From contig NZ_CP036273.1 in the NCBI RefSeq assembly GCF_007747215.1, forward strand, positions 1,782,322-1,846,321: a DNA stretch of 64,000 nt, read 5' to 3'. This document shows, in pieces, positions 1-64,000 of the stretch (the first letter of the stretch is position 1; the number at the start of each line of letters is the position of its first letter). The position numbers and the translations under genes are program-made. Source of the DNA: Urbifossiella limnaea (GTDB taxonomy: Bacteria > Planctomycetota > Planctomycetia > Gemmatales > Gemmataceae). Below the pieces are notes generated by a model. The model searched no databases. It had not been told where the DNA came from and saw only the letters and a program-made list of their open reading frames with translations.

Positions 1-2294
1 GTGTAGTCGCGGGCGTCGCCCTCGTTCGCGGTGACGTAGTACGTCTTCCCGCCGACCGTGTACGTGGCGATGGCGTCCGGCATGTACATGCCGAACACCG
101 GCTGCTTCTGGATGTTGACGCGCCCGGCGGTGAACGCCGGACCGAGGTCGCGGTCGCTGGCGTCGAGGCCGTTGCTGGTGGCGAACGACAGCAGCCCGAG
201 GCGGATCGGCTCCGGGTTCGGGTTCAGCGGGATGGTGCCGTCGCCGGCGATGGCCTGGGCGAGGACGCCGAAGTCGTTGTCGTTGAGCAGCGCGAACGTG
301 GTCGCGTCGATGCGGGCCAGCCCCTCCGGCTTGCTGACGCCGGTGTACCCGACGGCCGCGGCGTTCACCGTCAGCGTCTTCTTCACCGGCACGATGCCGG
401 CCGCGGCCAGCTCCGTCGCGTTGAGCTGCTCGATCGTCTGGCCGGCGACCGCGGCCGGGGCGGTCAGCGGGTTCGGCAGGGTGGTGATGTTCGTGGCGCC
501 GGCGAGGTCGATCTCGTAGACGAGCTTGTTCGAGTCAGCGCCAGTGCGGTCGTCGCGCTCGAGGACCATAAACTTGCCGCCGCCGAGCGACACCGCGTCG
601 CCGATCTTGTCCGTCTTCGCGGTCCCGGCGGCGGTCGTGTCGCGCATCACGTACACGTACTCGGCCGTCACCGCCTTCGTGCCCACGTCGAACTCGACGA
701 CGCGGACGTTGCCGTTGTTCCGCACGCCGGCGTTGCTGGTGTCCGGGTTGTCGAGCGTGGTCTGCACGAAGGCGTAGAGCTTGTTCACCGCCGGGTCGAA
801 CGCGACCGCCTCGAACCCGCGGTTGGCGCGGCGGAACTGGCCGAGCACGGCCGGCAGTGCCTCGGTGCCGAACGTGCCCGCCGGCTGCCCGACCGCGGCG
901 GCGGTCCCCTGCGGCACGAACCGCTCGATCAGCTTCCCGGTGGCGTCGAAGTGGTAGATCGCCGGGCGGTACTCGTCCACCATCCAGAACGAGCCGTCCG
1001 CGGCGACCACGACCCCTTCGAGGTCGGCGCCGAGGGCGTCGTTCGGGAGCTGGTTGCCGAACAGGTCGATCGGGATTTCGTCGGTGTACGGCGTGGCCTG
1101 GGCGCCCGCCTGGAGGTTCGGCAGGCCGGTCAGTGGCGAGCCGTCAGCCTTCGTCAGCAGGATTTGACCCGTCAGCGTGATGGCGCCCGTCGTGCGGTTC
1201 AGCTCGAAGCGGACGAGCCGCGGCTGGAAGGTCGGCAGCGCGAACGGCCGCTCGTTCCCTGGGGTGCCGGGGATCAGGTCGACCGGTTCGCCGTTCGGCC
1301 CACGGTCGGTGTGGGTGATGAACTTCAGGTTGCCGCTGACCGGGTCGGTCCCCTCGAAGAACAGGCCCGAGAACCCGCCGAGCTTGATCGCCTGGCCCGC
1401 CGGGAACGTCGCCGACGGGGCGGTGGTGCCGACGGTCGGCAGGTCGGCCGGGTCGAAGTCGTAGTTCCGAACGGTGGCGATGTTCTGGCTGTAGTCCTTC
1501 AGGCCGAGCGGGCGGAGCTGCGTGACCGTAGCCGTTGCCAGGTTCACGACCGCGACGGCGTTGTTCTCCTGGAGCGTGACGTACGCGGTCGTCGAGTCGG
1601 GCGAGACGGCGATGTACTCGGGCTCGAGGTCTTCGGCGACGGTGGCGAACGGGCCGAACAGGCGGATCCCCTGCGCCCGCAGCGCCGCCTCCTGGCCGTT
1701 GAACGACGTGAACCCGGCCGTCGTTACCGTCGCGCCGGCGGCAGTCCCGGCGGCGGGGAGGGTGACGATCGTGACCGAGCCCTCGGGGTCGTTGTTGGCC
1801 GCCGACGTGTAGTTGTTCGGTTCGCCCTCGTTGGCGACGACCAGCCGCAACCCGTCCGGGGTGAACGTGACCATGTCGGGTACGGCGCCGACCGGGTACG
1901 AGGCGACGAACGCGCCGGTGGCGGCGGTGAAGAACGCGACGCGACCCGGGTCTTGCCGGACGGCCGCCTCGAACGCCACCGCGACGAGCCCGTTGCTCGT
2001 CGCCACGCTGTTCGGGATGCCGGCCGTGAACCCGGGGGCGTCGGTGATCAGGGCGGCGGTGAGGTCGCCGACGTCGACCGGCGTCGCCGGAGTGGCAAGG
2101 CTGAGAATCTCGACCCGTGTCGCACCCGCCTCGGCGTTGAGGACGAACAGCCGGTCGGAGCCGGGGTCGAAGGCACTGATCTCGGCGGCGGCGCTGCCGC
2201 CCACGTCGTAGCTGAACACGCGGCTGAAGGCGACGGCCGGTACGGCGCGGTCTTCCAGCGGCTCGAACCGGAGGCGGGCGGGCGGGCGGCTCAT
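1..2294 (-). CDS. Secreted choice-of-anchor I / esterase-like phytase protein (3' end beyond window)
   Basis: The reading frame opens at ATG 2294 and runs to the window edge without a stop, giving at least 764 residues. Right after the start comes RFEPLEDRAVPA, the short N-terminal motif seen on many exported planctomycete proteins. The first half has propeller-like repeats (FDPGSDRLFVLN, FTPDGLRLVVANEGEPN, YIAVSPDSTTAYVTLQENNA) typical of choice-of-anchor I proteins. The middle (FITHTDRGPNGEP, GADLEGVVVAADGSFWMVDE, GFEAVAFDP) matches the esterase-like phytase domain, and the choice-of-anchor I pattern then resumes (YYVTANEGDARDY). These families are extracellular and bind metals or phosphate; the substrate here is unknown. 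Alkaline phosphatase-like or phytase-like activity is inference. The family is clear; the function is not. Confidence 0.85.
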   Translation of the reverse strand, partial: MSRPPARLRFEPLEDRAVPAVAFSRVFSYDVGGSAAAEISAFDPGSDRLFVLNAEAGATRVEILSLATPATPVDVGDLTAALITDAPGFTAGIPNSVATSNGLVAVAFEAAVRQDPGRVAFFTAATGAFVASYPVGAVPDMVTFTPDGLRLVVANEGEPNNYTSAANNDPEGSVTIVTLPAAGTAAGATVTTAGFTSFNGQEAALRAQGIRLFGPFATVAEDLEPEYIAVSPDSTTAYVTLQENNAVAVVNLATATVTQLRPLGLKDYSQNIATVRNYDFDPADLPTVGTTAPSATFPAGQAIKLGGFSGLFFEGTDPVSGNLKFITHTDRGPNGEPVDLIPGTPGNERPFALPTFQPRLVRFELNRTTGAITLTGQILLTKADGSPLTGLPNLQAGAQATPYTDEIPIDLFGNQLPNDALGADLEGVVVAADGSFWMVDEYRPAIYHFDATGKLIERFVPQGTAAAVGQPAGTFGTEALPAVLGQFRRANRGFEAVAFDPAVNKLYAFVQTTLDNPDTSNAGVRNNGNVRVVEFDVGTKAVTAEYVYVMRDTTAAGTAKTDKIGDAVSLGGGKFMVLERDDRTGADSNKLVYEIDLAGATNITTLPNPLTAPAAVAGQTIEQLNATELAAAGIVPVKKTLTVNAAAVGYTGVSKPEGLARIDATTFALLNDNDFGVLAQAIAGDGTIPLNPNPEPIRLGLLSFATSNGLDASDRDLGPAFTAGRVNIQKQPVFGMYMPDAIATYTVGGKTYYVTANEGDARDY

Positions 2295-2511
2295 GCGGCG
2301 GGTCCGGGGTGAGAAGGCAGGGAACATGGCGAGTCGGGGGTGAGTTACGGGGGTGGCATGAAGAAACGTGAAATGTCTGGTAGCGGTTTCGTGAAGAGGC
2401 GGGCGCGGGGTCGGGCAGAGTCCGGCCCGAATGAAGACAGGGGGTGACGAATTACTTGGACTCGCCGCGCGGTAGTGCTCGCCGGGGTCGCCCGGTGGGC
2501 GGGGCGACCCG

Positions 2512-2539
2512 TTGCGGTGGCCCACCGGTCAAGTATCCT
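2512..2539 (+). promoter_or_regulatory. Candidate sigma70-like promoter for the ECF gene
   Basis: TTGCGG (2512-2517), a 16-nt spacer and TATCCT (2534-2539) precede ATG 2546. The expected transcription start falls on or next to that ATG and there is no Shine-Dalgarno sequence, so the message may be leaderless. Confidence 0.4.
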
Positions 2540-2545
2540 GAACAC

Positions 2546-3118
2546 ATGGCCGACGTGACCCGCCTGTTGGATGCCGTCGCGGCCGGGGAGGACGGGGCCG
2601 GCAACCGGCTGTGGGCGGCCGTGTACGCCGAGCTGCGGACCCTCGCCGCCGCGCAGGTGGCCCGCGAGCAACCGGGCCACACGCTCGACCCCACCGCCCT
2701 GGTTCACGAGGCGTTCCTGCGGCTGGCCGTGGACGAGGGGCACACGTTCGCCAACCGCCGCCACTTCTTTGGCGCCGCCGCCACCGCCATGCGCCGCATC
2801 CTGGTCGAAGCGGCCCGCGCCCGCGGCCGGGAGAAGCGCGGCGGCGACCGTCGCCGCGAGTACGCCGACCTCGACGCCCTCGCCGCCGGCGGGTCCGACG
2901 ACGACCTGCTGGCGCTGCACGACGCGCTCGACCGGTTCGCGGCCGTGGACCCGGAGCGGGCGAAGCTGGTGGAACTGCGGTTCTTCGCCGGGCTGACCCT
3001 GCCGCAGGCCGCCGAGTGCCTGGGGGTGTCGCCGTCGACCGCGGACCGCGGCTGGCGGTACGCCCGGGCGTGGCTGCACGCGGCGATGGCCGACGACGAA
3101 AACTCGGCCGGCGCGTGA
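2546..3118 (+). CDS. ECF-type RNA polymerase sigma factor
   Basis: This 190-residue protein belongs to the ECF sigma family often written ECF_sigma / Sig-70_X6. Region 2 is visible as HTLDPTALVHEAFLRL followed by FFGAAATAMRRILVEAAR, and region 4 as LRFFAGLTLPQAAECLGVS with a helix-turn-helix. An upstream GTG at 2444 would add 34 residues without family similarity, so ATG 2546 is preferred. A membrane-bound Ser/Thr kinase starts 34 nt after the stop on the same strand. That is the usual planctomycete ECF-kinase pairing, in which the kinase is thought to control the sigma factor. No anti-sigma factor of classic type is nearby. The target promoters are unknown. Confidence 0.93.
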   Translation: MADVTRLLDAVAAGEDGAGNRLWAAVYAELRTLAAAQVAREQPGHTLDPTALVHEAFLRLAVDEGHTFANRRHFFGAAATAMRRILVEAARARGREKRGGDRRREYADLDALAAGGSDDDLLALHDALDRFAAVDPERAKLVELRFFAGLTLPQAAECLGVSPSTADRGWRYARAWLHAAMADDENSAGA

Positions 3119-3152
3119 CGTGCCGCGGCCGCCGGCGGCGCATGTGTGTGTA

Positions 3153-6100
3153 ATGGACGAGGCCTCGTTGTTCCTGGCCGCCCTCGACCGGCCGACGCCG
3201 GCCGACCGCGCCGCCTTCCTCGCCGACGCCTGCGGCACCGACGCCGCCCTGCGGGCGCGCGTCGAGCGCCTCCTCGCCGCCGACTCCGGTGCCGGCATCC
3301 TCGACGCCGCAGTTCGACCCGTGCGCCCGCTCGTGGCCGGCGGGACGTTCGCGGTCCGCTACCGGCTCGTGCGCCGCCTCGGCGCCGGCGGCATGGGCGA
3401 GGTGTGGGCCGCGGACCAGACCGCCCCCGTCCGTCGGCCCGTCGCGCTGAAGGTGATCCGCCCCGGCCTCGACCCCGCGGCGCTGCTCGCCCGCTTCGAG
3501 CTGGAGCGGCAGGCGCTCGCCGTCATGGACCACCCGCACATCGCCCGCGTGTTCGACGCCGGCGTCGCCGACGGGCTGCCGTACCTGGCGATGGAGCTGG
3601 TCGCCGGCGAGCCCGTCACCGCGTACTGCGACGCCCGGCGGCTCGCGGTCCGCCGGCGGCTCGCGCTGTTCGTGCCCGTCTGCCGGGCGGTACAGCACGC
3701 GCACCAGAAGGGCGTCATCCACCGCGACCTGAAGCCGGCGAACGTGCTCGTCGCCGAGGTGGACGGGGCGCCGGCCCCGAAGGTGATCGACTTCGGCATC
3801 GCCAAGCCGGCCGGGCTCGACGCCGGCGACGGCGTCCGCACCGGCCGCGGGGTGCTCGTCGGCACGCCCGAGTACATGGCCCCCGAGCAGGCCGGCGGCG
3901 CCCTCGACGTGGACACCCGGGCCGACGTGTACGCCCTCGGCGTGCTGCTCTACGAGCTGCTGACGGGCGTGCCGCCGATCCGCGCCGCGGGGCCGGGCGC
4001 CGCCGGGCTGCTGGAGTTGCTGAGGGCCGTGCGCGAGGACGACCCGCCGCCGCCGGGCCGGCTGCGGCCGGAGCTGCGCGGCGACCTCGACGCGGTGGTG
4101 ATGAAGGCGCTGGAGAAGGACCGCGCCCGCCGGTACGACACCGCCGCCGACCTGGCCCGCGACGTGGAGCGCGTCCTCGCCGGCGAGCCGGTCGCGGCGC
4201 GGCCGGTGGGGCGGGTCGAGCGCGGGCGCCGGTGGGCGCGGCGGAACCCGGCCGTCGCCGGTCTGCTGGCCGTCGTCGCCGTGCTGCTGCTGACCGTGGC
4301 CGTCGGCGCGTCGGCGTTCGCCGTCCGGCTGCGCGACGCGCTGAACGATTCCGAATCCGCCCGCAAGGACACGCGCCGGCAGCTGTGGCAGGCGCAGCTG
4401 AGCCGCGCCGACGCGACCGCGCAGGGCGGCCTGCCCGGCCAGCGGACCGCGAGCCTGGCGCTGCTGCGGGAGGCGCTCGGCGCGGCGCGGGAGCTCGGCC
4501 TCACCGACGCCGACCGGGCCGCCTTCCGCGACGTGGCCGTGGCCGTGCTCGGGCTGCCCGACTTGGAAGTCGAGCGCGAGTGGGACGGCTACCCGCCCGG
4601 CACGCGGCACGTCGCCGCCGACGCGAAGCTGGAGCGGTACGCCCGCGCCGACCAGTCCGGCGCCGTGAGCGTGCGCCGCGTCGCCGACGATGTCGAAGTG
4701 TGCGCGCTGCCCGGCGGCGGGAAGCCGGTGCGGGTTACGCTGAGCGACGACGGCCGGTCGCTCGCCGTCGTGGACAGCGGCGGCGCCGGCCGCGTGTTCC
4801 ACCTCGACGGCGCGACGCCGAAGCCGCTGTTCGCCGCGGGCATGGACCCGGCGCGGGCGCCGCACTTCAGCCCGGACGGCGGCCGGCTCGTGTTCGTCGC
4901 CGGGGCGACGCTGCGCAGCTGGGACCGGGCGACGGGTGAGGTGTGGTCGTGGCCGCTGCCGGGCCGGGCGCACGGCGGGTCGGCGCTGTCGGCCGACGGC
5001 CGGCTCGTCGCCGTCGGCTGTGCCCCGACGGGGCCGGCGGTGCTGCACGTCCGCGCGGCGGACGGCGCCGACTACGCCGAGACGCTGCCGCTGACCGGGG
5101 CCGCGGAGAGCGTGGCGTGGCACCCCGGCGGCCGCGTCGTGGCCGTGTTCACCGGCCGGCGCGTCCGCCTGCTCGAGGTGCCCGGCGGCCGCGCGCTCGG
5201 CGTCCTCGACGGGCACCGGGCCGACGGCGGGCGGGTGGCGTTCGACGCGGCCGGCGACCGGCTGTTCAGCAACGACTGGCTCGGCCTGCTACGCGTGTGG
5301 GACTGGCGCGGCGGGCGGCAGCTGCTCACCCTGCCGGCGGCGTGGCCCGACCACGACCGCATGACCGCCGCCGGCGACCGCCTGTTCGTCCACGGGGCCA
5401 CGCCGTCGACGCTGCGCGTGGTGCGGTGCGAGCCGGGCCGCGAGCGGCAGGCGCTCGGCCGGCCGCCGGCCGCCGGCCACGACCCGACGCCCGACCCGCT
5501 CGGCCGGTTCGTCCTCGTGTCCGGCGACCGCGGCACCGCGGCGCTGGCCCCGGACACGGGCGAGGAACGCGGCCGGCTGAAGTCCGGTCACCGGCCGTTC
5601 CTCCTGAGCCAAAGTCTGCTCCTCACGTCCGGCACGGACGGCCCGCACCGGTGGCCGCGGGCCGACGACGCGGCGGCGCGGGTGACGCGGTTCGGCCCGC
5701 CCGAGTGGCTGGGGCCACCCGTGTCCGGCGGCGCCGAGACACACGGGGCCAGCGCCGACGGCCGCGTGGTGGCCGTGCCGAACCACTCCGCCGGGGCGGT
5801 GGTGCTGCACACCGCCGCGCCGTGGCTCGTGGCCCCGACCGGGCCGCAGGAGTTCGTGCGGACGTGCGCCGTCAGCCCCTACGGCCGGTGGGTGGCGACC
5901 GGCAGCGGCGAGAGCCCGACGAGCAGCGGCGCCCGCGTGTGGGACGCGCGGACGGGGGCGCCGGTGTACTCGTTCCCCGTGCCGGGGCTGTGCCCGGTCG
6001 GGTTCAGCCCGTGCGGCCGGTGGCTCGTCACCGGCGGCGGCGGGCTCCGCGTGTGGCACGTCGGCACGTGGGCGGACGGGCCGGCGCTGCCGGGCGCGGC

Positions 6101-6728
6101 GTCGGCGGTGGGCTGGGCCTTCACCCCCGGCGGCGACATCCTCGCGGTCGGCGGCCACGGCGAGGTGCGGCTGGTGCGGCCGGCCGACGGCGCCGAGCTG
6201 GCGCGACTGCCGCTGCCGGGGCTGGGAAAGTTTCAGCCCCGCGCCTTCTCCGCCGACGGCGGCCGGCTCTACGTCACCGACCTGGAGACGAGCGGCGTCG
6301 TGACGTGGGACGTGCGACGGCTCCGCCGCGGGCTCTCGGAACTGGGCCTGGACTGGGACACGCCGCCGATCCCCGCGGAGGGGCCGGCCGCGGCCGGGTG
6401 GCGGGTCGAGTTCGTCGGCGTGGACCGGCTCGGCCGGCCGTGGGCGGAGGCGGTGAAGGCCGCGGAGGCGAACTGGCTCGACGTGGGGGCGCGGGCCCGG
6501 CTGGCGGCCACGTCGAAGACGCCCGCCGAGAGCCTGCTGCACGCCGGCGTGGCGCTCGGGCTCGACCCGACGCGGCTCGACGCCCGCCTGTACCGCGCCC
6601 GCGCCGCTCTGCAGTTGCGGCAGTTCGATGCCGCGGCGGCCGACGCGGCGGCGGTGCTGGCCGCCGTGCCCGGCCACCTCGACGCGACGCGCGTCCGCGA
6701 CGCCGCGGGAAAAATCCCGCGCCGGTGA
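3153..6728 (+). CDS. Membrane Ser/Thr protein kinase with C-terminal WD40-like propeller
   Basis: The protein has 1191 residues. An N-terminal stretch of about 60 residues (PADRAAFLADACGTDAALRA) is the adaptor-like segment typical of ECF-linked kinases. The kinase domain spans about residues 70-350, with glycine loop GAGGMGEV, Lys100 in VALK, HRDLKPAN (catalytic Asp192), DFG at 213 and APEQ. One transmembrane helix follows at about 364-391. The rest, probably outside the cytoplasm, is a chain of WD40-like blades (FSPDGGRLVFV, VAFDAAGDRLFSND, FSADGGRLYVTD) ending in a short TPR-like helical segment. ATG 3153 is chosen over the in-frame GTG 3120 because family similarity begins there. The kinase likely senses an envelope signal and acts on the ECF factor encoded just upstream. 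Confidence 0.93.
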   Translation: MDEASLFLAALDRPTPADRAAFLADACGTDAALRARVERLLAADSGAGILDAAVRPVRPLVAGGTFAVRYRLVRRLGAGGMGEVWAADQTAPVRRPVALKVIRPGLDPAALLARFELERQALAVMDHPHIARVFDAGVADGLPYLAMELVAGEPVTAYCDARRLAVRRRLALFVPVCRAVQHAHQKGVIHRDLKPANVLVAEVDGAPAPKVIDFGIAKPAGLDAGDGVRTGRGVLVGTPEYMAPEQAGGALDVDTRADVYALGVLLYELLTGVPPIRAAGPGAAGLLELLRAVREDDPPPPGRLRPELRGDLDAVVMKALEKDRARRYDTAADLARDVERVLAGEPVAARPVGRVERGRRWARRNPAVAGLLAVVAVLLLTVAVGASAFAVRLRDALNDSESARKDTRRQLWQAQLSRADATAQGGLPGQRTASLALLREALGAARELGLTDADRAAFRDVAVAVLGLPDLEVEREWDGYPPGTRHVAADAKLERYARADQSGAVSVRRVADDVEVCALPGGGKPVRVTLSDDGRSLAVVDSGGAGRVFHLDGATPKPLFAAGMDPARAPHFSPDGGRLVFVAGATLRSWDRATGEVWSWPLPGRAHGGSALSADGRLVAVGCAPTGPAVLHVRAADGADYAETLPLTGAAESVAWHPGGRVVAVFTGRRVRLLEVPGGRALGVLDGHRADGGRVAFDAAGDRLFSNDWLGLLRVWDWRGGRQLLTLPAAWPDHDRMTAAGDRLFVHGATPSTLRVVRCEPGRERQALGRPPAAGHDPTPDPLGRFVLVSGDRGTAALAPDTGEERGRLKSGHRPFLLSQSLLLTSGTDGPHRWPRADDAAARVTRFGPPEWLGPPVSGGAETHGASADGRVVAVPNHSAGAVVLHTAAPWLVAPTGPQEFVRTCAVSPYGRWVATGSGESPTSSGARVWDARTGAPVYSFPVPGLCPVGFSPCGRWLVTGGGGLRVWHVGTWADGPALPGAASAVGWAFTPGGDILAVGGHGEVRLVRPADGAELARLPLPGLGKFQPRAFSADGGRLYVTDLETSGVVTWDVRRLRRGLSELGLDWDTPPIPAEGPAAAGWRVEFVGVDRLGRPWAEAVKAAEANWLDVGARARLAATSKTPAESLLHAGVALGLDPTRLDARLYRARAALQLRQFDAAAADAAAVLAAVPGHLDATRVRDAAGKIPRR

Positions 6729-6802
6729 CGTGCCGCGGCCCGTGGCGGCGCACGGAAGGGTGACGCGAGACCCCCTCGCCCGCCACCCCCGGAGCCGGCC
6801 GC

Positions 6803-9397
6803 ATGTCCGCCACCCTCTTCCGCCCGGCCGTGCAGCGCCTCGAAGCCCGCGACACGCCGGCGTTCACGTTCTCGCTGAACGCCGCCGGCACAACCGCCAC
6901 CCTCGTCGGCGACGGCGCCGCCGACACGCTCGTCATCAGCGCCTTCGGCGGCGCCCTGTCGCACAACCGGACGGGCGACCCCGGCGTGGCCAGCGCCCTG
7001 GACTGGGACACGAGCGTCCCCGACACGCAGTCGCTGCCCGCGGCCGCCGCGTCGCGGGTCGAGATCACCACCCTCGGCGGCGGCGACGACGCGCTGCGGA
7101 TCGGCGACGGCACCCGGTCGGCCTCGAGCCTCCTCGCCACGTTCTTCCTCTCGGCCGGCGGCGCCGGCAGCGACAGCCTCCAGATCAACGACAGCCTCGA
7201 AACCGCCGGCCGCACCTACGAGTACACCGCCGACACCATCACCGCCCCGGGGCTGAGTGTCGTCAACGTCGGCACCCTGGAGTTCGGCATCACCGTCCTC
7301 CTCGGCAGTGGCGCCGACACGTTCAACGTCCTGTCGTCGCGGCACACGCTGGCGGTCGAGACGAACGGCGGGGCGAACGTCGTCCGCGTCGGCAGCGCCG
7401 CCGCCGGCCTCAATCAGGTGCTGGAGAACGTGTTCGTGGACGCCGACGGCGGCACCGTGACCGTCATCGCCGACGACACCGCGGACGCGACCGCCGACGC
7501 GGTGAACGTGTCGAGTTTCAACTTCACCGGTACCGTCGCCGGGCTGTTCGCCGGCACCATCACCTACGACGTGCGCGAGCTGACGCGGCTGGACGTCCTC
7601 GGCGGCAGCGGCGGCGACACGTTCTCCTACGCCAGCAACACCGTCACCACCGCCGTGTCGCTGTTCGGCGGCCTCGGCGACGACCAGTTCGTCCTCGTCG
7701 CGTCGAGCGGCGTCGGGGGCACGCCGACGCTCGCCTTCGACGGGGGCGAGGGGAACGACCGGTTCGACGTGATCGGCGGCGTCGTCCCCGCCGGGCTGGC
7801 GCTGCTGATCCGCGGCGGCGACGACACCGACCTGCTGAACCTCGGGGCGCCGACCGGCGGCACCGCCACGGTGACGCACGCCGCCCGCGGCCGCGGCACC
7901 GTGCAGCCCACCACCGGCGTCACACCCGTGGACTTCAGCAACCTCGAAGGCGTGCGGCTCGACGGCAGCCCGGGGACGGTCATCTTCAACCTGCCGGCGA
8001 CGCCCAACCCCGGCGTGCAACTCGCCGACGACGGCGGGGCCGGCGACCCGTTCGGCGCCGCCGAGGCGGGCCGGTCGCTCCTCGCCGGGCCGACCCTGAC
8101 GCCGACGCGGTTCGGCAACCCCACGGTGGCGGCGGTCGTGAACGGCGGCGCGGCCGCGGACGCCATCACGATGGCCGCGATGGACACCGCCTACGCCCCG
8201 ACGGCCACGGGGCTCCAGGCCGGCGGCACGTTCCTCCGCGGCGGCGCCGCCCCCGACACGTTTACCGTGCTGCCCGACGCCGACAGCCTCGTCAGCGTTG
8301 ACGGCGGCGACCCGACTGCTGCGCCGGGCGACACGTTGTTCGTCGCCGGCGTGATGACCCCGCCCGGCGGCGCGCCGACGCCGAGCGGTACCGTCGGGAA
8401 CCTCAGCTACACAAACATTGAGGCCGTGCGGTTCGGGCTGGCCGGCGGCGGGTTCGCCGTCGGCGGCGCGACCGCGGCGCGGACGTTCAACGCGGACCGC
8501 TCCGAGGCGTCGAACACCACCCCGTTCGGGGCCGGGTTCGCCGGCGGCGTCCGCGTCGCCGGGGCCGACTTCACCGGCGACGGCGTCGCCGACCTGGCCG
8601 TCGGCACCGGCCCCGGCGTGGTCGCGCTGGTGCTCGTGCTCGACGGCGTGACCGGGGCCGAGTTGTTCCGCATCTACCCGTTCGAGACGTTCACCGGCGG
8701 CGTGTTCGTGGCCGCCGGCGACATCACCGGCGACGGCCGGGCCGAGCTCGTCGTCACGCCCGACGAGAACGGCGGGCCGCGCGTCCGCGTCTTCGACGGG
8801 AGCGGGTTCGGCTCGCTGGCCGACTTCCTCGGCATCGACGACGCCAACTTCCGCGGCGGCGCCCGCGCGGCCGTGGGCGACGTGACAGGCGACGGGTTCG
8901 CCGACCTGCTGGTGAGCGCCGGGTTCGGCGGCGGCCCGCGCGTGGCCGGGTACGACGGCCGGACGCTCGCCACGGCCCGTACGAAGCTGTTCAACGACTT
9001 CTTCCTGTTCGAGCAGGCGCTCCGCAACGGCGCGTACCTGGCCGTCGGCGACGTGAACGGCGACGGGTTCGCCGACCTGATCGGCGGCGGCGGCCCCGGC
9101 GGCGGCCCGCGCGTGCTGGTGAAGAGCGGCGCCGACCTGCGCGCCGGCAGCACCGACGGGGCGGCGGTTCTGGCGAACTTCTTCGCCGGCGACGTGAACA
9201 ACCGCGGCGGCGTCCGCGTCGCGGCGCGGGCGCTCGACGCCGACGCGCGGGCCGACATCATCACCGGTGCGGGCGCCGGCGCCGGCAGCCGCGTGACGGC
9301 GTACCTGGGGGCGGCACTGGCACCGAGCGGCACCCCCGACGCGGTGGCGTCGTTCGACGCGTTCCCCGGCTTCACCGGCGGCGTGTTCGTGGGCTGA
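6803..9397 (+). CDS. Exported RTX-like / FG-GAP repeat surface protein
   Basis: The protein has 864 residues. The N terminus carries VQRLEARDTPA, the planctomycete export-associated motif. Roughly residues 50-500 hold glycine/aspartate blocks such as GGGDDALRIGDG, GGSGGDTFSY, GGLGDDQFVLV and GGEGNDRFDV, which resemble RTX-type calcium-binding repeats. The C-terminal third holds FG-GAP/VCBS repeats with calcium-loop cores (DFTGDGVADLAVG, DITGDGRAELVV, DVTGDGFADLLVS, DVNGDGFADLIGG) and ends in TGGVFVG. An extracellular calcium-stabilised adhesin or matrix protein is the likely role (inference). It starts 74 nt after the kinase gene and may be co-transcribed. A decayed homologue of its tail lies at 14030-14234. 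Confidence 0.85.
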   Translation: MSATLFRPAVQRLEARDTPAFTFSLNAAGTTATLVGDGAADTLVISAFGGALSHNRTGDPGVASALDWDTSVPDTQSLPAAAASRVEITTLGGGDDALRIGDGTRSASSLLATFFLSAGGAGSDSLQINDSLETAGRTYEYTADTITAPGLSVVNVGTLEFGITVLLGSGADTFNVLSSRHTLAVETNGGANVVRVGSAAAGLNQVLENVFVDADGGTVTVIADDTADATADAVNVSSFNFTGTVAGLFAGTITYDVRELTRLDVLGGSGGDTFSYASNTVTTAVSLFGGLGDDQFVLVASSGVGGTPTLAFDGGEGNDRFDVIGGVVPAGLALLIRGGDDTDLLNLGAPTGGTATVTHAARGRGTVQPTTGVTPVDFSNLEGVRLDGSPGTVIFNLPATPNPGVQLADDGGAGDPFGAAEAGRSLLAGPTLTPTRFGNPTVAAVVNGGAAADAITMAAMDTAYAPTATGLQAGGTFLRGGAAPDTFTVLPDADSLVSVDGGDPTAAPGDTLFVAGVMTPPGGAPTPSGTVGNLSYTNIEAVRFGLAGGGFAVGGATAARTFNADRSEASNTTPFGAGFAGGVRVAGADFTGDGVADLAVGTGPGVVALVLVLDGVTGAELFRIYPFETFTGGVFVAAGDITGDGRAELVVTPDENGGPRVRVFDGSGFGSLADFLGIDDANFRGGARAAVGDVTGDGFADLLVSAGFGGGPRVAGYDGRTLATARTKLFNDFFLFEQALRNGAYLAVGDVNGDGFADLIGGGGPGGGPRVLVKSGADLRAGSTDGAAVLANFFAGDVNNRGGVRVAARALDADARADIITGAGAGAGSRVTAYLGAALAPSGTPDAVASFDAFPGFTGGVFVG

Positions 9398-9635
9398 CGT
9401 CTGCACCACGTCCCGCCCGGCGTACCGCGGATTCGTCAGCAACTGGTACAGCGCCGAGCGGGCGAACGGCGTCCCACCCGTCACGCGGCCCGTCTAGTCC
9501 ACCCATCGCTTCGCGACCCATTCCCGGCGCGCCAGCTCCTTCACCGCCGGGAGGAGCGACCCGTGCCGGTGGTAGCGGCCGAAGATGTCGCGGACCCGCT
9601 CGGCAGTGGTCATCTCGGCCGGATGGAGCGGAGAG
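9398..9635 (-). pseudogene. Serine recombinase remnant (recombinase domain, internal stop)
   Basis: The minus strand reads AERVRDIFGRYHRHGSL, then KRWVD, an in-frame TAG at 9494-9496, and then GGTPFARSALYQLLTNPRYA. This order matches the Recombinase domain (the region after the catalytic domain) of large serine recombinases, where a 'W.T..G...' linker is followed by '...LL.NP.YAG'. The catalytic N terminus and the zinc-ribbon C terminus are both missing. It abuts the stop codon of the preceding FG-GAP gene. It is best read as the scar of an old phage or mobile element. The left boundary is approximate. Confidence 0.75.
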
Positions 9636-9768
9636 AAGTGATCGGCCACGGGGTGCCCTCGGGCGGGGCGCCGGCCGGAGCAGCCGCCCCGACCCAGGAA
9701 CGACCCCGACCGGGAGCACTGTGTCGGAACTGTGGTGTCGGATGAGGAGCCGGAGAGACGGAATCCCG

Positions 9769-10644
9769 TCAACCCTTCACCGCCTCTGCGTTACGAGTCG
9801 GGAGGATCGCCCGGCCCCCTCGCCGCGCCGTCACCTTCGTCACCTCGGCCCCGAACACGAACACCAACGCCGAGTAGTAGAGCCAGACCAGGAAGGCCAT
9901 CAGCGAGCCCGCCGCCCCGAACGCCGACAGCGCCACCGTGTGCCTGAGGTACACCCCGATCAGCACCTTCCCGACGGTGAACAGGACCGCGGTCAGGAGG
10001 GCGCCGACCCCGACGTCCCGCCAGTGCAGCTTGGTGTGCGGAAGGAATTTGAAGAGCATGGCGAACAGGGCGGCCTCGAACCCGAACAGCGTCACCAGGT
10101 TCGCGCCCCGGACGGCCAGCTCGGCGCCGGGTACGGTGCCCGCGGCGTAGCGGCCCGCGGCCTCGGTCGCCGTCGTCAGGACCAGCGAGGCGAGCAGCAG
10201 GATCCCGATCGCGACGCCCATGCCGAGCGACGCCACCCGGGCGAGGACGAACGTCCGGACCGGCCGGCCGGGCTTCGGCCGGACCCCCCACACGTCGTTC
10301 AACGCTTCCTGGAGCTCGACGAACACGCCCGTCGCCCCGACCACCAGCGTGACCAGGCTGACCACGATGGCGACGACCCCGGCCTCCGGCCAGCGGGCGT
10401 TCGCGACGATCTCCCCGACCGCCGCCGCTGCTTCCTCCCCGACGAGCCCGGTGAGCTTGGCGGCCACCTCGCCCCGCGCCCGGTCGCCGTAGGCGGCCCC
10501 GGCCATGGCGAGGGCGATGACCAGGAGGGGCGCGATGGATAGGGCGCTGAAGAACGCCAGGGCGGCGGCGATCCGCGGGGCACGGTCGTCCAGCCACGCC
10601 TCACCCGCCTCCCGCACGACATCCCAAATCACACGAAGTTTCAT
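9769..10644 (-). CDS. YihY/BrkB family inner-membrane protein
   Basis: This 291-residue protein has about six hydrophobic helices. The N-terminal ALAFFSALSIAPLLVIALA, the internal GATGVFVELQEALNDVWGVR and the C-terminal LMAFLVWLYYSALVFVFGAEV are hallmarks of the YihY/BrkB family, once annotated as ribonuclease BN. ATG 10644 is preferred over GTG 10659 because GGGGGAG lies just upstream. Members of the family are predicted transporters or envelope proteins without a settled function. It is monocistronic here, and its 3' end faces the recombinase remnant. Confidence 0.92.
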   Translation of the reverse strand: MKLRVIWDVVREAGEAWLDDRAPRIAAALAFFSALSIAPLLVIALAMAGAAYGDRARGEVAAKLTGLVGEEAAAAVGEIVANARWPEAGVVAIVVSLVTLVVGATGVFVELQEALNDVWGVRPKPGRPVRTFVLARVASLGMGVAIGILLLASLVLTTATEAAGRYAAGTVPGAELAVRGANLVTLFGFEAALFAMLFKFLPHTKLHWRDVGVGALLTAVLFTVGKVLIGVYLRHTVALSAFGAAGSLMAFLVWLYYSALVFVFGAEVTKVTARRGGRAILPTRNAEAVKG

Positions 10645-10851
10645 GCGCTCCCCCGACACACCCAGAGGGCCGCTTGCGACCGTTGGCCGGATCGCGGCAG
10701 TGTACGTGTGCCGGCACGAATCGCTCCACGCCGCCGGTTACCAGACGAATCCGGCGGTCCGGCCGGCGTGCGAAGCCGCCCCAAGGTTCGCGTCGAACGC
10801 CGGCGTGCCCTCGTATAACACCATGTCCCTCTTACCCCCGCGGAGACGCTT

Positions 10852-11040
10852 GTGGCGCGAAAATACGACCCGGCGAAGCTCAGTCAGGCCGCCGCGAATT
10901 ACGACGTCCACCACGCCCTGGTCGCCGCCGTACGGCGGCTGGCCCGGCTGGCCGGTGGCCCGCAGGAGGCCAAGGACGTGATCGACGCGGTCGCGGCCGC
11001 CGACGCGGTGGAAGAGGAGAAGGAAGACAAGGCGAAGTAG
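10852..11040 (+). CDS. Small charged protein of unknown function
   Basis: A 62-residue frame begins at GTG 10852 with GGAG about 8 nt upstream and a TATAAC box at 10814. The product is helical, with a basic N terminus (MARKYDPAKL), the sequence ALVAAVRRLARLAG in the middle and a strongly acidic-lysine tail (VEEEKEDKAK). No membrane segment or known domain is seen. A strong hairpin with a T-rich tail follows the stop codon, supporting a real small transcription unit. I do not recognise the family. Confidence 0.6.
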   Translation: MARKYDPAKLSQAAANYDVHHALVAAVRRLARLAGGPQEAKDVIDAVAAADAVEEEKEDKAK

Positions 11041-11065
11041 GACTGGTCGAGTGCGACCGCACTAC

Positions 11066-11105
11066 GCCCCGGCAGGCCACGACGGCCGGCCGGGGCTTTA
11101 TTATT
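11066..11105 (+). terminator. Intrinsic terminator after the small protein gene
   Basis: GCCCCGGC (11066-11073) pairs with GCCGGGGC (11089-11096), with an inner AGGCC/GGCC pairing, and is followed by TTTATTATT. It lies 26 nt after the stop at 11040. Confidence 0.75.
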
Positions 11106-11196
11106 GGCCCCGACGTGTCGGGAGGTGATTTGCGGTTCGACAGTTGCAGTACACATGGCACCGAGCACGCTTCGCTGCTCGCCACCAGGTGTCGCA

Positions 11197-11364
11197 ATGG
11201 TCCGCTGGGCTATCGGGTACTTCATCGTCGCCTTGATCGCCGCCCTGTTCGGATTCGGCGGGATCGCGGGCGAGGCGGCGTGGATCGGGAAGGTCCTCCT
11301 CGTGGTGTTTCTGATCCTGGCGGTGGTGTCGATGGTTGCAGGCCGTCGCTCGCCGCCCGCGTAA
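11197..11364 (+). CDS. DUF1328 (YtjA-like) small membrane protein
   Basis: The protein has 55 residues and two hydrophobic helices. MVRWAIGYFIVALIAALFGF, then GGIAGEAAWIGKVLLVVFLI, matches the DUF1328 signature, in which the GFGGIAG-xA-x-I-A/G-K core is conserved. ATG 11197 fits the usual family start; earlier in-frame codons give no family match. Members are small inner-membrane proteins linked to stress conditions in some bacteria, but no mechanism is established. Confidence 0.88.
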   Translation: MVRWAIGYFIVALIAALFGFGGIAGEAAWIGKVLLVVFLILAVVSMVAGRRSPPA

Positions 11365-11754
11365 CCGGAACGCCGCGGGTCGCCTCCTGACGGTAACCGG
11401 TCCGAAGTGCTCCAACCAGTCCACGCGGGTGGGGAGACCGAGGCGGCGCCGGTCGTGCAGGCGTACCCGAGCCGGCGCCCGCGCTGCAACACGGACTTCG
11501 CGCTCGACCCGGCGGGCGGGGCCGCCCGGGTCGGGCCGACCGGGTGGGCGGTCCGTGCCGACAAGCACGGGTGAGTCGGCCGGGGATGTCAACGATGCTC
11601 GTGATTCGGGGCGGTCACGTCCGGGTCAGGCGGTTCGACCCCGAGCCGCGCGCTCCCGGGGCGTGCGCGATACTACTTCGATGCGACGTGACCCCGGGTG
11701 GAGAGATCCGATTCGACGCGACTGAGTCCGAATACTAGCCCGGCGGGGACCGCG
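11365..11754. other. Intergenic region, no supported gene
   Basis: These 390 bases lie between the DUF1328 gene and the response regulator. Short open frames exist, including one of 55 codons from GTG 11407, but none has a ribosome-binding site or recognisable family. GGGGAC 4 nt before ATG 11755 is the likely ribosome-binding site of the next gene. Confidence 0.5.
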
Positions 11755-12144
11755 ATGTTCCGCGTGATGTGCGTCGACGACAACCGCGACCTCGCCGATT
11801 CCGAGGTGATGCTGCTCCGGACCCACGGGTACGACGCCCGGGCGTGCTACGACGGCCCGGGCGCGATCCGGCTGGCCGCCACGTTCCGCCCGACCGTCTG
11901 CCTCATCGACCTGAACATGCCTGGGATGGACGGCGACGAACTCGCCGGTCGCCTCCGCGCGTCGTGGGCGGGTGAACCTCCGGTGCTGATCGCGGTCACG
12001 GCGATGAACAACGAGGACGCCTTGCGCCGCATCGCGGAGGCATTCGACCAACACCTGGTCAAGCCGGTCGACCCGCGCGAGCTGGTCAGGCTGATCGACG
12101 CCCAGGCGGAGGTCGGTCGACCGGATCGACCTGCCGGGGAGTGA
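11755..12144 (+). CDS. CheY-like single-domain response regulator
   Basis: The protein has 129 residues and consists of a receiver domain only. The acidic pocket is Asp8/Asp9 (MCVDDN), the phosphoacceptor is Asp52 (CLIDLNMPGMDG), the switch Thr is in IAVTAMN at about 81, and the conserved Lys is in LVKPVD at about 104. There is no output domain, so it likely works by protein contact or as a phosphate shuttle. A PAS histidine kinase starts about 117 nt downstream on the same strand and is the obvious partner. ATG 11755 follows GGCGGGGACCGCG. GTG 11698 is possible but adds a non-conserved leader. Confidence 0.92.
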   Translation: MFRVMCVDDNRDLADSEVMLLRTHGYDARACYDGPGAIRLAATFRPTVCLIDLNMPGMDGDELAGRLRASWAGEPPVLIAVTAMNNEDALRRIAEAFDQHLVKPVDPRELVRLIDAQAEVGRPDRPAGE

Positions 12145-12261
12145 GCCATCCCCGCGCCCGATTCGCTCGCCGGCGGAGTCGGGTCGAACGAGGCGACGGA
12201 CCCCCACCGGTCCCGGGCGCCGGCCGCCGACTTGTGTCGACCCCGACGGTGGAATAAACTC

Positions 12262-13425
12262 ATGCGGTCAGGGACGAAGCGGCGGTCCGCACGGATCGAA
12301 CCGCCCACGGAGGGCATGTTGGTCACCACCGAAGAGTTGCTCCGCCTCGCGCTCGACCAGTCCAAGGACTACGCCCTCATCCTGATCGACACCACCGGAG
12401 TCGTCGTCGGCTGGCTCGCCGGGGCCGAGTACGTCCTCGGGTACACCGCGGCCGAGGTCGTCGGTCGGCCCTTCGACCTCATCTTTACGCCCGAGGATCG
12501 GGGCCGCGGGGTGCCCGCCCACGAGCTGGCCGTGGCCGCCGCCGACGGCCGGTCCGAGGACGACCGCTGGCAACTTCGCAAGGACGGCTTCCGGTTCTGG
12601 GCCGGCGGCGTGCTGACCCCGCTCCGGGACGGGACCGGGACGATCGTCGGGTTCAGCAAAGTGCTCCGCGACCGGACGGACGTCAAGGCCCAGATCGACG
12701 CCCTGGCCAACTCGTCGCACCGCCTCCGGGTGTTCCTCGGGACGGTGGTGCACGAGCTGCGAAACCCGCTGGCCCCGCTGGCCAACGCCGTCGAGATCCT
12801 CCGGATGACCCCGGCCGCCGCGTCGGTTGTCGCCCCGGTCCAGATGATCGAGCGGCAGGTGGCGGTCATGCGGCGGCTGGTCGACGACCTGATGGACTTC
12901 ACCCGCGTCGGGGCCGGGAAGGTCCGCCTCCAGCTCCAGGCGGCTCACTTCGAGGGCGTGCTGAGTTCGGCGGCGGCGGCCTGCCGGGTTGCGGCCGACG
13001 AGCGGTGCCAAACCCTGAAAGTGCTCCTCCTGCCCACCAGGACGATCGTCCGCGCCGACCCGGACCGGCTCCAGCAGGTGGTCGTCAACCTGCTCACCAA
13101 CGCGATCAAGTACACCCCCGACGGCGGTGAGGTGTGGCTAAAGGCGACCGTCGAGGGGAACGAGGCCGTGTTCCGGGTCGAGGACACCGGGTGCGGGATC
13201 GCCCCGGACGTGCTCCCCCGAATCTTCGACCTGTTCACCCAGGAGGCGGAGTCCCTCGACCGCTCCCAAGGGGGCCTCGGCCTCGGCCTGCCGCTCGTCA
13301 AGGAGCTGGTCACCCTTCACGGCGGCACGGTCCAGGTGCGGAGCGAGGGGCGGGGCAAGGGGAGCGAGTTCACCGTCCGGCTGCCGTTGTTTCGAAACGA
13401 GGACAGCGAACCCGGCACGACGTGA
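12262..13425 (+). CDS. Cytoplasmic PAS-domain sensor histidine kinase
   Basis: The protein is about 387 residues long. A PAS domain covers about residues 25-145 (DYALILIDTTGVVVGW to IVGFSKVLRDRTD). HisKA follows with the H-box VVHELRNPLAPL (His164). The HATPase domain shows the N box (LTNAIKYTPDGGEV), G1 (VEDTGCGIAP), the F box (IFDLFTQ) and G2 (GGLGLGLPLVKELV). There are no transmembrane segments, so it senses a cytoplasmic cue. Start choice is uncertain: ATG 12262, GTG 12232 and ATG 12316 (with GGAGG close by) are all possible. It forms a two-component pair with the receiver protein just upstream. Confidence 0.92.
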   Translation: MRSGTKRRSARIEPPTEGMLVTTEELLRLALDQSKDYALILIDTTGVVVGWLAGAEYVLGYTAAEVVGRPFDLIFTPEDRGRGVPAHELAVAAADGRSEDDRWQLRKDGFRFWAGGVLTPLRDGTGTIVGFSKVLRDRTDVKAQIDALANSSHRLRVFLGTVVHELRNPLAPLANAVEILRMTPAAASVVAPVQMIERQVAVMRRLVDDLMDFTRVGAGKVRLQLQAAHFEGVLSSAAAACRVAADERCQTLKVLLLPTRTIVRADPDRLQQVVVNLLTNAIKYTPDGGEVWLKATVEGNEAVFRVEDTGCGIAPDVLPRIFDLFTQEAESLDRSQGGLGLGLPLVKELVTLHGGTVQVRSEGRGKGSEFTVRLPLFRNEDSEPGTT

Positions 13426-13594
13426 CGAACCGAGGTCGGAACGGACCGGGCGAGAGGGCCACCCGCCCGCCGGTCGTCGATAACCCGGCGGCCGCCCTGT
13501 CTTCCGACCTGTCGAAGCCCGAGGTGGTGCGAAGCGCGGACGTGCTGGTCGAGCCCGCCCGCGGGCGGGCGGAGCTGGATGTCCGGGCGGGCGG

Positions 13595-13927
13595 CTACCG
13601 TAACGCCTCCAGGAACCGGTAGTCGTACATCCACTCCCAGTCGGGCAGGTCGCTCAGGACGGCCACCCGGCCGCCGGACACGAACGCGAGCTTGAAGACC
13701 TCCCACTCGGCGTCGCTGATGCCGCCGACGTGGGACGTCGCCCCGCCCTCGTCCCACGTGATTGTCACCCCCCGCCCGCCGACGCCCTCGTAGCTCCCGA
13801 TCCCGGTCAGCCGGCCGGAGTGCCAGACGAACGCCGCCCCGGCGGCCGTCGCCTGCGCCGCCCCCAACCCCTCGGCGCTCGGCTCGTGGAGTTGGTGGCC
13901 CTTGGTCGCCGGCTTCTTCTTCCCCAT
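13595..13927 (-). CDS. Conserved-looking small protein, unknown function
   Basis: The protein has 110 residues, starting at ATG 13927 with GGAGAG upstream. It has a lysine-rich start (MGKKKPATKG), no signal peptide, and a beta-rich body (GIGSYEGVGGRGVTITWDEG, then VGGISDAEWEVFKLAFVSGG) ending in DWEWMYDYRFLEALR. Coding character is good, and the sequence reads as a compact soluble domain. I do not recognise the family. It is isolated, between the histidine kinase gene and a pseudogene. Confidence 0.65.
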   Translation of the reverse strand: MGKKKPATKGHQLHEPSAEGLGAAQATAAGAAFVWHSGRLTGIGSYEGVGGRGVTITWDEGGATSHVGGISDAEWEVFKLAFVSGGRVAVLSDLPDWEWMYDYRFLEALR

Positions 13928-14029
13928 CAGGCGCTCTCCGTGTGGCTGCCCCCGTCGGCTCGTGCCGAATATCTGGTGGCGGATATATCATACGAAAATT
14001 CGATCCCGATGGATTCGCCAGGAGTGTAG

Positions 14030-14234
14030 AACCACCGGGGTGGCGCCCGCGTCGCGATAACGAGCGCCGAGGGCGACGCACGGGCCGACGAGGCCGTCGG
14101 CAGCGGGGCGGGCCGGCCCGCCCCGCTGCCGGCTGTACCTGGGCAAGGACTTCACCGGCGGCGGGGAGGCGCCGGCGCCCGACCTCGACGTGCTCGGCGG
14201 GGCGGTGCTGGCCGACGGGGTGCACGTCGGCTGA
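14030..14234 (+). pseudogene. Frameshifted C-terminal fragment of an FG-GAP surface protein
   Basis: From 14030 the frame reads NHRGGARVA, then EGDARADEAVGSGAG; after a frameshift near 14120 it continues RLYLGKDFTGG to LADGVHVG and TGA at 14232-14234. The tail of the intact protein at 6803-9397 reads NNRGGVRVA, LDADARADIITGAGAG, VTAYLG and TGGVFVG in the same order. A stop codon (14027-14029) directly precedes the fragment. It is the decayed end of a paralogue whose body has been lost. Confidence 0.75.
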
Positions 14235-14279
14235 CGGCTGGTTGCTTGCCGCGGTTTCGGTCTGTCGACGGGGGCTGGC

Positions 14280-15911
14280 TCAAGCGGGCTGGTACTGCTG
14301 CATGAAGATGCCGGAGTCGTCGCCCGGCCCGTAGCCCTCCCAGACGATCACGAACTTCCCGGCTTCGGTCGCGGCCACGGTCGAGCCCGATTGTGCCCCC
14401 TGCGTGGTCGTGTTGACGATCAGCTCCTCCCAGAGGTAGCCGGTCGCGGACAGCCGCTGGACGCGGATCTCCCCGTGCGGGGTTGAGTTCGACCACCGGT
14501 TGTACGTCCAGGTGAAGGTCACGTTCCCGGCGCCGTCGATCGCGACGGCCGCGTCCCCCGCCACGGTAACCGGTGCGAAGGCCGCGGTGCCGTCCGCGCG
14601 GAACACCCGGGCCACGCTCGTCGTCTCTGCCGTCGAGTACGTTATCACGAACTGCCCGCTCGCGTTCATCGCCACCGACGCGGTGGGGAGCACCGACCCG
14701 GCGGTGAAGGCCAGCTTGGTGCCGAGCTTCTTGCCGGCCGCGTCGTACCGCTGGGCGTAGACTTGGTGTTGACCGTTCACGTGGTCTTCCCAGGCGACGA
14801 CGAACTTGCCAGTCGCGTCCATCGCAAGGCTGCCCACGGCGTTGACCAGGTTCTGGGTCGTGACCTGAATGGCGCTGCCGTTGAGCGCCCCACCCGCCTG
14901 GAACCGCTGGACGTTGAGCGTGTAGGTCGTCTGCTGCCAGCCCCCGCGCTTCGCCGTCCCCAGCTTGAACAGCACCGCGAACCGCCCGTCGTCCGCGACC
15001 CCCACCCCGCGCACCGTCGACGTGTGCGTGGCGTCGCCGACGGAGACCGTGACCGCCGGCCCGCCGGATCCGTCCGCCCCGAACACCCGCACGAACGACG
15101 AGCTCGTTTTGGTCGTGGAGTTGTAGCTCGACCAGGCCACCACAAACCGCCCGTCCGCGGTCATGTCGACGTGGAGCGGGGGGTGGTTGTTTGCAGCATT
15201 CCGGTTCGACGTACCGACGTCGAACTCCCCCGCGGGAGAGGGGTCCTGGGGGGTCCCGTTGGCGTAGAACAGCCGGGCCCGGATGGTGGAGGTCAGGTTG
15301 TCGAGGGACGACCAGACGACCACATAGTTGCCGAGCGCGTCCGCCGCGACCGCGGCACGGCCCTGCACTCCCGCCGTCGCGACGTTCACCGCGGCCTCCG
15401 GGCCGACCGGCTGGACAGCGGCGTCGGCGAATGACTCGAGATACGCCCCGAAGTTCCGTTCCACCGGCGGCTCGGTATCGCTGTTCCGGATGGCGTACGA
15501 GAGCGTCGGGGTGGTGTTCATGTACCGCCCGCCCGCGCCCACCGGTTGGACGATCCCGACGAGGTCGTATTCTTCGCCCGTGGTGGAGTTGACAAAGGCG
15601 GGGACCTCGTTCGTCGTGTCGAACGTGTAACTCCCGGCCGCGTCGGTGACGGTCGACGTCTCCACCGCGTCGTCGAAGACTCCGTTGCGGTTGACGTCGA
15701 GGAACACGGTCCACCCGGGGTGCCCGCCCTCTCCGGCATCCGGGGTGCCGCTGTGGTTCTCGTCATCAAACACGACCCCGCGGAGGCTGCTCGGTACGGT
15801 GCGGTCCTCCATCGACTCGACCTTGAGCCGGGCGCGGGCCGGCGTGCGGGCGGGCCGGGGGCCGGGTTCGGTCGCGACCCAAGCGCGGAGCCAGTGGCGG
15901 GGCGAGGACAT
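14280..15911 (-). CDS. Exported SdrD_B-like protein with propeller-type repeats
   Basis: The protein has 543 residues, starting at ATG 15911 behind ACAGGAGTAAGCC. The N-terminal LKVESMEDRTVPS is the planctomycete export-linked motif. Residues 43-125 form a SdrD_B-type calcium-binding domain (GVVFDDENHSGTPDAGEG, FLDVNRNGVFDD, SYTFDTT). From about 170 on, repeats of roughly 50-60 residues recur with cores VAADALGNYVVVWSS, DMTADGRFVVAWSS, AMDATGKFVVAWED, AMNASGQFVITYST and AATEAGKFVIVWEG, suggesting a beta-propeller. It is likely a surface-exposed adhesion or matrix protein. An IS element lies about 220 bp upstream. Confidence 0.82.
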   Translation of the reverse strand: MSSPRHWLRAWVATEPGPRPARTPARARLKVESMEDRTVPSSLRGVVFDDENHSGTPDAGEGGHPGWTVFLDVNRNGVFDDAVETSTVTDAAGSYTFDTTNEVPAFVNSTTGEEYDLVGIVQPVGAGGRYMNTTPTLSYAIRNSDTEPPVERNFGAYLESFADAAVQPVGPEAAVNVATAGVQGRAAVAADALGNYVVVWSSLDNLTSTIRARLFYANGTPQDPSPAGEFDVGTSNRNAANNHPPLHVDMTADGRFVVAWSSYNSTTKTSSSFVRVFGADGSGGPAVTVSVGDATHTSTVRGVGVADDGRFAVLFKLGTAKRGGWQQTTYTLNVQRFQAGGALNGSAIQVTTQNLVNAVGSLAMDATGKFVVAWEDHVNGQHQVYAQRYDAAGKKLGTKLAFTAGSVLPTASVAMNASGQFVITYSTAETTSVARVFRADGTAAFAPVTVAGDAAVAIDGAGNVTFTWTYNRWSNSTPHGEIRVQRLSATGYLWEELIVNTTTQGAQSGSTVAATEAGKFVIVWEGYGPGDDSGIFMQQYQPA

Positions 15912-16120
15912 GGCTTACTCCTGTGGTCGGGCTGGTCCGGCACGGGCCGGGGGGCGGCGCGGCCGACCGACGACGGTCGCGCTTCACTGCGGCAGTGGTT
16001 CCCGCGGAAGTGGCGGAGAACTCTCACGCCGACGATGACTGCCGGTAAGCCGCCCTTCCTTGGGAAAGTGTGACGGCGACTTCGGGAAATGTTCCGGGTT
16101 GAGCGTTGCGCAGGTGATAG

Positions 16121-16131
16121 GTCCGGGAAAG
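16121..16131. repeat. Target-site duplication, left copy
   Basis: GTCCGGGAAAG directly precedes the left inverted repeat of the IS element and is repeated exactly at 17629-17639. Confidence 0.88.
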
Positions 16132-16147
16132 CAGGCCATTCACGGTG
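16132..16147 (+). repeat. IS left terminal inverted repeat
   Basis: CAGGCCATTCACGGTG; it matches the right end with no mismatch over 16 bp. Confidence 0.92.
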
Positions 16148-16211
16148 ACGCATCCCGGTCGTAAGCCGTCCGCTGGCAGGGACTTGGCCAAGCCAGGGAG
16201 AGGGCGCGCCC

Positions 16212-17606
16212 ATGCTGTTCGGTGGGGTCTTCGAGCGGTTCCTAGAGGAGAGCCCGCTCAGCGTGATGTCCCGGGCGACCATCGAGCACGCCCTCTCGGC
16301 CTCGGCCCTCGACGCGCTGTTCGACCGGACCGCCGAGCGCGGGTACACCCGGGAGTTGCTGTTCTCCACGACGGTCGATCTGATGACCCTGGTGGTCGGC
16401 GGCAAGGCCCTCCACGTCCAGGCCGCCTACCGGCACCTGCGGGACCGCGTCCCGGTCACCCTCAAGTGCGTCTACGACAAGCTCCGGAACATCGAGACGG
16501 GCGTGTCCGCGGGGCTGGTCGCGCACGTGTCGGGCCGGTGCGAGGGGCTGATCACCGCGCTGGGCGGGGGGTGCAAGAGCCTGCTGCCGGGCTACCGGGT
16601 GCGGGTCCTCGACGGCAACCACCTGGCCGCCACCCAGCGGCGGCTGGGCGTCACCCGGGGGCACACCGCCGGCCCCTTGCCCGGGCAGAGTTTGGTCGTG
16701 CTCGACCCGGCCCTGATGCTGGTCACCGACATCGTCCCGTGCGAGGACGCCCACACCCAGGAGCGGGCGCTGATCGACCAGATTGTGCCGCTGGTGCGGG
16801 AGCGGGACGTGTGGGTCGCGGACCGCAACTTCTGCACGGCGGAGTTCCTGTGTGAGGTGGCCGCCCGGCGGGCCTACGTCGTCATCCGACGCCACGGGAA
16901 CCTGAGCGTCGAGGCCGAAGCCGGGTACGGGGCCGAGGTCGCGACGGACCGGGGCTGGGTGGGCGAGCGGCGGGTCTGGGTCTGCTGGGGTGGGGCGCGG
17001 TTGGTGCGCCTGCGGCAGGTGCGGGTGCGGCTGCGGGCGCCGACCGCGGACGGGGACGCGGAGGTGGAGATCCTGACCAACCTGCCGGCGAAGGTGCCGG
17101 CCAAGAAGGTGGCCGAGATCTACCTCAAGCGGTGGAAGATCGAGGGGGCCTTCCACGAGTTGACAGTCGCCTTGAACTGTGAGGTGAACACCCTGGGGTA
17201 CCCCAGGGCCGCGCTGTTCGGGTTCTGCGTGGCGGTGGCCGCGTACAACGTGCTGGCCGTACTGAAGGCGGCCCTGCGGGCGGTGCATGGTGAGAAGAAG
17301 GTGCAGGAGGAGGTGTCGGGGTATTACCTGGCGCTGGAGTGGGCGATGGTGTACGCGGGGATGATGATCGCCCTGCCCGCGTCGGAATGGGAGGCGTTCG
17401 GTCCGATGCCCAGCCCGGAGTTGGCCGGCCACCTCCGCGAGTGGGCGGGCAAGGTCGACCTTGGGAGGATCAAGAAAGCGCCGCCCCGGAAGCCGACGAG
17501 GACGGCGACCCGACGGATCAAGGACAAGAGCCCACATGTTTCCACGGCCCGGTTGCTCGACGAGGGGAAGAAGACCCGTCAGGCGAAAGTCAGCCGGAAT
17601 CCGTGA
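16212..17606 (+). CDS. IS4-family DDE transposase
   Basis: The protein has 464 residues, starting at ATG 16212. The catalytic triad is visible: Asp134 in VLDGNHLA, Asp204 in VADRNFC, and Glu311 in YLKRWKIEGAFHEL, which has the Y-(2)-R-(3)-E spacing of the IS4 'YREK' signature. The C terminus is basic (PPRKPTRTATRRIKDK), as expected for DNA binding. It is full length with no internal stop, and the gene ends 6 bp before the right inverted repeat. It catalyses cut-and-paste transposition of the surrounding element. Confidence 0.95.
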   Translation: MLFGGVFERFLEESPLSVMSRATIEHALSASALDALFDRTAERGYTRELLFSTTVDLMTLVVGGKALHVQAAYRHLRDRVPVTLKCVYDKLRNIETGVSAGLVAHVSGRCEGLITALGGGCKSLLPGYRVRVLDGNHLAATQRRLGVTRGHTAGPLPGQSLVVLDPALMLVTDIVPCEDAHTQERALIDQIVPLVRERDVWVADRNFCTAEFLCEVAARRAYVVIRRHGNLSVEAEAGYGAEVATDRGWVGERRVWVCWGGARLVRLRQVRVRLRAPTADGDAEVEILTNLPAKVPAKKVAEIYLKRWKIEGAFHELTVALNCEVNTLGYPRAALFGFCVAVAAYNVLAVLKAALRAVHGEKKVQEEVSGYYLALEWAMVYAGMMIALPASEWEAFGPMPSPELAGHLREWAGKVDLGRIKKAPPRKPTRTATRRIKDKSPHVSTARLLDEGKKTRQAKVSRNP

Positions 17607-17612
17607 GTCTCA

Positions 17613-17628
17613 CACCGTGAATGGCCTG
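17613..17628 (-). repeat. IS right terminal inverted repeat
   Basis: CACCGTGAATGGCCTG, the exact reverse complement of the left end. Confidence 0.92.
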
Positions 17629-17639
17629 GTCCGGGAAAG
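17629..17639. repeat. Target-site duplication, right copy
   Basis: GTCCGGGAAAG, identical to 16121-16131. Confidence 0.88.
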
Positions 17640-17774
17640 TGGTGGCCTCGTCCGGTGGGAACCCGGCCGTCGCTCTGCTCCGGGTGAGGAACGTGGCTGC
17701 CCTCGATAACTGTGGCGTCTCCACCGTGGTCGCTGCCGGGGGAACCGTGGGTTCGACCCCACGGCCCCACCGCA

Positions 17775-20700
17775 TCAGTTGTTTGGACGAGGGACCTCCT
17801 TCCGCCCGCTGACCGGGATGTTGATTTGATTCGTGCCGCTATAGGAACTCCTGTCTTCGGATAGCTGGCAGGTGTCGACCCATTCCCCACCGGGAGCGGT
17901 CTCATCAGGCCACCGCATGATCAGAGTTTTGCCATCGAACGACCAACTTCCCTGACCCATCGGGTCCGTCGCCCGTCCGATGATCGACGTCGCGTCCGCT
18001 CGCAGGGTGATTGGGACGGGTGTTCCGTCCACGACCTGGTGCAACCAGACGCCGACGAGTTGGCGGGCCGTCGGATGGAGTTTTTCGGGGGCGGGCGGCG
18101 TGAAGCGTGCCATGACCCGCCGCGGGGGCGGGGCGACCGCGACGCGAAAGTCCTCGATCGCCTCGGCGCGCACCCGGATCAGTACTGGGTCGCGGGCGTT
18201 GTGTTTCTCCGCGTCCTCGAGTGCGAAGTCGTAGGCACGACGCGCGTCCAACGACCGATCCGGCTCGACGCGTTCGAGACACCGCGCACGGAGAAAGAGT
18301 TCCACGCTATCCAACGGCATACTCAGGTGGCTACTTCCTTTGGATTCGTACAGTTCGTGTACCCCGGCCCAGTCCCCACTTTGGGCCAGTGCAACTCCGA
18401 GCACCCGGCGAGCCACACGGTTGTCCGGCTCCCGGGCGAGCTCGGCCTTCGCCAGTTGGATCGCACGGGAGGGATCGCGGAAGCAGGGGTCCGGGCAGGT
18501 CGCCAGAAACCACCCGAGCCCGTACGCGGAATTGGGGGTCTTCTCGAAGCTCTCGAGTGCGTCCCGGAAGGCCCCCGCCGCGTCGGCGTACCGGTCGTGT
18601 AAGGTGTACATCTCGCCCATCAGATTCAGGGTCTGTGCCTTCAGCTGGTAGAGTTGCGAATCCAAACCCTTCGGGCGCGTTGCTTGGGTGCTGATCAGCT
18701 CGAGGATTTCCCGGCAAGCCGTGTCGGCATCGGTGGCCGCCCCGCGCTCGGCCATCAGGGTCGCGAGCCCGAGCTTACTCCGCCCAGCCAACAGGACCAT
18801 GAACCATTCCGTCCCCGCCTTGTTAACCTTAGTCTCCATCCCCGGCTTGGTAATATCCGCCTCCGCTCGCTCGAGGTGGGCGAGTGCCCGGCGGAATGCC
18901 GCCTCGGCCTCGGCGCCACGCCCTTGCTGGTGCAGACACATTCCGACGTTGTTCTCTCCCAAATATGCCGAGAGGAGGTAAGTGTAACGATCGCCGGGTC
19001 GGCACGCGGCCAGCGTTCGAACGCTCATCGCCGCCATTTTGTTACCGACCTCCGCCCCGGTCTCAAACTTACGCAGGTCACGGCACGTGTTTGTTATTTG
19101 GCTGTATAAGGCCACCAACTTCTGTGGATACTCGCTTTTATCCGGGTAGGCGCTGACTGCCTCCTCCAGTGCGGCAGCCATCTGCAAGTTGAGGTCGAGG
19201 GCCGTGCGCGGATTTGCAAATAATTTTTCTAGTTTTTGATCGTTTGCACCTCCGAGCCTCGCGATCACGCCGAGCGAAATCGTGAGGGCCCGATCGGACC
19301 GCTGGAAGTCGGCCTGTGCGCGGCCCAACGCGGCGGCCTCGGCCTTCCGGGCCTCACGCTCGGCGGCGAGCGCGTCGGTCCGGTCTTTCAGCGCGTCGGT
19401 CCGGTCTTTCAGCGCGCGGTCGCGCTCGTCCCGCTCGCCCCGAACGATGACCAGCGCCCCCGTCAGCACGACCAGAGCCACCGCCAACGAGGCGAACGCT
19501 GCCATCACGACGGCACTGTTCCGCCGGGCCCACTTGCCGACGCGTTCCGCCGTCCCGGCCCGCTTCGCCCAGACCGGCCTCTGCTCCAGGACGCAGCGGA
19601 GGTCGGCGGCGAACTGTTTGGCAGACGGGTAGCGGCGCGCCGGGTCCTTCTCGATCGCCTTGAGGACCACCGTCTCCAGGTCGCGTGGGATCGAACGGTC
19701 CACCTTGCGGGGGGCGACCGGGTCGGCCGACACAACCCGGGCCAGAACCTCGTGGCGGTCGCGCCCGGCGAACGCCGGGGTGAGGGTGAGCAACTCGTAC
19801 AGGGTGGCCCCGAGCGAGTACACGTCGCTCCGGTGGTCGACCAGGTCGTGCTTCGCCCCGGCCTGCTCCGGGCTCATGTACCGCAGGGTGCCGATCACGT
19901 CCCCGGTCCCCGTCATCCCCGGATCGGCGGCCAGCTTCGCGAGCCCGAAGTCGGCCACGAACAGGTGCCCGCTGCCGTCCACCAGCAGGTTCCCCGGCTT
20001 CACGTCCCGGTGCACAACCCCCACGGCGTGGGCGTGCTCCAGGGCGTCCGCCGCCTGGATCCCCCACTCCACCACCCGCCGGACGTACGCCGCATCCGCC
20101 GGCGGTCGGGATGACGCCGTGCCGGGGGTTTGCGGACGATCTTCTGGGGTGTCGTCGGTGGTGTCCGGGGCAAAACTTCGGGTCGGGTCCTGCGCCGCGG
20201 CCGCCGGCTGCGGTGTGCCGGTCGGTGGCGCCTCCCCACGCCGCTCGCGGACGAGGTCGGCCAGGGTCCGGCCGTCGACGAACTGCATGGCGATGTAGTG
20301 GAACCCGCGGTCGCACCCGACTCCGTGGACCCGGACCACGTGCGGGTGGTCGAGCGACGCCGCGGCCAGGGCCTCGTTCCGGAACCGCTGCAGCTGCCGG
20401 GGGTCTGCCACGGCCGCGAACGGGAGGATTTTCAGGGCCACCCGCCGGCCGCCGAGGGACACCTGCTCGGCCTCGTACACCACTCCCATCCCGCCCCGCC
20501 CGACCTCCCGCACGATGCGGAAGTCCCCGAGCTCTTCGAGGCGTTGGGGAGCCGATCCGGTCGGCGGGTGTGGCGGTTCGGGACGTGGGGTGGGGGCGGC
20601 CAGCCGGAGGGCCGCCAGGGTCCAGCGGATGTCGTCTGCCAGCGCCGGGTGGCGGGCGGCGTACTCCTCCGGATCCGGATCCTCCCCGGCCGACCGCCGG

Positions 20701-20783
20701 GCCAGGTAGTCGTCGGCCACCCCGGCCAGCAGGTCGGCGACCTCGTCCCCACACTCGCCCGAGTCGCCCGCGCGGTCACTCAT
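17775..20783 (-). CDS. Membrane Ser/Thr protein kinase with TPR-like C-terminal region
   Basis: The protein has 1002 residues. The kinase domain spans about 85-390: GRGGMGVVY, Lys118 in VALK, HRDVKPGN (Asp260), DFG at 278 and SPEQ. A Pro/Thr-rich insert of about 45 residues (from about 185) sits between the N lobe and the catalytic loop. A transmembrane helix lies at about 423-447, followed by a charged coiled coil with a tandem LKDRTDA repeat. The outer part is helical and TPR-like (AEAAFRRALAHLERAEADI, YADAAGAFRDALESFEKTP). The last 100 residues form a small beta-rich domain (GVWLHQVVDGT, GSWSFDGKTLIMRWPDE) resembling lipocalin-like folds by pattern only. It overlaps the upstream ECF sigma gene by 8 nt (ATGAGTGA), implying coupled translation. 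Confidence 0.93.
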   Translation of the reverse strand: MSDRAGDSGECGDEVADLLAGVADDYLARRSAGEDPDPEEYAARHPALADDIRWTLAALRLAAPTPRPEPPHPPTGSAPQRLEELGDFRIVREVGRGGMGVVYEAEQVSLGGRRVALKILPFAAVADPRQLQRFRNEALAAASLDHPHVVRVHGVGCDRGFHYIAMQFVDGRTLADLVRERRGEAPPTGTPQPAAAAQDPTRSFAPDTTDDTPEDRPQTPGTASSRPPADAAYVRRVVEWGIQAADALEHAHAVGVVHRDVKPGNLLVDGSGHLFVADFGLAKLAADPGMTGTGDVIGTLRYMSPEQAGAKHDLVDHRSDVYSLGATLYELLTLTPAFAGRDRHEVLARVVSADPVAPRKVDRSIPRDLETVVLKAIEKDPARRYPSAKQFAADLRCVLEQRPVWAKRAGTAERVGKWARRNSAVVMAAFASLAVALVVLTGALVIVRGERDERDRALKDRTDALKDRTDALAAEREARKAEAAALGRAQADFQRSDRALTISLGVIARLGGANDQKLEKLFANPRTALDLNLQMAAALEEAVSAYPDKSEYPQKLVALYSQITNTCRDLRKFETGAEVGNKMAAMSVRTLAACRPGDRYTYLLSAYLGENNVGMCLHQQGRGAEAEAAFRRALAHLERAEADITKPGMETKVNKAGTEWFMVLLAGRSKLGLATLMAERGAATDADTACREILELISTQATRPKGLDSQLYQLKAQTLNLMGEMYTLHDRYADAAGAFRDALESFEKTPNSAYGLGWFLATCPDPCFRDPSRAIQLAKAELAREPDNRVARRVLGVALAQSGDWAGVHELYESKGSSHLSMPLDSVELFLRARCLERVEPDRSLDARRAYDFALEDAEKHNARDPVLIRVRAEAIEDFRVAVAPPPRRVMARFTPPAPEKLHPTARQLVGVWLHQVVDGTPVPITLRADATSIIGRATDPMGQGSWSFDGKTLIMRWPDETAPGGEWVDTCQLSEDRSSYSGTNQINIPVSGRKEVPRPNN

Positions 20784-21414
20784 CGCATTTCTCCAAGACC
20801 CCCGACTCCCGGAGTGCCCGCTGGAGGCGGAACAGCGCCCGCCCGTACCGCTGGCGGGCGGCCGCCGGGTCGACCCCGAGGAGCAACCCGGCCTCGACGT
20901 GGGACAGCCCGTCGACGTGCCGCAGGACGAGTATCTCCCGGTCCGCCTCCGCGAGCCCCTTAACGGCCGCCGCCACCTGGTCGGCCACTTCCCGCGCTTC
21001 GGCCGCCTCGCTCGCGGTCGGCTCGGGGGCGGCCAGCGACCGGGCCAGGGCGACGGCCGACGGGGCGAGCCCGCCCTCCTCCCGGCCGACGTCCCGGCAG
21101 TCGGCTCGGTGGGCCCGGCGGATCTTCAGAAGCCGCTCGTAGGCCGTCTTCCGGGCCCACAAGTGGAACGGCATCGGCCGCCGCTCGAGGAAGTCGGGCA
21201 GCCGCCGGGCCATCTCGGCCAGGGCCTCCTGGGCGACGTCGGACGCGTCCACCCGGGTCCGGACGGCCGGGTCCAGGCGGCCGCCGACGAACGCCACCAG
21301 GGCTGGGCGGTGGCGGGCCAGGAGTTCGCCCGCAGCGGCGGCGTCGCCGGCCTCGACCCGGCCGAGCAGGCCGAGGGTGTCGCCCGAGTCGGGCTGTGGG
21401 TGCGCAGCGGCCAT
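20776..21414 (-). CDS. ECF-type RNA polymerase sigma factor
   Basis: The protein has 212 residues, from ATG 21414 behind GGAAGGTAGCGGT. Region 2 is seen in DASDVAQEALAEMARRLPDF and PFHLWARKTAYERLLKIRR, and region 4 in LAEADREILVLRHVDGLSHV with the GVDPAAARQRYGRALFRLQ helix-turn-helix. The linker is Ala/Glu-rich. The stop codon overlaps the start of the kinase gene by 8 nt, so the two are made together. This is a second, independent ECF-kinase pair in the window, with different kinase output domains from the one at 2.5-6.7 kb. The sequence TCACACTTTCCC lies 20 nt upstream of the start. Confidence 0.93.
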   Translation of the reverse strand: MAAAHPQPDSGDTLGLLGRVEAGDAAAAGELLARHRPALVAFVGGRLDPAVRTRVDASDVAQEALAEMARRLPDFLERRPMPFHLWARKTAYERLLKIRRAHRADCRDVGREEGGLAPSAVALARSLAAPEPTASEAAEAREVADQVAAAVKGLAEADREILVLRHVDGLSHVEAGLLLGVDPAAARQRYGRALFRLQRALRESGVLEKCDE

Positions 21415-21806
21415 ACCGCTACCTTCCGCGGCGGGGAAAGTGTGAGCCTGGACCCGCCCGGACGGGGCGGGGTATACAGAATCGCTCCACTATACCCCCA
21501 CACGAACCTCGTGCCAGACGCTATCCCCCTGAAGGCGAGAAAGTTGCTCACCAGGCTACGAACAGCATCAGCATTGCGATTGGCCCGCGTGATCGATCCG
21601 GCGCGGCCGTTCGGTCTCACCCCCAGCCGGCCGGGGAAATTCGTCGAGACTTGGTCGGCTGCCGCGGGTCCCGGAGGGTCGTCACCCCCACCGACTTGGT
21701 CCGGAACCCTTGCTGGGAGATCCGGACCCGCGCCTCGCGGACAGTGATGAGGTGCGCCTTCCGGCGAGAACCGCCCCGGATCAGGACGGGCGCCGGAGGG
21801 GCCGGG
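21415..21806. other. Intergenic region
   Basis: These 392 bases separate the sigma factor start from the 3' end of the next minus-strand gene. They hold the TCACACTTTCCC sequence (21434-21445) near the sigma start and are otherwise without a supported gene or strong hairpin. Confidence 0.5.
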
Positions 21807-22778
21807 TTACTTCTTCTTGCCAGAGGTGAAGTCCAGCGTCCCCTCCCCGGTCCAGGAATAGACGAACGGGCCGGTGTACCCGGGGGCGCCCCCGGCGAAC
21901 GGGATCGAGTCCGACTGGGCGATCATCCGGAAGCTCCCCCCGGACAGGTTCGAGAACCGGCCGGTGCTGTTGGCCGCGTCGTAGGCGAAGACGGCGTCGA
22001 ACACCACCCCCTCGATGGCCGAGCCGTCGGCCGAGATCTGGCCCGTCACCACCCCGGTAAACCCGTCCCCGTAGGTGAACGCCAGCCGGTCGCCGTTCGC
22101 CGCCACGAACACGAACGACCCCTGGAAGGTGCCCGTCACCGCCCCGGTCCCGGAAACCGCCAGACTCCCCAGGGTGAACGACCCGCTCCCGGTGTGTTGG
22201 CCCAGCCGGGTGGCCGTTCCGGAGGTGATCTCGTGGTCGGCCGACCCGCCCGGGAACAGCGGCACGCCCTGGAAGGCCGGACCGGTGCCGTTGATCCGGA
22301 ACGGGACGGTGTGCGTCCCGGCCGCGGCGTTGGCGGCATGGCCGAGCGACAGAGTGCCGGTCAGGGCGACGGTGACCTCACCGGTCGTCGGGTTGGCCGA
22401 GATGACGTACGAGGTCAGCCCGGTGGTCCCGGCCAGCCGGCCGGTTCCGCCGGTGTAGGTGATGGTGCCGGTGGTCTCGCTGGCGTGGGTGGCGAACCCG
22501 ACCAGGGTGTCGCCGCTGGCGACGGTCTTGACGAACGAGTCGTCGGCCAGGTTCAGGTCGGCGGACACGCGGCCGAGGTGGGAGGCCCGCCCCTCGTAGT
22601 GGGCGACGCCGGCCGGGCTGACCCCGGTGAGGGTCAGGGTCTCGTGGAACGGCACGGCCGCCGCGGACGGGACATCCCGGCCTTCGAGGGCGGTGACGGC
22701 GGGGGTAAATCGAGCCGGCGCGAGGCGCGTCCGGGCGGGGCGGCCGCCGGTCAGGCGGCGGAGCAGGGCGACGATCAT
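21807..22778 (-). CDS. Exported beta-rich protein with LE-x-R-xx-P motif
   Basis: The protein has 323 residues when started at ATG 22778 (AGAGGTG upstream). An in-frame ATG at 22937 would add 53 low-complexity residues and is not favoured. A basic start (ALLRRLTGGRPARTRL) is followed by VTALEGRDVPSA, the export-linked motif shared with three other proteins here. The rest is Thr/Gly-rich beta sequence with TGTITYTGGTGRLAGTTG and GEGTLDF patterns seen in secreted 'ATP-/ligand-unknown' planctomycete proteins. It ends in SGKKK. No enzyme motif is seen. It is likely secreted or surface-bound. Confidence 0.75.
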   Translation of the reverse strand: MIVALLRRLTGGRPARTRLAPARFTPAVTALEGRDVPSAAAVPFHETLTLTGVSPAGVAHYEGRASHLGRVSADLNLADDSFVKTVASGDTLVGFATHASETTGTITYTGGTGRLAGTTGLTSYVISANPTTGEVTVALTGTLSLGHAANAAAGTHTVPFRINGTGPAFQGVPLFPGGSADHEITSGTATRLGQHTGSGSFTLGSLAVSGTGAVTGTFQGSFVFVAANGDRLAFTYGDGFTGVVTGQISADGSAIEGVVFDAVFAYDAANSTGRFSNLSGGSFRMIAQSDSIPFAGGAPGYTGPFVYSWTGEGTLDFTSGKKK

Positions 22779-23205
22779 GGGGACACCTCTGTGGCCACCG
22801 GCGAGGGGGAAGACGCCCGCAGCCCCGGGGTGGCCGCCGGGGACAGGCGGATCGGACGGGGTCCACTCACCGCGACGGGTCCGTGGAACGCGCAGCCCCG
22901 CCCGCCCCGGTGTCGGGCACTCGCGGCTGGCCGGCACGAACGGCGGGCCCGGTCCAGGGCGGCGGTCTAACGGAGCCCGCCGCGACGGTGGCTGCAGAGT
23001 AACACCGCCTCGCTGCGAATAAGTGTGACAGCGAGGCCGAAAAAAGACCGGTGGTTTGAAAGTGGCTCGGGGCTCAACTCGCCAATCAACAGCTCGAAAA
23101 CCCTTAAAATACTAGCCTTTCGGCCGCTTCGGTCGGCAGTTCAGCGTGAAGTGGCGGCGGGTGTATTGTCCTTCTTTTTGGGCAGCGGGACACTGGCGAC
23201 GCCAG
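22779..23205. other. Intergenic region with one hairpin
   Basis: These 427 bases hold a 9-bp inverted repeat, GCCTCGCTG (23007-23015) with CAGCGAGGC (23029-23037), whose loop contains TCACACTT read on the minus strand. It is followed on the plus strand by an A-run and so is not an obvious terminator. Nothing else is supported. Confidence 0.45.
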
Positions 23206-24174
23206 CTACCCTTTCAACCCCAGCATCCGGTCGAGCGAGTCGGCGGTCTGGTGGATCAGCGCCTCGGGCCAGTGCAGGTACGGGTGGAAGTACTCGAACG
23301 TCAGGTAGCCGCGGTAGCCGGTCTTGTCGAGCGCCTCCAGCACCGCCGGCCAGTTGGTCGTGCCGTCGAGTAGCGGGCGGAACGCCTCCAGGCTCACGTC
23401 GGTCCCCTTCTTCGTGAACTCCTTCAGGTGGACGTTCTTGATGCGGTTGCCGAGCTGGGCCACCCAGTGCTCGGGGAACTGGTACATCATGATGTTCCCC
23501 GTGTCGAAGTGGACCTTCACCCGCTCCGACCCGAACGAGTCCACGAAGGCGTTCATCTCGCCGGGGGTCATCAGGTAGCCGTTGAAGAAGATGTTCTCGA
23601 TGTTCAGGAACACCCGCAGCTTCTCGGCCGCCGGCAGCAGCGCCCGCACGGCCTCCTTCGCCCGCCGGTCGCACACGTCGTTCGGCACCGGCTCGTGGTC
23701 GGTCCGCCACGGGATGTGAACGGCGCCCGGCACTACCAGCACGTTCTCGGTGCCGAGGTGGTGGGCGCACTCGGCGATCTTCCCGGCGAGTTCCAGACCG
23801 CGGGCGCGCTTGGCGGCGTCGTTGCTGCTCAGCGGGTACGGCCAGAACAGGAACGAACACACGCCGCTGATGCTGATACCGATCTTCTCGGCGAGCCGGC
23901 GGACCTGCGCGAACTCGGCGGGGCCGTTCTTCGGCGAGAGGTCGTTGTCGAGGTCGTAGTTCAGCTCGATTCCGTCGAACCCGGCGGCCTTGGCGAGGCG
24001 GAGGCAGGCCTCGAGGTTCATGCGCTCCGGGTACGGGAACGCCCACTGGTTGATCGACTTCTTGAACGGGTACTTCTTGGCGGGGGCCGGCGGTTGGGCG
24101 GCGGCGCTGGTGGCGGCGGCCCCGCAGGCGGCGGCGAGGAGTTGGCGGCGGTCGGGCTGGTACGGGCCGGACAT
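23206..24174 (-). CDS. Tat-exported sugar phosphate isomerase/epimerase-like TIM-barrel protein
   Basis: The protein has 322 residues from ATG 24174. The N terminus has DRRQLLAAACGAAATSAAA, a twin-arginine type signal. The body is an AP endonuclease 2 / xylose isomerase-like barrel: AGFDGIELNYDLDND, ENVLVVPGAVHIPW, FLNIENIFFNGYLMTPGEM, VKVHFDTGNIM, KNVHLKEF and YLTFEYFHPYL give the usual His/Glu/Asp metal ligands. Proteins of this type in planctomycetes are often involved in degrading or rearranging sugars in the periplasm; the substrate is unknown. It is divergent from the DUF1501 gene with 120 bp between the starts. Confidence 0.9.
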   Translation of the reverse strand: MSGPYQPDRRQLLAAACGAAATSAAAQPPAPAKKYPFKKSINQWAFPYPERMNLEACLRLAKAAGFDGIELNYDLDNDLSPKNGPAEFAQVRRLAEKIGISISGVCSFLFWPYPLSSNDAAKRARGLELAGKIAECAHHLGTENVLVVPGAVHIPWRTDHEPVPNDVCDRRAKEAVRALLPAAEKLRVFLNIENIFFNGYLMTPGEMNAFVDSFGSERVKVHFDTGNIMMYQFPEHWVAQLGNRIKNVHLKEFTKKGTDVSLEAFRPLLDGTTNWPAVLEALDKTGYRGYLTFEYFHPYLHWPEALIHQTADSLDRMLGLKG

Positions 24175-24240
24175 GGGACACCTCGGGAGGGGTTGCCGGC
24201 CATCATCCGCGATCCGGCGCGGAACGCAACAGGGTCGCGC

Positions 24241-24268
24241 TTGTTCCCCCGCCGCGGATCGGGATAAT
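24241..24268 (+). promoter_or_regulatory. Candidate sigma70-like promoter for DUF1501 gene
   Basis: TTGTTC (24241-24246), a 16-nt spacer and GATAAT (24263-24268) give a transcription start about 20 nt before ATG 24295, in the divergent intergenic region. Confidence 0.4.
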
Positions 24269-24294
24269 GAAACGACCCCGCCGGAGTCCTCTCC

Positions 24295-25686
24295 ATGCTC
24301 CTCGTCGGCCGCCAGACCGCCCGGACGTGCCAGACGCTGCACCGCCGGGCGTTCCTCCAGGTCGGCGGCAGCACCGCGCTCGGCCTGTCGTGGGCCGACC
24401 TCCTCCGCGCCCGGCCGCCCGGCACCTCCGGCCACACCCCCGGCGCGGCGAAGGCCGTCATCCTGCTGTGGCTGTGGGGCGGGCCGAGCCAGCTCGACAC
24501 GTTCGACCCCAAGCCGAACGCCGCGCTCGAGTACCGCGGCCCGTTCGGCACCATCCCCACCCGCATCCCCGGCGGCCGCTTCACCGAGCTGTTCCCGCAG
24601 CTGGCCGCGGTGTCGAACCACCTCGCCGTCGTCCGCACGCTCACCACGCAGTCCACCGACCACGGCATCGCCGGCACCATCGGCCTGACCGGCAGTGGCG
24701 CCGGCGGCACCGGCCTCGACGGCAAGCCCCTCGGCGGCTCGCCGCGCCCGGCGCTCGGCTCCGTGGTGGCGAAGGCGCGGACCGTCGGCCGCCGCGCCGA
24801 CGCCGCCAACCTGCACCCGTTCTTCGTCGTCGGCGGGAAGCTGCACCAGGGGAAGAAGGCGATCATCGGCGAGGGCGGCGGCCCGCTCGGCGCCGCGTTC
24901 GACCCGTTCCGCCTCGTCTACGACCCGGCCACCGGCACGAAGGTGCCGGCGCTGCAACTGCCGCCCGACCTCACGCCCGAGCGCATGACCGACCGCGCTG
25001 CGCTGCTCACCGGCATGGGTCGGCTCGAATCCCGCGCGCAGGAGTTGGGCGCGGCCGGCGCCTTCGACGAGTACCGCACCCGCGCCCTGGCGATGCTCAC
25101 GCGCCCCGACGCCGCGGCGCTATTCGACGTGTCGAAGGAACCGGCCGCGCTCGCCGACCGCTACGGCCGCACGCGCTTCGGCCAGAGCTGCCTGCTAGCC
25201 CGGCGGTTGGTCGAGGGCGGCGTGCCGTTCGTGCAGGTGAACTGGAGCGACCACGTGGAGGCCGAGGAGGACGCCGGCGACGGCGGCTGGGACCACCACT
25301 ACCGCAACTTCCAGATCATGCAGGACCGCCACGCCGGCTGGCTCGACCAGTCGTTCAGCTCGCTGATTACCGACCTGCGCGAGCGCGGGTTGTTGGGGAG
25401 CACGCTGGTGGTGGCGGTGGGTGAGTTCGGCCGCGATCCGAAGGTGAACGACAAGGCCGGCCGCGAGCACTGGCCGGGCTGCTACAGCGCCGTGCTGGCC
25501 GGCGGTGGCGTGGCCGGCGGCCGCACCGTGGGCACAAGCGACGCCCGCGCCGCGCGCCCCGCCGACACCCCGCTGACGCCCGCCGACCTGAACGCGACGG
25601 TGCAGCACCTCGTGGGCCTGACGAGCGAGCAGCTGACCGGCCTGGGCCTGACGCCCGTCGGCCGCGTGATCGAGGAGCTGTTCTGA
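24295..25686 (+). CDS. DUF1501 Tat-exported protein
   Basis: The protein has 463 residues from ATG 24295. The signal RRAFLQVGGSTALGLSWADL is a twin-arginine type. The family hallmarks follow: VILLWLWGGPSQLDTFDPKP, RTLTTQSTDHGIA, GARFGQSCLLARRLVEGGVP-like sequence, FVQVNWSDH, and DHHYRNF near the active-site region, then VVAVGEFGRDPKVN and GREHWPGCYSAVLAGGG. DUF1501 is related to the alkaline phosphatase/sulfatase superfamily and is greatly expanded in planctomycetes, usually next to a DUF1549/DUF1553 cytochrome gene. That partner is absent here. The enzymatic activity is not established. Confidence 0.93.
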   Translation: MLLVGRQTARTCQTLHRRAFLQVGGSTALGLSWADLLRARPPGTSGHTPGAAKAVILLWLWGGPSQLDTFDPKPNAALEYRGPFGTIPTRIPGGRFTELFPQLAAVSNHLAVVRTLTTQSTDHGIAGTIGLTGSGAGGTGLDGKPLGGSPRPALGSVVAKARTVGRRADAANLHPFFVVGGKLHQGKKAIIGEGGGPLGAAFDPFRLVYDPATGTKVPALQLPPDLTPERMTDRAALLTGMGRLESRAQELGAAGAFDEYRTRALAMLTRPDAAALFDVSKEPAALADRYGRTRFGQSCLLARRLVEGGVPFVQVNWSDHVEAEEDAGDGGWDHHYRNFQIMQDRHAGWLDQSFSSLITDLRERGLLGSTLVVAVGEFGRDPKVNDKAGREHWPGCYSAVLAGGGVAGGRTVGTSDARAARPADTPLTPADLNATVQHLVGLTSEQLTGLGLTPVGRVIEELF

Positions 25687-25690
25687 CCAG

Positions 25691-25738
25691 TTGCCGCTTG
25701 CGGCTTAGCGCTGCCCAGCGCTAAGCCGCAAGCGGCAA
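25691..25738. terminator. 23-bp perfect inverted repeat after DUF1501 gene
   Basis: TTGCCGCTTGCGGCTTAGCG (the first 20 of 23 nt) pairs perfectly with 25716-25738 across a 2-nt spacer, and an AAAA run follows. The outer TTGCCGCTTGCGGCTT recurs at 56970-56984 after another gene. It may serve as a terminator or be a member of a dispersed palindromic repeat. Confidence 0.7.
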
Positions 25739-25773
25739 AACTCCGCGCCCGCCGCCGCCCCTACAATTCCCGC

Positions 25774-26586
25774 ATGGCGGCCGGCGGGGAACCCACGGTG
25801 TTCGACGAAATCTTCGCCCGGATCACCCCGGACCGGCTCCTCCGCGACCCCCGCGCCACCGGCGAAGGCGTCGCCGTCGCCGTCATCGACTCGGGCGTCG
25901 AGCGGGCCGTCCTCGAAGACAAGTTCCGCGCCGCCGGCACCCCCATCCACCCCATCGACGGCGCCCTGTTTCGCGCCGACTCCGCCGCACCGCTGCCGTA
26001 CACCGGCCACCAGTCGAGCCCGCACGGCACCACCGTCGCCGACGTGATCCTCACCGTCGCCCCGCGGGTGAAGCTGTACTCCGCCGACGTGTTCGGCCCG
26101 GCCGGCACGTGCGAGGTGGAGACGGTCATCCACGCCCTGCGGCACGCGATCGAGGTGTGGAAGGTGAAGGTCATCAACCTGTCGCTCGGGGTGCCGGAGC
26201 ACAAGCTCCAGCAGCTGCCGCGGCGGCAGGCGCTGCTGCGGGCGATCGAGGAGGCGTACTTCCGCGACGTGCTGGTGTTCGCGGCGGCGCACAACGAGCA
26301 CCCGCTGACGCGGAGCTACCCGGCGGTGTTCACGACGCCGCTGGTGTCCGTGGACAAGGGCGTGTTCGACGACCCGCTCGGGTTCGCGTACCGGCTGCGC
26401 GACCACGTGGAGTTCCAGGCGCACGGCAAGGGCTACCTCGGCCCGTTCGCCCGCGAGCCGGCGACGAGCTGGGCCACGCCGCACCTGTCCGGCATCGCGG
26501 CCCGCATCCTGTCGCTGAAGCCGGACCTGAAGCCGTTCGAGATGAAGACGCTGCTGTACTGGCTGACGCGGGGACGAACGGGGTGA
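25774..26586 (+). CDS. Subtilisin-like (S8) serine protease
   Basis: The protein has 270 residues. The catalytic triad is Asp39 (VAVIDSG), His84 (SSPHGTTVADVI) and Ser232 (PATSWATPHLSG). The oxyanion Asn is probably in FAAAHNEHP. The enzyme is compact, without a signal peptide, propeptide or transmembrane segment, so it appears cytoplasmic unless exported by another route. Most S8 enzymes are longer and secreted. TACAAT at 25762-25767 lies only 6 nt before the ATG and no Shine-Dalgarno is present, hinting at a leaderless mRNA. It converges on the next gene with 8 bp between the stops. Confidence 0.9.
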   Translation: MAAGGEPTVFDEIFARITPDRLLRDPRATGEGVAVAVIDSGVERAVLEDKFRAAGTPIHPIDGALFRADSAAPLPYTGHQSSPHGTTVADVILTVAPRVKLYSADVFGPAGTCEVETVIHALRHAIEVWKVKVINLSLGVPEHKLQQLPRRQALLRAIEEAYFRDVLVFAAAHNEHPLTRSYPAVFTTPLVSVDKGVFDDPLGFAYRLRDHVEFQAHGKGYLGPFAREPATSWATPHLSGIAARILSLKPDLKPFEMKTLLYWLTRGRTG

Positions 26587-26594
26587 CCCGCTCG

Positions 26595-27347
26595 TCAGTC
26601 GTACTCACCCGCCGGCGCGACGCGGCGGAACCCCGCGGCGTCGGCCACCAGAACCACCGGAATGAAGTGCTTGGAGTTAGGCGCCGGCACGTACTGAACC
26701 CGCCCCGTCGCCTCGAACCAGTCGCCCTCGCCGAAGCCGCCCAGCGTGCCGCGCTCCAGCACGACCCGCACCTTAGCCGGTACCACGTCCGCGGCGCAGC
26801 ACGTCATCTTGAGCCGGTAGACGGTGAACTGCCGGTCGTCGATCCGCGACACGCGCCCGGATACGACGGCCGTCCGCCCGCGCAGGCGCTCCCGTTCTGC
26901 CTCGTCGGAGGCGCCGGCGGCCAACTCGTTGAACGCCGTCACGGTGCCGTCCGTGTAGGGCGGCGACAGGAAACCCGTGACCGCGTCGTCGCCGCCGAGG
27001 AGCTTCTGAATGCGCGCCTGGCTGAACCCCGAGTACGGCACGCCGCACAGGAACAACGCGACGGGCAGGCAAAGCACCGCGAGGCGGGTGTAGGTCCAGT
27101 CGGAGTTGTGGTGGTGCCCACCCCCGTCGTGCCGGATGGCCACCGCCCGCACCGCCGCGAGGCCGAGGAGCGCCCACCCACTCGCCGTCACGAGCGGGTG
27201 GAAAGGCGAGGCGAGCAGGTAACCAAGCTGGCCGTTGTGAGACATCTGGAGCGCGACTAACCCGAGCACGCCGACCGTGAGAACGGTTAGGAATTCGCCA
27301 GCGGCGTGGGCGCGGGGCGCGTCCGCGTCGTGAAGGTGGTCTGTCAT
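26595..27347 (-). CDS. TIGR03943-like membrane protein (YcgQ type)
   Basis: The protein has 250 residues from ATG 27347, with AGGAGG five nt upstream (GTG 27350 is the in-frame alternative). Several N-terminal membrane helices (TVLTVGVLGLVALQM, ASGWALLGLAAVRAVA, LAVLCLPVALFLCGVPYSG) precede a soluble domain with the conserved LKMTCCAADVVPAKVRV motif and a beta-rich end (WFEATGRVQYVP). The CC-A-D motif and topology match the YcgQ/TIGR03943 family, normally encoded with a YcgR-type permease. No permease gene is next to it here. A histidine-rich loop (GGGHHHNSD) might bind metal. The function is unproven. Confidence 0.8.
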   Translation of the reverse strand: MTDHLHDADAPRAHAAGEFLTVLTVGVLGLVALQMSHNGQLGYLLASPFHPLVTASGWALLGLAAVRAVAIRHDGGGHHHNSDWTYTRLAVLCLPVALFLCGVPYSGFSQARIQKLLGGDDAVTGFLSPPYTDGTVTAFNELAAGASDEAERERLRGRTAVVSGRVSRIDDRQFTVYRLKMTCCAADVVPAKVRVVLERGTLGGFGEGDWFEATGRVQYVPAPNSKHFIPVVLVADAAGFRRVAPAGEYD

Positions 27348-27615
27348 CACTGCCTCCTGCGAAACCTACAAACGAATACGCCGCCGCCGGGCCCGCCGTT
27401 CAGCACGGCCGCGGCGGCCGGCTCCAACGCTCTTTTGTGGCACAGACTCAATGCGTGCCGCGACCCCCCAGGGGGGAGCCGTACACACAATGGAATCGGC
27501 CCGAGTTTTGAGCGTTCCGCCGCCCCCGGCAACTCGTCTTCCCCAGTTCCCCACGGGACGCTATACCCCCGCCGCGACCGGGAAACCCCGGCGGGCCGGG
27601 CGGCGGAGGAAGACC

Positions 27616-29256
27616 ATGACGGCACCCACGTTGCGGCGACTCGCGGCCACCACCGCCGCCCTCGCACTCCTCGCCACCACGCTCCGCGCGCAGCCGGAAC
27701 CGTTCCCCGTCCGCCCCGCCGACGTGCCGCCGCTCGAACTCCCCGAAGAGCCCGCCACGATCATCACCGACCCGAACGTCGTGCCGGCGCAGTTCCAGCA
27801 ACCGGTGTCGCTCGACAAGACGCAGCCGGTGACGCTGCCGCGGCCGGTCGCCGACCCGCCGCCGCCCGTCGTGCGGGTGCAGGTCCGCGTGCCCGCCGAC
27901 TCGCCGCCCGGCGACGACATCAAGTACGTCCTCACCGTCACCAACAGCTCCGCGGCGGACGCCCACCGCGTCACCATCCGCAACCCGATCCCGGACGGCA
28001 TCGAGCAGGTGGTGAAGGCGGCGCCGCAGTTCGACGAGGCGCCGGACAAGAACAAGCAGCTGACGTGGTCGCTCGGCACCCTGAAGGGCGGCGAGTCGAA
28101 GACGATCGAGCTGGTGCTGAAGCCCAAGGCCGACGCGAAGGAGGTGAAGAACCTCGCCTACGTTCGCTTCGAGCACGGCGAGGCGACCACGACGCGGATC
28201 GCCCGGCCGGGCCTCAAAATCACCCGCAGCGCGCCGAAGCAGTCGGTGAAGGACGAGCCGTTCACCGTGCGCGTGCTCGTGGAGAACACGGGCAAGGTGC
28301 CCGCCGAGAAGGTGAAGATCGTGGAGACGCTCACCGCCACGGCCCAGGTGCAGGCGGTGACGACCGGCGTGAAGCGGACGCGGCCCGAGGACAACCAGTG
28401 GCAGTGGGAACTCGGCACGCTCCTGCCGGGACAGCGGAAGGTGGTCGAGTTCCGCGTCAGCCCGCAGCAGGCCGGCGAGGCCGCGGGCACCACCGTTGTC
28501 ACCGCCGAGAAGGGGATTCTGGAAAAGACCGAGGGGCGGACGCAGGTGCTGGTGTCGGGCCTGAGCGTGCGGCTCGACGGGCCGAAGGGGATCGTGAATC
28601 CCGGTGAATCGGCGCGGTACGAGATCACGGTGCGGAACACTGGCACGCTGCCGAGCACGAACGTGAGGGTGACGGGGAGCGTGCCGGCGGACTGCCGGCC
28701 GACGATGAAGACGGACGGCGGGCAGCTGTACCGCGACGCCGTGGTGTGGACGGTCCCGAAGCTGGAGCCGGGCGAGGCGATGACGCTGCGCTACGGGCTG
28801 AAGGCGGCGACGAGCGGCCGGCGGGTGGTGGTGGCGAGCGCGGCCGACGCCCGCAAGGCCCGCGACTCGCAGGAACTGGCGACGGTGTTCCAGGGAACCG
28901 CGGCGCTGGTGTGGGAGCAGACGCCGGACCCGGCGGCGCTGGCGAAGGGGCGCAACGGCACGGTCACGGTGCGGGTGCGGAACACCGGCGGCGAGGAGGC
29001 GCGGAACGTGCGCCTGGAGGTGGAGTTGCCGCCGGAGGTGGGCTACGTGCAGTCCACGCCGCAGGTGCGGGCGGAGAACGGCAAGGTGGTGTTCGGCCCG
29101 GAGGCAGTGTCGGCGGGCGGCGAGCGGGTGTACACGATCACGTACCAGGCGGAGCGGCCGGGGCAGGCGTGGTTCCGCTTCCGGCTGGCCGCGGACGCGC
29201 TCGGCGACCGGCCGGTGACGACCGAGAAGTCGGTGGAGATCACGGGCGGCGGCTGA
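27616..29256 (+). CDS. Exported DUF11-like repeat protein
   Basis: The protein has 546 residues from ATG 27616 behind GGAGGAAGACC; the frame is open further upstream but without coding features. A signal peptide is clear (MTAPTLRRLAATTAALALLA, then TTLRAQPE). Four Ig-like modules of the DUF11/CARDB type follow, each with the pattern 'Y-V-x-V-T-N-x' then 'V-x-D-x-x-P': KYVLTVTNSSAADAHRVTI, FTVRVLVENTGKVPAEKVKI, RYEITVRNTGTLPSTNVRV and VTVRVRNTGGEEARNVRL. It is likely a cell-surface or periplasmic structural protein, similar to planctomycete wall-associated DUF11 proteins. No anchor is seen at the C terminus. Confidence 0.88.
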   Translation: MTAPTLRRLAATTAALALLATTLRAQPEPFPVRPADVPPLELPEEPATIITDPNVVPAQFQQPVSLDKTQPVTLPRPVADPPPPVVRVQVRVPADSPPGDDIKYVLTVTNSSAADAHRVTIRNPIPDGIEQVVKAAPQFDEAPDKNKQLTWSLGTLKGGESKTIELVLKPKADAKEVKNLAYVRFEHGEATTTRIARPGLKITRSAPKQSVKDEPFTVRVLVENTGKVPAEKVKIVETLTATAQVQAVTTGVKRTRPEDNQWQWELGTLLPGQRKVVEFRVSPQQAGEAAGTTVVTAEKGILEKTEGRTQVLVSGLSVRLDGPKGIVNPGESARYEITVRNTGTLPSTNVRVTGSVPADCRPTMKTDGGQLYRDAVVWTVPKLEPGEAMTLRYGLKAATSGRRVVVASAADARKARDSQELATVFQGTAALVWEQTPDPAALAKGRNGTVTVRVRNTGGEEARNVRLEVELPPEVGYVQSTPQVRAENGKVVFGPEAVSAGGERVYTITYQAERPGQAWFRFRLAADALGDRPVTTEKSVEITGGG

Positions 29257-29277
29257 CGTGTGGCCGGCTTCCAGCCG

Positions 29278-30393
29278 CTACGCGAACAGCGCCGCCTCCG
29301 CCACCAGCCCCGGGCCGAACCCGAGCGCCACGCACGGCCCCGGGGCGCCCTCGCGGCGCAGCTTGTCGAGCACGAACAGCACCGTCGGGCTCGACATGTT
29401 GCCGCGGTCGGCGAACACCGCCCGCGACGACGCCAGCGCCGCCGGCGGCAGCCCCAGCGCCTCCTCCACCGCGACCAGAATCTTCGGCCCGCCCGGGTGG
29501 ACGGCCCAGCTCTTCACGTCGGCCAGTGACAGCCCGTTGTCACGCAGCCAGCCGTCGAGCCACGGCTTCAGGTGGGCGGCGATCAGCCCGGGGACGCGGC
29601 GCGACAGCGTCATGGCGAAGCCGTTGTCGCCGACCGTCCACGCCATGTCCGCCGCCGACTCGGGGATGAGGCACGAGCCCGACGCGCGGAGTTGCAGGGG
29701 AACAGCCCGCTCACGCGGGCCGCTCGCCTCCCACTGTCCCGCGACCGCGGCGGCGCCGTCGGCGAAGATGGCGTTGGCGATCAGCTTGTCGGCCTCGTTG
29801 CCGTAGTAGTAGTGCAGGCTGCACAGCTCCACCGCCGTCACCAGCACCCGGGCTCCGGGGTGCGCCGCCGCGAAGGCGTGGGCGACGCGCAGCCCGTTCA
29901 GCGCGCCGTGACAGCCCATGAAGCCGACGTTTGTCCGCTCCACCGTCGGCCGCAGGCCCAGCCCGCGGATCAGCGCCAGGTCCACGCCCGGGGCGCCGAA
30001 GCCGGTACACGACACCGTGACGAGGTGTGTGAAGCTGTCCGGCGCGAAGCCGCTCTCGGCCACCGCCTGCGCCGCCGCCCGCAGCGCCAGCGGGCCGGCT
30101 TCGGCGGCGTACATCGTCATCCGCTCGGCCGTCGTCGGGCCGACGTTGTCGCGCGCCGGCGTGGGGTAGAACGGCGAACTCACGCGGTCCTCGCCGTCGA
30201 GTACGTCGCGCACCACGGCCCCGCCGATCACCTGAAACCGCCGCTCGACGCCGGATTTCTCGTAGACGGGGACGAGCCACGTCGAGGTGCGCACGTCGGC
30301 GCCGGCTAGCTTCCGGGCGAGGCCGAGGCCGTCGGCGGCCGTGACGGCGTCCGGCGGGTTGGCGGTGCCGAGGCCGTGGATGGCGAAGCTCAT
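29278..30393 (-). CDS. Type III polyketide synthase (chalcone/stilbene synthase-like)
   Basis: The protein has 371 residues. The catalytic triad is Cys161 (NVGFMGCHGALNGLR), His299 (SWAVHPGGPKIL) and Asn332 (ADRGNMSSPTVLFVL); VSCTGFGAPGVD and the C-terminal GFGPGLVAEAALF are also family hallmarks. These enzymes extend an acyl-CoA with malonyl-CoA and cyclise it to alkylresorcinols, alkylpyrones or related phenolics. It is the last gene of a three-gene minus-strand operon, overlapping the flavin enzyme by ATGA. The operon composition suggests a methylated and oxidised or reduced phenolic lipid. Product and starter unit cannot be read from the sequence. Confidence 0.94.
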   Translation of the reverse strand: MSFAIHGLGTANPPDAVTAADGLGLARKLAGADVRTSTWLVPVYEKSGVERRFQVIGGAVVRDVLDGEDRVSSPFYPTPARDNVGPTTAERMTMYAAEAGPLALRAAAQAVAESGFAPDSFTHLVTVSCTGFGAPGVDLALIRGLGLRPTVERTNVGFMGCHGALNGLRVAHAFAAAHPGARVLVTAVELCSLHYYYGNEADKLIANAIFADGAAAVAGQWEASGPRERAVPLQLRASGSCLIPESAADMAWTVGDNGFAMTLSRRVPGLIAAHLKPWLDGWLRDNGLSLADVKSWAVHPGGPKILVAVEEALGLPPAALASSRAVFADRGNMSSPTVLFVLDKLRREGAPGPCVALGFGPGLVAEAALFA

Positions 30394-31484
30394 GCGGGGC
30401 GTCCGGTGGGTCGGTTCAGCGCGGCGGTTACGGGGCGGGCCAGCACGGGGAGGAGCGACAGGGCGCGGACGGCGATGCGGGTGAACGTCGGCGAGCGGAG
30501 CGCCCGCGCGGCGGCGCGGCACACGCCCTGCCGGCCGCGGACCACGCGGGCGTGTGCCGCCCGCCACGCCGCGGCATGCGCCTCGGTCCACCCGCTCGCT
30601 GCTTCCTGCACAATCGGCGCCAGCGCCGCGGCCCCCGCCAGCGCCCAGGCCATTCCTTCGCCGGTGAACGGCTCGACGTACCCCGCCGCGTCGCCGACCG
30701 CGAACGTCCGCCGGCCGGCGACCTGGCTCGGCGTTCGCGTCAGCGTCGGGGTGCCCTTCCACGCCGCGTCCGCGACGCTGGCGGGTAGCGGCCAGCGCGT
30801 CGTCTTCAGCACGTCGGCCGCGGCCGGGCCGACACCGCCGGTGGCCTTCACGAACGCCGGGTCGAACGCGGCGGCGAGGTCGAGGCGGCCGTCTTCGAGG
30901 CGGACGAGGCCGACGTATCCGCCGCGGGCGGTCGCCATGAAGATCGTGCCGGGGGCGAAGAACGCCGGCACCGCGTCGGCCGGCAGCACGACACCGGCGC
31001 CGAGCCGCGACCCGGCGGCGGCGTCGGTGCGCGTCGGCAGGCCGGACGCGAGCACGACGACTTCGGGGGCGACCGTGCGCGACCCGTCGAGCGTCACCCG
31101 CCCGTCGTCGTCCACCTTCGCCCGCACGCCGGTGAGCACCGTCGCCCCCGCCGCTTCCGCTTCGCGTATCAGGGCCACGTCGAGGGCGTCCCGCGACACG
31201 GCCACACCGCCGGGCAGCGGCACGTCGGCGTCGGCGCGGCCGGCCGCGAGCTTCACCCGCCGCAGCGGCACCGCCCCGAGTTGGCTCAGCACACCGCCCA
31301 ACCCCACGGCGTCCAGCGCGGCAATTCCCGCGGCGTTGAGGCAGCACCCGCACACCTTCGGCCGCGGGAACGTCGCCTGATCGACGAGCAACACGCGGGT
31401 GCCGCGGCGGGCCAGCTCGCGCGCGGCGAGGCTGCCGGCGGGGCCGGCGCCAATCACGACGACGGGAACGTCGAGCGTTGTCAT
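30390..31484 (-). CDS. FAD-dependent oxidoreductase, geranylgeranyl-reductase-like
   Basis: The protein has 364 residues. The Rossmann motif VVVIGAGPAGSLAARELARR binds FAD, followed by KVCGCCLNAAGI near the active site and the second FAD motif FAVGDAAGYVEPFTGEGMAW. This is the geranylgeranyl reductase / p-hydroxybenzoate hydroxylase-like superfamily, so either a reductase or a hydroxylase is possible. The gene overlaps the methyltransferase gene upstream by 4 nt and the polyketide synthase gene downstream by 4 nt (ATGA in both). It probably tailors the polyketide ring or its side chain. Confidence 0.9.
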   Translation of the reverse strand: MTTLDVPVVVIGAGPAGSLAARELARRGTRVLLVDQATFPRPKVCGCCLNAAGIAALDAVGLGGVLSQLGAVPLRRVKLAAGRADADVPLPGGVAVSRDALDVALIREAEAAGATVLTGVRAKVDDDGRVTLDGSRTVAPEVVVLASGLPTRTDAAAGSRLGAGVVLPADAVPAFFAPGTIFMATARGGYVGLVRLEDGRLDLAAAFDPAFVKATGGVGPAAADVLKTTRWPLPASVADAAWKGTPTLTRTPSQVAGRRTFAVGDAAGYVEPFTGEGMAWALAGAAALAPIVQEAASGWTEAHAAAWRAAHARVVRGRQGVCRAAARALRSPTFTRIAVRALSLLPVLARPVTAALNRPTGRPA

Positions 31485-32176
31485 GCCGGGGTCGTCCGCT
31501 CCCATTGCAGCAAGAACCGGCACGGGAAGCGCCCCCGCACCGCAGCCCCCGTCAGCCCGGCCCGCGCCGCCAGCCCCGCCGCCTCCGCCGCGGTGAACGC
31601 CGACCGCACCGACGCCGGCCCGTCGAACCGCACCACCGCCGACCGCGTCAGCAGCCGGCTCGCCGCCCACACCGACACGTAGTTGAACCGCGACCGGGCC
31701 AGGTCGTTCACCAGCACCCGCCGCCCCGCCGCGGCCGCGATCCGCCGCAGCAGCGTCACCGCGTCGTCGTCGGAGAGGTGGTGCAGGAACAGCGAGCACG
31801 TCACCACGTCGAACCCGGCCGGCAGCGGGTCGCGTAGCACGTCGTGGACGAAGAACGTCAGCCCCGGCGCGGCCTGCTTCGCCGCGTCGATCGCGGTCGC
31901 GCTGATGTCGCAGCCGGCGACCTCGACCGGCAGGCCGGCCCGCACCGCCTTCGCCGCCAGCGCCCGGGGCACGTCGCCGGAGCCGGTGGCCACGTCGAGC
32001 ACGCGCAAGGGGCCGCCGCGGGCGAGTTCCCGTACCGCCGGCCACAGCACGCCGGGCGAGTCGCTGACGCGGTTCAACCGGGCCAGCCCCGCGAGGGCGC
32101 GGCGGTGCTCGGCCGGGTCGAGCGCCGGGTCGTCCATCAGCTCGGGGACGCGCTCGCGGCGGGCGAGGGACGGCAT
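31481..32176 (-). CDS. Class I SAM-dependent methyltransferase
   Basis: The protein has 231 residues from ATG 32176 with GGAGG four nt upstream. Motif I is VLDVATGSGDVPRAL; motif II follows as VAGCDISATAIDAAK, then FDVVTCSLFLHHLSDDD. It resembles small-molecule methyltransferases. It is the first gene of the operon with a flavin oxidoreductase and a type III polyketide synthase, so a phenolic product is the likely substrate (inference from context). The divergent gene starts 112 nt away on the other strand. Confidence 0.9.
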   Translation of the reverse strand: MPSLARRERVPELMDDPALDPAEHRRALAGLARLNRVSDSPGVLWPAVRELARGGPLRVLDVATGSGDVPRALAAKAVRAGLPVEVAGCDISATAIDAAKQAAPGLTFFVHDVLRDPLPAGFDVVTCSLFLHHLSDDDAVTLLRRIAAAAGRRVLVNDLARSRFNYVSVWAASRLLTRSAVVRFDGPASVRSAFTAAEAAGLAARAGLTGAAVRGRFPCRFLLQWERTTPA

Positions 32177-32259
32177 CACGCCTCCGGGAGGGACCGGGTG
32201 AGTGTATGGGTTGGGTAACCGCGGCGGCCGCCCGCCGCGGTTTCGCCGCCGCCGCCGGG

Positions 32260-32289
32260 TTGAGCCGTTCCCTCGGTTACCGGTATAAT
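32260..32289 (+). promoter_or_regulatory. Sigma70-like promoter overlapping an annotated ATG
   Basis: TTGAGC (32260-32265), an 18-nt spacer and a perfect TATAAT (32284-32289). The -10 box contains the A and T of ATG 32288, so transcription would begin after that codon. Confidence 0.6.
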
Positions 32290-34027
32290 GTCCCGCACGC
32301 CTGCGTCCCGTCCCGAGGCCGCGTTGAGCCCCCGCCCGCGACTGCTCCTGATCGGCCCCGAGCCGGCCCACCTGAACGGCACCCTCGACGGGGCCGACGT
32401 GGAGGCCATCGCCGACGACCCCGCCCTCGTCGCCGAGCGGATCCGCGCCGGCGGCGTGGAGGCGATCGTCGCCTCCGCCGCGACGGCCGCCGGATTGCTG
32501 GAGCGCGTCCGCAGGGACGAACTCGTTCTCACCCACGTCGACAAGGGGTTGGCCGTCCTCGACCTCGGCGGCACGGTGGTGTGGGCGAACCCCGCCTTCA
32601 CCGTGTCGGCGGCGTGCCCCGCCGATCCGGTCGGCCGGCCGCTGTTCGAGGCGCTCGGCGGCGCCCGCGTCGTCGGCCCCGACCTGACGCGGCCCGCCGA
32701 CCCGGCCGCCGACCCGTTCGCCGCCGCCCGCGCCGGCCGGCCGCTGTCGTTCCGCCTCCGCTGCCCCGCCGACCCCGACCCGAGGTACTACGAGGCCGAC
32801 GTCCGCCCCGTCCCCGACTCCCAGCCGCCGCTGCTCGTCGTCGTCATCCGGAACGTCACCGAGGAAGTGGTTCAACGACAGAAGCTCGACGCCCTCCACG
32901 CCGCCGGCCAGGAGCTCGCCGCGCTCGACCCCGACCAGCTCGCGGAGATGAACACGCCGAGCCGGGCCGAGTTGCTGAAGCTGAACCTCCGCCGCCTGAT
33001 CCACGACCTCCTCCGCTACGACACGATCGAAGTCCGGCTGCTCGACCGCCGCACCGGCGAGCTGCGGCCGCTGATCGAGGACGGGATGACGGCCGAGGCG
33101 GCCGGCCGCGTGCTGTACGCCCGGCCGACCGGCAACGGCGTCACCGGGCACGTCGCGTTCACCGGCACCAGCTACCTGTGCCACGACGCCGCGGACGACC
33201 CGCTGTACATCCGCGGGGCGGAGGGCGCCCGCAGCTCGATGACGGTGCCGCTGAAGGTGCCCGGCGGCGAGGTGGTCGGCACGCTGAACGTGGAGAGCCC
33301 GCGGCCGAACGCCTTCGGCCCGGACGACCTCCAGTTCACCGAGCTGTTCAGCCGCGAGGTCGCCGCCGCACTCAACACCCTCGACCTGCTCACGGCGCAG
33401 GAGGAGTGCACGGCGACGCAGTCGATCGCCGCGGTGAACAAGGAGATCGCGCTGCCGATCGACGAGGTGCTGGCCAGCGCCAGCCTGCTGATCGGCAAGC
33501 CGTTCGCCGACCCCGAGACGGCGGCGCACCTGCGGAAGATCCTCGACAACGCCCGGCTGGTGAAGGAGAGCGTCGGCCGCGTCGGCCGCGAGATGACGCC
33601 GCGCCCCGCGCCGCCGGCCGAGCCGCCCCCGGTGCCCGCCCCCGACGCGACGCCGCTCGTCGGCCGTCGCGTGCTGGTGGTCGATCCGGACGAGCGCGTC
33701 CGCCGACAGGCGCACCTGTTGCTGACGCGGCTCGGCGCGACCGTGGAGACGGCCGGCACCGCGACGGCCGGCCTGGCCCTGGCCGGCGACATTCCCTACG
33801 ACGCCGTCTTTCTCGACGTGAAGCCGCCGGACATGGGCGGTTACGACTGCTACCGTCGGTTCAAGGCGGCGCGGCCGCGGAGCGTACTGGCGCTAACGAC
33901 CGGCTTCGGCTACGACGTGGCCCACTCGATCGTGAAGGCCCGCGGCGACGGCCTGCGGTACGTGCTGTTCAAGCCGTTCCGCCAGGAGCAGGTGGTGACC
34001 GCCGTCCTCGACGGCCCCGATTGTTGA
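32288..34027 (+). CDS. PAS-GAF-receiver signalling protein lacking kinase catalytic domain
   Basis: The protein has 579 residues from ATG 32288. In order: a degenerate receiver-like start (PRLLLIGPEPAH), a PAS domain at about 80-200 (GLAVLDLGGTVVWANPAF to VVVIRNVTEEV), and a GAF domain at about 235-375 (VTGHVAFTGTSYLC, SMTVPLKVPGGEVVGTLNVE). Next comes a dimerisation-helix-like segment (AAVNKEIALPIDEV) in which the phospho-His position is Asn/Lys, and last a receiver at about 460-575 with Asp in FLDVKPPDMGGYD and Lys in FKPF. No ATPase domain is present. A promoter covers the ATG; TTG 32324 with GAGG upstream may be the true start (567 residues). Confidence 0.85.
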   Translation: MSRTPASRPEAALSPRPRLLLIGPEPAHLNGTLDGADVEAIADDPALVAERIRAGGVEAIVASAATAAGLLERVRRDELVLTHVDKGLAVLDLGGTVVWANPAFTVSAACPADPVGRPLFEALGGARVVGPDLTRPADPAADPFAAARAGRPLSFRLRCPADPDPRYYEADVRPVPDSQPPLLVVVIRNVTEEVVQRQKLDALHAAGQELAALDPDQLAEMNTPSRAELLKLNLRRLIHDLLRYDTIEVRLLDRRTGELRPLIEDGMTAEAAGRVLYARPTGNGVTGHVAFTGTSYLCHDAADDPLYIRGAEGARSSMTVPLKVPGGEVVGTLNVESPRPNAFGPDDLQFTELFSREVAAALNTLDLLTAQEECTATQSIAAVNKEIALPIDEVLASASLLIGKPFADPETAAHLRKILDNARLVKESVGRVGREMTPRPAPPAEPPPVPAPDATPLVGRRVLVVDPDERVRRQAHLLLTRLGATVETAGTATAGLALAGDIPYDAVFLDVKPPDMGGYDCYRRFKAARPRSVLALTTGFGYDVAHSIVKARGDGLRYVLFKPFRQEQVVTAVLDGPDC

Positions 34028-34351
34028 CATGCCGCTCGCAGCGGCGGGTCAGACGCCTCACTTCGCCAGATCAAACGTCAGGTCGTTCTCCCCGGGCTTT
34101 AGCTGCTGCTTCACGCCCGTGATCGTGTCGCGGAACTTCGGCAGCCCCGACGGGCCGGTGCCCGCCACGTTATCCCAAATCGAGCCGGCCGCTCGCCCTG
34201 TCGTCAATCTCTGGAATCCGTGCATCCAACGCGGGCGGCGGTAGTGGGTCCGGGGCGCCGCCGTAATCCTGAAACGCGAAAAACCCCGCCGGACGGGCGG
34301 GGTTCCACGGGGCGACACTCGCCCGCTTCCGCGGGCGAGCCGATTCACGAC
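34028..34351. other. Intergenic region with a possible gene remnant and a terminator
   Basis: This gap of 324 bases contains a 55-codon minus-strand frame (34058-34225) ending in protein-like sequence (GLPKFRDTITGVKQQL, then DLTFDLAK), which may be the tail of a lost gene. It also contains the terminator of the PEP-CTERM gene at 34276-34304. No intact gene is supported. Confidence 0.4.
34276..34304 (-). terminator. Intrinsic terminator of PEP-CTERM gene
   Basis: On the minus strand AACCCCGCC (34304-34296) and GGCGGGGTT (34290-34282) form a 9-bp stem with a 5-nt loop, followed by TTTCGCG. It lies about 48 nt after the stop of the gene at 34352-34972. Confidence 0.8.
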
Positions 34352-34972
34352 TCACGCCTTCCGCTTCCGCAGGGCGCGGGCGGCGCCGGCGGCCGGGATG
34401 CCGATCGCCGCCAGCAGCAGCGTCGTCGGCTCCGGGACGCCCGTCGGGTTCTCGACCACCGGCGGGACGCCGGGGGCGATCGTGTCGATGATGTTCCGGT
34501 CCAGGTCGCCGGTCGTCGACTGCGGGTTCTGGGCGGTGAAGTCGGTCTTCGTGCTGGTCCCGACGGTGCTCACGGCGCCGAAGTTCCCCAGCCCGGTCTG
34601 CCCGGTGAGCGCGCTGCCGCCCTTGTACCGGAAAACCAGGTTGTCGATGCTCGCGTCGTCGTCCGGGCTGAGCCCGGCCGGGATCGGGCCGGCCTTCTGG
34701 ACTTCCATCGACCAGTCCCCGGCCGACGAGTTGGTCGGGTCGATGAACTGCGACCCGCTCACCAGCCCGCCGAAGTCGTAGATGGTGAAGTAGTCCCCGG
34801 CCTGGAGCTTCATGTCGGTCGGCAGCACGATTGCGTACTGCCACCGGAAGTTCCCGGCTTCGGGGGTGACGGTGACGGACGCCGGGATGATCCCGGCGGC
34901 GGCGGTGCCGGCTGCGACCACGGCCGCGGCGGCGGCAGTGAACAGGCGGGCGATCCAGGTGTGACGACTCAT
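34352..34972 (-). CDS. PEP-CTERM sorting-domain protein
   Basis: The protein has 206 residues. The signal peptide is WIARLFTAAAAAVVAAGTAA; the mature part is beta-rich (VTVTPEAGNFRWQYAIVL, GDYFTIYDFGGLVSGS, GQTGLGNFG). The C terminus is a classic PEP-CTERM tail: VPEPTTLLLAAIGIP, a hydrophobic helix and ARALRKRK. Such proteins are recognised by an exosortase, cut and released to the surface or matrix; no exosortase gene is in this window. A paralogue lies just upstream at 35087-35704, showing a local duplication. Confidence 0.9.
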   Translation of the reverse strand: MSRHTWIARLFTAAAAAVVAAGTAAAGIIPASVTVTPEAGNFRWQYAIVLPTDMKLQAGDYFTIYDFGGLVSGSQFIDPTNSSAGDWSMEVQKAGPIPAGLSPDDDASIDNLVFRYKGGSALTGQTGLGNFGAVSTVGTSTKTDFTAQNPQSTTGDLDRNIIDTIAPGVPPVVENPTGVPEPTTLLLAAIGIPAAGAARALRKRKA

Positions 34973-35086
34973 GCAGAACCCTCCGTGACAGGCGACTCGT
35001 GCGTCGGCCGGGAAACGATCCCCGGCCGGGGGCGGCGGCCGGATACCCTCCGTCCGCCGGCGACCGCCCCTAACGACGGCGGGCTT

Positions 35087-35704
35087 TTAGACCCGGTCGT
35101 CTTTCGTGTCAACCACAACCCCGGAACGGCCGGGGGTGCGGCGGGCGACCTTCCGGGCCAGGGCCGCGAACGGCAGCCCGAGCCCGGCCAGGACGAGCGT
35201 GGTCGGCTCCGGAACGGCCGGCGGGGCCGGCACCGGGACCACGGTGTACGTGACGTTGTTGTCGGTGCGGGGGCCTTCCGTCAGGTGCGTGGTGGCGGTG
35301 AAGAACCCGTCGCCGCTGCTGCCGTATTCGGAGGCCGCCCAGAAGTTCCCGAGGCCGGTCTGGCCGGGGCTGTAGTCGGGCCCTGTGTACGTCCACGTCA
35401 GGTTGAGAATGCCGGCGCTGTCGTCGGGGGCGAGGCGGTCCGGCGTGGGGCCGACCGCGGCCGTGCTGAAGCCCCAGCCCGCGGGCTGGCCGTTCGAGCC
35501 GCCGACGAGCCCGGCGAAGTCGTAGATGGTGAAGTAGTCGCCGGTCTTGAGCATGGACCCGCCCGGGAGCATCACCGCGTACATCCACAACTGGTTCGGC
35601 CCCTCGGGGGTGACCGACACCTTGGTAGGAAGCAGGCCGGCCTCAGCCGAGCCGGGGGCGACGAGCCCCAGGAGAACGGCGAGCTGGACGAACCGACGGA
35701 ACAT
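35087..35704 (-). CDS. PEP-CTERM sorting-domain protein, paralogue
   Basis: The protein has 205 residues from ATG 35704 with GGGAGGTGG upstream. Signal peptide: FVQLAVLLGLVAPGSAEA. It shares with its neighbour the VSVTPEGPNQLWMYAVMLPG strand, GDYFTIYDFAGLVGGSNG and GQTGLGNFW. The PEP-CTERM tail is VPEPTTLVLAGLGLPFAALA followed by RKVARR, then an extra 15-residue extension (PGRSGVVVDTKDDRV) beyond the usual basic end. The extension is unusual; it may be a lost stop codon and could affect sorting. Confidence 0.88.
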   Translation of the reverse strand: MFRRFVQLAVLLGLVAPGSAEAGLLPTKVSVTPEGPNQLWMYAVMLPGGSMLKTGDYFTIYDFAGLVGGSNGQPAGWGFSTAAVGPTPDRLAPDDSAGILNLTWTYTGPDYSPGQTGLGNFWAASEYGSSGDGFFTATTHLTEGPRTDNNVTYTVVPVPAPPAVPEPTTLVLAGLGLPFAALARKVARRTPGRSGVVVDTKDDRV

Positions 35705-35797
35705 GACCACCTCCCTGCGTGTCGGCGGCCCGTGGCGCAAGGCGCCGGGGCCGCCGCCGGAACAGGGGCGGATGGTACGCGGGATTTTCGAGAGGGG

Positions 35798-36358
35798 TCA
35801 AGCCGGGTTGGAATCGGGCGGCGCGACGACGGACCCGTGCGGGTCGTCGATGACCGGAATCGGCGGCTTCGGGACGGGGACGATGATCGGCTTGATCTCG
35901 CCGGTCGCCACGTCGAGTACGATGCACGTCTTGGGGTTTGCGCGGAACAGCGCCCCGGGGTTGGCGACGAGCGTCTTGCCGGTGCGGTGCTGCTCGCGGA
36001 CGTGAGTGTGGCCGTAGAACACGTAGTCGAAGTAGTCCGAGTGCTCGAGCTGCCGCAGCTGGTGGCGCTCGTGGCTGTGGACCCACGCGAGCCGCTTGCC
36101 GGCCAACTCCAGGAACCCGAACGAGTCGTAGTGGGTGCCGCCGGCGTCCTTGATCGCGGCCGCGAGCCGGGCCCGGTCCTTGTCCCAGTTGCCGAACACG
36201 AAGTGCGTGGGGACGGGCTTGAACAGGCGGATCGTTTCCGGGGATTCGATGTCGCCGCAGTGGAGGACGAGTTCGACGTGCTGCTCCAGGAGGAGGCGCA
36301 CGGCCTCGCTCACCGCCTCCCCCCGGTCGTGGGTGTCGCTGACGACCCCGATCCGCAT
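35798..36358 (-). CDS. YfcE/MJ0936-type metallophosphodiesterase
   Basis: The protein has 186 residues. The calcineurin-like metal motifs are complete: VVSDTHD, HCGDIES, FGNWDKD, WVHSHE and FYGHTHVRE, then NPGALF. Family members hydrolyse phosphodiester or phosphomonoester bonds with two metals (manganese or similar). The sequence is cytoplasmic, with a Pro-rich tail (PIIVPVPKPPIPVI) longer than in most members. It lies about 80 nt before another minus-strand gene but shows no clear operon partner. The physiological substrate is unknown. Confidence 0.93.
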   Translation of the reverse strand: MRIGVVSDTHDRGEAVSEAVRLLLEQHVELVLHCGDIESPETIRLFKPVPTHFVFGNWDKDRARLAAAIKDAGGTHYDSFGFLELAGKRLAWVHSHERHQLRQLEHSDYFDYVFYGHTHVREQHRTGKTLVANPGALFRANPKTCIVLDVATGEIKPIIVPVPKPPIPVIDDPHGSVVAPPDSNPA

Positions 36359-36439
36359 CGTGTGCCCGCCCCGGTCGCGCCCGATGAACCCCGTTCCCTC
36401 TACCTTAACAACCCGGCCGCGCCGCGGGTATGGCAGCGG

Positions 36440-37735
36440 TCAGCGGCCGAACCGGACGCCGCCCGCCAGCGCCGCGTCCCGACCGTTCAACAGCCGTGCC
36501 CGATCGGCCGGCGCGACGACGGTCACGACCATCTGATCGCCCGTCGGCCCGGCCACGAGGTACACCGCCCGCAGCACCGGCACCTCCTGTGCCTTCCCCT
36601 CGGCGGACAGCCGGTACACCCAATAGCCCTCCGCGGCGGGCACTTCGCCGTCGGCGACGACGCGGGCGGGCACCCAGCCGGAGGCGGCGGCCGCCGCCTT
36701 CTTGAAGTCGTCGGCCGCGGCGTGCTGCCCGGCGGCGGCCTTCGCCCACGGCGTGAGCGTGGCCTGGGCGACGAACTCGCCGCCGTCGAGGAGCCGCAGC
36801 ACGAGGTGCGTGTCGGTCGCCCCGGTGACGTGCCAGTCGCGCGGGTGGAGCACCTCGTAGCGGCCGCTGGGGCAGGGCTGCCGCAGGTTCGTGGCCCCGG
36901 CCGGCACCTCGGCGGGAAGCTCGGCCCCGAGCTCGGCCGGGACGCCGCCGTTGAACTCGCGGCGCAGTGTGATCGTCGCTTCGACCTTCGCCGCGGGGGT
37001 GACCGGGCCGGCGGCGCGGTCGTCGGTCTGCTTCCACGTCAGGGCGGTCACGCGACCCGCCGACACGTCGAACGAACCGGTGGCGTCCACGACCAGACTC
37101 ACCTTCGCCCCGCTCTCGACGCCTTCGATCGTGCCACTGATGGCGAACGCGGCGGTGCCGTTCCCGACGGACACGAGCTTCCCCTGGAGCGTGTGGCGGG
37201 TGAGTTTGTCGAGCAGACCCGCGGTGTGGGCCGCCACGTCGGGCACACCCCAGGTGTCGCCTACGGTCACCATCTTCCCCGGGAGCAAGCCGGGAAGACA
37301 GTGCGGGTCGAAGTGCTCGGCGACGAGGTCCAGTTCGTCGCGGGTCAGCGGCCCGGCGGGGGCGACCGCGAACACTCCGTCCGGCGTGCGACGGGCGACA
37401 ACGAGCTTGCGGTCGGCGGGCAGGGCTCGGTCCGACTTCTCGCCGCCGACGGTGGCGCTGGCGTTCGCCTCGTCGTAGAAGCGGGTGGAACGTGCGGGCA
37501 AGCCGTCGGCGACGGCGAGGGTCTTGTCAGCGAAGCGGTGGCGGGCGGTGGCGGACAGTGGCACGGCCTGCTTGGTGCCGTTCTCGGTGAGGACGAGTTG
37601 GCCGGTGAGCTTGAGGTCGAGCGTGTAGCGGCAGGCGTCGCCGGGGCGGGGAGTTTCGGCGAGGGCGACGGGCTGTGCGGTGGCCCGCGACGCGACGAGC
37701 AGCACGGCGAGGACGGCGGCGCGGCGGGCGGTCAT
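36440..37735 (-). CDS. Exported protein of unknown function
   Basis: The protein has 431 residues with a signal peptide (TARRAAVLAVLLVASRATA, cut before QPVALAE). The first part has paired strands typical of beta-rich secreted proteins (RYTLDLKLTGQLVLTENG, KVSLVVDATGSFDVSAGRV). A second part (RYEVLHPRDWHVTGATDTHL, then VLRAVYLVAGPTGDQMVVTV) resembles the PsbP/DUF1795-type fold, in which a 'Y-V-L-H-P-x-W' start is common. No catalytic motif is visible. It is probably periplasmic. The family is not recognised with certainty. Confidence 0.75.
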   Translation of the reverse strand: MTARRAAVLAVLLVASRATAQPVALAETPRPGDACRYTLDLKLTGQLVLTENGTKQAVPLSATARHRFADKTLAVADGLPARSTRFYDEANASATVGGEKSDRALPADRKLVVARRTPDGVFAVAPAGPLTRDELDLVAEHFDPHCLPGLLPGKMVTVGDTWGVPDVAAHTAGLLDKLTRHTLQGKLVSVGNGTAAFAISGTIEGVESGAKVSLVVDATGSFDVSAGRVTALTWKQTDDRAAGPVTPAAKVEATITLRREFNGGVPAELGAELPAEVPAGATNLRQPCPSGRYEVLHPRDWHVTGATDTHLVLRLLDGGEFVAQATLTPWAKAAAGQHAAADDFKKAAAAASGWVPARVVADGEVPAAEGYWVYRLSAEGKAQEVPVLRAVYLVAGPTGDQMVVTVVAPADRARLLNGRDAALAGGVRFGR

Positions 37736-37801
37736 GGTGGCAACCCCGGGGTAGAATCGGGGCGGCCATACCGCCGGCCGGCCGGCGCGGTCAAGCCGGG
37801 G

Positions 37802-39016
37802 TTACGACTTGGGAGCCGGGGCCGGGCTCGGGTTCGCCGGCCGCTCCTCGTCGCGGAGGAGCGTCTCCAGGAACTCGACCTGCCGGGCGTCGCGCTGGCG
37901 GGCGGCGGCCACGAAGTCGGCGGCGGCCTTGTTGTTCGGGTCGGCCTTCTGGGCGGCCAGCGCGAACTTCAGGATCGCCCGCCGCACGATCGGGATGCCG
38001 CCGTGCGACTCCCGGGCCGCGAGGCCGATCACCGCCGGCGTCAGCTCCCACGTGCGCCACTTGCGCAGGTCCTCGATCGGCAGGTCGGCCAGGTCGGACT
38101 GGTCCATCAGCACCCGCATCGCGGCCAGCACCTGCTCCTTCGGGATGATGTCGGGCCGGTTCTCCCAGAAGTAGCGGACGGTGCGGAGGCCCGCGTACCG
38201 CTCCGAGAAGTCCTTCTTCGGGTCGCCGACGAGCCGCATCAGGTGGTCCCACCCGGCCTGCTTGTCGAGCATGACGTAGCCCGCGAGTACGCCGTCGAGA
38301 CCGCTCGTGTACGACCGCATCGGGTCGTCCAGCAGCGCCCGGATCGCCTTGGCGTCGTCCTGCTTGCCGCAGTGGCCGAGGAGCAGGCCGTACAGGCCGA
38401 ACCGGGTAGCGCGGGTGTTCGGGTCTTTCAGCCAGGTCAGCAGCTGGGCCGGCTTCGCGGCGTCGGTCTTCCACCGGTCGGTCAGCTCGCGGACCTCCTT
38501 GTACTCGGCGTAGCCGAACTCCGAGTAGGCGTCCGAGCTGATGACCAGGTCGGGGTTTTCGAGGTAGTCGAAGAAGTAGGCGAGGCGGTCGCCGGCGGCC
38601 TTGCCGCGGACCGCGATGGCCCCCTTGAGGTACTTGGGCAGGTCGCTGTTGGCCGGAACGCCCTCGCCGCGGTACGGGTCGAGCACGCCGTTGTAGAGCT
38701 TGAAGAAGATGAGGTGCTTCAGGTTCGGCTGCTTCGGGTCGGCCGGGATGTACTTCGGCAGCGTCACCACCTTCTTCCCCTTCACCGACTCGTGGTCCTT
38801 GATGACCAGCTCGACGGTGAGGTCGGTCGTCCCCTTGTTGAAGGCGGTGGGGTCGGCCGGATCACGCTGCGGGTTGCCGAGCGAGCCGAACAGGATGAAG
38901 TCGGCCTGGCCGACCTCGCCGGCGAGGGTTTCGCCGGCCGGCGAGCAGAACGGGCACGCTGCGGCCGGGGCGGCGAGCAGGGCCGCGGCGAGCACGGCGG
39001 GGGTGACGCGGGTCAT
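37802..39016 (-). CDS. Exported protein with CPFC motif, unknown function
   Basis: The protein has 404 residues. The signal peptide (TPAVLAAALLAAPAAA) is followed directly by CPFCSPAGETLAGEV, a conserved planctomycete start of the mature chain. The two cysteines could bind metal, haem or form a disulphide. A netrin-like beta part (ADFILFGSLGNPQRD, TTDLTVELVIKDHESVKGK) leads into helical HEAT-like sequence (ATRFGLYGLLLGHCGKQDDA, AGLRTVRYFWENRPDIIP). No known enzyme motif is seen. A GATAAT box lies about 25 nt upstream of the start. I recognise the pattern but cannot name a function. Confidence 0.78.
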   Translation of the reverse strand: MTRVTPAVLAAALLAAPAAACPFCSPAGETLAGEVGQADFILFGSLGNPQRDPADPTAFNKGTTDLTVELVIKDHESVKGKKVVTLPKYIPADPKQPNLKHLIFFKLYNGVLDPYRGEGVPANSDLPKYLKGAIAVRGKAAGDRLAYFFDYLENPDLVISSDAYSEFGYAEYKEVRELTDRWKTDAAKPAQLLTWLKDPNTRATRFGLYGLLLGHCGKQDDAKAIRALLDDPMRSYTSGLDGVLAGYVMLDKQAGWDHLMRLVGDPKKDFSERYAGLRTVRYFWENRPDIIPKEQVLAAMRVLMDQSDLADLPIEDLRKWRTWELTPAVIGLAARESHGGIPIVRRAILKFALAAQKADPNNKAAADFVAAARQRDARQVEFLETLLRDEERPANPSPAPAPKS

Positions 39017-39094
39017 GCGGGGGCTCCGGTGGGCGATGGCATTATCCCCGGCCGGCGGGGCGGGGGGAAGGTGCCGGCCGCGGAATCGCGCGAC

Positions 39095-39637
39095 TCATGC
39101 CGGGGAGGCGTCGAGCCCCGCTTCGACCTCGGCGAGCTTCTTCTCGCACAGCCCGAACGCGGCCTGGGCCTTCTCCGGCAGCCCGTCGGCCACCGCGTCG
39201 AGGTACGTCCGCGACTTGCTACACGTCCGCCGCTTGCCCGCGGCGCTGAGGTGCGCACAGTCGTTGAGGTTGTCGTAGACGTCGCCCATCTTGCACACCT
39301 TGACCTGCCACGGGGCCGCGGCCAGTGCCGCCACGTACTCGGCCTCGCGCTCCTCGTGCGGCAGCCTCATGTCCTTCGTCAGCGCCGCCACCCAGCCCGC
39401 CACCACCGGGCCGAACCGCTCCACGATGTCGTCGCAGTCGGTGGCGGTGTCCTCGATCGTGTCGTGGAGGAGTGCCGCCGCCAGCATCTCCGGCTCGTCG
39501 AAGCCGAACACGTGCCGGACCACCAGACAGACGCGGAACACGTGGCTGACGTAGGGCGTGTCGCGGTCCTTGCGGAGCTGGTGCTTGTGGGCGCGGGCGG
39601 CGAACGCGGCGGCCTCGAACACGATCGCATCCGGCAT
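39095..39637 (-). CDS. HD-domain protein, small alarmone hydrolase-like (SpoT/MESH1 type)
   Basis: The protein has 180 residues from ATG 39637 with AGGAG six nt upstream. It carries the (p)ppGpp hydrolase pattern: RDTPYVSHVFRV (His32), LLHDTIEDT (His58/Asp59 and Glu62/Asp63) and KMGDVYDNLND near 120, matching the K-x-x-D-x-x-x-N of SpoT-type hydrolases. No synthetase or TGS domain is present, as in stand-alone small alarmone hydrolases. It probably degrades (p)ppGpp or a similar nucleotide (inference from motifs). It is divergent from a ceramidase-like gene, 67 nt away. Confidence 0.85.
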   Translation of the reverse strand: MPDAIVFEAAAFAARAHKHQLRKDRDTPYVSHVFRVCLVVRHVFGFDEPEMLAAALLHDTIEDTATDCDDIVERFGPVVAGWVAALTKDMRLPHEEREAEYVAALAAAPWQVKVCKMGDVYDNLNDCAHLSAAGKRRTCSKSRTYLDAVADGLPEKAQAAFGLCEKKLAEVEAGLDASPA

Positions 39638-39704
39638 GGAGACTCCTGGCACTCGGGAGAGGGAACGGGGTATGTTCTACGACGGGCACCGCCCCGGAGG
39701 GATG

Positions 39705-40967
39705 ATGCGAAACGCACTCGCGGCCGCCGTACTGATCGGCACAACACTCCCGGCGCCGGCCGGGTTCGAGGCCGGCGCGGCGACGGCCGACGTCACGCCG
39801 CCGGTCGGCTACCCGATGTGGGGCTACGCCAGCCGCAAGGACAAGCCGTCGGAGGGCGTCCGCGACCCGCTCAAGGCTCGGGCGCTGGTGCTGAAGTCTG
39901 GCGAGGGGAAGATCGCGCTGGTCAGCCTCGACATGGGTCGGGCGCCGACGCGCGAGTCGATGGCGCGAATCCGCGACGGCCTGAAGACGGACAGCTTCGC
40001 CGAGCTGTTCCTGGTCGCGTCGCACACGCACCACGGCCCCGTCCTCGAACTCGACACCTGGCCGAAGGACCGCCCCTACGTCCGCGAGTTGGAGGGCACG
40101 CTCGTCAAACTCGTCAAGGCGGCCGACGCCGCGCGGGTGCCGGCGCGGTACGCGTTGACTTCGGAGGAGGTGCCGCTCAACCGCAACCGCCAGAGCCGCC
40201 GCAAGGACGCACCCGTCGACCGCGAACTGCTGGTGCTCCACGTGGTAGACACGAGCGGGAAGCCGATCGCCACCGCGGTCAACTTTGCGGCCCACCCGAC
40301 GACGCTGCCGGCGAGCCTGATGCGCTTCTCGGCTGACTTCCCCGGGGCGATGGCAAGGCACGTCGAAGCCGCGACCGGCGGCGCGCCGTGCCTGTTCCTC
40401 CAGGGTGCGGCCGGCGACCTGTCCCCAAACTTGTCGCCGGACGCGCCCGACGGCGACAAGTTCGGCCGGCTGATTGGTGACAGCGTCTTGTCGCTTCTCA
40501 AGGACGTTCGCTTCGAGAAGCCGGGCGAGCGGCTGGTCGCCCGGCGGGAAGAACTGCGGTTCAAGGCGGTGCTGGACGTGCGGAACCCGTTCGTCCGTGG
40601 CGCGCTGGGCAACGCCTTCTTCCCGGAACTGATCAGCTTCTTCGAGCGCGAGTACGCCGACGGCGTGCGGCCGTCGGTGTCGGCGGCGGTGCTGGACGGT
40701 CGGGTGGGGTTCGTGGGGTTGAGCGGCGAGTTCTTTTGCGAGCACGCCCTGAGTCTGAAGCGGCGGGCGCGGCTGCCGCACCTGTTCGTGCTGGGGTACT
40801 GCAACGACTACCACCAGTACTTCCCGACGGTCCAGGCCGTGAGCGAGGGCGGATACGGCACCGGCATCCCGGTGTCGGTCGCGGAGCTCGGCGCGGGCGA
40901 GCGCGTCGCCGACCGGGCACTCATCCAGCTATACCAGCTGCGCGGGCTGGTACCGGACGTGCCCTAG
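39705..40967 (+). CDS. Neutral/alkaline ceramidase-like exported protein
   Basis: The protein has 420 residues from ATG 39705 (GGAGG four nt upstream). The signal peptide is RNALAAAVLIGTTLPAPAG. Family features: AATADVTPPVGYPMWGYASR at the start of the mature chain, KIALVSLDMGRAP, the zinc motif VASHTHHGP, NFAAHPTTLP and LFLQGAAGDLSPN. It matches the N-terminal domain of neutral/alkaline non-lysosomal ceramidases but lacks the C-terminal Ig-like domain, so it is shorter than true ceramidases. Many planctomycete members may hydrolyse other amides. It ends in a CTAG where its stop codon overlaps that of the opposing gene. Confidence 0.88.
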   Translation: MRNALAAAVLIGTTLPAPAGFEAGAATADVTPPVGYPMWGYASRKDKPSEGVRDPLKARALVLKSGEGKIALVSLDMGRAPTRESMARIRDGLKTDSFAELFLVASHTHHGPVLELDTWPKDRPYVRELEGTLVKLVKAADAARVPARYALTSEEVPLNRNRQSRRKDAPVDRELLVLHVVDTSGKPIATAVNFAAHPTTLPASLMRFSADFPGAMARHVEAATGGAPCLFLQGAAGDLSPNLSPDAPDGDKFGRLIGDSVLSLLKDVRFEKPGERLVARREELRFKAVLDVRNPFVRGALGNAFFPELISFFEREYADGVRPSVSAAVLDGRVGFVGLSGEFFCEHALSLKRRARLPHLFVLGYCNDYHQYFPTVQAVSEGGYGTGIPVSVAELGAGERVADRALIQLYQLRGLVPDVP

Positions 40968-41779
40968 CCGCCGTGCCGCCGCAGCAGCAGGTACTCGACC
41001 AGCCAGCCGAGTAATTCCAGCCCCGCGTCGCGCACGTCGCGGCCGGGGTTGAACTCGCTCACCGACATCCCCACCACCTTCTCCGACCACACCGCTTCGA
41101 TCACTGCCAGCAGCGCCGGCGGCGTCAGCCCGAACGGCAGCGGCTGGCCCACCGCCGGCAGGAACGCCGGGTCTACGGCGTCGCAGTCGAGGTCGATCCA
41201 CACCCGTTTCGCCTTGTCGGCACGCTTCCGCACGTCGGCGAGCACGCGCTCGGGCTTCGTCGCCACGTCCACAGCGGAGTGCGCCGCGGCGAACGTCTCG
41301 GCGACTTCGGCGGGCGTCAGGAACAGGTCGCGGTGGCCGACGTTCACGAGCGCCGGCAGCGGGCCGTCGGCGTGCTTCAGGAAGTTCCCGTGCGACAACT
41401 CTGCGGTCGTGTCGTGGAAGCGGTACACGTCCAGGTGGGCGTCGAGCTGCACGACGAGCGTCTCCGGGCCGAGTTCCTCCAGGACCGGCAGCACGCTGAG
41501 GTGGTTGCCGCCCAGCCACAGGAGGAACTCGCCGGCGTCCAGCGCCTTCCGCGCCAGCTGCCGGCCGCGCTTCCGCCAGCCCTTCACCTGCTCGACCGTC
41601 TCGAACGCGGTCTCGCGCACGGTCACCTTTCCGGTCAGCGCCGCGGCCCGGCACGGGCGCGACTCGGCGGCGGTGTCGTCGAGGATCTCGCGGACGGCGT
41701 CGCCGAGGAGTTGCGCGCCGGCGCCGGTGCCGGCCGAGCCGAACAGGTCGAACGGGAACACGACGGCGACGGACTTCAC
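40964..41779 (-). CDS. Ureohydrolase (arginase/agmatinase family)
   Basis: The protein has 271 residues from GTG 41779, with GGAGG five nt upstream; an in-frame ATG lies 240 nt further up but adds non-family sequence. The metal motifs are WLGGNHLSVLP (GGDH-like, with Asn in place of Asp), VQLDAHLDVYRF, SHGNFL, and WIDLDCDAVDPAFLP. EFNPGRDVRDAG near the end is also conserved. The family hydrolyses guanidino compounds (arginine, agmatine, formiminoglutamate) to urea or formamide plus an amine. The exact substrate is unclear. Its stop shares a CTAG with the converging ceramidase-like gene. Confidence 0.9.
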   Translation of the reverse strand: MKSVAVVFPFDLFGSAGTGAGAQLLGDAVREILDDTAAESRPCRAAALTGKVTVRETAFETVEQVKGWRKRGRQLARKALDAGEFLLWLGGNHLSVLPVLEELGPETLVVQLDAHLDVYRFHDTTAELSHGNFLKHADGPLPALVNVGHRDLFLTPAEVAETFAAAHSAVDVATKPERVLADVRKRADKAKRVWIDLDCDAVDPAFLPAVGQPLPFGLTPPALLAVIEAVWSEKVVGMSVSEFNPGRDVRDAGLELLGWLVEYLLLRRHGG

Positions 41780-41879
41780 GCGGCGGCCTCCGGGAAAGGC
41801 TTCGTATCCGTCGTGCCACGGCTGGACAGTCCGGCCGCGACCCGTCACGATAGTACCAGCGCACCCCCGAGGCCCACCG

Positions 41880-42209
41880 ATGACCGCCGCCCCCCCGTCC
41901 GCCGAGCGCCGCATCGCCCCGCGCCGGCAGCCCGCCATGGGTACGCTGTTCCGCCTCGACTCTGAGGGCCCGCCCGAGATCGGCTTGATCTGGAACATCT
42001 CGCGGACCGGCGTCAGCATGTTGCGGAACGAGCCGCCCGCGGCCGGCGCTCACGTCACCGGCCTGCTCGAAACGCTGACCGACGCCCACTCCCTCCGCGT
42101 CGGCATGACCGTGATCCACGTCAAGAAACTGGACACCGGCGACTACTTCGTCGGCGCCCACTTCGACCAGGCGCTGACGGACGAGCAGCTGACGCCGTTC
42201 GTGGTGTAA
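41880..42209 (+). CDS. PilZ domain protein
   Basis: The protein has 109 residues from ATG 41880 with GAGG upstream. It is almost wholly a PilZ domain: ERRIAPRRQPAMG provides the RxxxR-type cyclic-di-GMP arginines, LIWNISRTGVSML stands for the usual D/N-x-S-x-x-G loop, and VGMTVIHVKKLDTGDYFVGAHF forms the end of the barrel. It is a likely cyclic-di-GMP effector. The cognate cyclase or partner is not in the window. Confidence 0.85.
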   Translation: MTAAPPSAERRIAPRRQPAMGTLFRLDSEGPPEIGLIWNISRTGVSMLRNEPPAAGAHVTGLLETLTDAHSLRVGMTVIHVKKLDTGDYFVGAHFDQALTDEQLTPFVV

Positions 42210-42278
42210 CGGCGCGGCCCGGCGGCGGTATCCTCGGGTGCCGTCCACCGTCTCGGGCGGCGTTCCCAGGACACAGCG

Positions 42279-42962
42279 ATGACCGCTCTCCGCCGCGGCG
42301 CCGACCGGGGCGTCACCCGGGTCGGCTGGCTCGACGCCCGTCACTCGTTCTCGTTCGGCGACTACTTCGACCCCGCCCGCCACCACTACCGCGCCCTGCG
42401 CGTGCTCAACGAGGACCGCGTCGCCCCCGGCGGCGGGTTCGACACGCACGGCCACCGCGACATGGAAATCCTCACCACCGTGCTCGCGGGGCAGCTTCAG
42501 CACCGCGACAGCATGGGGAACGGCGAGGTGATCCGCCCCGGCGAGTGGCAGGGGATGACGGCCGGCACCGGTATTCTGCACAGCGAGTTCAACCCGTCTG
42601 CGGACGAGCCGACGCACCTGCTGCAGATCTGGCTGACGCCCGACCGCAAGGGACACACCCCGGCCTACCGGCAGAAGCCGTTCGCGGGCGCGGCCGGGGC
42701 GTGGCAACTGGTGGCATCGCCGGACGGGGCCGAGGGGTCGCTACCGATCCACGCCGACGCCCGACTCTATCAAGCGAGGCTGACGGGCGAGCAGGTGCGG
42801 CACGAGTTGGTCGCGGGCCGCGGCGCGTACGTCCACCTGGCGACGGGCACGGCAACGGTGAACGGCCAGGCGCTGGCCGCCGGCGACGCCGTGACGGTGG
42901 AGGGGGAGGCCGCCGTCGAGGTGACCGGAGACGGCACCGTGCTGCTATTCGACTTGGCGTAG
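42279..42962 (+). CDS. Pirin family protein
   Basis: The protein has 227 residues and is a bicupin. The metal site is in DTHGHRDMEILTTV and TAGTGILHSEFNPS; the second cupin ends in TVEGEAAVEVTGDG. ARHSFSFGDYFDP and LNEDRVAPGGGFDTHGH are hallmark sequences. Bacterial members such as YhhW have quercetin dioxygenase activity, while others act as regulators or redox sensors. A strong hairpin follows the stop codon. Confidence 0.94.
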   Translation: MTALRRGADRGVTRVGWLDARHSFSFGDYFDPARHHYRALRVLNEDRVAPGGGFDTHGHRDMEILTTVLAGQLQHRDSMGNGEVIRPGEWQGMTAGTGILHSEFNPSADEPTHLLQIWLTPDRKGHTPAYRQKPFAGAAGAWQLVASPDGAEGSLPIHADARLYQARLTGEQVRHELVAGRGAYVHLATGTATVNGQALAAGDAVTVEGEAAVEVTGDGTVLLFDLA

Positions 42963-42974
42963 CGAACGTCGACG

Positions 42975-43008
42975 CTCTGAGCCGGTCCCGGACGGGGCCG
43001 GCTCAGAG
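42975..43008. terminator. Bidirectional hairpin between converging genes
   Basis: CTCTGAGCCGG (42975-42985) pairs with CCGGCTCAGAG (42998-43008), and the inner CCCG/CGGG extends the stem. It separates the pirin gene and the PEP-CTERM gene, which converge. There is no long T-tract. Confidence 0.6.
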
Positions 43009-43015
43009 TGCTGAA

Positions 43016-43375
43016 TCACTGCGCCGCCTTGCGGCGCCGCGCCGCCCAGCCGGCGGCTGCGGCCATGCCCGCCAGCCCGGCCACGAGCGTCGACGGCTCC
43101 GGCACCCCGTTCGGCGTGCACGGGTCCCAGCACTTGGGCTCGCAGTGGGGCGGGACCGTGGGCGGGACGATCGACGGCGGCGGGACTACCGGGGGGACGA
43201 CCGGCGGCACCACCACGACAGGCGGCGGAACCACGGGCGGTGAGATCGTGGTCGGCGGGTTGGTCGGCCACCACGGCGGGAAGAACGCCTGGGCCGCGCT
43301 CGCGGTGAACGTGAACGACGTGGCCGTGACCGTTACGGTCGCGGCCACCTTTTTCCAGCCGGCGCGGGGGGCCAT
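43016..43375 (-). CDS. Small proline-rich PEP-CTERM protein
   Basis: The protein has 119 residues from ATG 43375 with AAAGGAGGAGG upstream. Signal peptide: ATVTVTATSFTFTASAAQA. The mature chain is little more than a Pro/Val linker (PPVVPPPVVVVPPVVPPVVP) with three cysteines (HCEPKCWDPC), then the PEP-CTERM tail VPEPSTLVAGLAGMAAAAGW followed by ARRRK. The linker probably spans the wall or matrix rather than folding. It is the third PEP-CTERM gene in the window and is unrelated in its body to the other two. Confidence 0.82.
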   Translation of the reverse strand: MAPRAGWKKVAATVTVTATSFTFTASAAQAFFPPWWPTNPPTTISPPVVPPPVVVVPPVVPPVVPPPSIVPPTVPPHCEPKCWDPCTPNGVPEPSTLVAGLAGMAAAAGWAARRRKAAQ

Positions 43376-43690
43376 GGCCTCCTCCTTTGGGGCGGTCGCC
43401 CCGGTCTCGCGGATTACGCCCCTTCCTTCGGCCGCCCCGCCCGCGCCGCTTGAGCCGATCGCGCCCGTTGCGCCCCCCGCCACGCCCCCCCACCCTGCCG
43501 GGTCGGACAGGTCGTGCGGGTTGGGAGGGCGCCCGCGCCAGGAAGCCGCATTTGGGCCAGCCCCATGTGCGGGGGAAGCCACGTCCGGCGGTCGAAAAGA
43601 ATCCTCGACAAGACGTGTCGCGGGCGGACGGCCCGCGCTGCGGTAGCGGGCTAGCCCCGGGGCCGCGGACGTGTCAGGAGGACCGCTCAC
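43376..43690. other. Intergenic region between divergent genes
   Basis: These 315 bases lie between the PEP-CTERM gene start (minus) and the BBP7 gene (plus). GCAGGCC-type GC-rich sequence fills it; GTCAGGAGGACC (about 43674-43685) is the ribosome-binding site of the BBP7 gene. No gene is supported. Confidence 0.5.
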
Positions 43691-45280
43691 ATGCGCCGCG
43701 TTCTGCTCGGCGGGCTCGGGCTCGCGTTCGGAGTGTTCGGCCGCCCGGCGCTGGCCCAGGACAGCAACCCCGCCGCCTCACCCAACCCCGTGCAGCGGGC
43801 CGCCCGCCTCGGCCGGCCGAGCGTCGCCGGGGCGCCCGTCGGCGACCCGGGCATCACCCCGGCTTCGGCGGTGCTCATCCCCCGGCAGGCGCCTGCGCCC
43901 ATCGGCGCGCCGGCCATCCCGGCGCCGATGCCCGGCCCGATGGGCGCCGCCCCGAAGACGAGCGGCCCGCCCAGCATCACCATGAGCCGCGACCAGCTGC
44001 CGACGGCGGGGCTCGGCGCGGCGGCGAACCCGGTCGTGATCGGGCAGGGCACGCCGTTCATTGTGGGGCAAGGGGCACCGGTCGTGGTGGGGCCGGAGGG
44101 CGTAGTGCCCGGCGACTGCGGCCCGATGGGCTGCCCGACGCCGGTGATGGACGCCCCGCTGACCGCCGGCGGCCCCGCGTTCCCGGCGCTCGGCCGGCTG
44201 TTCGGCCTCGGCTGCGACCGCACCTGGGTCAGCGGCGAGTACCTGATGTGGTGGACCAAGAGCACCCAGCTGCCGCCGCTGGCTGCCACCGGGATCGTCG
44301 ACCCGTCCGGGAACGGCGGCATCCTCGCGCAGCAGAACCTCCTCGCCGGGTCGTTCGGCGAGACGCTCCACGGCGGTGCCCGCTTCGGCATCGGCCACTG
44401 GTTCACCGACGAGCAGCGGCGCGGCGTGGACGCCCGGTTCTTCTTCCTGTTCAAGAACGGCAGCACGTTCACCGCCAACTCGGTGCAGTACCCGACGCTG
44501 TTCCTGCCGTTCAACAACGTGAACACGCCGGTCGGCCCGACCGGCAACGTGGTCGCCGCCCCGGGCATCGCCGCCGGCGGCATCGCGGTCACGCTGGAGA
44601 ACTCGCTGTGGGGCGCGGAGGTGAACTACCGCCGCTTCCTGTTCGGGAACGCGTGCGCCCGCGTCGACGGGCTGGCCGGCTTCCGGTACATGAACTTCAC
44701 CGAGACGCTGACCATCAACGAGACTGCGGCGCTGCTGCCGACGGCACCGTTCACCGGCGCCCCGGGCACGATTACCGACCGGTTCCGCGCCGACAACAAC
44801 TTCTACGGCGGCCAGTTCGGGATGACCGGCGAGGTGCGCCGCGGGCGGTGGTTTGTCGACGGCCGGGCGACGGTCGCGTTAGGCACCGTGCAGCAGACGG
44901 CGGAGATCAACGGCGGGCAGTCGCGGCTGCTGCCGAACGGCACGGTCGGGCAGTACGCCGGTGGCCTGTACGCGCAGCCGGGGGCGAACATCGGCACGTA
45001 CACGCAGAACAAGTTCGCGGTGATGCCGGAGGCGGGGATCAACCTCGGCTACCACATCACCCCGGGCTGGCGGGTGTTCGTGGGCTACAACGTCCTGTAC
45101 CTCAGCAGCGTGCTGCGGCCGGCGAACGTGATCGACACCAACATCGACGCCGCCCGCATCCCGAACTTCGCGGTGCCCGGCAACCCGGCCCCCCTGCCGT
45201 ACCCGCGGCCGCAGCCGCAACTGACCACGACCGACTTCTTCGCCCAGGGCATCAACTTCGGCATGCAGTGGACGTGGTGA
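43691..45280 (+). CDS. BBP7-family outer membrane beta-barrel protein
   Basis: The protein has 529 residues. A signal peptide (RRVLLGGLGLAFGVFGRPALA) is followed by a Pro/Gly/Ala-rich linker of about 140 residues. The barrel begins at CDRTWVSGEYLMWWTKSTQL, with strands such as GGARFGIGHWF, VDARFFFLFK, VNYRRFLF, VDGLAGFRYMNF and GQFGMTGEVRRGRWFVDGRA, and ends in an aromatic strand (GINFGMQWTW) like many outer-membrane barrels. BBP7 is a planctomycete-specific barrel family first seen in Pirellula. The pore or ligand is unknown. Confidence 0.92.
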   Translation: MRRVLLGGLGLAFGVFGRPALAQDSNPAASPNPVQRAARLGRPSVAGAPVGDPGITPASAVLIPRQAPAPIGAPAIPAPMPGPMGAAPKTSGPPSITMSRDQLPTAGLGAAANPVVIGQGTPFIVGQGAPVVVGPEGVVPGDCGPMGCPTPVMDAPLTAGGPAFPALGRLFGLGCDRTWVSGEYLMWWTKSTQLPPLAATGIVDPSGNGGILAQQNLLAGSFGETLHGGARFGIGHWFTDEQRRGVDARFFFLFKNGSTFTANSVQYPTLFLPFNNVNTPVGPTGNVVAAPGIAAGGIAVTLENSLWGAEVNYRRFLFGNACARVDGLAGFRYMNFTETLTINETAALLPTAPFTGAPGTITDRFRADNNFYGGQFGMTGEVRRGRWFVDGRATVALGTVQQTAEINGGQSRLLPNGTVGQYAGGLYAQPGANIGTYTQNKFAVMPEAGINLGYHITPGWRVFVGYNVLYLSSVLRPANVIDTNIDAARIPNFAVPGNPAPLPYPRPQPQLTTTDFFAQGINFGMQWTW

Positions 45281-45299
45281 CCGGAAGGGACCGCGGACG

Positions 45300-45331
45300 A
45301 AAGCCCGGGGACGGCCGTCCCCGGGCTTTTT
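45300..45331 (+). terminator. Intrinsic terminator after BBP7 gene
   Basis: AAAGCCCGGGGAC (45300-45312) pairs with GTCCCCGGGCTTT (45317-45329) around a GGCC loop, followed by TTCG. It sits between the BBP7 gene and the converging dgkA gene and may stop transcription from both sides. Confidence 0.88.
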
Positions 45332-45333
45332 CG

Positions 45334-45723
45334 TTACCCCGGCAGCAGGTGGAACAGGACCAGCAGCTTCCGCCCGAACACCAGCGTGCCGACCACCGCG
45401 GCCGTCGCCCCCGCGACCAACACCGCCCCCGCGGCGATGTCCAGGCAGCCCACGATGCGGTTCTTCGCGTCGGCGTCCAGGCCGTGGAACAGCGTCTCGA
45501 TCGCGCTGTTGAGTAACTCCGCGGTCATGACGCCGCCGACGCACAGCAGCACGACGCACCACTCCCACACGTCGAGGCCGAGGACGGCGGCGGCGGTCAG
45601 CGCCAGCGCCGCGAAGAAGAAGTGGACGCTGAAGCTGGAGTGCCCGCGGACGCCGAGCTTCACCCCGCGCGCGGCCTCGCGGAACTTGTCGCGCCACGCC
45701 CGCCGGCGCCTGGTCGGCTCCAT
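45334..45723 (-). CDS. dgkA: Diacylglycerol / undecaprenol kinase
   Basis: The protein has 129 residues with three membrane helices (FSVHFFFAALALTAAAVLGL, VVLLCVGGVMTAELLNSAIE, IAAGAVLVAGATAAVVGTLV). The catalytic core AELLNSAIETLFHGLDADAK matches the family's E-x-x-N-T-A-I-E sequence. The N-terminal amphipathic part is basic (EPTRRRRAWRDKFREAARG). It phosphorylates diacylglycerol or undecaprenol with ATP at the inner membrane. It lies 17 nt downstream of lptD in the same direction, so co-expression with LPS transport is likely. Substrate preference cannot be told. Confidence 0.93.
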   Translation of the reverse strand: MEPTRRRRAWRDKFREAARGVKLGVRGHSSFSVHFFFAALALTAAAVLGLDVWEWCVVLLCVGGVMTAELLNSAIETLFHGLDADAKNRIVGCLDIAAGAVLVAGATAAVVGTLVFGRKLLVLFHLLPG

Positions 45724-45740
45724 CCGCCCCTCCGCGCCGG

Positions 45741-48509
45741 TCACCGCTGGTTGAGCCCGCCGATGCCGCCGCCGAGCCGGCTCTGTGCCGAGTACGCCAC
45801 CAGGTTCGGGACCAGCAGGAACTGCACGCCGAAGTTGTTCACCAGGGCGTTGTACGTCACCCCCAGCGTGAACGTCATGTCCGACCCGGTGCGGGTCACA
45901 CTGAACGAGTTCGTCAGCGCCTGCTGCATGCCGAAGTCGTAGCTCACGCCCACGTTCGTGAAGTACCGCCGGCTGAGCTGGTACGTCACCGAGCCGGTCA
46001 CGGCCTTGCTGTTCAGCGGGTCCGTCTGCCGGTAGCCGACGTAGAAGCTCGTGCGGTCCGGGCGGTCCAGGCTGGCGCCCACGTTCCAGTAGCGGGCGCC
46101 CAGGTCGAACGGGTCCACCCACCCGGCCGACATCAGCGCCACCCGGTCGCCGACGTTCCACAGCCCGTCGTACTCCAGGAACGCCCACGGGTGGTCGAAG
46201 TTGTCCCGCGCCGGGTTCGGGAAGAACGACGCCCCCAGGTTCAGGCTGAACACGTCCACCGTGTGCTCGAGGCCCGGGTAGCCGCGCTTCGTCTGGAAGC
46301 GGTTGCGGTTCTCCAGCCGCAGCACGTGCATGTCGTCGAGCGTGTCGGTGCGGTTGTCCACGACGCGGCGGATGGCGTACCGCTGGGCGTCGTACACCGG
46401 CGAGTACGCCAGGGCCAACCCCTCCGCGCCGGGGAGGTTCTGCGGGAAGTAGGTGCGGGCGTAGTTGTAGGTGTAGTCGGTGGTGTCGTCGTTGAGCCGG
46501 TCGAGTTGCGGCAGGTTCGTGTATGCCGTGCTGGACTGGGCGTAGTAGTAGTCGGCCCCCACGCTCGCCTTGTGGTACAGCCCGCGGACGTTCAGCAGTT
46601 CGCTGGTGGCGCTCTCGTACAGCCGCGAGAACGGCAGGTTCGCACGGAGGCCGCCGCCGCCGTACACCCGGCCGAGGTCGTCGCCGGTGAGGGCCTGCGT
46701 GTAGTACGCCAGGTCGAGGGTGCCGTAGGGGGCCAGCCGCACCGGGCCGAGGTCGAACGGGACGCTCACCTCCTGGTTCAGGTTGAACCGGCCCGTGTCC
46801 ACGTAGCGGTCGGTCGGCAGCACGGCGAACGGGTTCTGCTGCGACGGCCGCAGCATCGCGTACCCGGCGTTGGCCCGGGCGTTGTAGTTGATGAGGTCCC
46901 AGAACGACTCGCCGGTAATGGCGCCGTCCACCCGCGGCAGCCACATCGTCTGCGTCATCCAGTTGCGGTCGATCTTCGGCTGCAGGAGCGCCGCGGCCCA
47001 CATGTTCCGGTAGCGGTGCGTCAGGTACGCGAACGTGTCCTGGTTCGGCCCGAGGTCGAACTCCGCCTTGTAGAACTGTTCGAGGAAGTTCTGGTCGCTC
47101 AGGTACGACAGCTGCCCCTGGAAGTAGGTGTCGGCGCCGAACAGCTCCTGCTGGTGCCGCCACTGCCCGCGGCCGCGGAAGTCCGGGTGCGTCGGCTCCA
47201 CGCCGCGACCGCCGCCGACCACGTCCACGCCGCCGTCGGACAGGCCGTAGAGCCGCAAGAACCCGCGGCCGGGCGAGTAGCCGCGGTCGGGGTCGGGCGG
47301 CAGCGTGTAGTCGTAGTTGGTGCCGGCGGCCGGGCCGCGGTCGCTGAGGTAGTCGAGGTCCATCCGCCACCGGTGACCGGCGGGCGGGCGCAGCGCCAGC
47401 AGCTTGTACACGTCCCAGGTGGTGTACACCTGCGTGCCGAAGATGCGGTCCTGGCCGAGGCCGATGGCCGTGAGCGGCCCGAGCGGGTCGTTCGCGTCCA
47501 CCTTCAGGTACGGCAGGTAGAACACCGGCACGTCGGCCAGCCGGGTGACGGCATTCCGTATGGTCAGGATGCGCTCCGGCGCCTCGACCGGGTTGCCGTC
47601 GAAGTCGCGGTACGGGATGCCGAAGATGTTGGTCGGCTGCACGGTCCGCTCGCGGAGCGCGGCGCGGGTGCTGGTGAGCTGGAACCCGGGGTCCGACGGC
47701 AGCTTGCTGGAGTAGGCCGAGCCGTCGAGGATTTCCCAGTTCTCGCGGTCGAGCCGGCGGATTTCCTTGCCCGTCAGGTGGACGCCGTCGGGCGCCTGGC
47801 GGGTGGCCATCTCCAGGTCGGCGTTCACCGCCACGGCCCGGTTCCGGGCCACGTCGTAATAAATTTCCTCGGCCCGCAGTGTCTGCCCGACGGTGTCCTT
47901 GGCGGCGGCGGACACGGTGCGGATGACGACGTTGCCGGTGAGATAGATCTCGACCTCGCGCTTGGTCTCGGGGCTGGCCTCGAAGCCCTCGGCGACGTTG
48001 TTCACCTTCGTGCCGGTGACCCACACCACGGCCGAGTCGGTGGCGAACTCCATCGCCGGCTGCGGCTTGCCGCCCTTGTCTGTGCCGGGCGACACGGAGA
48101 CGATTACGCCGCCCGTGAAGACGATGCGCTGGGTGCTGGCGTCGAGCTGTTCGCTGCTGATGTTGAACAGGCGGCCGTAGCGGCGGGCGAACTGGAAGCT
48201 GCGCCCGGGGGTGCCGGGGAGCGGAATGGTCATCCCCTCGGGGAGGTTCAGGTCCGGGACGCGTGTGCGCGGCGGCGTGCCGGGCGGCGGCTGCACGGCG
48301 GGCGGCAGCTGGTAGGCGGTGCGCGGCGGCACGGCCGGGGCAGGCGCCATGAGGCCGTCGGTCGGCAGCGGGAAGTCCTGGCCCGGCTGCGCGGCGACGG
48401 GCAACCCGCGGACCGCGCCGGGCTGGAACGCCGGGGCGGTGCCGGGCTGCGCCGCGGCGGGGGCGGCGAGGACCGCCCCGAAACAGAGTGCCAGCCAACG
48501 CCTGACCAC
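45741..48509 (-). CDS. lptD: LPS-assembly outer membrane protein LptD
   Basis: The protein has 922 residues from GTG 48509 with GGAGG upstream. The signal peptide (WLALCFGAVLAAPAAA) is followed by a Pro-rich linker and an OstA-like beta-jellyroll (RIVFTGGVIVSVS, LRAEEIYYDVARNRAVAVNA). The barrel has the conserved ADVPVFYLPYLKVD motif, FGIPYRDF, and many Tyr-rich strands to the end (GVTYNALVNNFGVQFLL). It inserts lipopolysaccharide into the outer leaflet; about 140 residues longer than the E. coli protein (784), mostly in the N-terminal linker. The LptE partner is not in the window. Together with DgkA it forms a likely envelope-lipid operon. Confidence 0.93.
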   Translation of the reverse strand: MVRRWLALCFGAVLAAPAAAQPGTAPAFQPGAVRGLPVAAQPGQDFPLPTDGLMAPAPAVPPRTAYQLPPAVQPPPGTPPRTRVPDLNLPEGMTIPLPGTPGRSFQFARRYGRLFNISSEQLDASTQRIVFTGGVIVSVSPGTDKGGKPQPAMEFATDSAVVWVTGTKVNNVAEGFEASPETKREVEIYLTGNVVIRTVSAAAKDTVGQTLRAEEIYYDVARNRAVAVNADLEMATRQAPDGVHLTGKEIRRLDRENWEILDGSAYSSKLPSDPGFQLTSTRAALRERTVQPTNIFGIPYRDFDGNPVEAPERILTIRNAVTRLADVPVFYLPYLKVDANDPLGPLTAIGLGQDRIFGTQVYTTWDVYKLLALRPPAGHRWRMDLDYLSDRGPAAGTNYDYTLPPDPDRGYSPGRGFLRLYGLSDGGVDVVGGGRGVEPTHPDFRGRGQWRHQQELFGADTYFQGQLSYLSDQNFLEQFYKAEFDLGPNQDTFAYLTHRYRNMWAAALLQPKIDRNWMTQTMWLPRVDGAITGESFWDLINYNARANAGYAMLRPSQQNPFAVLPTDRYVDTGRFNLNQEVSVPFDLGPVRLAPYGTLDLAYYTQALTGDDLGRVYGGGGLRANLPFSRLYESATSELLNVRGLYHKASVGADYYYAQSSTAYTNLPQLDRLNDDTTDYTYNYARTYFPQNLPGAEGLALAYSPVYDAQRYAIRRVVDNRTDTLDDMHVLRLENRNRFQTKRGYPGLEHTVDVFSLNLGASFFPNPARDNFDHPWAFLEYDGLWNVGDRVALMSAGWVDPFDLGARYWNVGASLDRPDRTSFYVGYRQTDPLNSKAVTGSVTYQLSRRYFTNVGVSYDFGMQQALTNSFSVTRTGSDMTFTLGVTYNALVNNFGVQFLLVPNLVAYSAQSRLGGGIGGLNQR

Positions 48510-48701
48510 GGCGCCTCCGAGGTCGCGCGGCCCCCCGGCCGCGGTCGCATCGATGTCGTCGGGAGTCGATCGAGCAGCGGCGTATAGGCCGGGGTGCGGG
48601 GCGATTCAAGCCGGGCTGACGGGGGAACTGTCGGCCGGCCCCTGGCACCGACCCGCCCCCGCCGGTTAAGATGTGACGACTGCGTGACCCGGGAGGGCGA
48701 G

Positions 48702-49466
48702 ATGCGTTTGATCCGTTCGCGCGACTGGTTGGCGGCTGCGGTCGGCGTCGTCGCGTTGGGGTGCGGTCGCGAGGCGCCGTCGCCCGCCGTGGCGGTCGCG
48801 GAGCCGGCGGTGGCACCCGTCGCACCCGCGCCGGCTGCGGTTGCGGCGCAGGCGCCGCAACCGCCCGCGCCGCTACCTCAGCCGCCCGCGCCGCCGCCGG
48901 TGTTCCCGTTCCCGACCGACACCGCAGGGAAGGAGTTGCCGAAGGTGGTCGCCCCGCAGCCGCCCGCGCCGCTCCCGGTCGATCGCTTCGGAGCCGCCCC
49001 GAAGGAGCGCGCTCCTGCGGCCGCCGTCCGCCCGGATTCGCTCGGCAAGTTGGCTGCCGTGCCGCCGCCGGCGCTGCCGAAGCGGCCCGCCGGGTTCGCG
49101 CCGCACGCCCCTGCCGAGCGGGTGCCGCTCGACCTGGGCGTGGGCGCCGACGCCGTACCGGCGCGGCCGTCGTTCGCGGTGCCGCCGGTCGAGGTGGTGC
49201 GGGCGCCGGACGTGACCCAGCCGCCGCCGCTGGCGTCGCTGGCGAGGCAGGTGCCGGACCGGGCGAGTTTGGATGACCCGTCGGCGGAGCCGGCCGGGGC
49301 GGTGATCGTGAACCGCGTGGTGAACCCGGCGGTCGTGCGGGCCGAGTTCTGGCGGATGGTGCTACCGGACCCGTTCGAACTGGCGGCGCAGGTGCGGCCG
49401 GTGGTGCCGCCGGCCGCGGACCCGGGGCTGACGCCGGTGACGGTGAACCCGATGCGGCCGCGATAG
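48702..49466 (+). CDS. Proline/alanine-rich lipoprotein, unknown function
   Basis: The protein has 254 residues from ATG 48702 with GGGAGGGCGAG upstream. The lipoprotein signal is RDWLAAAVGVVALGC, with the lipobox ending at Cys23. The mature chain begins GREAPSPAV and is dominated by Pro/Ala repeats (AQAPQPPAPLPQPPAPPPV, twice with variation), so it is probably an extended tether. The C-terminal 70 residues are more ordered (PAVVRAEFWRMVLPDPFELA). No domain is recognised. It is likely anchored to the inner or outer membrane. Confidence 0.75.
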   Translation: MRLIRSRDWLAAAVGVVALGCGREAPSPAVAVAEPAVAPVAPAPAAVAAQAPQPPAPLPQPPAPPPVFPFPTDTAGKELPKVVAPQPPAPLPVDRFGAAPKERAPAAAVRPDSLGKLAAVPPPALPKRPAGFAPHAPAERVPLDLGVGADAVPARPSFAVPPVEVVRAPDVTQPPPLASLARQVPDRASLDDPSAEPAGAVIVNRVVNPAVVRAEFWRMVLPDPFELAAQVRPVVPPAADPGLTPVTVNPMRPR

Positions 49467-49477
49467 GCGGCGGAAAT

Positions 49478-49608
49478 CGGATTAACCACAGAGTCACAGA
49501 GAGCACAGAGGAAAGACAGAAGACCGAGACGAAACATGGTTTGAAATCATGTACTGTCTCAGTCTTGTGTCTTTCCTCTGTGCCCTCTGTGACTCTGTGG
49601 TTGATCCG
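49478..49608. repeat. 131-bp imperfect inverted repeat (61-bp arms)
   Basis: The left arm (49478-49538) begins CGGATTAACCACAGAGTCAC and the right arm (49548-49608) is its complement at 54 of 61 positions, with a 9-nt loop (GTTTGAAAT). It is distinctly A/T-richer than its surroundings and lies between two converging genes. The ACCACAGAGTCACAGAG-type sequence is a common dispersed intergenic repeat of many bacteria; it may act as a bidirectional terminator or be a MITE-like element. Confidence 0.85.
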
Positions 49609-49619
49609 GCTTTACTGCG

Positions 49620-52600
49620 TCAACGCACCCGGCGGCGCTCCTGGTACAGCCCCGGCGTCGTCGGCTCGTCGCTCACGAACCACGGCACGCCGTTCCGCAG
49701 GTACATCTTCCGCTGCTCGGCGCCGTTCAGCGGCCGAGCGCCCACCCGGCCGAACACGCCGATCTGGTTGCCGGCCTCGTCCACGGCGCGGTCGCGGTCC
49801 AGGCCGCGGGCGATGCTCAGAATCTTCCCCTCGTGCGGCTTGAACGTCGCCACCAGCCGCGGCGTTGGCTTGGGGCTGAAGCCCTCGTAGCCCGGCGTCT
49901 CCGGCGACGTGATCTGCACCACCCGCATCCCGTTCTTGCCGTCGGCGACGTAGCCGATGAGGCTCGTGTACGTCATCCCGAGCTTGATGTCGCGCACGTC
50001 GTTCATGCAGCCGCCGGCGTTGAACACCTGGTCCACCTTCGGCTCGGCCGCGTTCACGATGTCGAGGATCACCAGCCCGCGCGACCCGGCGGCGACGTAG
50101 GCGTACGTGCGGGCCAGGTAGATGCTGTGGGCGTCGGCCCCCATGCGGATCAGCGACTTCGGCTGCGGCGCCGCCGGGTCGGTGATGTCCAGCACCTTCA
50201 CGCCCTCCTCGTCGCAGACGTAGCAGTAGCGCAGCTGCGTCGCCACCATCCGCGGCTTCTTCAGGAACGGCTCGCCGACCACGTTCACCACCCGCGGCTC
50301 GGTCGGCTTGTCGATGTCGATGACGACCAGCCCGGCGTCGCACGACACGAACAGGTGCGTGCCGTGGACGTGGGCGTGCCGCGCCCCGCACAGCAGGCCG
50401 TTCGGGTTGAACGTCACCGCCCGCTTCAGGAAGTTGTTCACCGGGTTGCCGTCGAGCGTCGCGGCCGCGCCGGTGACGATGAGCCCCTCGTACTTGTCGC
50501 AGATGTAGAGGTAGCCGAACAGCGGGTGGATCGGCTGCTCCTTGTTCGCCGGGCTCATCTTGCGGGTCGGGTCCACGGCCGGCGTACACGGCGCCGCCAC
50601 GTAGGTGGCGTAGCGCGACGGCAAGTAGAATCGCTGCCCGGCCGGCGACACAGGGGCCGTCGTGATGCGCTCGGCGAAGCCCTTGTGGTCGATGAACGCG
50701 ATGTCGAACACGCGGACGCCGGCGTCGCCGCACGCGGCGTAGAGGAACTCGCCGCGATTCTGCACCATCAGCACCTCGGACTTCTTGAACGGCCGCACCA
50801 ACCCCGTGAGCACGTCGCGGCCCGGGTGCTCGTGCGAGAACTCCAGCAGGCCGCCGCGCTCGACGTGCTTGCGGTAGTGGTCGGGGAAGGCGTAGCGGTG
50901 CAGGTCGGTGCCGTACACCGCCTGCGGCTCGCTCGACTCGGCCACGTTCACGCCGAACAAGCCTTCCTCGCCGGCCGCCGCCCACGCGTACTTGCCGACG
51001 AAGTTGACGAAGCCGGTGCCGTGCATCATCAGCTGGGCCATCCAGGCGTTGTTGTCGTTCCGCTGCGACAGGTGGCAGTCGCTGCACTGCTTCGTCTCGC
51101 GGACGCCCTTGCCGCGCACCGTGTGCGGCACGTTCGTACTGAACGCCTGGCCACTGTACCCCTCGGCGCTCACCGTCTGCTGCTGGATGTAGATCGTCTC
51201 GCGGTTGCCGTTCTGCGACGAGACGTGAATCGCGCAGCTGGAGCGGCTCGGGTTGATCTTGTTGCCGGTCACGTCGCCGTCGCGGGCGAGCATGTACACG
51301 TCGTCGCGGAGGGTCTGGAAGTTGTACGCGGTGTAGTTCCGCCCCACGTCGCCGTCGGCGTGGAGGTTCGGCGCCTTGATGTTGGCCCGCTGGGGCAGGT
51401 GGCACCCGAAGCAGCTCGGGTTCCACGCCGAGTGGCAGGCGATGCAGCTCATGTTGCTGTTGCCGTGGGCGGCGCACTCGGCCCCGCCCTCCAGCGCGTC
51501 CATGTCGCCCCACTCAAGCTGGCCCGTCTTCGCGTTGAAGCGGACGGTCTTGGCCAGCGCCGCCTTCGCGTTGTAGCGCGCGTGCGTGGGGTCGATCACG
51601 TCGCGGGTCTGCACCACCTCCCACCGCAGACCCGGCTCGACGCACGAGTTCTGGAAGAACCGCTTCCCGCCGCCGGGCAGGTCTTGCACCTCGAACCGCG
51701 GCTTGCCGAACGGCGTCTTCATCGCCAGCAGGTTCCGCCCGCCTTCCTCCGACGACGTGTACGACGCGGGGCCGCTCGTTTTGAGGGTGGCGTGCTTGCC
51801 CACGGTGCCGTGGCAGTCGATGCACGCGATCTCGGTCGCGGCGCGGACCTCGGCGTGGAGGCGGTTGTTGCCGTGCATGTCCTGTGAGAAGTGGCAGTCC
51901 ACGCAGTGCATCCCCTTCTCCATGTGGATGTCCATGAGGTGAACGGGCATGCCGCTGCGGCAGTCGTTGTGCGCCGCCTCCGCCTTCACCGCCGCCTTCG
52001 GCCCGGCCACGGGGTCGGCGAACTCCTTCTGCTTCTCCTCCTTGTGGAACTCCCGCGCCTTGTTCGGCCAGTCCACGCCCGCGGCCAGCAACTCGGGCGA
52101 CGGCGGGCCGACGAACGCGCCCTTGTGGTCGAGCAGGTTGCCGTGCCGGTCGCGCTTGAAGACGGCGCGGTACGCCCAGCCGTGGCTGTGGAAGTCGCCG
52201 AAGAACTGCCGGCTCGTGTGCTTGTTCAGCTGCGACAGTTCCGCGGTGAACTCGGGGTCCGACAGGTTCCCGCGGGCCGCGGACTCGTTCGGGTTCCGCA
52301 GCATGGAGCGGACCAGCTCCTCGCCGGTCGGGTTCTTCTGCTTCGCCGGGTACATCAGGTGGGCGTCGCTCTCCTCGTCCCACCACATGTAGCCGATGTA
52401 GGTGTTCATCACCGTGGTGCCGGGGTGCGTGTGGCACACCATGCACTGGCTGACCGGGATGCTGTTGGTGAACTTGTGGTCGATCGGGTGCCCCGACTGG
52501 TTCTTCGGGATCATCGGGTCGGTGTTCGCCGTCATGCCGCGGTTGCCGTACTTGGCGAACGGCCCGGAGTGGACCGGCGAGCGGTCGTTGGCGTACACGA

Positions 52601-53738
52601 CGTGGCACGCCGAGCAGCCGCTGCTGCGGTAGTCGCCGGGGTTGTCGTTGGTGCCGAGCATGTTCAGCGTCGGGTCGAACAGGCGCGTCTTGTTCGCGCT
52701 CACGAGCACGGGGTCGGTGCGGTTGCTGGTGCCGAGCCCGCGGAGGCTCAGGCGCGTGCGCGGGCGGCCGGGTTCTTCCATCCGCTCGGGGTTGCCGATT
52801 TCCGGCAGGAAGCGGCCGCCCGGCTCGAAGATGCGGAGGATGTTGCCGGGCTGGCTCATCTCGAACCGCGGCAGCGGGTACAGCGCCGCGATCACGCCGC
52901 GCTTCTGCTCTTCTTCCGACGGCGCGGGGTGGGTCTTGAGCATCAGCGGCGCCCCGGCCATGCCGTAGGCCTCGCCGAGCAGCGCGGGCTTCGAGGGGAG
53001 CGTGCCGTTGTTGTAAGCCGCGGCGCCCCACAGCATGCAGCCGGTGGCCATGATCTGCTTGCGGTTCGTCTGCACTTCCTTGGGGTGGCAGCCGGCGGTG
53101 CCGCAGCCGATGTGCGCGACGCGGAAGTCGCCGGGGTTCACGAACCGGATGAACTCGGGCGACTCGTGGTTGAGCAGCGTGTACGACCGCACCGGGTTCG
53201 CCCCGCCGGCCGGCCACAGGTGCGGGTTGCGCGGGGCGACGTGGGCCAGTTCCTTCACGGCGCAGCTGGCGTTGCCGCCGTGGCAGTCGGTGCAGCCGAT
53301 GCGGAGCGTCGGCTTGCAGTGCGGGTCGCCGACCGTCTGGTGACAGCCGACGCAGCCGGCGGACTTGGCCGCCGCTTCCGCCGCCGTCTGCTCCATCAGC
53401 CGAACGTTGGCCCACTCCGGCGGCATCGGGAACGGGTCGGTCGGGTCGGTGGACCAGTTCGGGTTCTGCAGGTCGCGGGTGCCGTCGCCGTGCGGCAGGA
53501 TGACGTTGCGCGGCACGACCGGCCGCGGCACGGCGGCCGCGGCGGGCGTCACGGGGTGGTCGGGGGTGATGCGGGCGGCACCGGGCGGAGCGTCGCCGCC
53601 GACGCGCGCGCTGCCGGGCGGCGCGTCGGCGGCGGCGACGTACAGCGAGAAGCCGAGCGGCCCGCCCACGAGCGCGGCGAACACGGCCAGCCCGGCGACG
53701 GCCGAGCGGATCGAAACTGGCTTGTCGCCCGCGTCCAT
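49620..53738 (-). CDS. Multiheme cytochrome c fused to LVIVD-repeat propeller
   Basis: The protein has 1372 residues from ATG 53738. An N-terminal membrane segment (AVAGLAVFAALVGGPLGFSL) leads to a periplasmic chain. Nine canonical CXXCH haem sites are read in order: CVGCH, CTDCH, CSACH, CMVCH, CVDCH, CIDCH, CIACH, CFGCH, CSDCH. A tenth, CGTAGCH, has the rare four-residue spacing (CX4CH). About residues 960-1340 form LVIVD-type repeats (AGLVVIDIDKPTEPRVV, EGVKVLDITDPAAPQPK, SRGLVILDIVNAAEPKV). It is likely an electron carrier or reductase/oxidase with a protein-binding propeller. No obvious redox partner gene is adjacent. Confidence 0.92.
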   Translation of the reverse strand: MDAGDKPVSIRSAVAGLAVFAALVGGPLGFSLYVAAADAPPGSARVGGDAPPGAARITPDHPVTPAAAAVPRPVVPRNVILPHGDGTRDLQNPNWSTDPTDPFPMPPEWANVRLMEQTAAEAAAKSAGCVGCHQTVGDPHCKPTLRIGCTDCHGGNASCAVKELAHVAPRNPHLWPAGGANPVRSYTLLNHESPEFIRFVNPGDFRVAHIGCGTAGCHPKEVQTNRKQIMATGCMLWGAAAYNNGTLPSKPALLGEAYGMAGAPLMLKTHPAPSEEEQKRGVIAALYPLPRFEMSQPGNILRIFEPGGRFLPEIGNPERMEEPGRPRTRLSLRGLGTSNRTDPVLVSANKTRLFDPTLNMLGTNDNPGDYRSSGCSACHVVYANDRSPVHSGPFAKYGNRGMTANTDPMIPKNQSGHPIDHKFTNSIPVSQCMVCHTHPGTTVMNTYIGYMWWDEESDAHLMYPAKQKNPTGEELVRSMLRNPNESAARGNLSDPEFTAELSQLNKHTSRQFFGDFHSHGWAYRAVFKRDRHGNLLDHKGAFVGPPSPELLAAGVDWPNKAREFHKEEKQKEFADPVAGPKAAVKAEAAHNDCRSGMPVHLMDIHMEKGMHCVDCHFSQDMHGNNRLHAEVRAATEIACIDCHGTVGKHATLKTSGPASYTSSEEGGRNLLAMKTPFGKPRFEVQDLPGGGKRFFQNSCVEPGLRWEVVQTRDVIDPTHARYNAKAALAKTVRFNAKTGQLEWGDMDALEGGAECAAHGNSNMSCIACHSAWNPSCFGCHLPQRANIKAPNLHADGDVGRNYTAYNFQTLRDDVYMLARDGDVTGNKINPSRSSCAIHVSSQNGNRETIYIQQQTVSAEGYSGQAFSTNVPHTVRGKGVRETKQCSDCHLSQRNDNNAWMAQLMMHGTGFVNFVGKYAWAAAGEEGLFGVNVAESSEPQAVYGTDLHRYAFPDHYRKHVERGGLLEFSHEHPGRDVLTGLVRPFKKSEVLMVQNRGEFLYAACGDAGVRVFDIAFIDHKGFAERITTAPVSPAGQRFYLPSRYATYVAAPCTPAVDPTRKMSPANKEQPIHPLFGYLYICDKYEGLIVTGAAATLDGNPVNNFLKRAVTFNPNGLLCGARHAHVHGTHLFVSCDAGLVVIDIDKPTEPRVVNVVGEPFLKKPRMVATQLRYCYVCDEEGVKVLDITDPAAPQPKSLIRMGADAHSIYLARTYAYVAAGSRGLVILDIVNAAEPKVDQVFNAGGCMNDVRDIKLGMTYTSLIGYVADGKNGMRVVQITSPETPGYEGFSPKPTPRLVATFKPHEGKILSIARGLDRDRAVDEAGNQIGVFGRVGARPLNGAEQRKMYLRNGVPWFVSDEPTTPGLYQERRRVR

Positions 53739-53805
53739 GCGGCACCCCCAGACCCGCGGCAAGAGCCCACGGAACCCGGCGCCTATACCCGTAGTCGTGC
53801 GGGTG

Positions 53806-55104
53806 TCAAGGCGAACACCCGGCGCCGCGGCTCGGCGCTTCGGGCGCCATGTGCGTCAGCGCCAACCCGGCGGCGAGGGCGCTGCTGAGTACCGCGAGCG
53901 CCACCACCGCCCGCCACATCCGGCCGCGGGCGGCCGCCTCGTACTCCGCCCGCGCGGCGGCCCACGCCGTCTTCCGCGCCTCGCCGCTGCGTGCGACTGC
54001 GGCGGCCTGCTCGCGGTCGAACTCGCGCAACTTCTCCTCCCAGCCCGTCCGGTGGGCGATCAGGATGCTCGTCACGACGCCGGCGTCCGGCGGGCGCTCG
54101 TCGGCGTCCGCGGCCAGGCACGACTTCGCCAGCGCGACCAGTTCCGGGGCGGCGTCCGAGCGGTCGAGGCGGTCGAAGGCGTCGGACAGGTCGGCGAGGC
54201 GGGCGCGGCGCAGCACGTCGTCGGCGTCGCGGCCGGTGAACGGCGGGCGACCCGTAAGGACGGCGCACAGCACGCCGCCGAGCGCGAACACGTCGGCCCG
54301 CGCGTCCACCGCTCCGCCGCGTGCCTGTTCCGGGGCCATGTACGCGGGCGTTCCCTCGGCCACGAACATCGAGCGGTGCACGACGATGACCTGGTCCGGC
54401 CCGGTGGCGGCGTTCAGCACGGGGTCCAGGTCGTCGGGCTGGCGCGCCGTCGTGTCCAGGGCCAGCCCCCAGTCCATGACCTGCACCTCGCCGAACGGGC
54501 CGACCATCACGTTCGCCGGCTTCAGGTCGCGGTGGACGACGCCGCGGGCGTGCGCGAACCCGACCGCCTGGCACACTTGTTCCAGGATTTGCAGGGCGCC
54601 CGGCGAGTCGGGGGCGGTGATGTCCAGGTCGTCGGTGGAGCGCGACGCCGGCCGCTGCCAGCGCGCGGCCAGCACCGCGGCGAGGGTGCGGCCGCGGATC
54701 AATTTCATGGCCATGAACGGCCGCCCGTCGGCGAGCAGGCCGAGGCGGTACACGGGCGGCACCCCCGGGTGCGGCAGCCGGGCGGTCGTGCGAACTTCAG
54801 CGGCGAACCGGGCCGCGGCCAGCGCGTCGCCGCTGAACTCGGGCAGCAGCGTCTTGATCGCCACCTCGCGGCCGAGGGCCAACTCGCGGGCGGCGAACAC
54901 GACGCCCATGCCGCCGCGGGCGATCTCGCCGAGCACCTCGAACCCGGGGACGACGAACCCGCCGAGGCCGGGGAACGGGCTCGGCGTGTCGTTGCCGGGC
55001 CGGCGGACGGTCCGTTCCGGGTCGGCGTCGCGGCGGGTGGCGTTGGGGTCAGACCGCGGGGGCGGCGGCGGCCGGCCCGTTCCGAACGGGTCGCTGAACG
55101 ACAT
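53806..55104 (-). CDS. Ser/Thr protein kinase, membrane-anchored at C terminus
   Basis: The protein has 432 residues from ATG 55104. After a Pro-rich leader of about 45 residues the kinase domain runs to about 350: ARGGMGVVF, Lys84 in VAIK, HRDLKPANVM (Asp193), DWG at 211 in place of DFG, and APEQ. The DWG variant is common in planctomycete kinases and is compatible with activity. A charged helix (WEEKLREFDREQAAAVARSG) leads to a C-terminal transmembrane segment (VVALAVLSSALAAGLALT), with almost nothing beyond. No sensor domain is present. Its substrate is unknown. The cytochrome gene starts about 67 nt downstream of its stop, on the same strand. Confidence 0.92.
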   Translation of the reverse strand: MSFSDPFGTGRPPPPPRSDPNATRRDADPERTVRRPGNDTPSPFPGLGGFVVPGFEVLGEIARGGMGVVFAARELALGREVAIKTLLPEFSGDALAAARFAAEVRTTARLPHPGVPPVYRLGLLADGRPFMAMKLIRGRTLAAVLAARWQRPASRSTDDLDITAPDSPGALQILEQVCQAVGFAHARGVVHRDLKPANVMVGPFGEVQVMDWGLALDTTARQPDDLDPVLNAATGPDQVIVVHRSMFVAEGTPAYMAPEQARGGAVDARADVFALGGVLCAVLTGRPPFTGRDADDVLRRARLADLSDAFDRLDRSDAAPELVALAKSCLAADADERPPDAGVVTSILIAHRTGWEEKLREFDREQAAAVARSGEARKTAWAAARAEYEAAARGRMWRAVVALAVLSSALAAGLALTHMAPEAPSRGAGCSP

Positions 55105-55696
55105 GGCGGCATCCCTGGCGCGAATGGCACCTCGATTGTGGGAGCTCCCGCGTCCGGGTTCCACGACTGGCCCGGATTTGGTCCGATTTCGCGCCGCCGC
55201 TGCGGCGGGGGCTGAATCAGTGCTGGCGCGAACCGGCGCGTCGAAAAAGTTGCGACGGGGCTTGAATAGTGAACGGGCGTTCCGTATTGTAGGGGATGAG
55301 GTGTCGGGTGGGGTTCAAGCCTGAGTTCGTCGCGGCCCGGACCGCGCAACAAGAGTGGCCGGTCAACCCCGCCTCGACCCGTGGGTCCCAACGCGAGCCG
55401 CGCGGTACGCCTCCTTCAGGAGGTGCCGGGGGGCGCCGGTCGTCCGGGCGACTGGCCGCAGGGTCGAACCTGCAAACCCCCTGGCTAACGGGTGCGGCCC
55501 GGAGGGCGCGTCTGTGCCGAAACCCGACACCCCGCCGCCGGCGGCCGTCGCACCGCGTTCCCGCGCGGCCGACGACCGCCGGTTGGCGTTCGCCGCGTCT
55601 CGCGGCTCACGTTTCCGAAGTGGGGTTGATTCGTTCCCGGCCGGCGGTATGGGCGGGGTTCAACTGTCGGAACTGTGCCTGGACGGGGGGCGGCCC
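55105..55696. other. 592-nt intergenic region between divergent genes
   Basis: The gap separates the kinase start (minus) and the Lpg1974-type barrel (plus). A frame continuous with the barrel gene is open from 55355, but it has no signal-peptide-like or conserved sequence, so it is not taken as coding. No RNA gene or strong hairpin is recognised. A long upstream leader for the barrel gene is possible. Confidence 0.5.
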
Positions 55697-56962
55697 ATGC
55701 CGTGGGAGAACGGTCGGGTGCTGGTCGTCGCGGCGGGGCTGCTCTGGGCCGGCGCGCAAGCCCACGCCCAGGCGCCGCACGCGCCGGGGGCGTATCCGCC
55801 GGGCGCGGCGCGGGTCGGCGTCCCCGACGAACCGCTAATGCCGGCGGGCGCGAAGGCCGACCCGCCCAAGGAATTGCCGACCATCCCGGCAGCACCGATC
55901 AAGACGCTCCCCGCTGCTCCGCTCGTGCCACCGCCCGCGCCGCCGGCGCACGCGGAGCCGAACCTGTCGGGCGTCAAAGACCTGACGCCGCCCGGCTTCG
56001 AGCACCACGAACCCGCCCACGGCGCGACCGGGCACGGCGGCCACGACGGGCACCACGAGACGCCGGGGAACCTGCTGCCGTCGTACCCCGAGGAGGGCGG
56101 CTGGTACGCCAGCGCCGACTTCCTGCTACTGCGGCCGCGGCGCGGGGCGTTCGACTTCGCCATCCCCAGCACGGCCGGCGGGCTCGTCACCAACGGCCCC
56201 GTGCAGAGCCTGAACTACGAGCTGCGCACCGGCGTCCGCGCCGAGCTCGGCTACCGCCTCGGCCACTCGCACTGGGAAGTCCTGGCCGGGTACACCTACT
56301 TCCGCAGCAGCGCGTTCGACGCCGTCACCGCCGGCCCCGGCCAGGCGCTCCTGCCGACGCTCACGCGCCCCGGCCTCACCGACACGGTGTCGTTCGCCGC
56401 GGCCGACGCGAACCTCGTTTACAACGTTTACGACGCGCTGGTCGCCCGGCGGTTCGTGGTCGGCGAGCACGTGGCCCTGCGGATGCTCGGCGGCATGCGG
56501 TTCGCCAACATCCAGCAGAGCTTCAACGCCTACTACGACGGCATCGACGCCCGGCAGGCGCAGGTGCGGGCCGAGTCGCAGTTCCAGGGCTTCGGCCCGG
56601 TCGTCGGCGGCGAGGCGGTGTGGGCCGGGTGGAACGGCCTCCACCTGTACGGCCGGGCCAACGGCGGCCTGCTGACGGGGAACTCGGAGAACCCGCTGCT
56701 GGAGGCGAACGGCAACGGCGGCGCGGTCTTCGCCAACACCCGCTACGACATCCAGAAGGTGGTGCCGTTCGCCTCCGTCGGCGTCGGCGGCGGCTGGCAG
56801 TACCGCACGTTCACGTTCCGGGCGGGCTACGAGATCACGCACTGGTTCGGGCTGATCGACCAGCCGCGGTTCTCCGACGACGTGGGCCGCGGGCGGTTCG
56901 TGCCGACGCCCGCGAACCTGTCGCTGGAAGGGCTGTTCGTGCAGATGGCGGTGCAGTTCTAA
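55697..56962 (+). CDS. Lpg1974-type outer membrane beta-barrel protein
   Basis: The protein has 421 residues from ATG 55697. Signal peptide: RVLVVAAGLLWAGAQAHAQA. A Pro-rich linker holds a His-rich stretch (GATGHGGHDGHHETPG) that could bind metal. The barrel part has GGWYASADFLLLRPRRGAF at its start, then YELRTGVRAELGYRLGHSHW, RRFVVGEHVALRMLGGMRFA and TFTFRAGYEITHWFGLIDQP, and ends in LFVQMAVQF with the terminal Phe of outer-membrane barrels. It matches the Lpg1974 / Legionella major-OMP-like barrels common in planctomycetes. Confidence 0.88.
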   Translation: MPWENGRVLVVAAGLLWAGAQAHAQAPHAPGAYPPGAARVGVPDEPLMPAGAKADPPKELPTIPAAPIKTLPAAPLVPPPAPPAHAEPNLSGVKDLTPPGFEHHEPAHGATGHGGHDGHHETPGNLLPSYPEEGGWYASADFLLLRPRRGAFDFAIPSTAGGLVTNGPVQSLNYELRTGVRAELGYRLGHSHWEVLAGYTYFRSSAFDAVTAGPGQALLPTLTRPGLTDTVSFAAADANLVYNVYDALVARRFVVGEHVALRMLGGMRFANIQQSFNAYYDGIDARQAQVRAESQFQGFGPVVGGEAVWAGWNGLHLYGRANGGLLTGNSENPLLEANGNGGAVFANTRYDIQKVVPFASVGVGGGWQYRTFTFRAGYEITHWFGLIDQPRFSDDVGRGRFVPTPANLSLEGLFVQMAVQF

Positions 56963-56967
56963 CGGCA

Positions 56968-57021
56968 GTTGCCGCTTGCGGCTTCGCGTCGGGCGCATCG
57001 AATCGCTCGACGCGAAGCCGC
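56968..57021. repeat. Inverted repeat between converging genes
   Basis: GCGGCTTCGCGTCG (56978-56991) pairs with CGACGCGAAGCCGC (57008-57021), 14 bp with a 16-nt loop, just after the barrel gene and 2 nt before the stop of the converging aas-like gene. The preceding GTTGCCGCTTGCGGCTT matches the palindrome at 25690-25706. Confidence 0.75.
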
Positions 57022-57023
57022 TA

Positions 57024-59126
57024 CTACACTTTCGCTAACTCCCGCGCCAGCTCGCCGACGCGCTTGAGGTCGAGCTTGCCGCTCCCGAGCGTCGGCAGCG
57101 CCTCGACGGTGTAGCAGTCGCGGGCGTCCGGCACCCACAGGTTCGGCAGCCCGCGGGCCCGGAGCTGCCCCAGCAGCGCCCCGATGCCGCCGGCCGCTTC
57201 GGGGACCACCAGCACCACCAGCCGCTCGCCGCGCTTCTCGTCCGGCACCGCGGTCACGGTCAACACGCGGTCGGTACCGCCGTACAGGTCGTGAAGCTCG
57301 TCCTCGAGTCGCTCTAGCGGCACCATCTCGCCGCCGATTTTGGCGAAGCGGCTGACGCGCCCCGTGATCTGGATGAACCCGTCGGCGCGAACCAGGCCCA
57401 CGTCGCCGGTGTTGTACCAGCCGTCGCGCACGGCCTCCTTCGTCTTCTCCGGCTGGTGGAGGTACCCGGCCATCACGTTCGGCCCCTTCGCGCACAGCAC
57501 GCCCTCCGTGCCGGGCGGCAGCGGCTCGCGCTCCTCCTGCGTGAACGCCCGCACCGCGACGCCAACGACCGGCCGGCCCACCGTCCCCCGCGTGTTGCAC
57601 TCCTGGGTCTCGCCGCCGACTGTGACGGCCGGCAGGTTGGTGGACACCACCGGCGACAGCTCGGTGCAACCGTAGCCCTCCATCGGCAGGACGCCGAGCC
57701 GGGCGTGGAACTCGTCCTGGAGCTTCACCGGCAGCTTCTCGGCGCCGCAGATGAGGAGGCGAATGGAACGGAAGTCGTCCGGTTCACAGCGGCGAAGGTA
57801 CAGGCGCAGGAACGTCGCCGTGCTGAGCAGGATCGACACGGCGTGCTTCTTCACGATCGCGCCCACGTCCTTCGCGGCCCGCGGGTCGGGCGAGTAAACC
57901 ACCGCGGCCCCCGCCACCAGCGGGGCCCACAGGCACACCGTGTAGCCGAAGCTGTGGAAGAAGGGGAGCACCCCCATCAGCGTGTCGGTCGGCTCGATGC
58001 GGATGGTGCGGACCGCGGCGTCCACGTTCGACGCGATGTTGCGGTGCGTCAGGACCACGCCCTTCGGCTCACCCGTACTGCCGCTGCTGAACACGATGGT
58101 GAGCACGTCGTCCGTCTTGTGCCGGTGCAGGCCCAGGACGAACCGCTCGATGACCCACGCCGGTAGGAGCAGCGCCATGAGGAACGTGCGCGTCTGCTGC
58201 CCCTTCGTGACCGCGGCCAGCACGTCCTCCAGGTAAATGCGTTGGATGTCGTCGGGTAGCTCCAGCGGGAACCGCATCAGGAAGCGCTTCGAGGTGACGA
58301 CGACCTTCAGCCCCGCCTGCCGGGCCGCGGACGCGACCGCGCCGGCGCCGGCGGTGTAGTTCAGGTTCACCGACGCCCGGCCGAGGAAGGCGATGGCCAG
58401 ATTCGCCAGCGCCCCGCCGAGCGAGGTCGGGAGCCAGACGCCGACGTTCGGCGCGTCGCCGACGCGGCCCCGGAGATAGCTCGTGACGCAGATGGCGCCG
58501 ACGAACAGCTTGCCGCCCGTGAGCGTCTTCTCGCCCGCGGCGTAGTCGATCACCGCCGGCCGGAACAGCCCGCGGAATGACACCATCGTGCGGACGAAGC
58601 CCTGGTGCACCAGCGGCGTGAAGTCGCTGAGCTTCAGAGCCAGGTCGGCGCGGAGAACTTCCACGGCCAGCCGCAGATCTGCGGCGGGCGTCGCCTTCGG
58701 AAGGGGTTCACCGAACATCACCCCGGCGGCGTCCGTGTGCTGTCCCGGCGACTGGCTCCAGCGGCCGCCCCACAACCCGCCCAAGCACGCCGGAACCACG
58801 TCCACGCTTTTTGTCGTCGCGGCGAGGACGGCGTCGAGTTCACCCCCGAAGGCGCGGAGGTGGCCGCTGCCGCTGACGGCGCCCTCGGGGAACATCAGGA
58901 CGCACCCGCCGCCGTCGAGCGCCGCCGCGACTTCGGCCACGTCGTAGCCGCGGTCGGGAAGGATGCGCACGCTTCGGGGGCAGGCCGCACGTAATAGCAG
59001 GCGGTCGAGCGGGCCGATGCGGTTGGCGACGAGCAGGACGCCGCCGCGGCGCGGCACCCGGTCGCGGCCGTAGGCGCGGAACCGGACGAGCAACCGCACG
59101 ACCAGCCCGGCGAGGAACGACAGCAT
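57024..59126 (-). CDS. Aas-like acyltransferase / acyl-ACP or acyl-CoA ligase
   Basis: The protein has 700 residues. The N-terminal 200 residues are PlsC-like: VLLVANRIGPLD stands where NHxxxxD is expected, so the catalytic His is Arg36, while FPEGAVSGSG (the G-rich motif) is intact. The AMP-binding domain follows: IVFSSGSTGEPKGVVLTHRN, GYGCTELSPVVSTN, YNTGDVGLVRADGFIQITGR and LGSGKLDLKR. The arrangement is that of Aas, which reacylates lysophospholipids. With the His replaced, acyltransfer may be lost while ligation remains. It probably activates fatty acids for membrane lipids. An alternative is a lost-function transferase serving as membrane anchor. Confidence 0.88.
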   Translation of the reverse strand: MLSFLAGLVVRLLVRFRAYGRDRVPRRGGVLLVANRIGPLDRLLLRAACPRSVRILPDRGYDVAEVAAALDGGGCVLMFPEGAVSGSGHLRAFGGELDAVLAATTKSVDVVPACLGGLWGGRWSQSPGQHTDAAGVMFGEPLPKATPAADLRLAVEVLRADLALKLSDFTPLVHQGFVRTMVSFRGLFRPAVIDYAAGEKTLTGGKLFVGAICVTSYLRGRVGDAPNVGVWLPTSLGGALANLAIAFLGRASVNLNYTAGAGAVASAARQAGLKVVVTSKRFLMRFPLELPDDIQRIYLEDVLAAVTKGQQTRTFLMALLLPAWVIERFVLGLHRHKTDDVLTIVFSSGSTGEPKGVVLTHRNIASNVDAAVRTIRIEPTDTLMGVLPFFHSFGYTVCLWAPLVAGAAVVYSPDPRAAKDVGAIVKKHAVSILLSTATFLRLYLRRCEPDDFRSIRLLICGAEKLPVKLQDEFHARLGVLPMEGYGCTELSPVVSTNLPAVTVGGETQECNTRGTVGRPVVGVAVRAFTQEEREPLPPGTEGVLCAKGPNVMAGYLHQPEKTKEAVRDGWYNTGDVGLVRADGFIQITGRVSRFAKIGGEMVPLERLEDELHDLYGGTDRVLTVTAVPDEKRGERLVVLVVPEAAGGIGALLGQLRARGLPNLWVPDARDCYTVEALPTLGSGKLDLKRVGELARELAKV

Positions 59127-59352
59127 GATGGGTGGGCTGGGAGGTTGTGGGAGAGGGCCGAGCGCCCGCCCGTAGCCGCGGGCGGGGGTGGAACTCGGAT
59201 GTCCGCTTGCGAGCGCCGTACCCGGCCGTTATACGCGCCCCGGTCCGCACGATCACGCTCGAAGGTTGGGGGAAGGGCGCCCGCGGGCGGGTGGGGGAAC
59301 GGCGGGGAACCGCCGCCCCGCCCGCGGGGCCGGATCACGCCGGGGGACGTTC

Positions 59353-59709
59353 ATGCCGACGCCGTGTGACCCGATGCTCCGCCACGTCCTCCGCGACGAG
59401 GCGCTGACCCGGGGGCTCGGGGACATCGAGGCCAAGATGCTCGTCGAGTGGTTGACCGACTGGACGGAGTTGCTCGCCGAGGCCTCGCGGACCGAGGACG
59501 ACGCGTGGTCGTGCGTCCGCCGGCTGTGCCGGCGCGGCCGGGCGATCAGCCGGTTCGTGCAGCTGTGGAACGAGCCGCAGGGCCGCGGCGGGGCGACGCA
59601 GCTGGCCGCCGCCGAGCGGTTCGCGTGGCCGCTGCCGCCGAGCGACCTGGAAGCGCCCGACCTGATGCACCACATCCTGACGTGGGAGAATCAGCACCCG
59701 GACCGGTGA
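59353..59709 (+). CDS. Small helical protein of unknown function
   Basis: The protein has 118 residues from ATG 59353 (GGGGGAC seven nt upstream). The sequence is soluble and helical, with a conserved-looking core (DIEAKMLVEWLTDWTELLAE, then AWSCVRRLCRRGRAISRFVQ) and a Trp-rich end (ERFAWPLPPSDLEAPDLMHH). No signal peptide or known motif is seen. It is divergent from the aas-like gene and precedes a long inverted repeat. I do not recognise the family. Confidence 0.7.
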   Translation: MPTPCDPMLRHVLRDEALTRGLGDIEAKMLVEWLTDWTELLAEASRTEDDAWSCVRRLCRRGRAISRFVQLWNEPQGRGGATQLAAAERFAWPLPPSDLEAPDLMHHILTWENQHPDR

Positions 59710-59718
59710 GCCAGGCTC

Positions 59719-59793
59719 CTGGCGAACGGCCGGCGTCAGCCGGCTGTTGGGGTGGCAGGCACCTGTACCAACAACCAGCCGGCCGTTCGCCGG
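59719..59793. repeat. Inverted repeat after small protein gene
   Basis: GGCGAACGGCCGGC (59721-59734) pairs with GCCGGCCGTTCGCC (59778-59791), 14 bp, and inner CCGGCTG/TTGG sequences pair further. It follows the stop at 59709 and may act as a terminator. The 290-nt gap to the next gene otherwise holds nothing clear. Confidence 0.65.
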
Positions 59794-59993
59794 AGAATCT
59801 GCCGCCCGCCGTGAATCGTCGGGAGAGGGCAGCCCCTCTGAGCGGGGGTGGTGACGTTCGCCCAGGCGGCACAGCTTCCCGTCGGGCGTGCCGAACGTCC
59901 CCGGCGGCCGCCGGGTTCGCTTGCTCCGGGGGGGGCCGGCGTTATGCTAGTAGTGGATTTGCCGATTCTACCGCCGCCACGCGAGGTCTCCCC

Positions 59994-62198
59994 GTGACGC
60001 CGACCCAGTCCTCCGCCAGCGGCAGCAGCAGCTCCGGTGGTCAGAATGACCCCAAGAACCGGTACGGGCGTCAGATCGAAGAGGCCTTCGAGGCCGCCTC
60101 GCGCCTCGCCGGCTCCGCCCTCTCCCCGGCCGACTTCTACCAGCAGTTCCTCAACCGCACCCTCGCCGCCATCGACGCCCCCGCCGGCGCCGTGTGGCTG
60201 CGCACGCCGCAAGGGTTCCTTCAGATCGCCTGCCAGGTGAATCTGGAGTCGGTCGGGCTGGAGAACCGCCGCGGCGGCCGCCAGTGTCACAACGAGGTGC
60301 TGCGTCAGGTCTTCCAGGCCGCCCCGCCGCGGCCGCTGATGCTGGAGCCGAACGGCCGCCTCGCCCCCAACCAGGCCGCCCCCGCCGCGGCCGCCGGCGA
60401 CCCGAGCATCCCCGCGGCGAACCTCACCGACTACTTCGCGCTGTTCGCCCCGATCGTCACCCCGGACAAGGCCGCCCTCGGCGTACTGGAGGTCTTTCAA
60501 GACCCCGCCCTCGACCCGAAGCTGTACCCGACGTTCCTGAACTACACGTTCCAGATGGCCGGCTACGCCAGCCAGTACCACCAGTTCTCGAACGCCCGCA
60601 GCGCCACCGGCATCGAGCGCACCTTCACCCAGGTCGAAGGCTTCGCCCGGCTCGTCCACGGCACGCTGAACCCGACGGAGGTGGCGTACCACGTCGCCAA
60701 CGAGGGGCGGAAGCTGATCGAGTGCGACCGGCTGTGCGTCGGCGTCCGCCACGCCCGCACGAAGGTGACGGTCGAGGCCGTCAGCGGCGCCGACGTGGTG
60801 GAGAAGGCCAGCACCCACGTCCGCCGGCTGCGGAAGCTGATGGAGTCGGTGGTGGCGTGGGGCGAGACGCTGACGTTCAAGGGGGTCAAGGACGCCGGCC
60901 TGCCGCCGGACGTGTCGTACTCGCTGGACGAGTACCTCAACGAGAGCCAGCCGAAGCTGCTGGTGGTGCTGCCGATCCGCGACGAGCGGGAGAAGGACCA
61001 GTCGAAGCCGGCCCGGTCGGTGCTCGTGCTGGAGAGCTTCAACCCGCCCGAGGACGCGGCCCCGATGACGCAGCGGCTGGAACTGGTGGCCAAGCACGCC
61101 GCCCCGGCCCTGTACAACGCCGCCGAGCTGAAGCGGGTGCCGCTGAAGTTTCTGTGGTGGCCCATCGCCAAGGTGCAGGAGGGGCTCGGGGGCAAGGCGC
61201 GGTTCTACACCGTCGCCGGCGTCGCCGCGGCGATGGTCCTGATCGCGTGCATGATCGTGGTGCCGTACCCGCTGCGGATGGAGGCCAAGGGGCACATGCA
61301 GCCGGTGGAGATCGCCAAAGTGTACGCCCCGCGGGAGGGGCAGATCCGCCGCGTGCTGGTCCGCCCCGGCGACAAGATCCTCCCCGGCGACGCCGTCGCC
61401 GAGCTGCACGACGCCCAGCTCGAGGGCGAGTACCGCAGCCTGCTGTCGAAGGTGAACGAGGCGCAGGCCAAGCGCGACACCGCGGCCCGGATGCTCGGCA
61501 ACCCCCGGCTGTCGCTGGAGGAGCGGCTGCGCGTCAGCGCGGAGGAGAGTCTGGCCCAGCTGTCGGTGGACAGCTCGCGGAAGAACATGGGCTCGCTCGA
61601 CAGCGCGTTCAACGCCACGCAGGCCCGGCCGGGCTGGTTCGTCGCCAAGACCGACGACTTCGACCGCCGGCTCAAGCGGCCCGTCGGCGCGAGCAAGTGG
61701 ACGGTCCTGAACGACGACCGCCGGGAGAACCTGGTCGGCCGCACGATCCGCCCGAGCGAGGAGATTCTTCGCGTCGGCAACCTTGAAGGGGCCTGGCAGG
61801 TCGAGCTGAAGATCCCGCAGCGGAACATCGGCCAGGTGATGCGGGCGTTCGCCGACCCGAAGATTCAGAAGGACGCGGGCGGCCGGCCGTACCTGGACGT
61901 GGACGTGCTGCTGGCGAGCATGCCGGACGACCGGTTCCGCGGCCGCCTGTACCAGGACGACGTGGCGGCCGAGGCGGTGCCGGTGAAGGACGAGCACGAC
62001 GAGAACGAGCCGGTGGTGACGGCCTACGTGAAGCTGAACCTGGACGACATGCCGGCCGAGTTCCGCATCCCCGAGCAACAGTTCGTGACCGGCCTGGAGG
62101 TGCGCACCCGCGTCCGCTGCGGCGACCACGCCCTCGGCTACAGCATGTTCCACGGCGTCTGGGAGTGGTTCTACGAGAAGGTGATCTTCTGGTTCTGA
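59994..62198 (+). CDS. HlyD-type membrane-fusion protein with GAF domains
   Basis: The protein has 734 residues from GTG 59994 (GAGG seven nt upstream). The cytoplasmic half has two GAF-like domains, about residues 20-190 (FYQQFLNRTLAAIDAPAGAV to YFALFAPIVTPDKAALGVLE) and 220-385 (GTLNPTEVAYHVANEGRKLI to LLVVLPIRDERE). One transmembrane helix follows at about 405-425 (TVAGVAAAMVLIACMIVVPY). The periplasmic half is HlyD/biotinyl-lipoyl-like: AKVYAPREGQIRRVLVRPGD, LPGDAVAELHD and a helical hairpin, ending in IPEQQFVTGLEVRTRVRCGD. This combination suggests an export adaptor that senses a cytoplasmic ligand. It is followed by a second adaptor gene, probably of the same system. Confidence 0.85.
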   Translation: MTPTQSSASGSSSSGGQNDPKNRYGRQIEEAFEAASRLAGSALSPADFYQQFLNRTLAAIDAPAGAVWLRTPQGFLQIACQVNLESVGLENRRGGRQCHNEVLRQVFQAAPPRPLMLEPNGRLAPNQAAPAAAAGDPSIPAANLTDYFALFAPIVTPDKAALGVLEVFQDPALDPKLYPTFLNYTFQMAGYASQYHQFSNARSATGIERTFTQVEGFARLVHGTLNPTEVAYHVANEGRKLIECDRLCVGVRHARTKVTVEAVSGADVVEKASTHVRRLRKLMESVVAWGETLTFKGVKDAGLPPDVSYSLDEYLNESQPKLLVVLPIRDEREKDQSKPARSVLVLESFNPPEDAAPMTQRLELVAKHAAPALYNAAELKRVPLKFLWWPIAKVQEGLGGKARFYTVAGVAAAMVLIACMIVVPYPLRMEAKGHMQPVEIAKVYAPREGQIRRVLVRPGDKILPGDAVAELHDAQLEGEYRSLLSKVNEAQAKRDTAARMLGNPRLSLEERLRVSAEESLAQLSVDSSRKNMGSLDSAFNATQARPGWFVAKTDDFDRRLKRPVGASKWTVLNDDRRENLVGRTIRPSEEILRVGNLEGAWQVELKIPQRNIGQVMRAFADPKIQKDAGGRPYLDVDVLLASMPDDRFRGRLYQDDVAAEAVPVKDEHDENEPVVTAYVKLNLDDMPAEFRIPEQQFVTGLEVRTRVRCGDHALGYSMFHGVWEWFYEKVIFWF

Positions 62199-62202
62199 GT
62201 CG

Positions 62203-62318
62203 GGTGGGTTGTTGGTTGTGAGTTGTAATTTGGGTCTGCTTCGTGATCGCTTCACGTTCACCGTGAAGCTGACGATTGCGGACCAGCCCACCAAATTACA
62301 ACCAACAGCAGCCCACCA
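62203..62318. repeat. Nested inverted repeat between the two adaptor genes
   Basis: GTTGTAATTTGG (62222-62233) pairs with CCAAATTACAAC (62291-62302), and flanking GGTGGG/CCCACC pair imperfectly. Inside it CTTCACG (62250-62256) pairs with CGTGAAG (62262-62268). It is A/T-richer than the genes around it. It lies between two co-directional genes thought to belong together, so it may attenuate or stabilise the transcript. Confidence 0.7.
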
Positions 62319-62407
62319 GCAAATCCGCCCCACGCCCCCCGGCCGAGCGGCCGGTGCCGGGGGCACCCAGGACACGACCCTGTACCCCGTTCCCCGAGGG
62401 AACCGCC

Positions 62408-64000
62408 ATGCGTGCCCGCTTCCTCCTCCTCGCCAGCCTCCTCGCCGTCGGCTGCGGTCGCGCCAGCCCCGACGCGGGCAAGCAGCCCGGAACCCCGGCG
62501 CAGCCGGCCGACAACCCGAACGCCGACGTCGGCCCCCCGCTCTACGCGTCTAAGGCGGACGTGAAGGTGCCGCTGGAGCCGTTCACCGGCCGCGAGCCGC
62601 TGATCGTCCCGAACTGCACCGTGCAGTACGAGGAGCGGCAGACGGTGTCGGCCGAGGTGGACGGCACCATCGAGCTGCTGGCCGTCCGCGACGACGGTAT
62701 CCCCGCCGGCGACGTGAACCTCGTCTACCACCCGCGCGACCTGGCCGGGCTCAAGCAGGTCACGGTGAAGGGGAAGGACGGCAGGAACGAGGTGATCTAC
62801 GACCCGGCGGAACTGGCCAAGCTGCCGAAGTACCGCCGGCTCAAGGAGGGCGACACGGTCAAGGCCGGGCAACTCATTACCATGCTCGACGACCAGCTCT
62901 TCCAGGCTAGGAAGAAGGCCGCGATCGCGTCCGAGAAGGCCGCCGGCGAGGTCATCAAGTCGGCGAGCAAGGGCGTGGAACTGACGATGGAGAAGTTGGA
63001 CCTGACCAAGAAGGCAGAGGGCGGCACGTCGCGGGGGGACATTCTCCAGGACCAGATCACGCTGACGCGCTTCCAGGAGAACCTGGCCCAGGCGGCGCAG
63101 TCCATCGCCAAGGCCGTCTCCGAGTTGGAGGAGGCGCAGGTGATGATCCTGAAGCACCGCATCTACAGCAAGATCAACGGGAACGTGCGGGCCAAGAGCA
63201 AGCACCCCGGCGAGTTCGTGAAGGCCGGCGAGAAAATCTTGGAGATCCAGGGCACCGACCAGGTGCGGCTCGAAGGGTTCCTCGACGTGCAGTACGCCGG
63301 CCTCGTCCGCCGCGGCATGCAGGTGACCGTCGAGCCGGCCATCCCCAGCGCCCCGACCAAGACGCTGCCGCTGCACAAGGCCGCCGTCACCGGGCTGGCC
63401 GTGTCGGCCGATCCGGCCAGGCCGATCGTCGTGTCCGTCAGCGCCGACGGCACCGGCCGGGCGTGGGACGCCACCACGCCGAACGGGGCCGCGGTCAGCC
63501 TCACGCACCCGGTCGCCGTCCGCAGCGTGGCGTGCAGCCCGGCCGGCGTCCCGGCCGTGGCCGTCACCGGCGCCGACGACGGCAAGCTCCGCGTCTTCGA
63601 CGTGTCCAAGGCCGACGGCATCCCGAGCGACGGCAAGGAGCTGGACAAGGCCCACGCCGCCGCCGTGGGCGCCATCGCGTTCAGCCCGGACGGCAAGTTC
63701 CTGGCGACCGCCGCCGGCCGCGACGTGTGGGTGTGGGACGCGACCGCGTGGAAGCACCTGTACTCGCTGTCGGCGAACGAGCACCGCGACGCGGTGACGA
63801 GCCTCCAGTTCACGCCGCAGGGGACGCTCGTCACGGCGTCGCGCGACCGCAGCCTGAAGGTGTGGAAGCTCGGCACCGAGAAGGCCGCGGTGACCCGCAC
63901 CATCGACCACCGCACCGGCGCCGTGGACGTGCTCGGCGTGTCGTCGGACGGCAGCCGGGTGGTGTTCGACCACGACAAGAACCGCCTCGACCTGCTCTGC
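62408..64000 (+). CDS. Lipoprotein HlyD-type adaptor with WD40 propeller (3' end beyond window)
   Basis: At least 531 residues from ATG 62408 with GAGGG upstream; no stop before the window ends. A lipoprotein signal is present (ARFLLLASLLAVGC, lipobox LAVGC). Residues 60-310 are HlyD-like: VEVDGTIELLAV-type lipoyl half, RLKEGDTVKAGQLITMLDDQ, a long helical hairpin (ASEKAAGEVIKSASKGVELT to SELEEAQVMILKHRIYSKI) and AKSKHPGEFVKAGEKILEI. From about 320 a WD40 propeller begins (HKAAVTGLAVSADPARPIVV, HAAAVGAIAFSPDGKFLATA, HRDAVTSLQFTPQGTLVTAS). It probably works with the GAF adaptor upstream; a peptidase M50 or ABC gene is often next in such loci, which cannot be checked here. Confidence 0.88.
   Translation, partial: MRARFLLLASLLAVGCGRASPDAGKQPGTPAQPADNPNADVGPPLYASKADVKVPLEPFTGREPLIVPNCTVQYEERQTVSAEVDGTIELLAVRDDGIPAGDVNLVYHPRDLAGLKQVTVKGKDGRNEVIYDPAELAKLPKYRRLKEGDTVKAGQLITMLDDQLFQARKKAAIASEKAAGEVIKSASKGVELTMEKLDLTKKAEGGTSRGDILQDQITLTRFQENLAQAAQSIAKAVSELEEAQVMILKHRIYSKINGNVRAKSKHPGEFVKAGEKILEIQGTDQVRLEGFLDVQYAGLVRRGMQVTVEPAIPSAPTKTLPLHKAAVTGLAVSADPARPIVVSVSADGTGRAWDATTPNGAAVSLTHPVAVRSVACSPAGVPAVAVTGADDGKLRVFDVSKADGIPSDGKELDKAHAAAVGAIAFSPDGKFLATAAGRDVWVWDATAWKHLYSLSANEHRDAVTSLQFTPQGTLVTASRDRSLKVWKLGTEKAAVTRTIDHRTGAVDVLGVSSDGSRVVFDHDKNRLDLLC

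Follow-up and report, generated by a model that had tools for sequence, protein, structure and literature searches.

The putative porin-cytochrome complex 4 (PCC4; He et al. 2017) has been reported in Zeta-, Gamma- and Alphaproteobacteria and in Planctomycetes. Its membrane protein is defined by an SGXXG motif and two WX3HX13H motifs, an Fe-S gene lies upstream of the membrane-protein gene, and its three multihaem cytochromes have 4, 5 and 10 sites, with CX4CH included in the counts (PMC5566968). In Geobacter, the selenite/tellurite cluster extHIJKLMNOPQS encodes the 12-haem cytochrome ExtM, and the porin ExtI, which is unlike known pcc porins, is implicated in selenite/tellurite reduction and dispensable for Fe(III) citrate reduction (PMC5877670). 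The MtrB-type barrel has 28 predicted trans-membrane motifs (PMC5877670).

Here we analyzed a 64-kb stretch of the Urbifossiella limnaea genome (hereafter, the window), which encodes a propeller-capped decahaem cytochrome with the working name LVIVD10, and compared this protein and its candidate partners with the described systems.

The propeller-capped cytochrome and its homologues

The initial annotation had reported nine CXXCH motifs, one CGTAGCH and LVIVD repeats in one chain, and this composition was confirmed by motif counting, shuffling, Pfam and conservation among homologues (Table 1). The CXXCH motifs are at residues 137, 157, 383, 440, 620, 647, 773, 784 and 893, and the single CGTAGCH at residue 220. 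A chance origin of the haem motifs was excluded because shuffled sequences had on average only 0.04 CXXCH and 0.035 CX4CH per shuffle.

Three LVIVD repeats (PF08309) pass Pfam (E 3e-14, 52.5 bits vs the gathering cut-off of 20.2), and the C-terminal domain was modelled by AlphaFold2 as a seven-bladed propeller. The propeller model aligned with known structures at Z ~30 and an rmsd of 2.6-2.8 over ~300 residues (VIA-align), and its structural matches were propellers of the lactonase type and of archaeal S-layers. For much of the haem domain, the pLDDT of the model was low. Searching the PDB by sequence with the single LVIVD10 protein returned no homologue, searching it with the LVIVD10 profile returned just weak YncE propeller and NrfA matches, and no PDB chain spanning both the propeller and a multihaem domain was found by sequence.

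Table 1 Features of the LVIVD10 locus (window coordinates).
Feature	Coordinates	Strand	Remarks
LVIVD10 gene, propeller-capped decahaem cytochrome	49620..53762	-	ATG at 53738 gives 1372 aa; alternative TTG at 53762 gives 1380 aa
Putative Sec-type signal sequence MDAGDKPVSIRSAVAGLAVFAALVGGPLGFSLYVAAADA	53600..53738	-	By inspection; end approximate
Haem 1 CVGCH	53340..53354	-	
Haem 2 CTDCH	53280..53294	-	
Haem 3 CGTAGCH	53085..53105	-	CX4CH; CXXCH in other lineages
Haem 4 CSACH	52602..52616	-	
Haem 5 CMVCH	52431..52445	-	
Haem 6 CVDCH	51891..51905	-	
Haem 7 CIDCH	51810..51824	-	
Haem 8 CIACH	51432..51446	-	
Haem 9 CFGCH	51399..51413	-	
Haem 10 CSDCH	51072..51086	-	
Seven-bladed beta-propeller with LVIVD repeats	49791..50996	-	Residues ~923-1324; Pfam, AlphaFold2, VIA-align
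Ser/Thr protein kinase gene	53806..55164	-	Directly upstream of LVIVD10, 68 bp from the ATG; Pkinase E 5.8e-31

The 66 aligned homologues are from Planctomycetes, Nitrosomonas, other Proteobacteria, Nitrospirae, Acidobacteria and KSB1. Haem sites 2-10 are intact in all of them and haem 1 in 65 (one sequence is truncated). Ten additional His and one Met are invariant or nearly so, the number of His being that of the distal ligands required by ten six-coordinate haems. Judged from these alignments, LVIVD10 is a multihaem c-type cytochrome family with ten conserved C-Xn-CH sites. The earlier suggestion of haem binding and a fused propeller in one protein is thus supported at the sequence level, by the ten conserved haem sites and by LVIVD repeats above the Pfam cut-off.

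Partner genes in relatives and in the window's genome

In the window, no other ORF of ≥100 aa has ≥2 CXXCH, in agreement with the initial annotation, which had noted no neighbouring redox gene. In many relatives, a porin gene is located directly upstream of LVIVD10. The two genes are ~-66 to +277 bp apart, often with short overlaps, in ~23 Planctomycete loci as well as in Nitrosomonas, Crenotrichaceae, Nitrospirae, KSB1, Acidobacteria and another eleven genomes of Proteobacteria. The gene order C554(4+CX4CH)-HbpS-porin-LVIVD10 was detected in 8/10 further proteobacterial genomes. Across the 59 relatives profiled, the porin was present in 28/28 with LVIVD10 vs 1/31 without, and the other system parts in 27 of the 28 LVIVD10-bearing genomes (raw counts ignoring kinship).

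Near LVIVD10, many relatives also encode additional multihaem cytochromes, an Fe-S protein and a membrane protein predicted to be of b type. In most of these loci, SGXXG and two WX3HX13H motifs are present in the membrane protein, and the same motifs were seen by inspection in its counterpart in the window's genome. The input protein has cNMP-binding domains fused to or beside a Pyr_redox or NuoEF module, and the HbpS-like domain is annotated as haem-degrading. An FHA-cyclase gene adjoins LVIVD10 in many Planctomycetes; it is absent from the 64-kb window. The porin was modelled as an all-beta protein of 18 strands, with AlgE/OprD-like structures among the matches listed (Z ~28).

In the genome of Urbifossiella limnaea, the porin is encoded at 1.514 Mb, i.e., away from LVIVD10, HbpS at 1.637 and 2.424 Mb, and a cytochrome/membrane-protein/NuoEF/Fe-S cluster at 2.300-2.313 Mb. 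Outside the window, the genome also encodes an NADH-type module, the predicted b-type membrane protein and four additional multihaem cytochromes, of which one has ten haems, one has five and two are 4+CX4CH. The system genes of this genus are scattered over several loci, a weaker form of support than a single operon.

The initial annotation had linked LVIVD10 to electron transfer with a surface partner and considered that partner unknown. Candidates can be named, given the porin gene next to LVIVD10 in relatives and the redox genes elsewhere in the genome, and an electron-transfer role with an envelope partner is likely.

A candidate electron conduit across the cell envelope

We propose, with a probability of about 0.66 based on gene content and homology, that LVIVD10 serves as the large cytochrome in a porin-cytochrome electron conduit of a PCC4/Ext-like kind, and is thus probably part of a little-studied wire carrying electrons across the cell envelope. 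LVIVD10 would be an exported ten-haem c-type cytochrome, with an ExtM-type haem domain minus two sites and a C-terminal propeller, in a complex that connects the inner membrane to the outer membrane or the outside by electron transfer, in either direction. The path would start at a flavin/Fe-S protein that is NAD(P)H-linked and carries a cyclic-nucleotide-binding domain, and continue through a membrane protein for which two b haems are predicted, a periplasmic ten-haem cytochrome, and the 4+CX4CH and five-haem C554-like cytochromes, ending at the 18-strand porin with LVIVD10 and the HbpS-like protein. The most likely role of the propeller is to dock onto or cap the porin, the HbpS-like protein or a final partner. 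A haem wire through the porin is not obvious because AlgE-like barrels of 18 strands are narrower than those of the MtrB type, and going by the model, it may instead be a small molecule that passes through the porin. The proposal provides Gemmata-type planctomycetes with a candidate route for electrons across the envelope whose genes can be named.

The homology of the haem domain to ExtM would also fit a periplasmic or outer-membrane reductase of a soluble metal or metalloid oxyanion entering via the porin, without an extracellular wire. The Geobacter ext cluster, on which this reading is modelled, likewise pairs the porin ExtI with 12-, 10- and 5-haem cytochromes and a b-type membrane protein (PMC5877670), and the modelled porin of the LVIVD10 loci resembles narrow channel types. 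We consider a reductase unlikely, however, as LVIVD10, a ten-haem protein, scores 59.7 bits against the model of the 12-haem ExtM (NCBIfam NF040943; equivalog cut-off 800), no test ties the porin to ExtI, and some carriers, by organism titles, are ammonia oxidisers and planctomycetes with an aerobic metabolism. To our knowledge, no metalloid respiration is known from these organisms. Even less probable is a periplasmic electron-storage or scaffold cytochrome, with the porin and HbpS-like protein co-inherited for haem/iron uptake and no electron transfer across the outer membrane. It would account for the haem-degrading annotation of the HbpS-like domain and for a barrel type common to ordinary uptake porins, but not for the conserved linkage with the b-type membrane protein and NAD(P)H/Fe-S input proteins, nor for the co-occurrence of all redox components tested with LVIVD10.

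The spacing at haem 3

Haem 3 has the CX4CH form in Gemmataceae and kin, whereas Pirellulaceae and almost all of the other phyla have CXXCH, and the tree shows three or more switches between the two. Its Cys, Cys and His are invariant (66/66), and the inserted residues differ (CGTAGCH, CGTSGCH, CGTTNCH, CGTVNCH, CGQEGCH). Sequencing error was ruled out as the origin of CX4CH, which is found in 33/66 rows with varied inserted residues. CGTAGCH aligned with CGQCH of the 12-haem ExtM-like outgroup (HHalign). Because most lineages have CXXCH and the outgroup CGQCH, the alignment identifies CX4CH as a derived two-residue insertion at an ordinary, ancestrally CXXCH haem site. It would still carry ordinary covalent haem, as a lineage-specific insertion with no new active site. 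Given the unusual spacing, and with covalent haem there read from sequence, one could take the site for a vestige that binds no haem; this is very improbable, as the Cys, Cys and His are fixed while the inserted residues vary, the orthologous site elsewhere is CXXCH, and partner cytochromes, those of Nitrosomonas included, also conserve a CX4CH.

A special lyase for CX4CH, as raised in the initial annotation, found no support. Cytochrom_C_asm (PF01578) genes number 1-3 per genome, mostly two, alike in CX4CH and CXXCH genomes, and PMC3601427 and PMC6976685 name dedicated lyases for CXXCK and CX15CH, not for CX4CH. The similar cytochrome-assembly gene sets at both spacings therefore do not indicate a special lyase, suggesting that CX4CH could be gained and lost without an extra lyase gene. 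Haem 3 is a natural experiment, the same haem being held by CXXCH or CX4CH in orthologues, and it makes directly measurable how spacing affects potential, geometry and assembly. The partner cytochromes further suggest that counting CXXCH alone misses some of their haems.

A broader and doubtful extension of the conduit proposal is an undescribed conduit that aerobic Planctomycetes would share with ammonia oxidisers and a number of further phyla. It would be NAD(P)H-linked, cyclic-nucleotide-gated and end in a propeller-capped ExtM-related cytochrome, with single haem sites toggling between the CXXCH and CX4CH spacings, perhaps as a way to tune redox potential. The idea of gating is based on the cNMP-binding domains of the input protein and the FHA-cyclase neighbour in many Planctomycetes.

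Comparison with known systems

The LVIVD10 repeats score above the cut-off of the Pfam LVIVD/YVTN propellers and the model is seven-bladed as in these, but here the propeller is fused to a multihaem domain. A literature search for LVIVD with multihaem cytochromes found nothing relevant, and another found no paper on multihaem extracellular electron transfer in connection with Gemmata. The parts seen of a Nitrosomonas communis electrode paper (PMC10415592) do not describe an LVIVD10-type cluster.

MtrCAB, MtoAB and PioAB represent the same functional idea, decahaem cytochromes with an outer-membrane barrel. No MtrA/DmsE or MtrC/OmcA model of NCBIfam matched LVIVD10 (maximum E 10, with HMMER filters dropping most matches above ~0.1), and unlike MtrB, the linked porin is predicted to be 18-stranded, AlgE/OprD-like among the matches listed. 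The Uet undecahaem pathway of Tenderiales and Gallionella likewise combines a porin with NHL-repeat proteins and a large multihaem cytochrome (PMC10734462), but by description its NHL proteins are separate genes, and the haem counts and families differ. The label PCC3 was rejected, as PCC3 cytochromes have haem medians of 34 and 21 (PMC5566968) vs ten here.

The proposed conduit resembles the Ext and PCC4 systems. The haem domain is collinear with that of ExtM and ExtM-like proteins (HHalign with the 12-haem ExtM-like proteins, E 7.8e-52 over 632 columns), its ten sites aligning with 10 of their 12, whereas LVIVD10 has two haems fewer, a fused seven-bladed propeller and, in some lineages, one CX4CH. 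The ext cluster also includes a porin, ten-haem and five-haem cytochromes and a b-type membrane protein (PMC5877670), but other LVIVD10 partners are from different families (HbpS, NuoEF or Pyr_redox with cNMP-Fer4). Set beside the published description, the system shares with PCC4 the beta-barrel porin (adjoining LVIVD10 in many relatives, elsewhere in the window's genome), the 5- and 10-site cytochromes, the SGXXG and two WX3HX13H motifs of the membrane protein (in relatives and in the window's genome) and the upstream Fe-S gene. In contrast to the single 10-haem protein and the tetrahaem protein listed for PCC4, the LVIVD10 clusters have two ten-haem proteins and a 5-site protein (4 CXXCH + CX4CH), with no tetrahaem seen. 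The main text on PCC4 has no propeller, LVIVD domain or spacing switch (PMC5566968), and the genes are dispersed in the window's genus. The LVIVD10 system thus appears to be PCC4/Ext-related and, by comparison with the published descriptions, set apart by its propeller fusion and spacing switch.

A ten-haem cytochrome capped by an LVIVD propeller

The propeller-capped decahaem cytochrome (hereafter LVIVD10) has nine CXXCH motifs and one CGTAGCH (residue 220; haem 3, with CX4CH spacing) in the same chain as C-terminal LVIVD repeats, as the initial annotation had described, and only about 0.04 such haem sites would be expected by chance. A signal-like segment was recognized by eye at the N-terminus. 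When residues 125-1324 were modeled using AlphaFold2, the propeller was confident and the haem domain low-confidence; the propeller model resembled seven-bladed propellers of the lactonase and archaeal S-layer types (Z 29-31, rmsd 2.5-2.8).

Across 84,980 species genomes, a pattern search detected 65 loci, and strong LVIVD10 matches were found in 28 of the genomes of 59 relatives. Outside the Planctomycetes, carriers included Nitrosomonas, Crenotrichaceae, Sediminihaliea (11 carriers among 398 sampled genomes from its phylum), Nitrospirae, Acidobacteria, and KSB1. The ten haem sites were kept throughout an alignment of 66 sequences, with the sole exception of one truncated row without haem 1. 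Beyond the haem motifs, histidines at ten positions (148, 425, 429, 446, 527, 608, 613, 630, 766, and 880), as well as Met238, were invariant or conserved in all but one row. From the matching count, we infer that each of these histidines could provide one haem with its distal ligand.

Locations of LVIVD10 and associated genes
Gene	Location	Strand	Remark
LVIVD10 ORF	window 49620-53762	minus	ATG at 53738
Ser/Thr kinase	window 53806-55164	minus	68 bp upstream of LVIVD10, same strand
Legionella_OMP-type barrel	window 55355-56962	plus	upstream of kinase gene
Porin	1.514 Mb		genome of the window
HbpS (two genes)	1.637 and 2.424 Mb		genome of the window
Five-haem, two 4+CX4CH, membrane, ten-haem, NuoEF, and 4Fe-4S genes	2.300-2.313 Mb (L137:1906-9138, L140:1610-6938)		genome of the window; 4+CX4CH, four CXXCH plus one CX4CH
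C554-like (4+CX4CH), examples	L084:11581-12891, L137:5093-6508		probably five-haem
FHA-cyclase	L031:5609-7573	minus	adjoins LVIVD10

Haem 3 has switched spacing repeatedly

The alignment was evenly divided at haem 3, with 33 rows having CX4CH (Gemmataceae, related planctomycete genomes, and one Acidiferrales MAG) and 33 having CXXCH (Pirellulaceae and the other phyla). On a tree computed without the haem 3 columns (FastTree, hence with approximate supports), the spacing changed at least three times, and in one genome (L018, G032) CXXCH was nested in the CX4CH clade. In a profile alignment, CGTAGCH fell on a CGQCH of 12-haem proteins similar to ExtM, the cytochrome of the Geobacter ext selenite/tellurite cluster, suggesting that CXXCH is probably the older state.

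The initial annotation had stated that CX4CH sites require special lyases in some species. Genomes with either spacing had similar Cytochrom_C_asm sets (one large and usually one small gene), and published work describes dedicated lyases for CXXCK and CX15CH (PMC3601427, PMC6976685); no special lyase is thus indicated for haem 3.

Genes linked to LVIVD10

Elsewhere in the window, no ORF of at least 100 aa carries more than one CXXCH motif, so the earlier statement that no neighboring redox gene is obvious holds inside the window. The Ser/Thr kinase gene is possibly co-transcribed with LVIVD10. The Legionella_OMP-type barrel differs from the conserved porin partner described below, an AMP-binding enzyme gene also lies beyond the kinase gene, and the two ORFs on the opposite side of LVIVD10 have no Pfam match.

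A likely partner, left unnamed in the initial annotation, emerged from clustering of the genes neighboring LVIVD10 in relatives. In about 23 Planctomycete loci, and in the loci from other phyla with good flanking sequence, the gene immediately upstream encodes a porin; the genome of the window encodes this porin elsewhere. Among the 59 relatives, the porin was detected in 28/28 genomes with LVIVD10 and in 1/31 without it, indicating co-inheritance (Fisher p 5e-16, which ignores kinship and depends on thresholds set by hand).

Ten additional proteobacterial genomes all place the porin gene next to LVIVD10 and after an HbpS-like gene, a C554-like (4+CX4CH) gene precedes these three in eight of the ten, and genes for a redox protein, a membrane protein, and a ten-haem cytochrome, in this order, are often close by. 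The C554-like partners, 'tetrahaem' by CXXCH count, have an extra conserved CX4CH, also in Nitrosomonas, and are probably five-haem proteins; a paralogue encoded next to the C554-like gene has five CXXCH. In the membrane protein, an SGXXG motif occurs together with two copies of WX3HX13H, a combination published as the signature of the membrane proteins of PCC3 and PCC4 (PCC4, putative porin-cytochrome complex 4; PMC5566968). While the redox protein of Nitrosomonas combines Pyr_redox, cNMP-binding, and 4Fe-4S domains, the 2.300-2.313 Mb cluster encodes a fusion of NuoE with NuoF, a 4Fe-4S/cNMP protein, and a membrane protein predicted to be b-type.

An FHA-cyclase gene (Guanylate_cyc domain; FHA recognized by eye) adjoins LVIVD10 in L031 and about 15 other Planctomycete loci and is absent from the window. 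With cNMP-binding domains in the input protein, this adjacent cyclase raises the possibility of cyclic-nucleotide control.

One genome of the same order (G037) has matches to HbpS, the membrane protein, and the ten-haem cytochrome, and a partial match to the porin; it has neither LVIVD10 nor the C554 partner, and is a partial system. Three proteobacterial loci (L169-L171) encode ExtM-like 12-haem cytochromes (frames of 785-857 aa), and no porin of the LVIVD10-linked family was found within the flanks examined.

A putative electron conduit

The products of the LVIVD10-linked genes would together form an electron conduit. Electrons could enter at an NAD(P)H-linked Fe-S protein and pass through the b-type membrane protein to periplasmic cytochromes and finally to LVIVD10 associated with the porin, with the propeller likely docking a partner. 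An Ext-like role, in which the system acts on a soluble substrate, appears unlikely; we retain it because the porin appears to be of a narrow barrel type, its model being an AlgE/OprD-like 18-strand barrel (mean pLDDT 66.6; Z ~28) that is compatible with such a substrate.

Comparison with known systems

The haem domain of LVIVD10 is homologous to ExtM-type cytochromes, but LVIVD10 fell below the cut-off for ExtM and has ten haems instead of 12, and so is not ExtM itself. None of the models tested assigned LVIVD10 to the Mtr/Mto family. The system is PCC4-like, PCC4 itself being a candidate assignment. The literature searched held no description of the propeller fusion or of the haem-spacing switch, and these are thus apparently new features on a known type of system.
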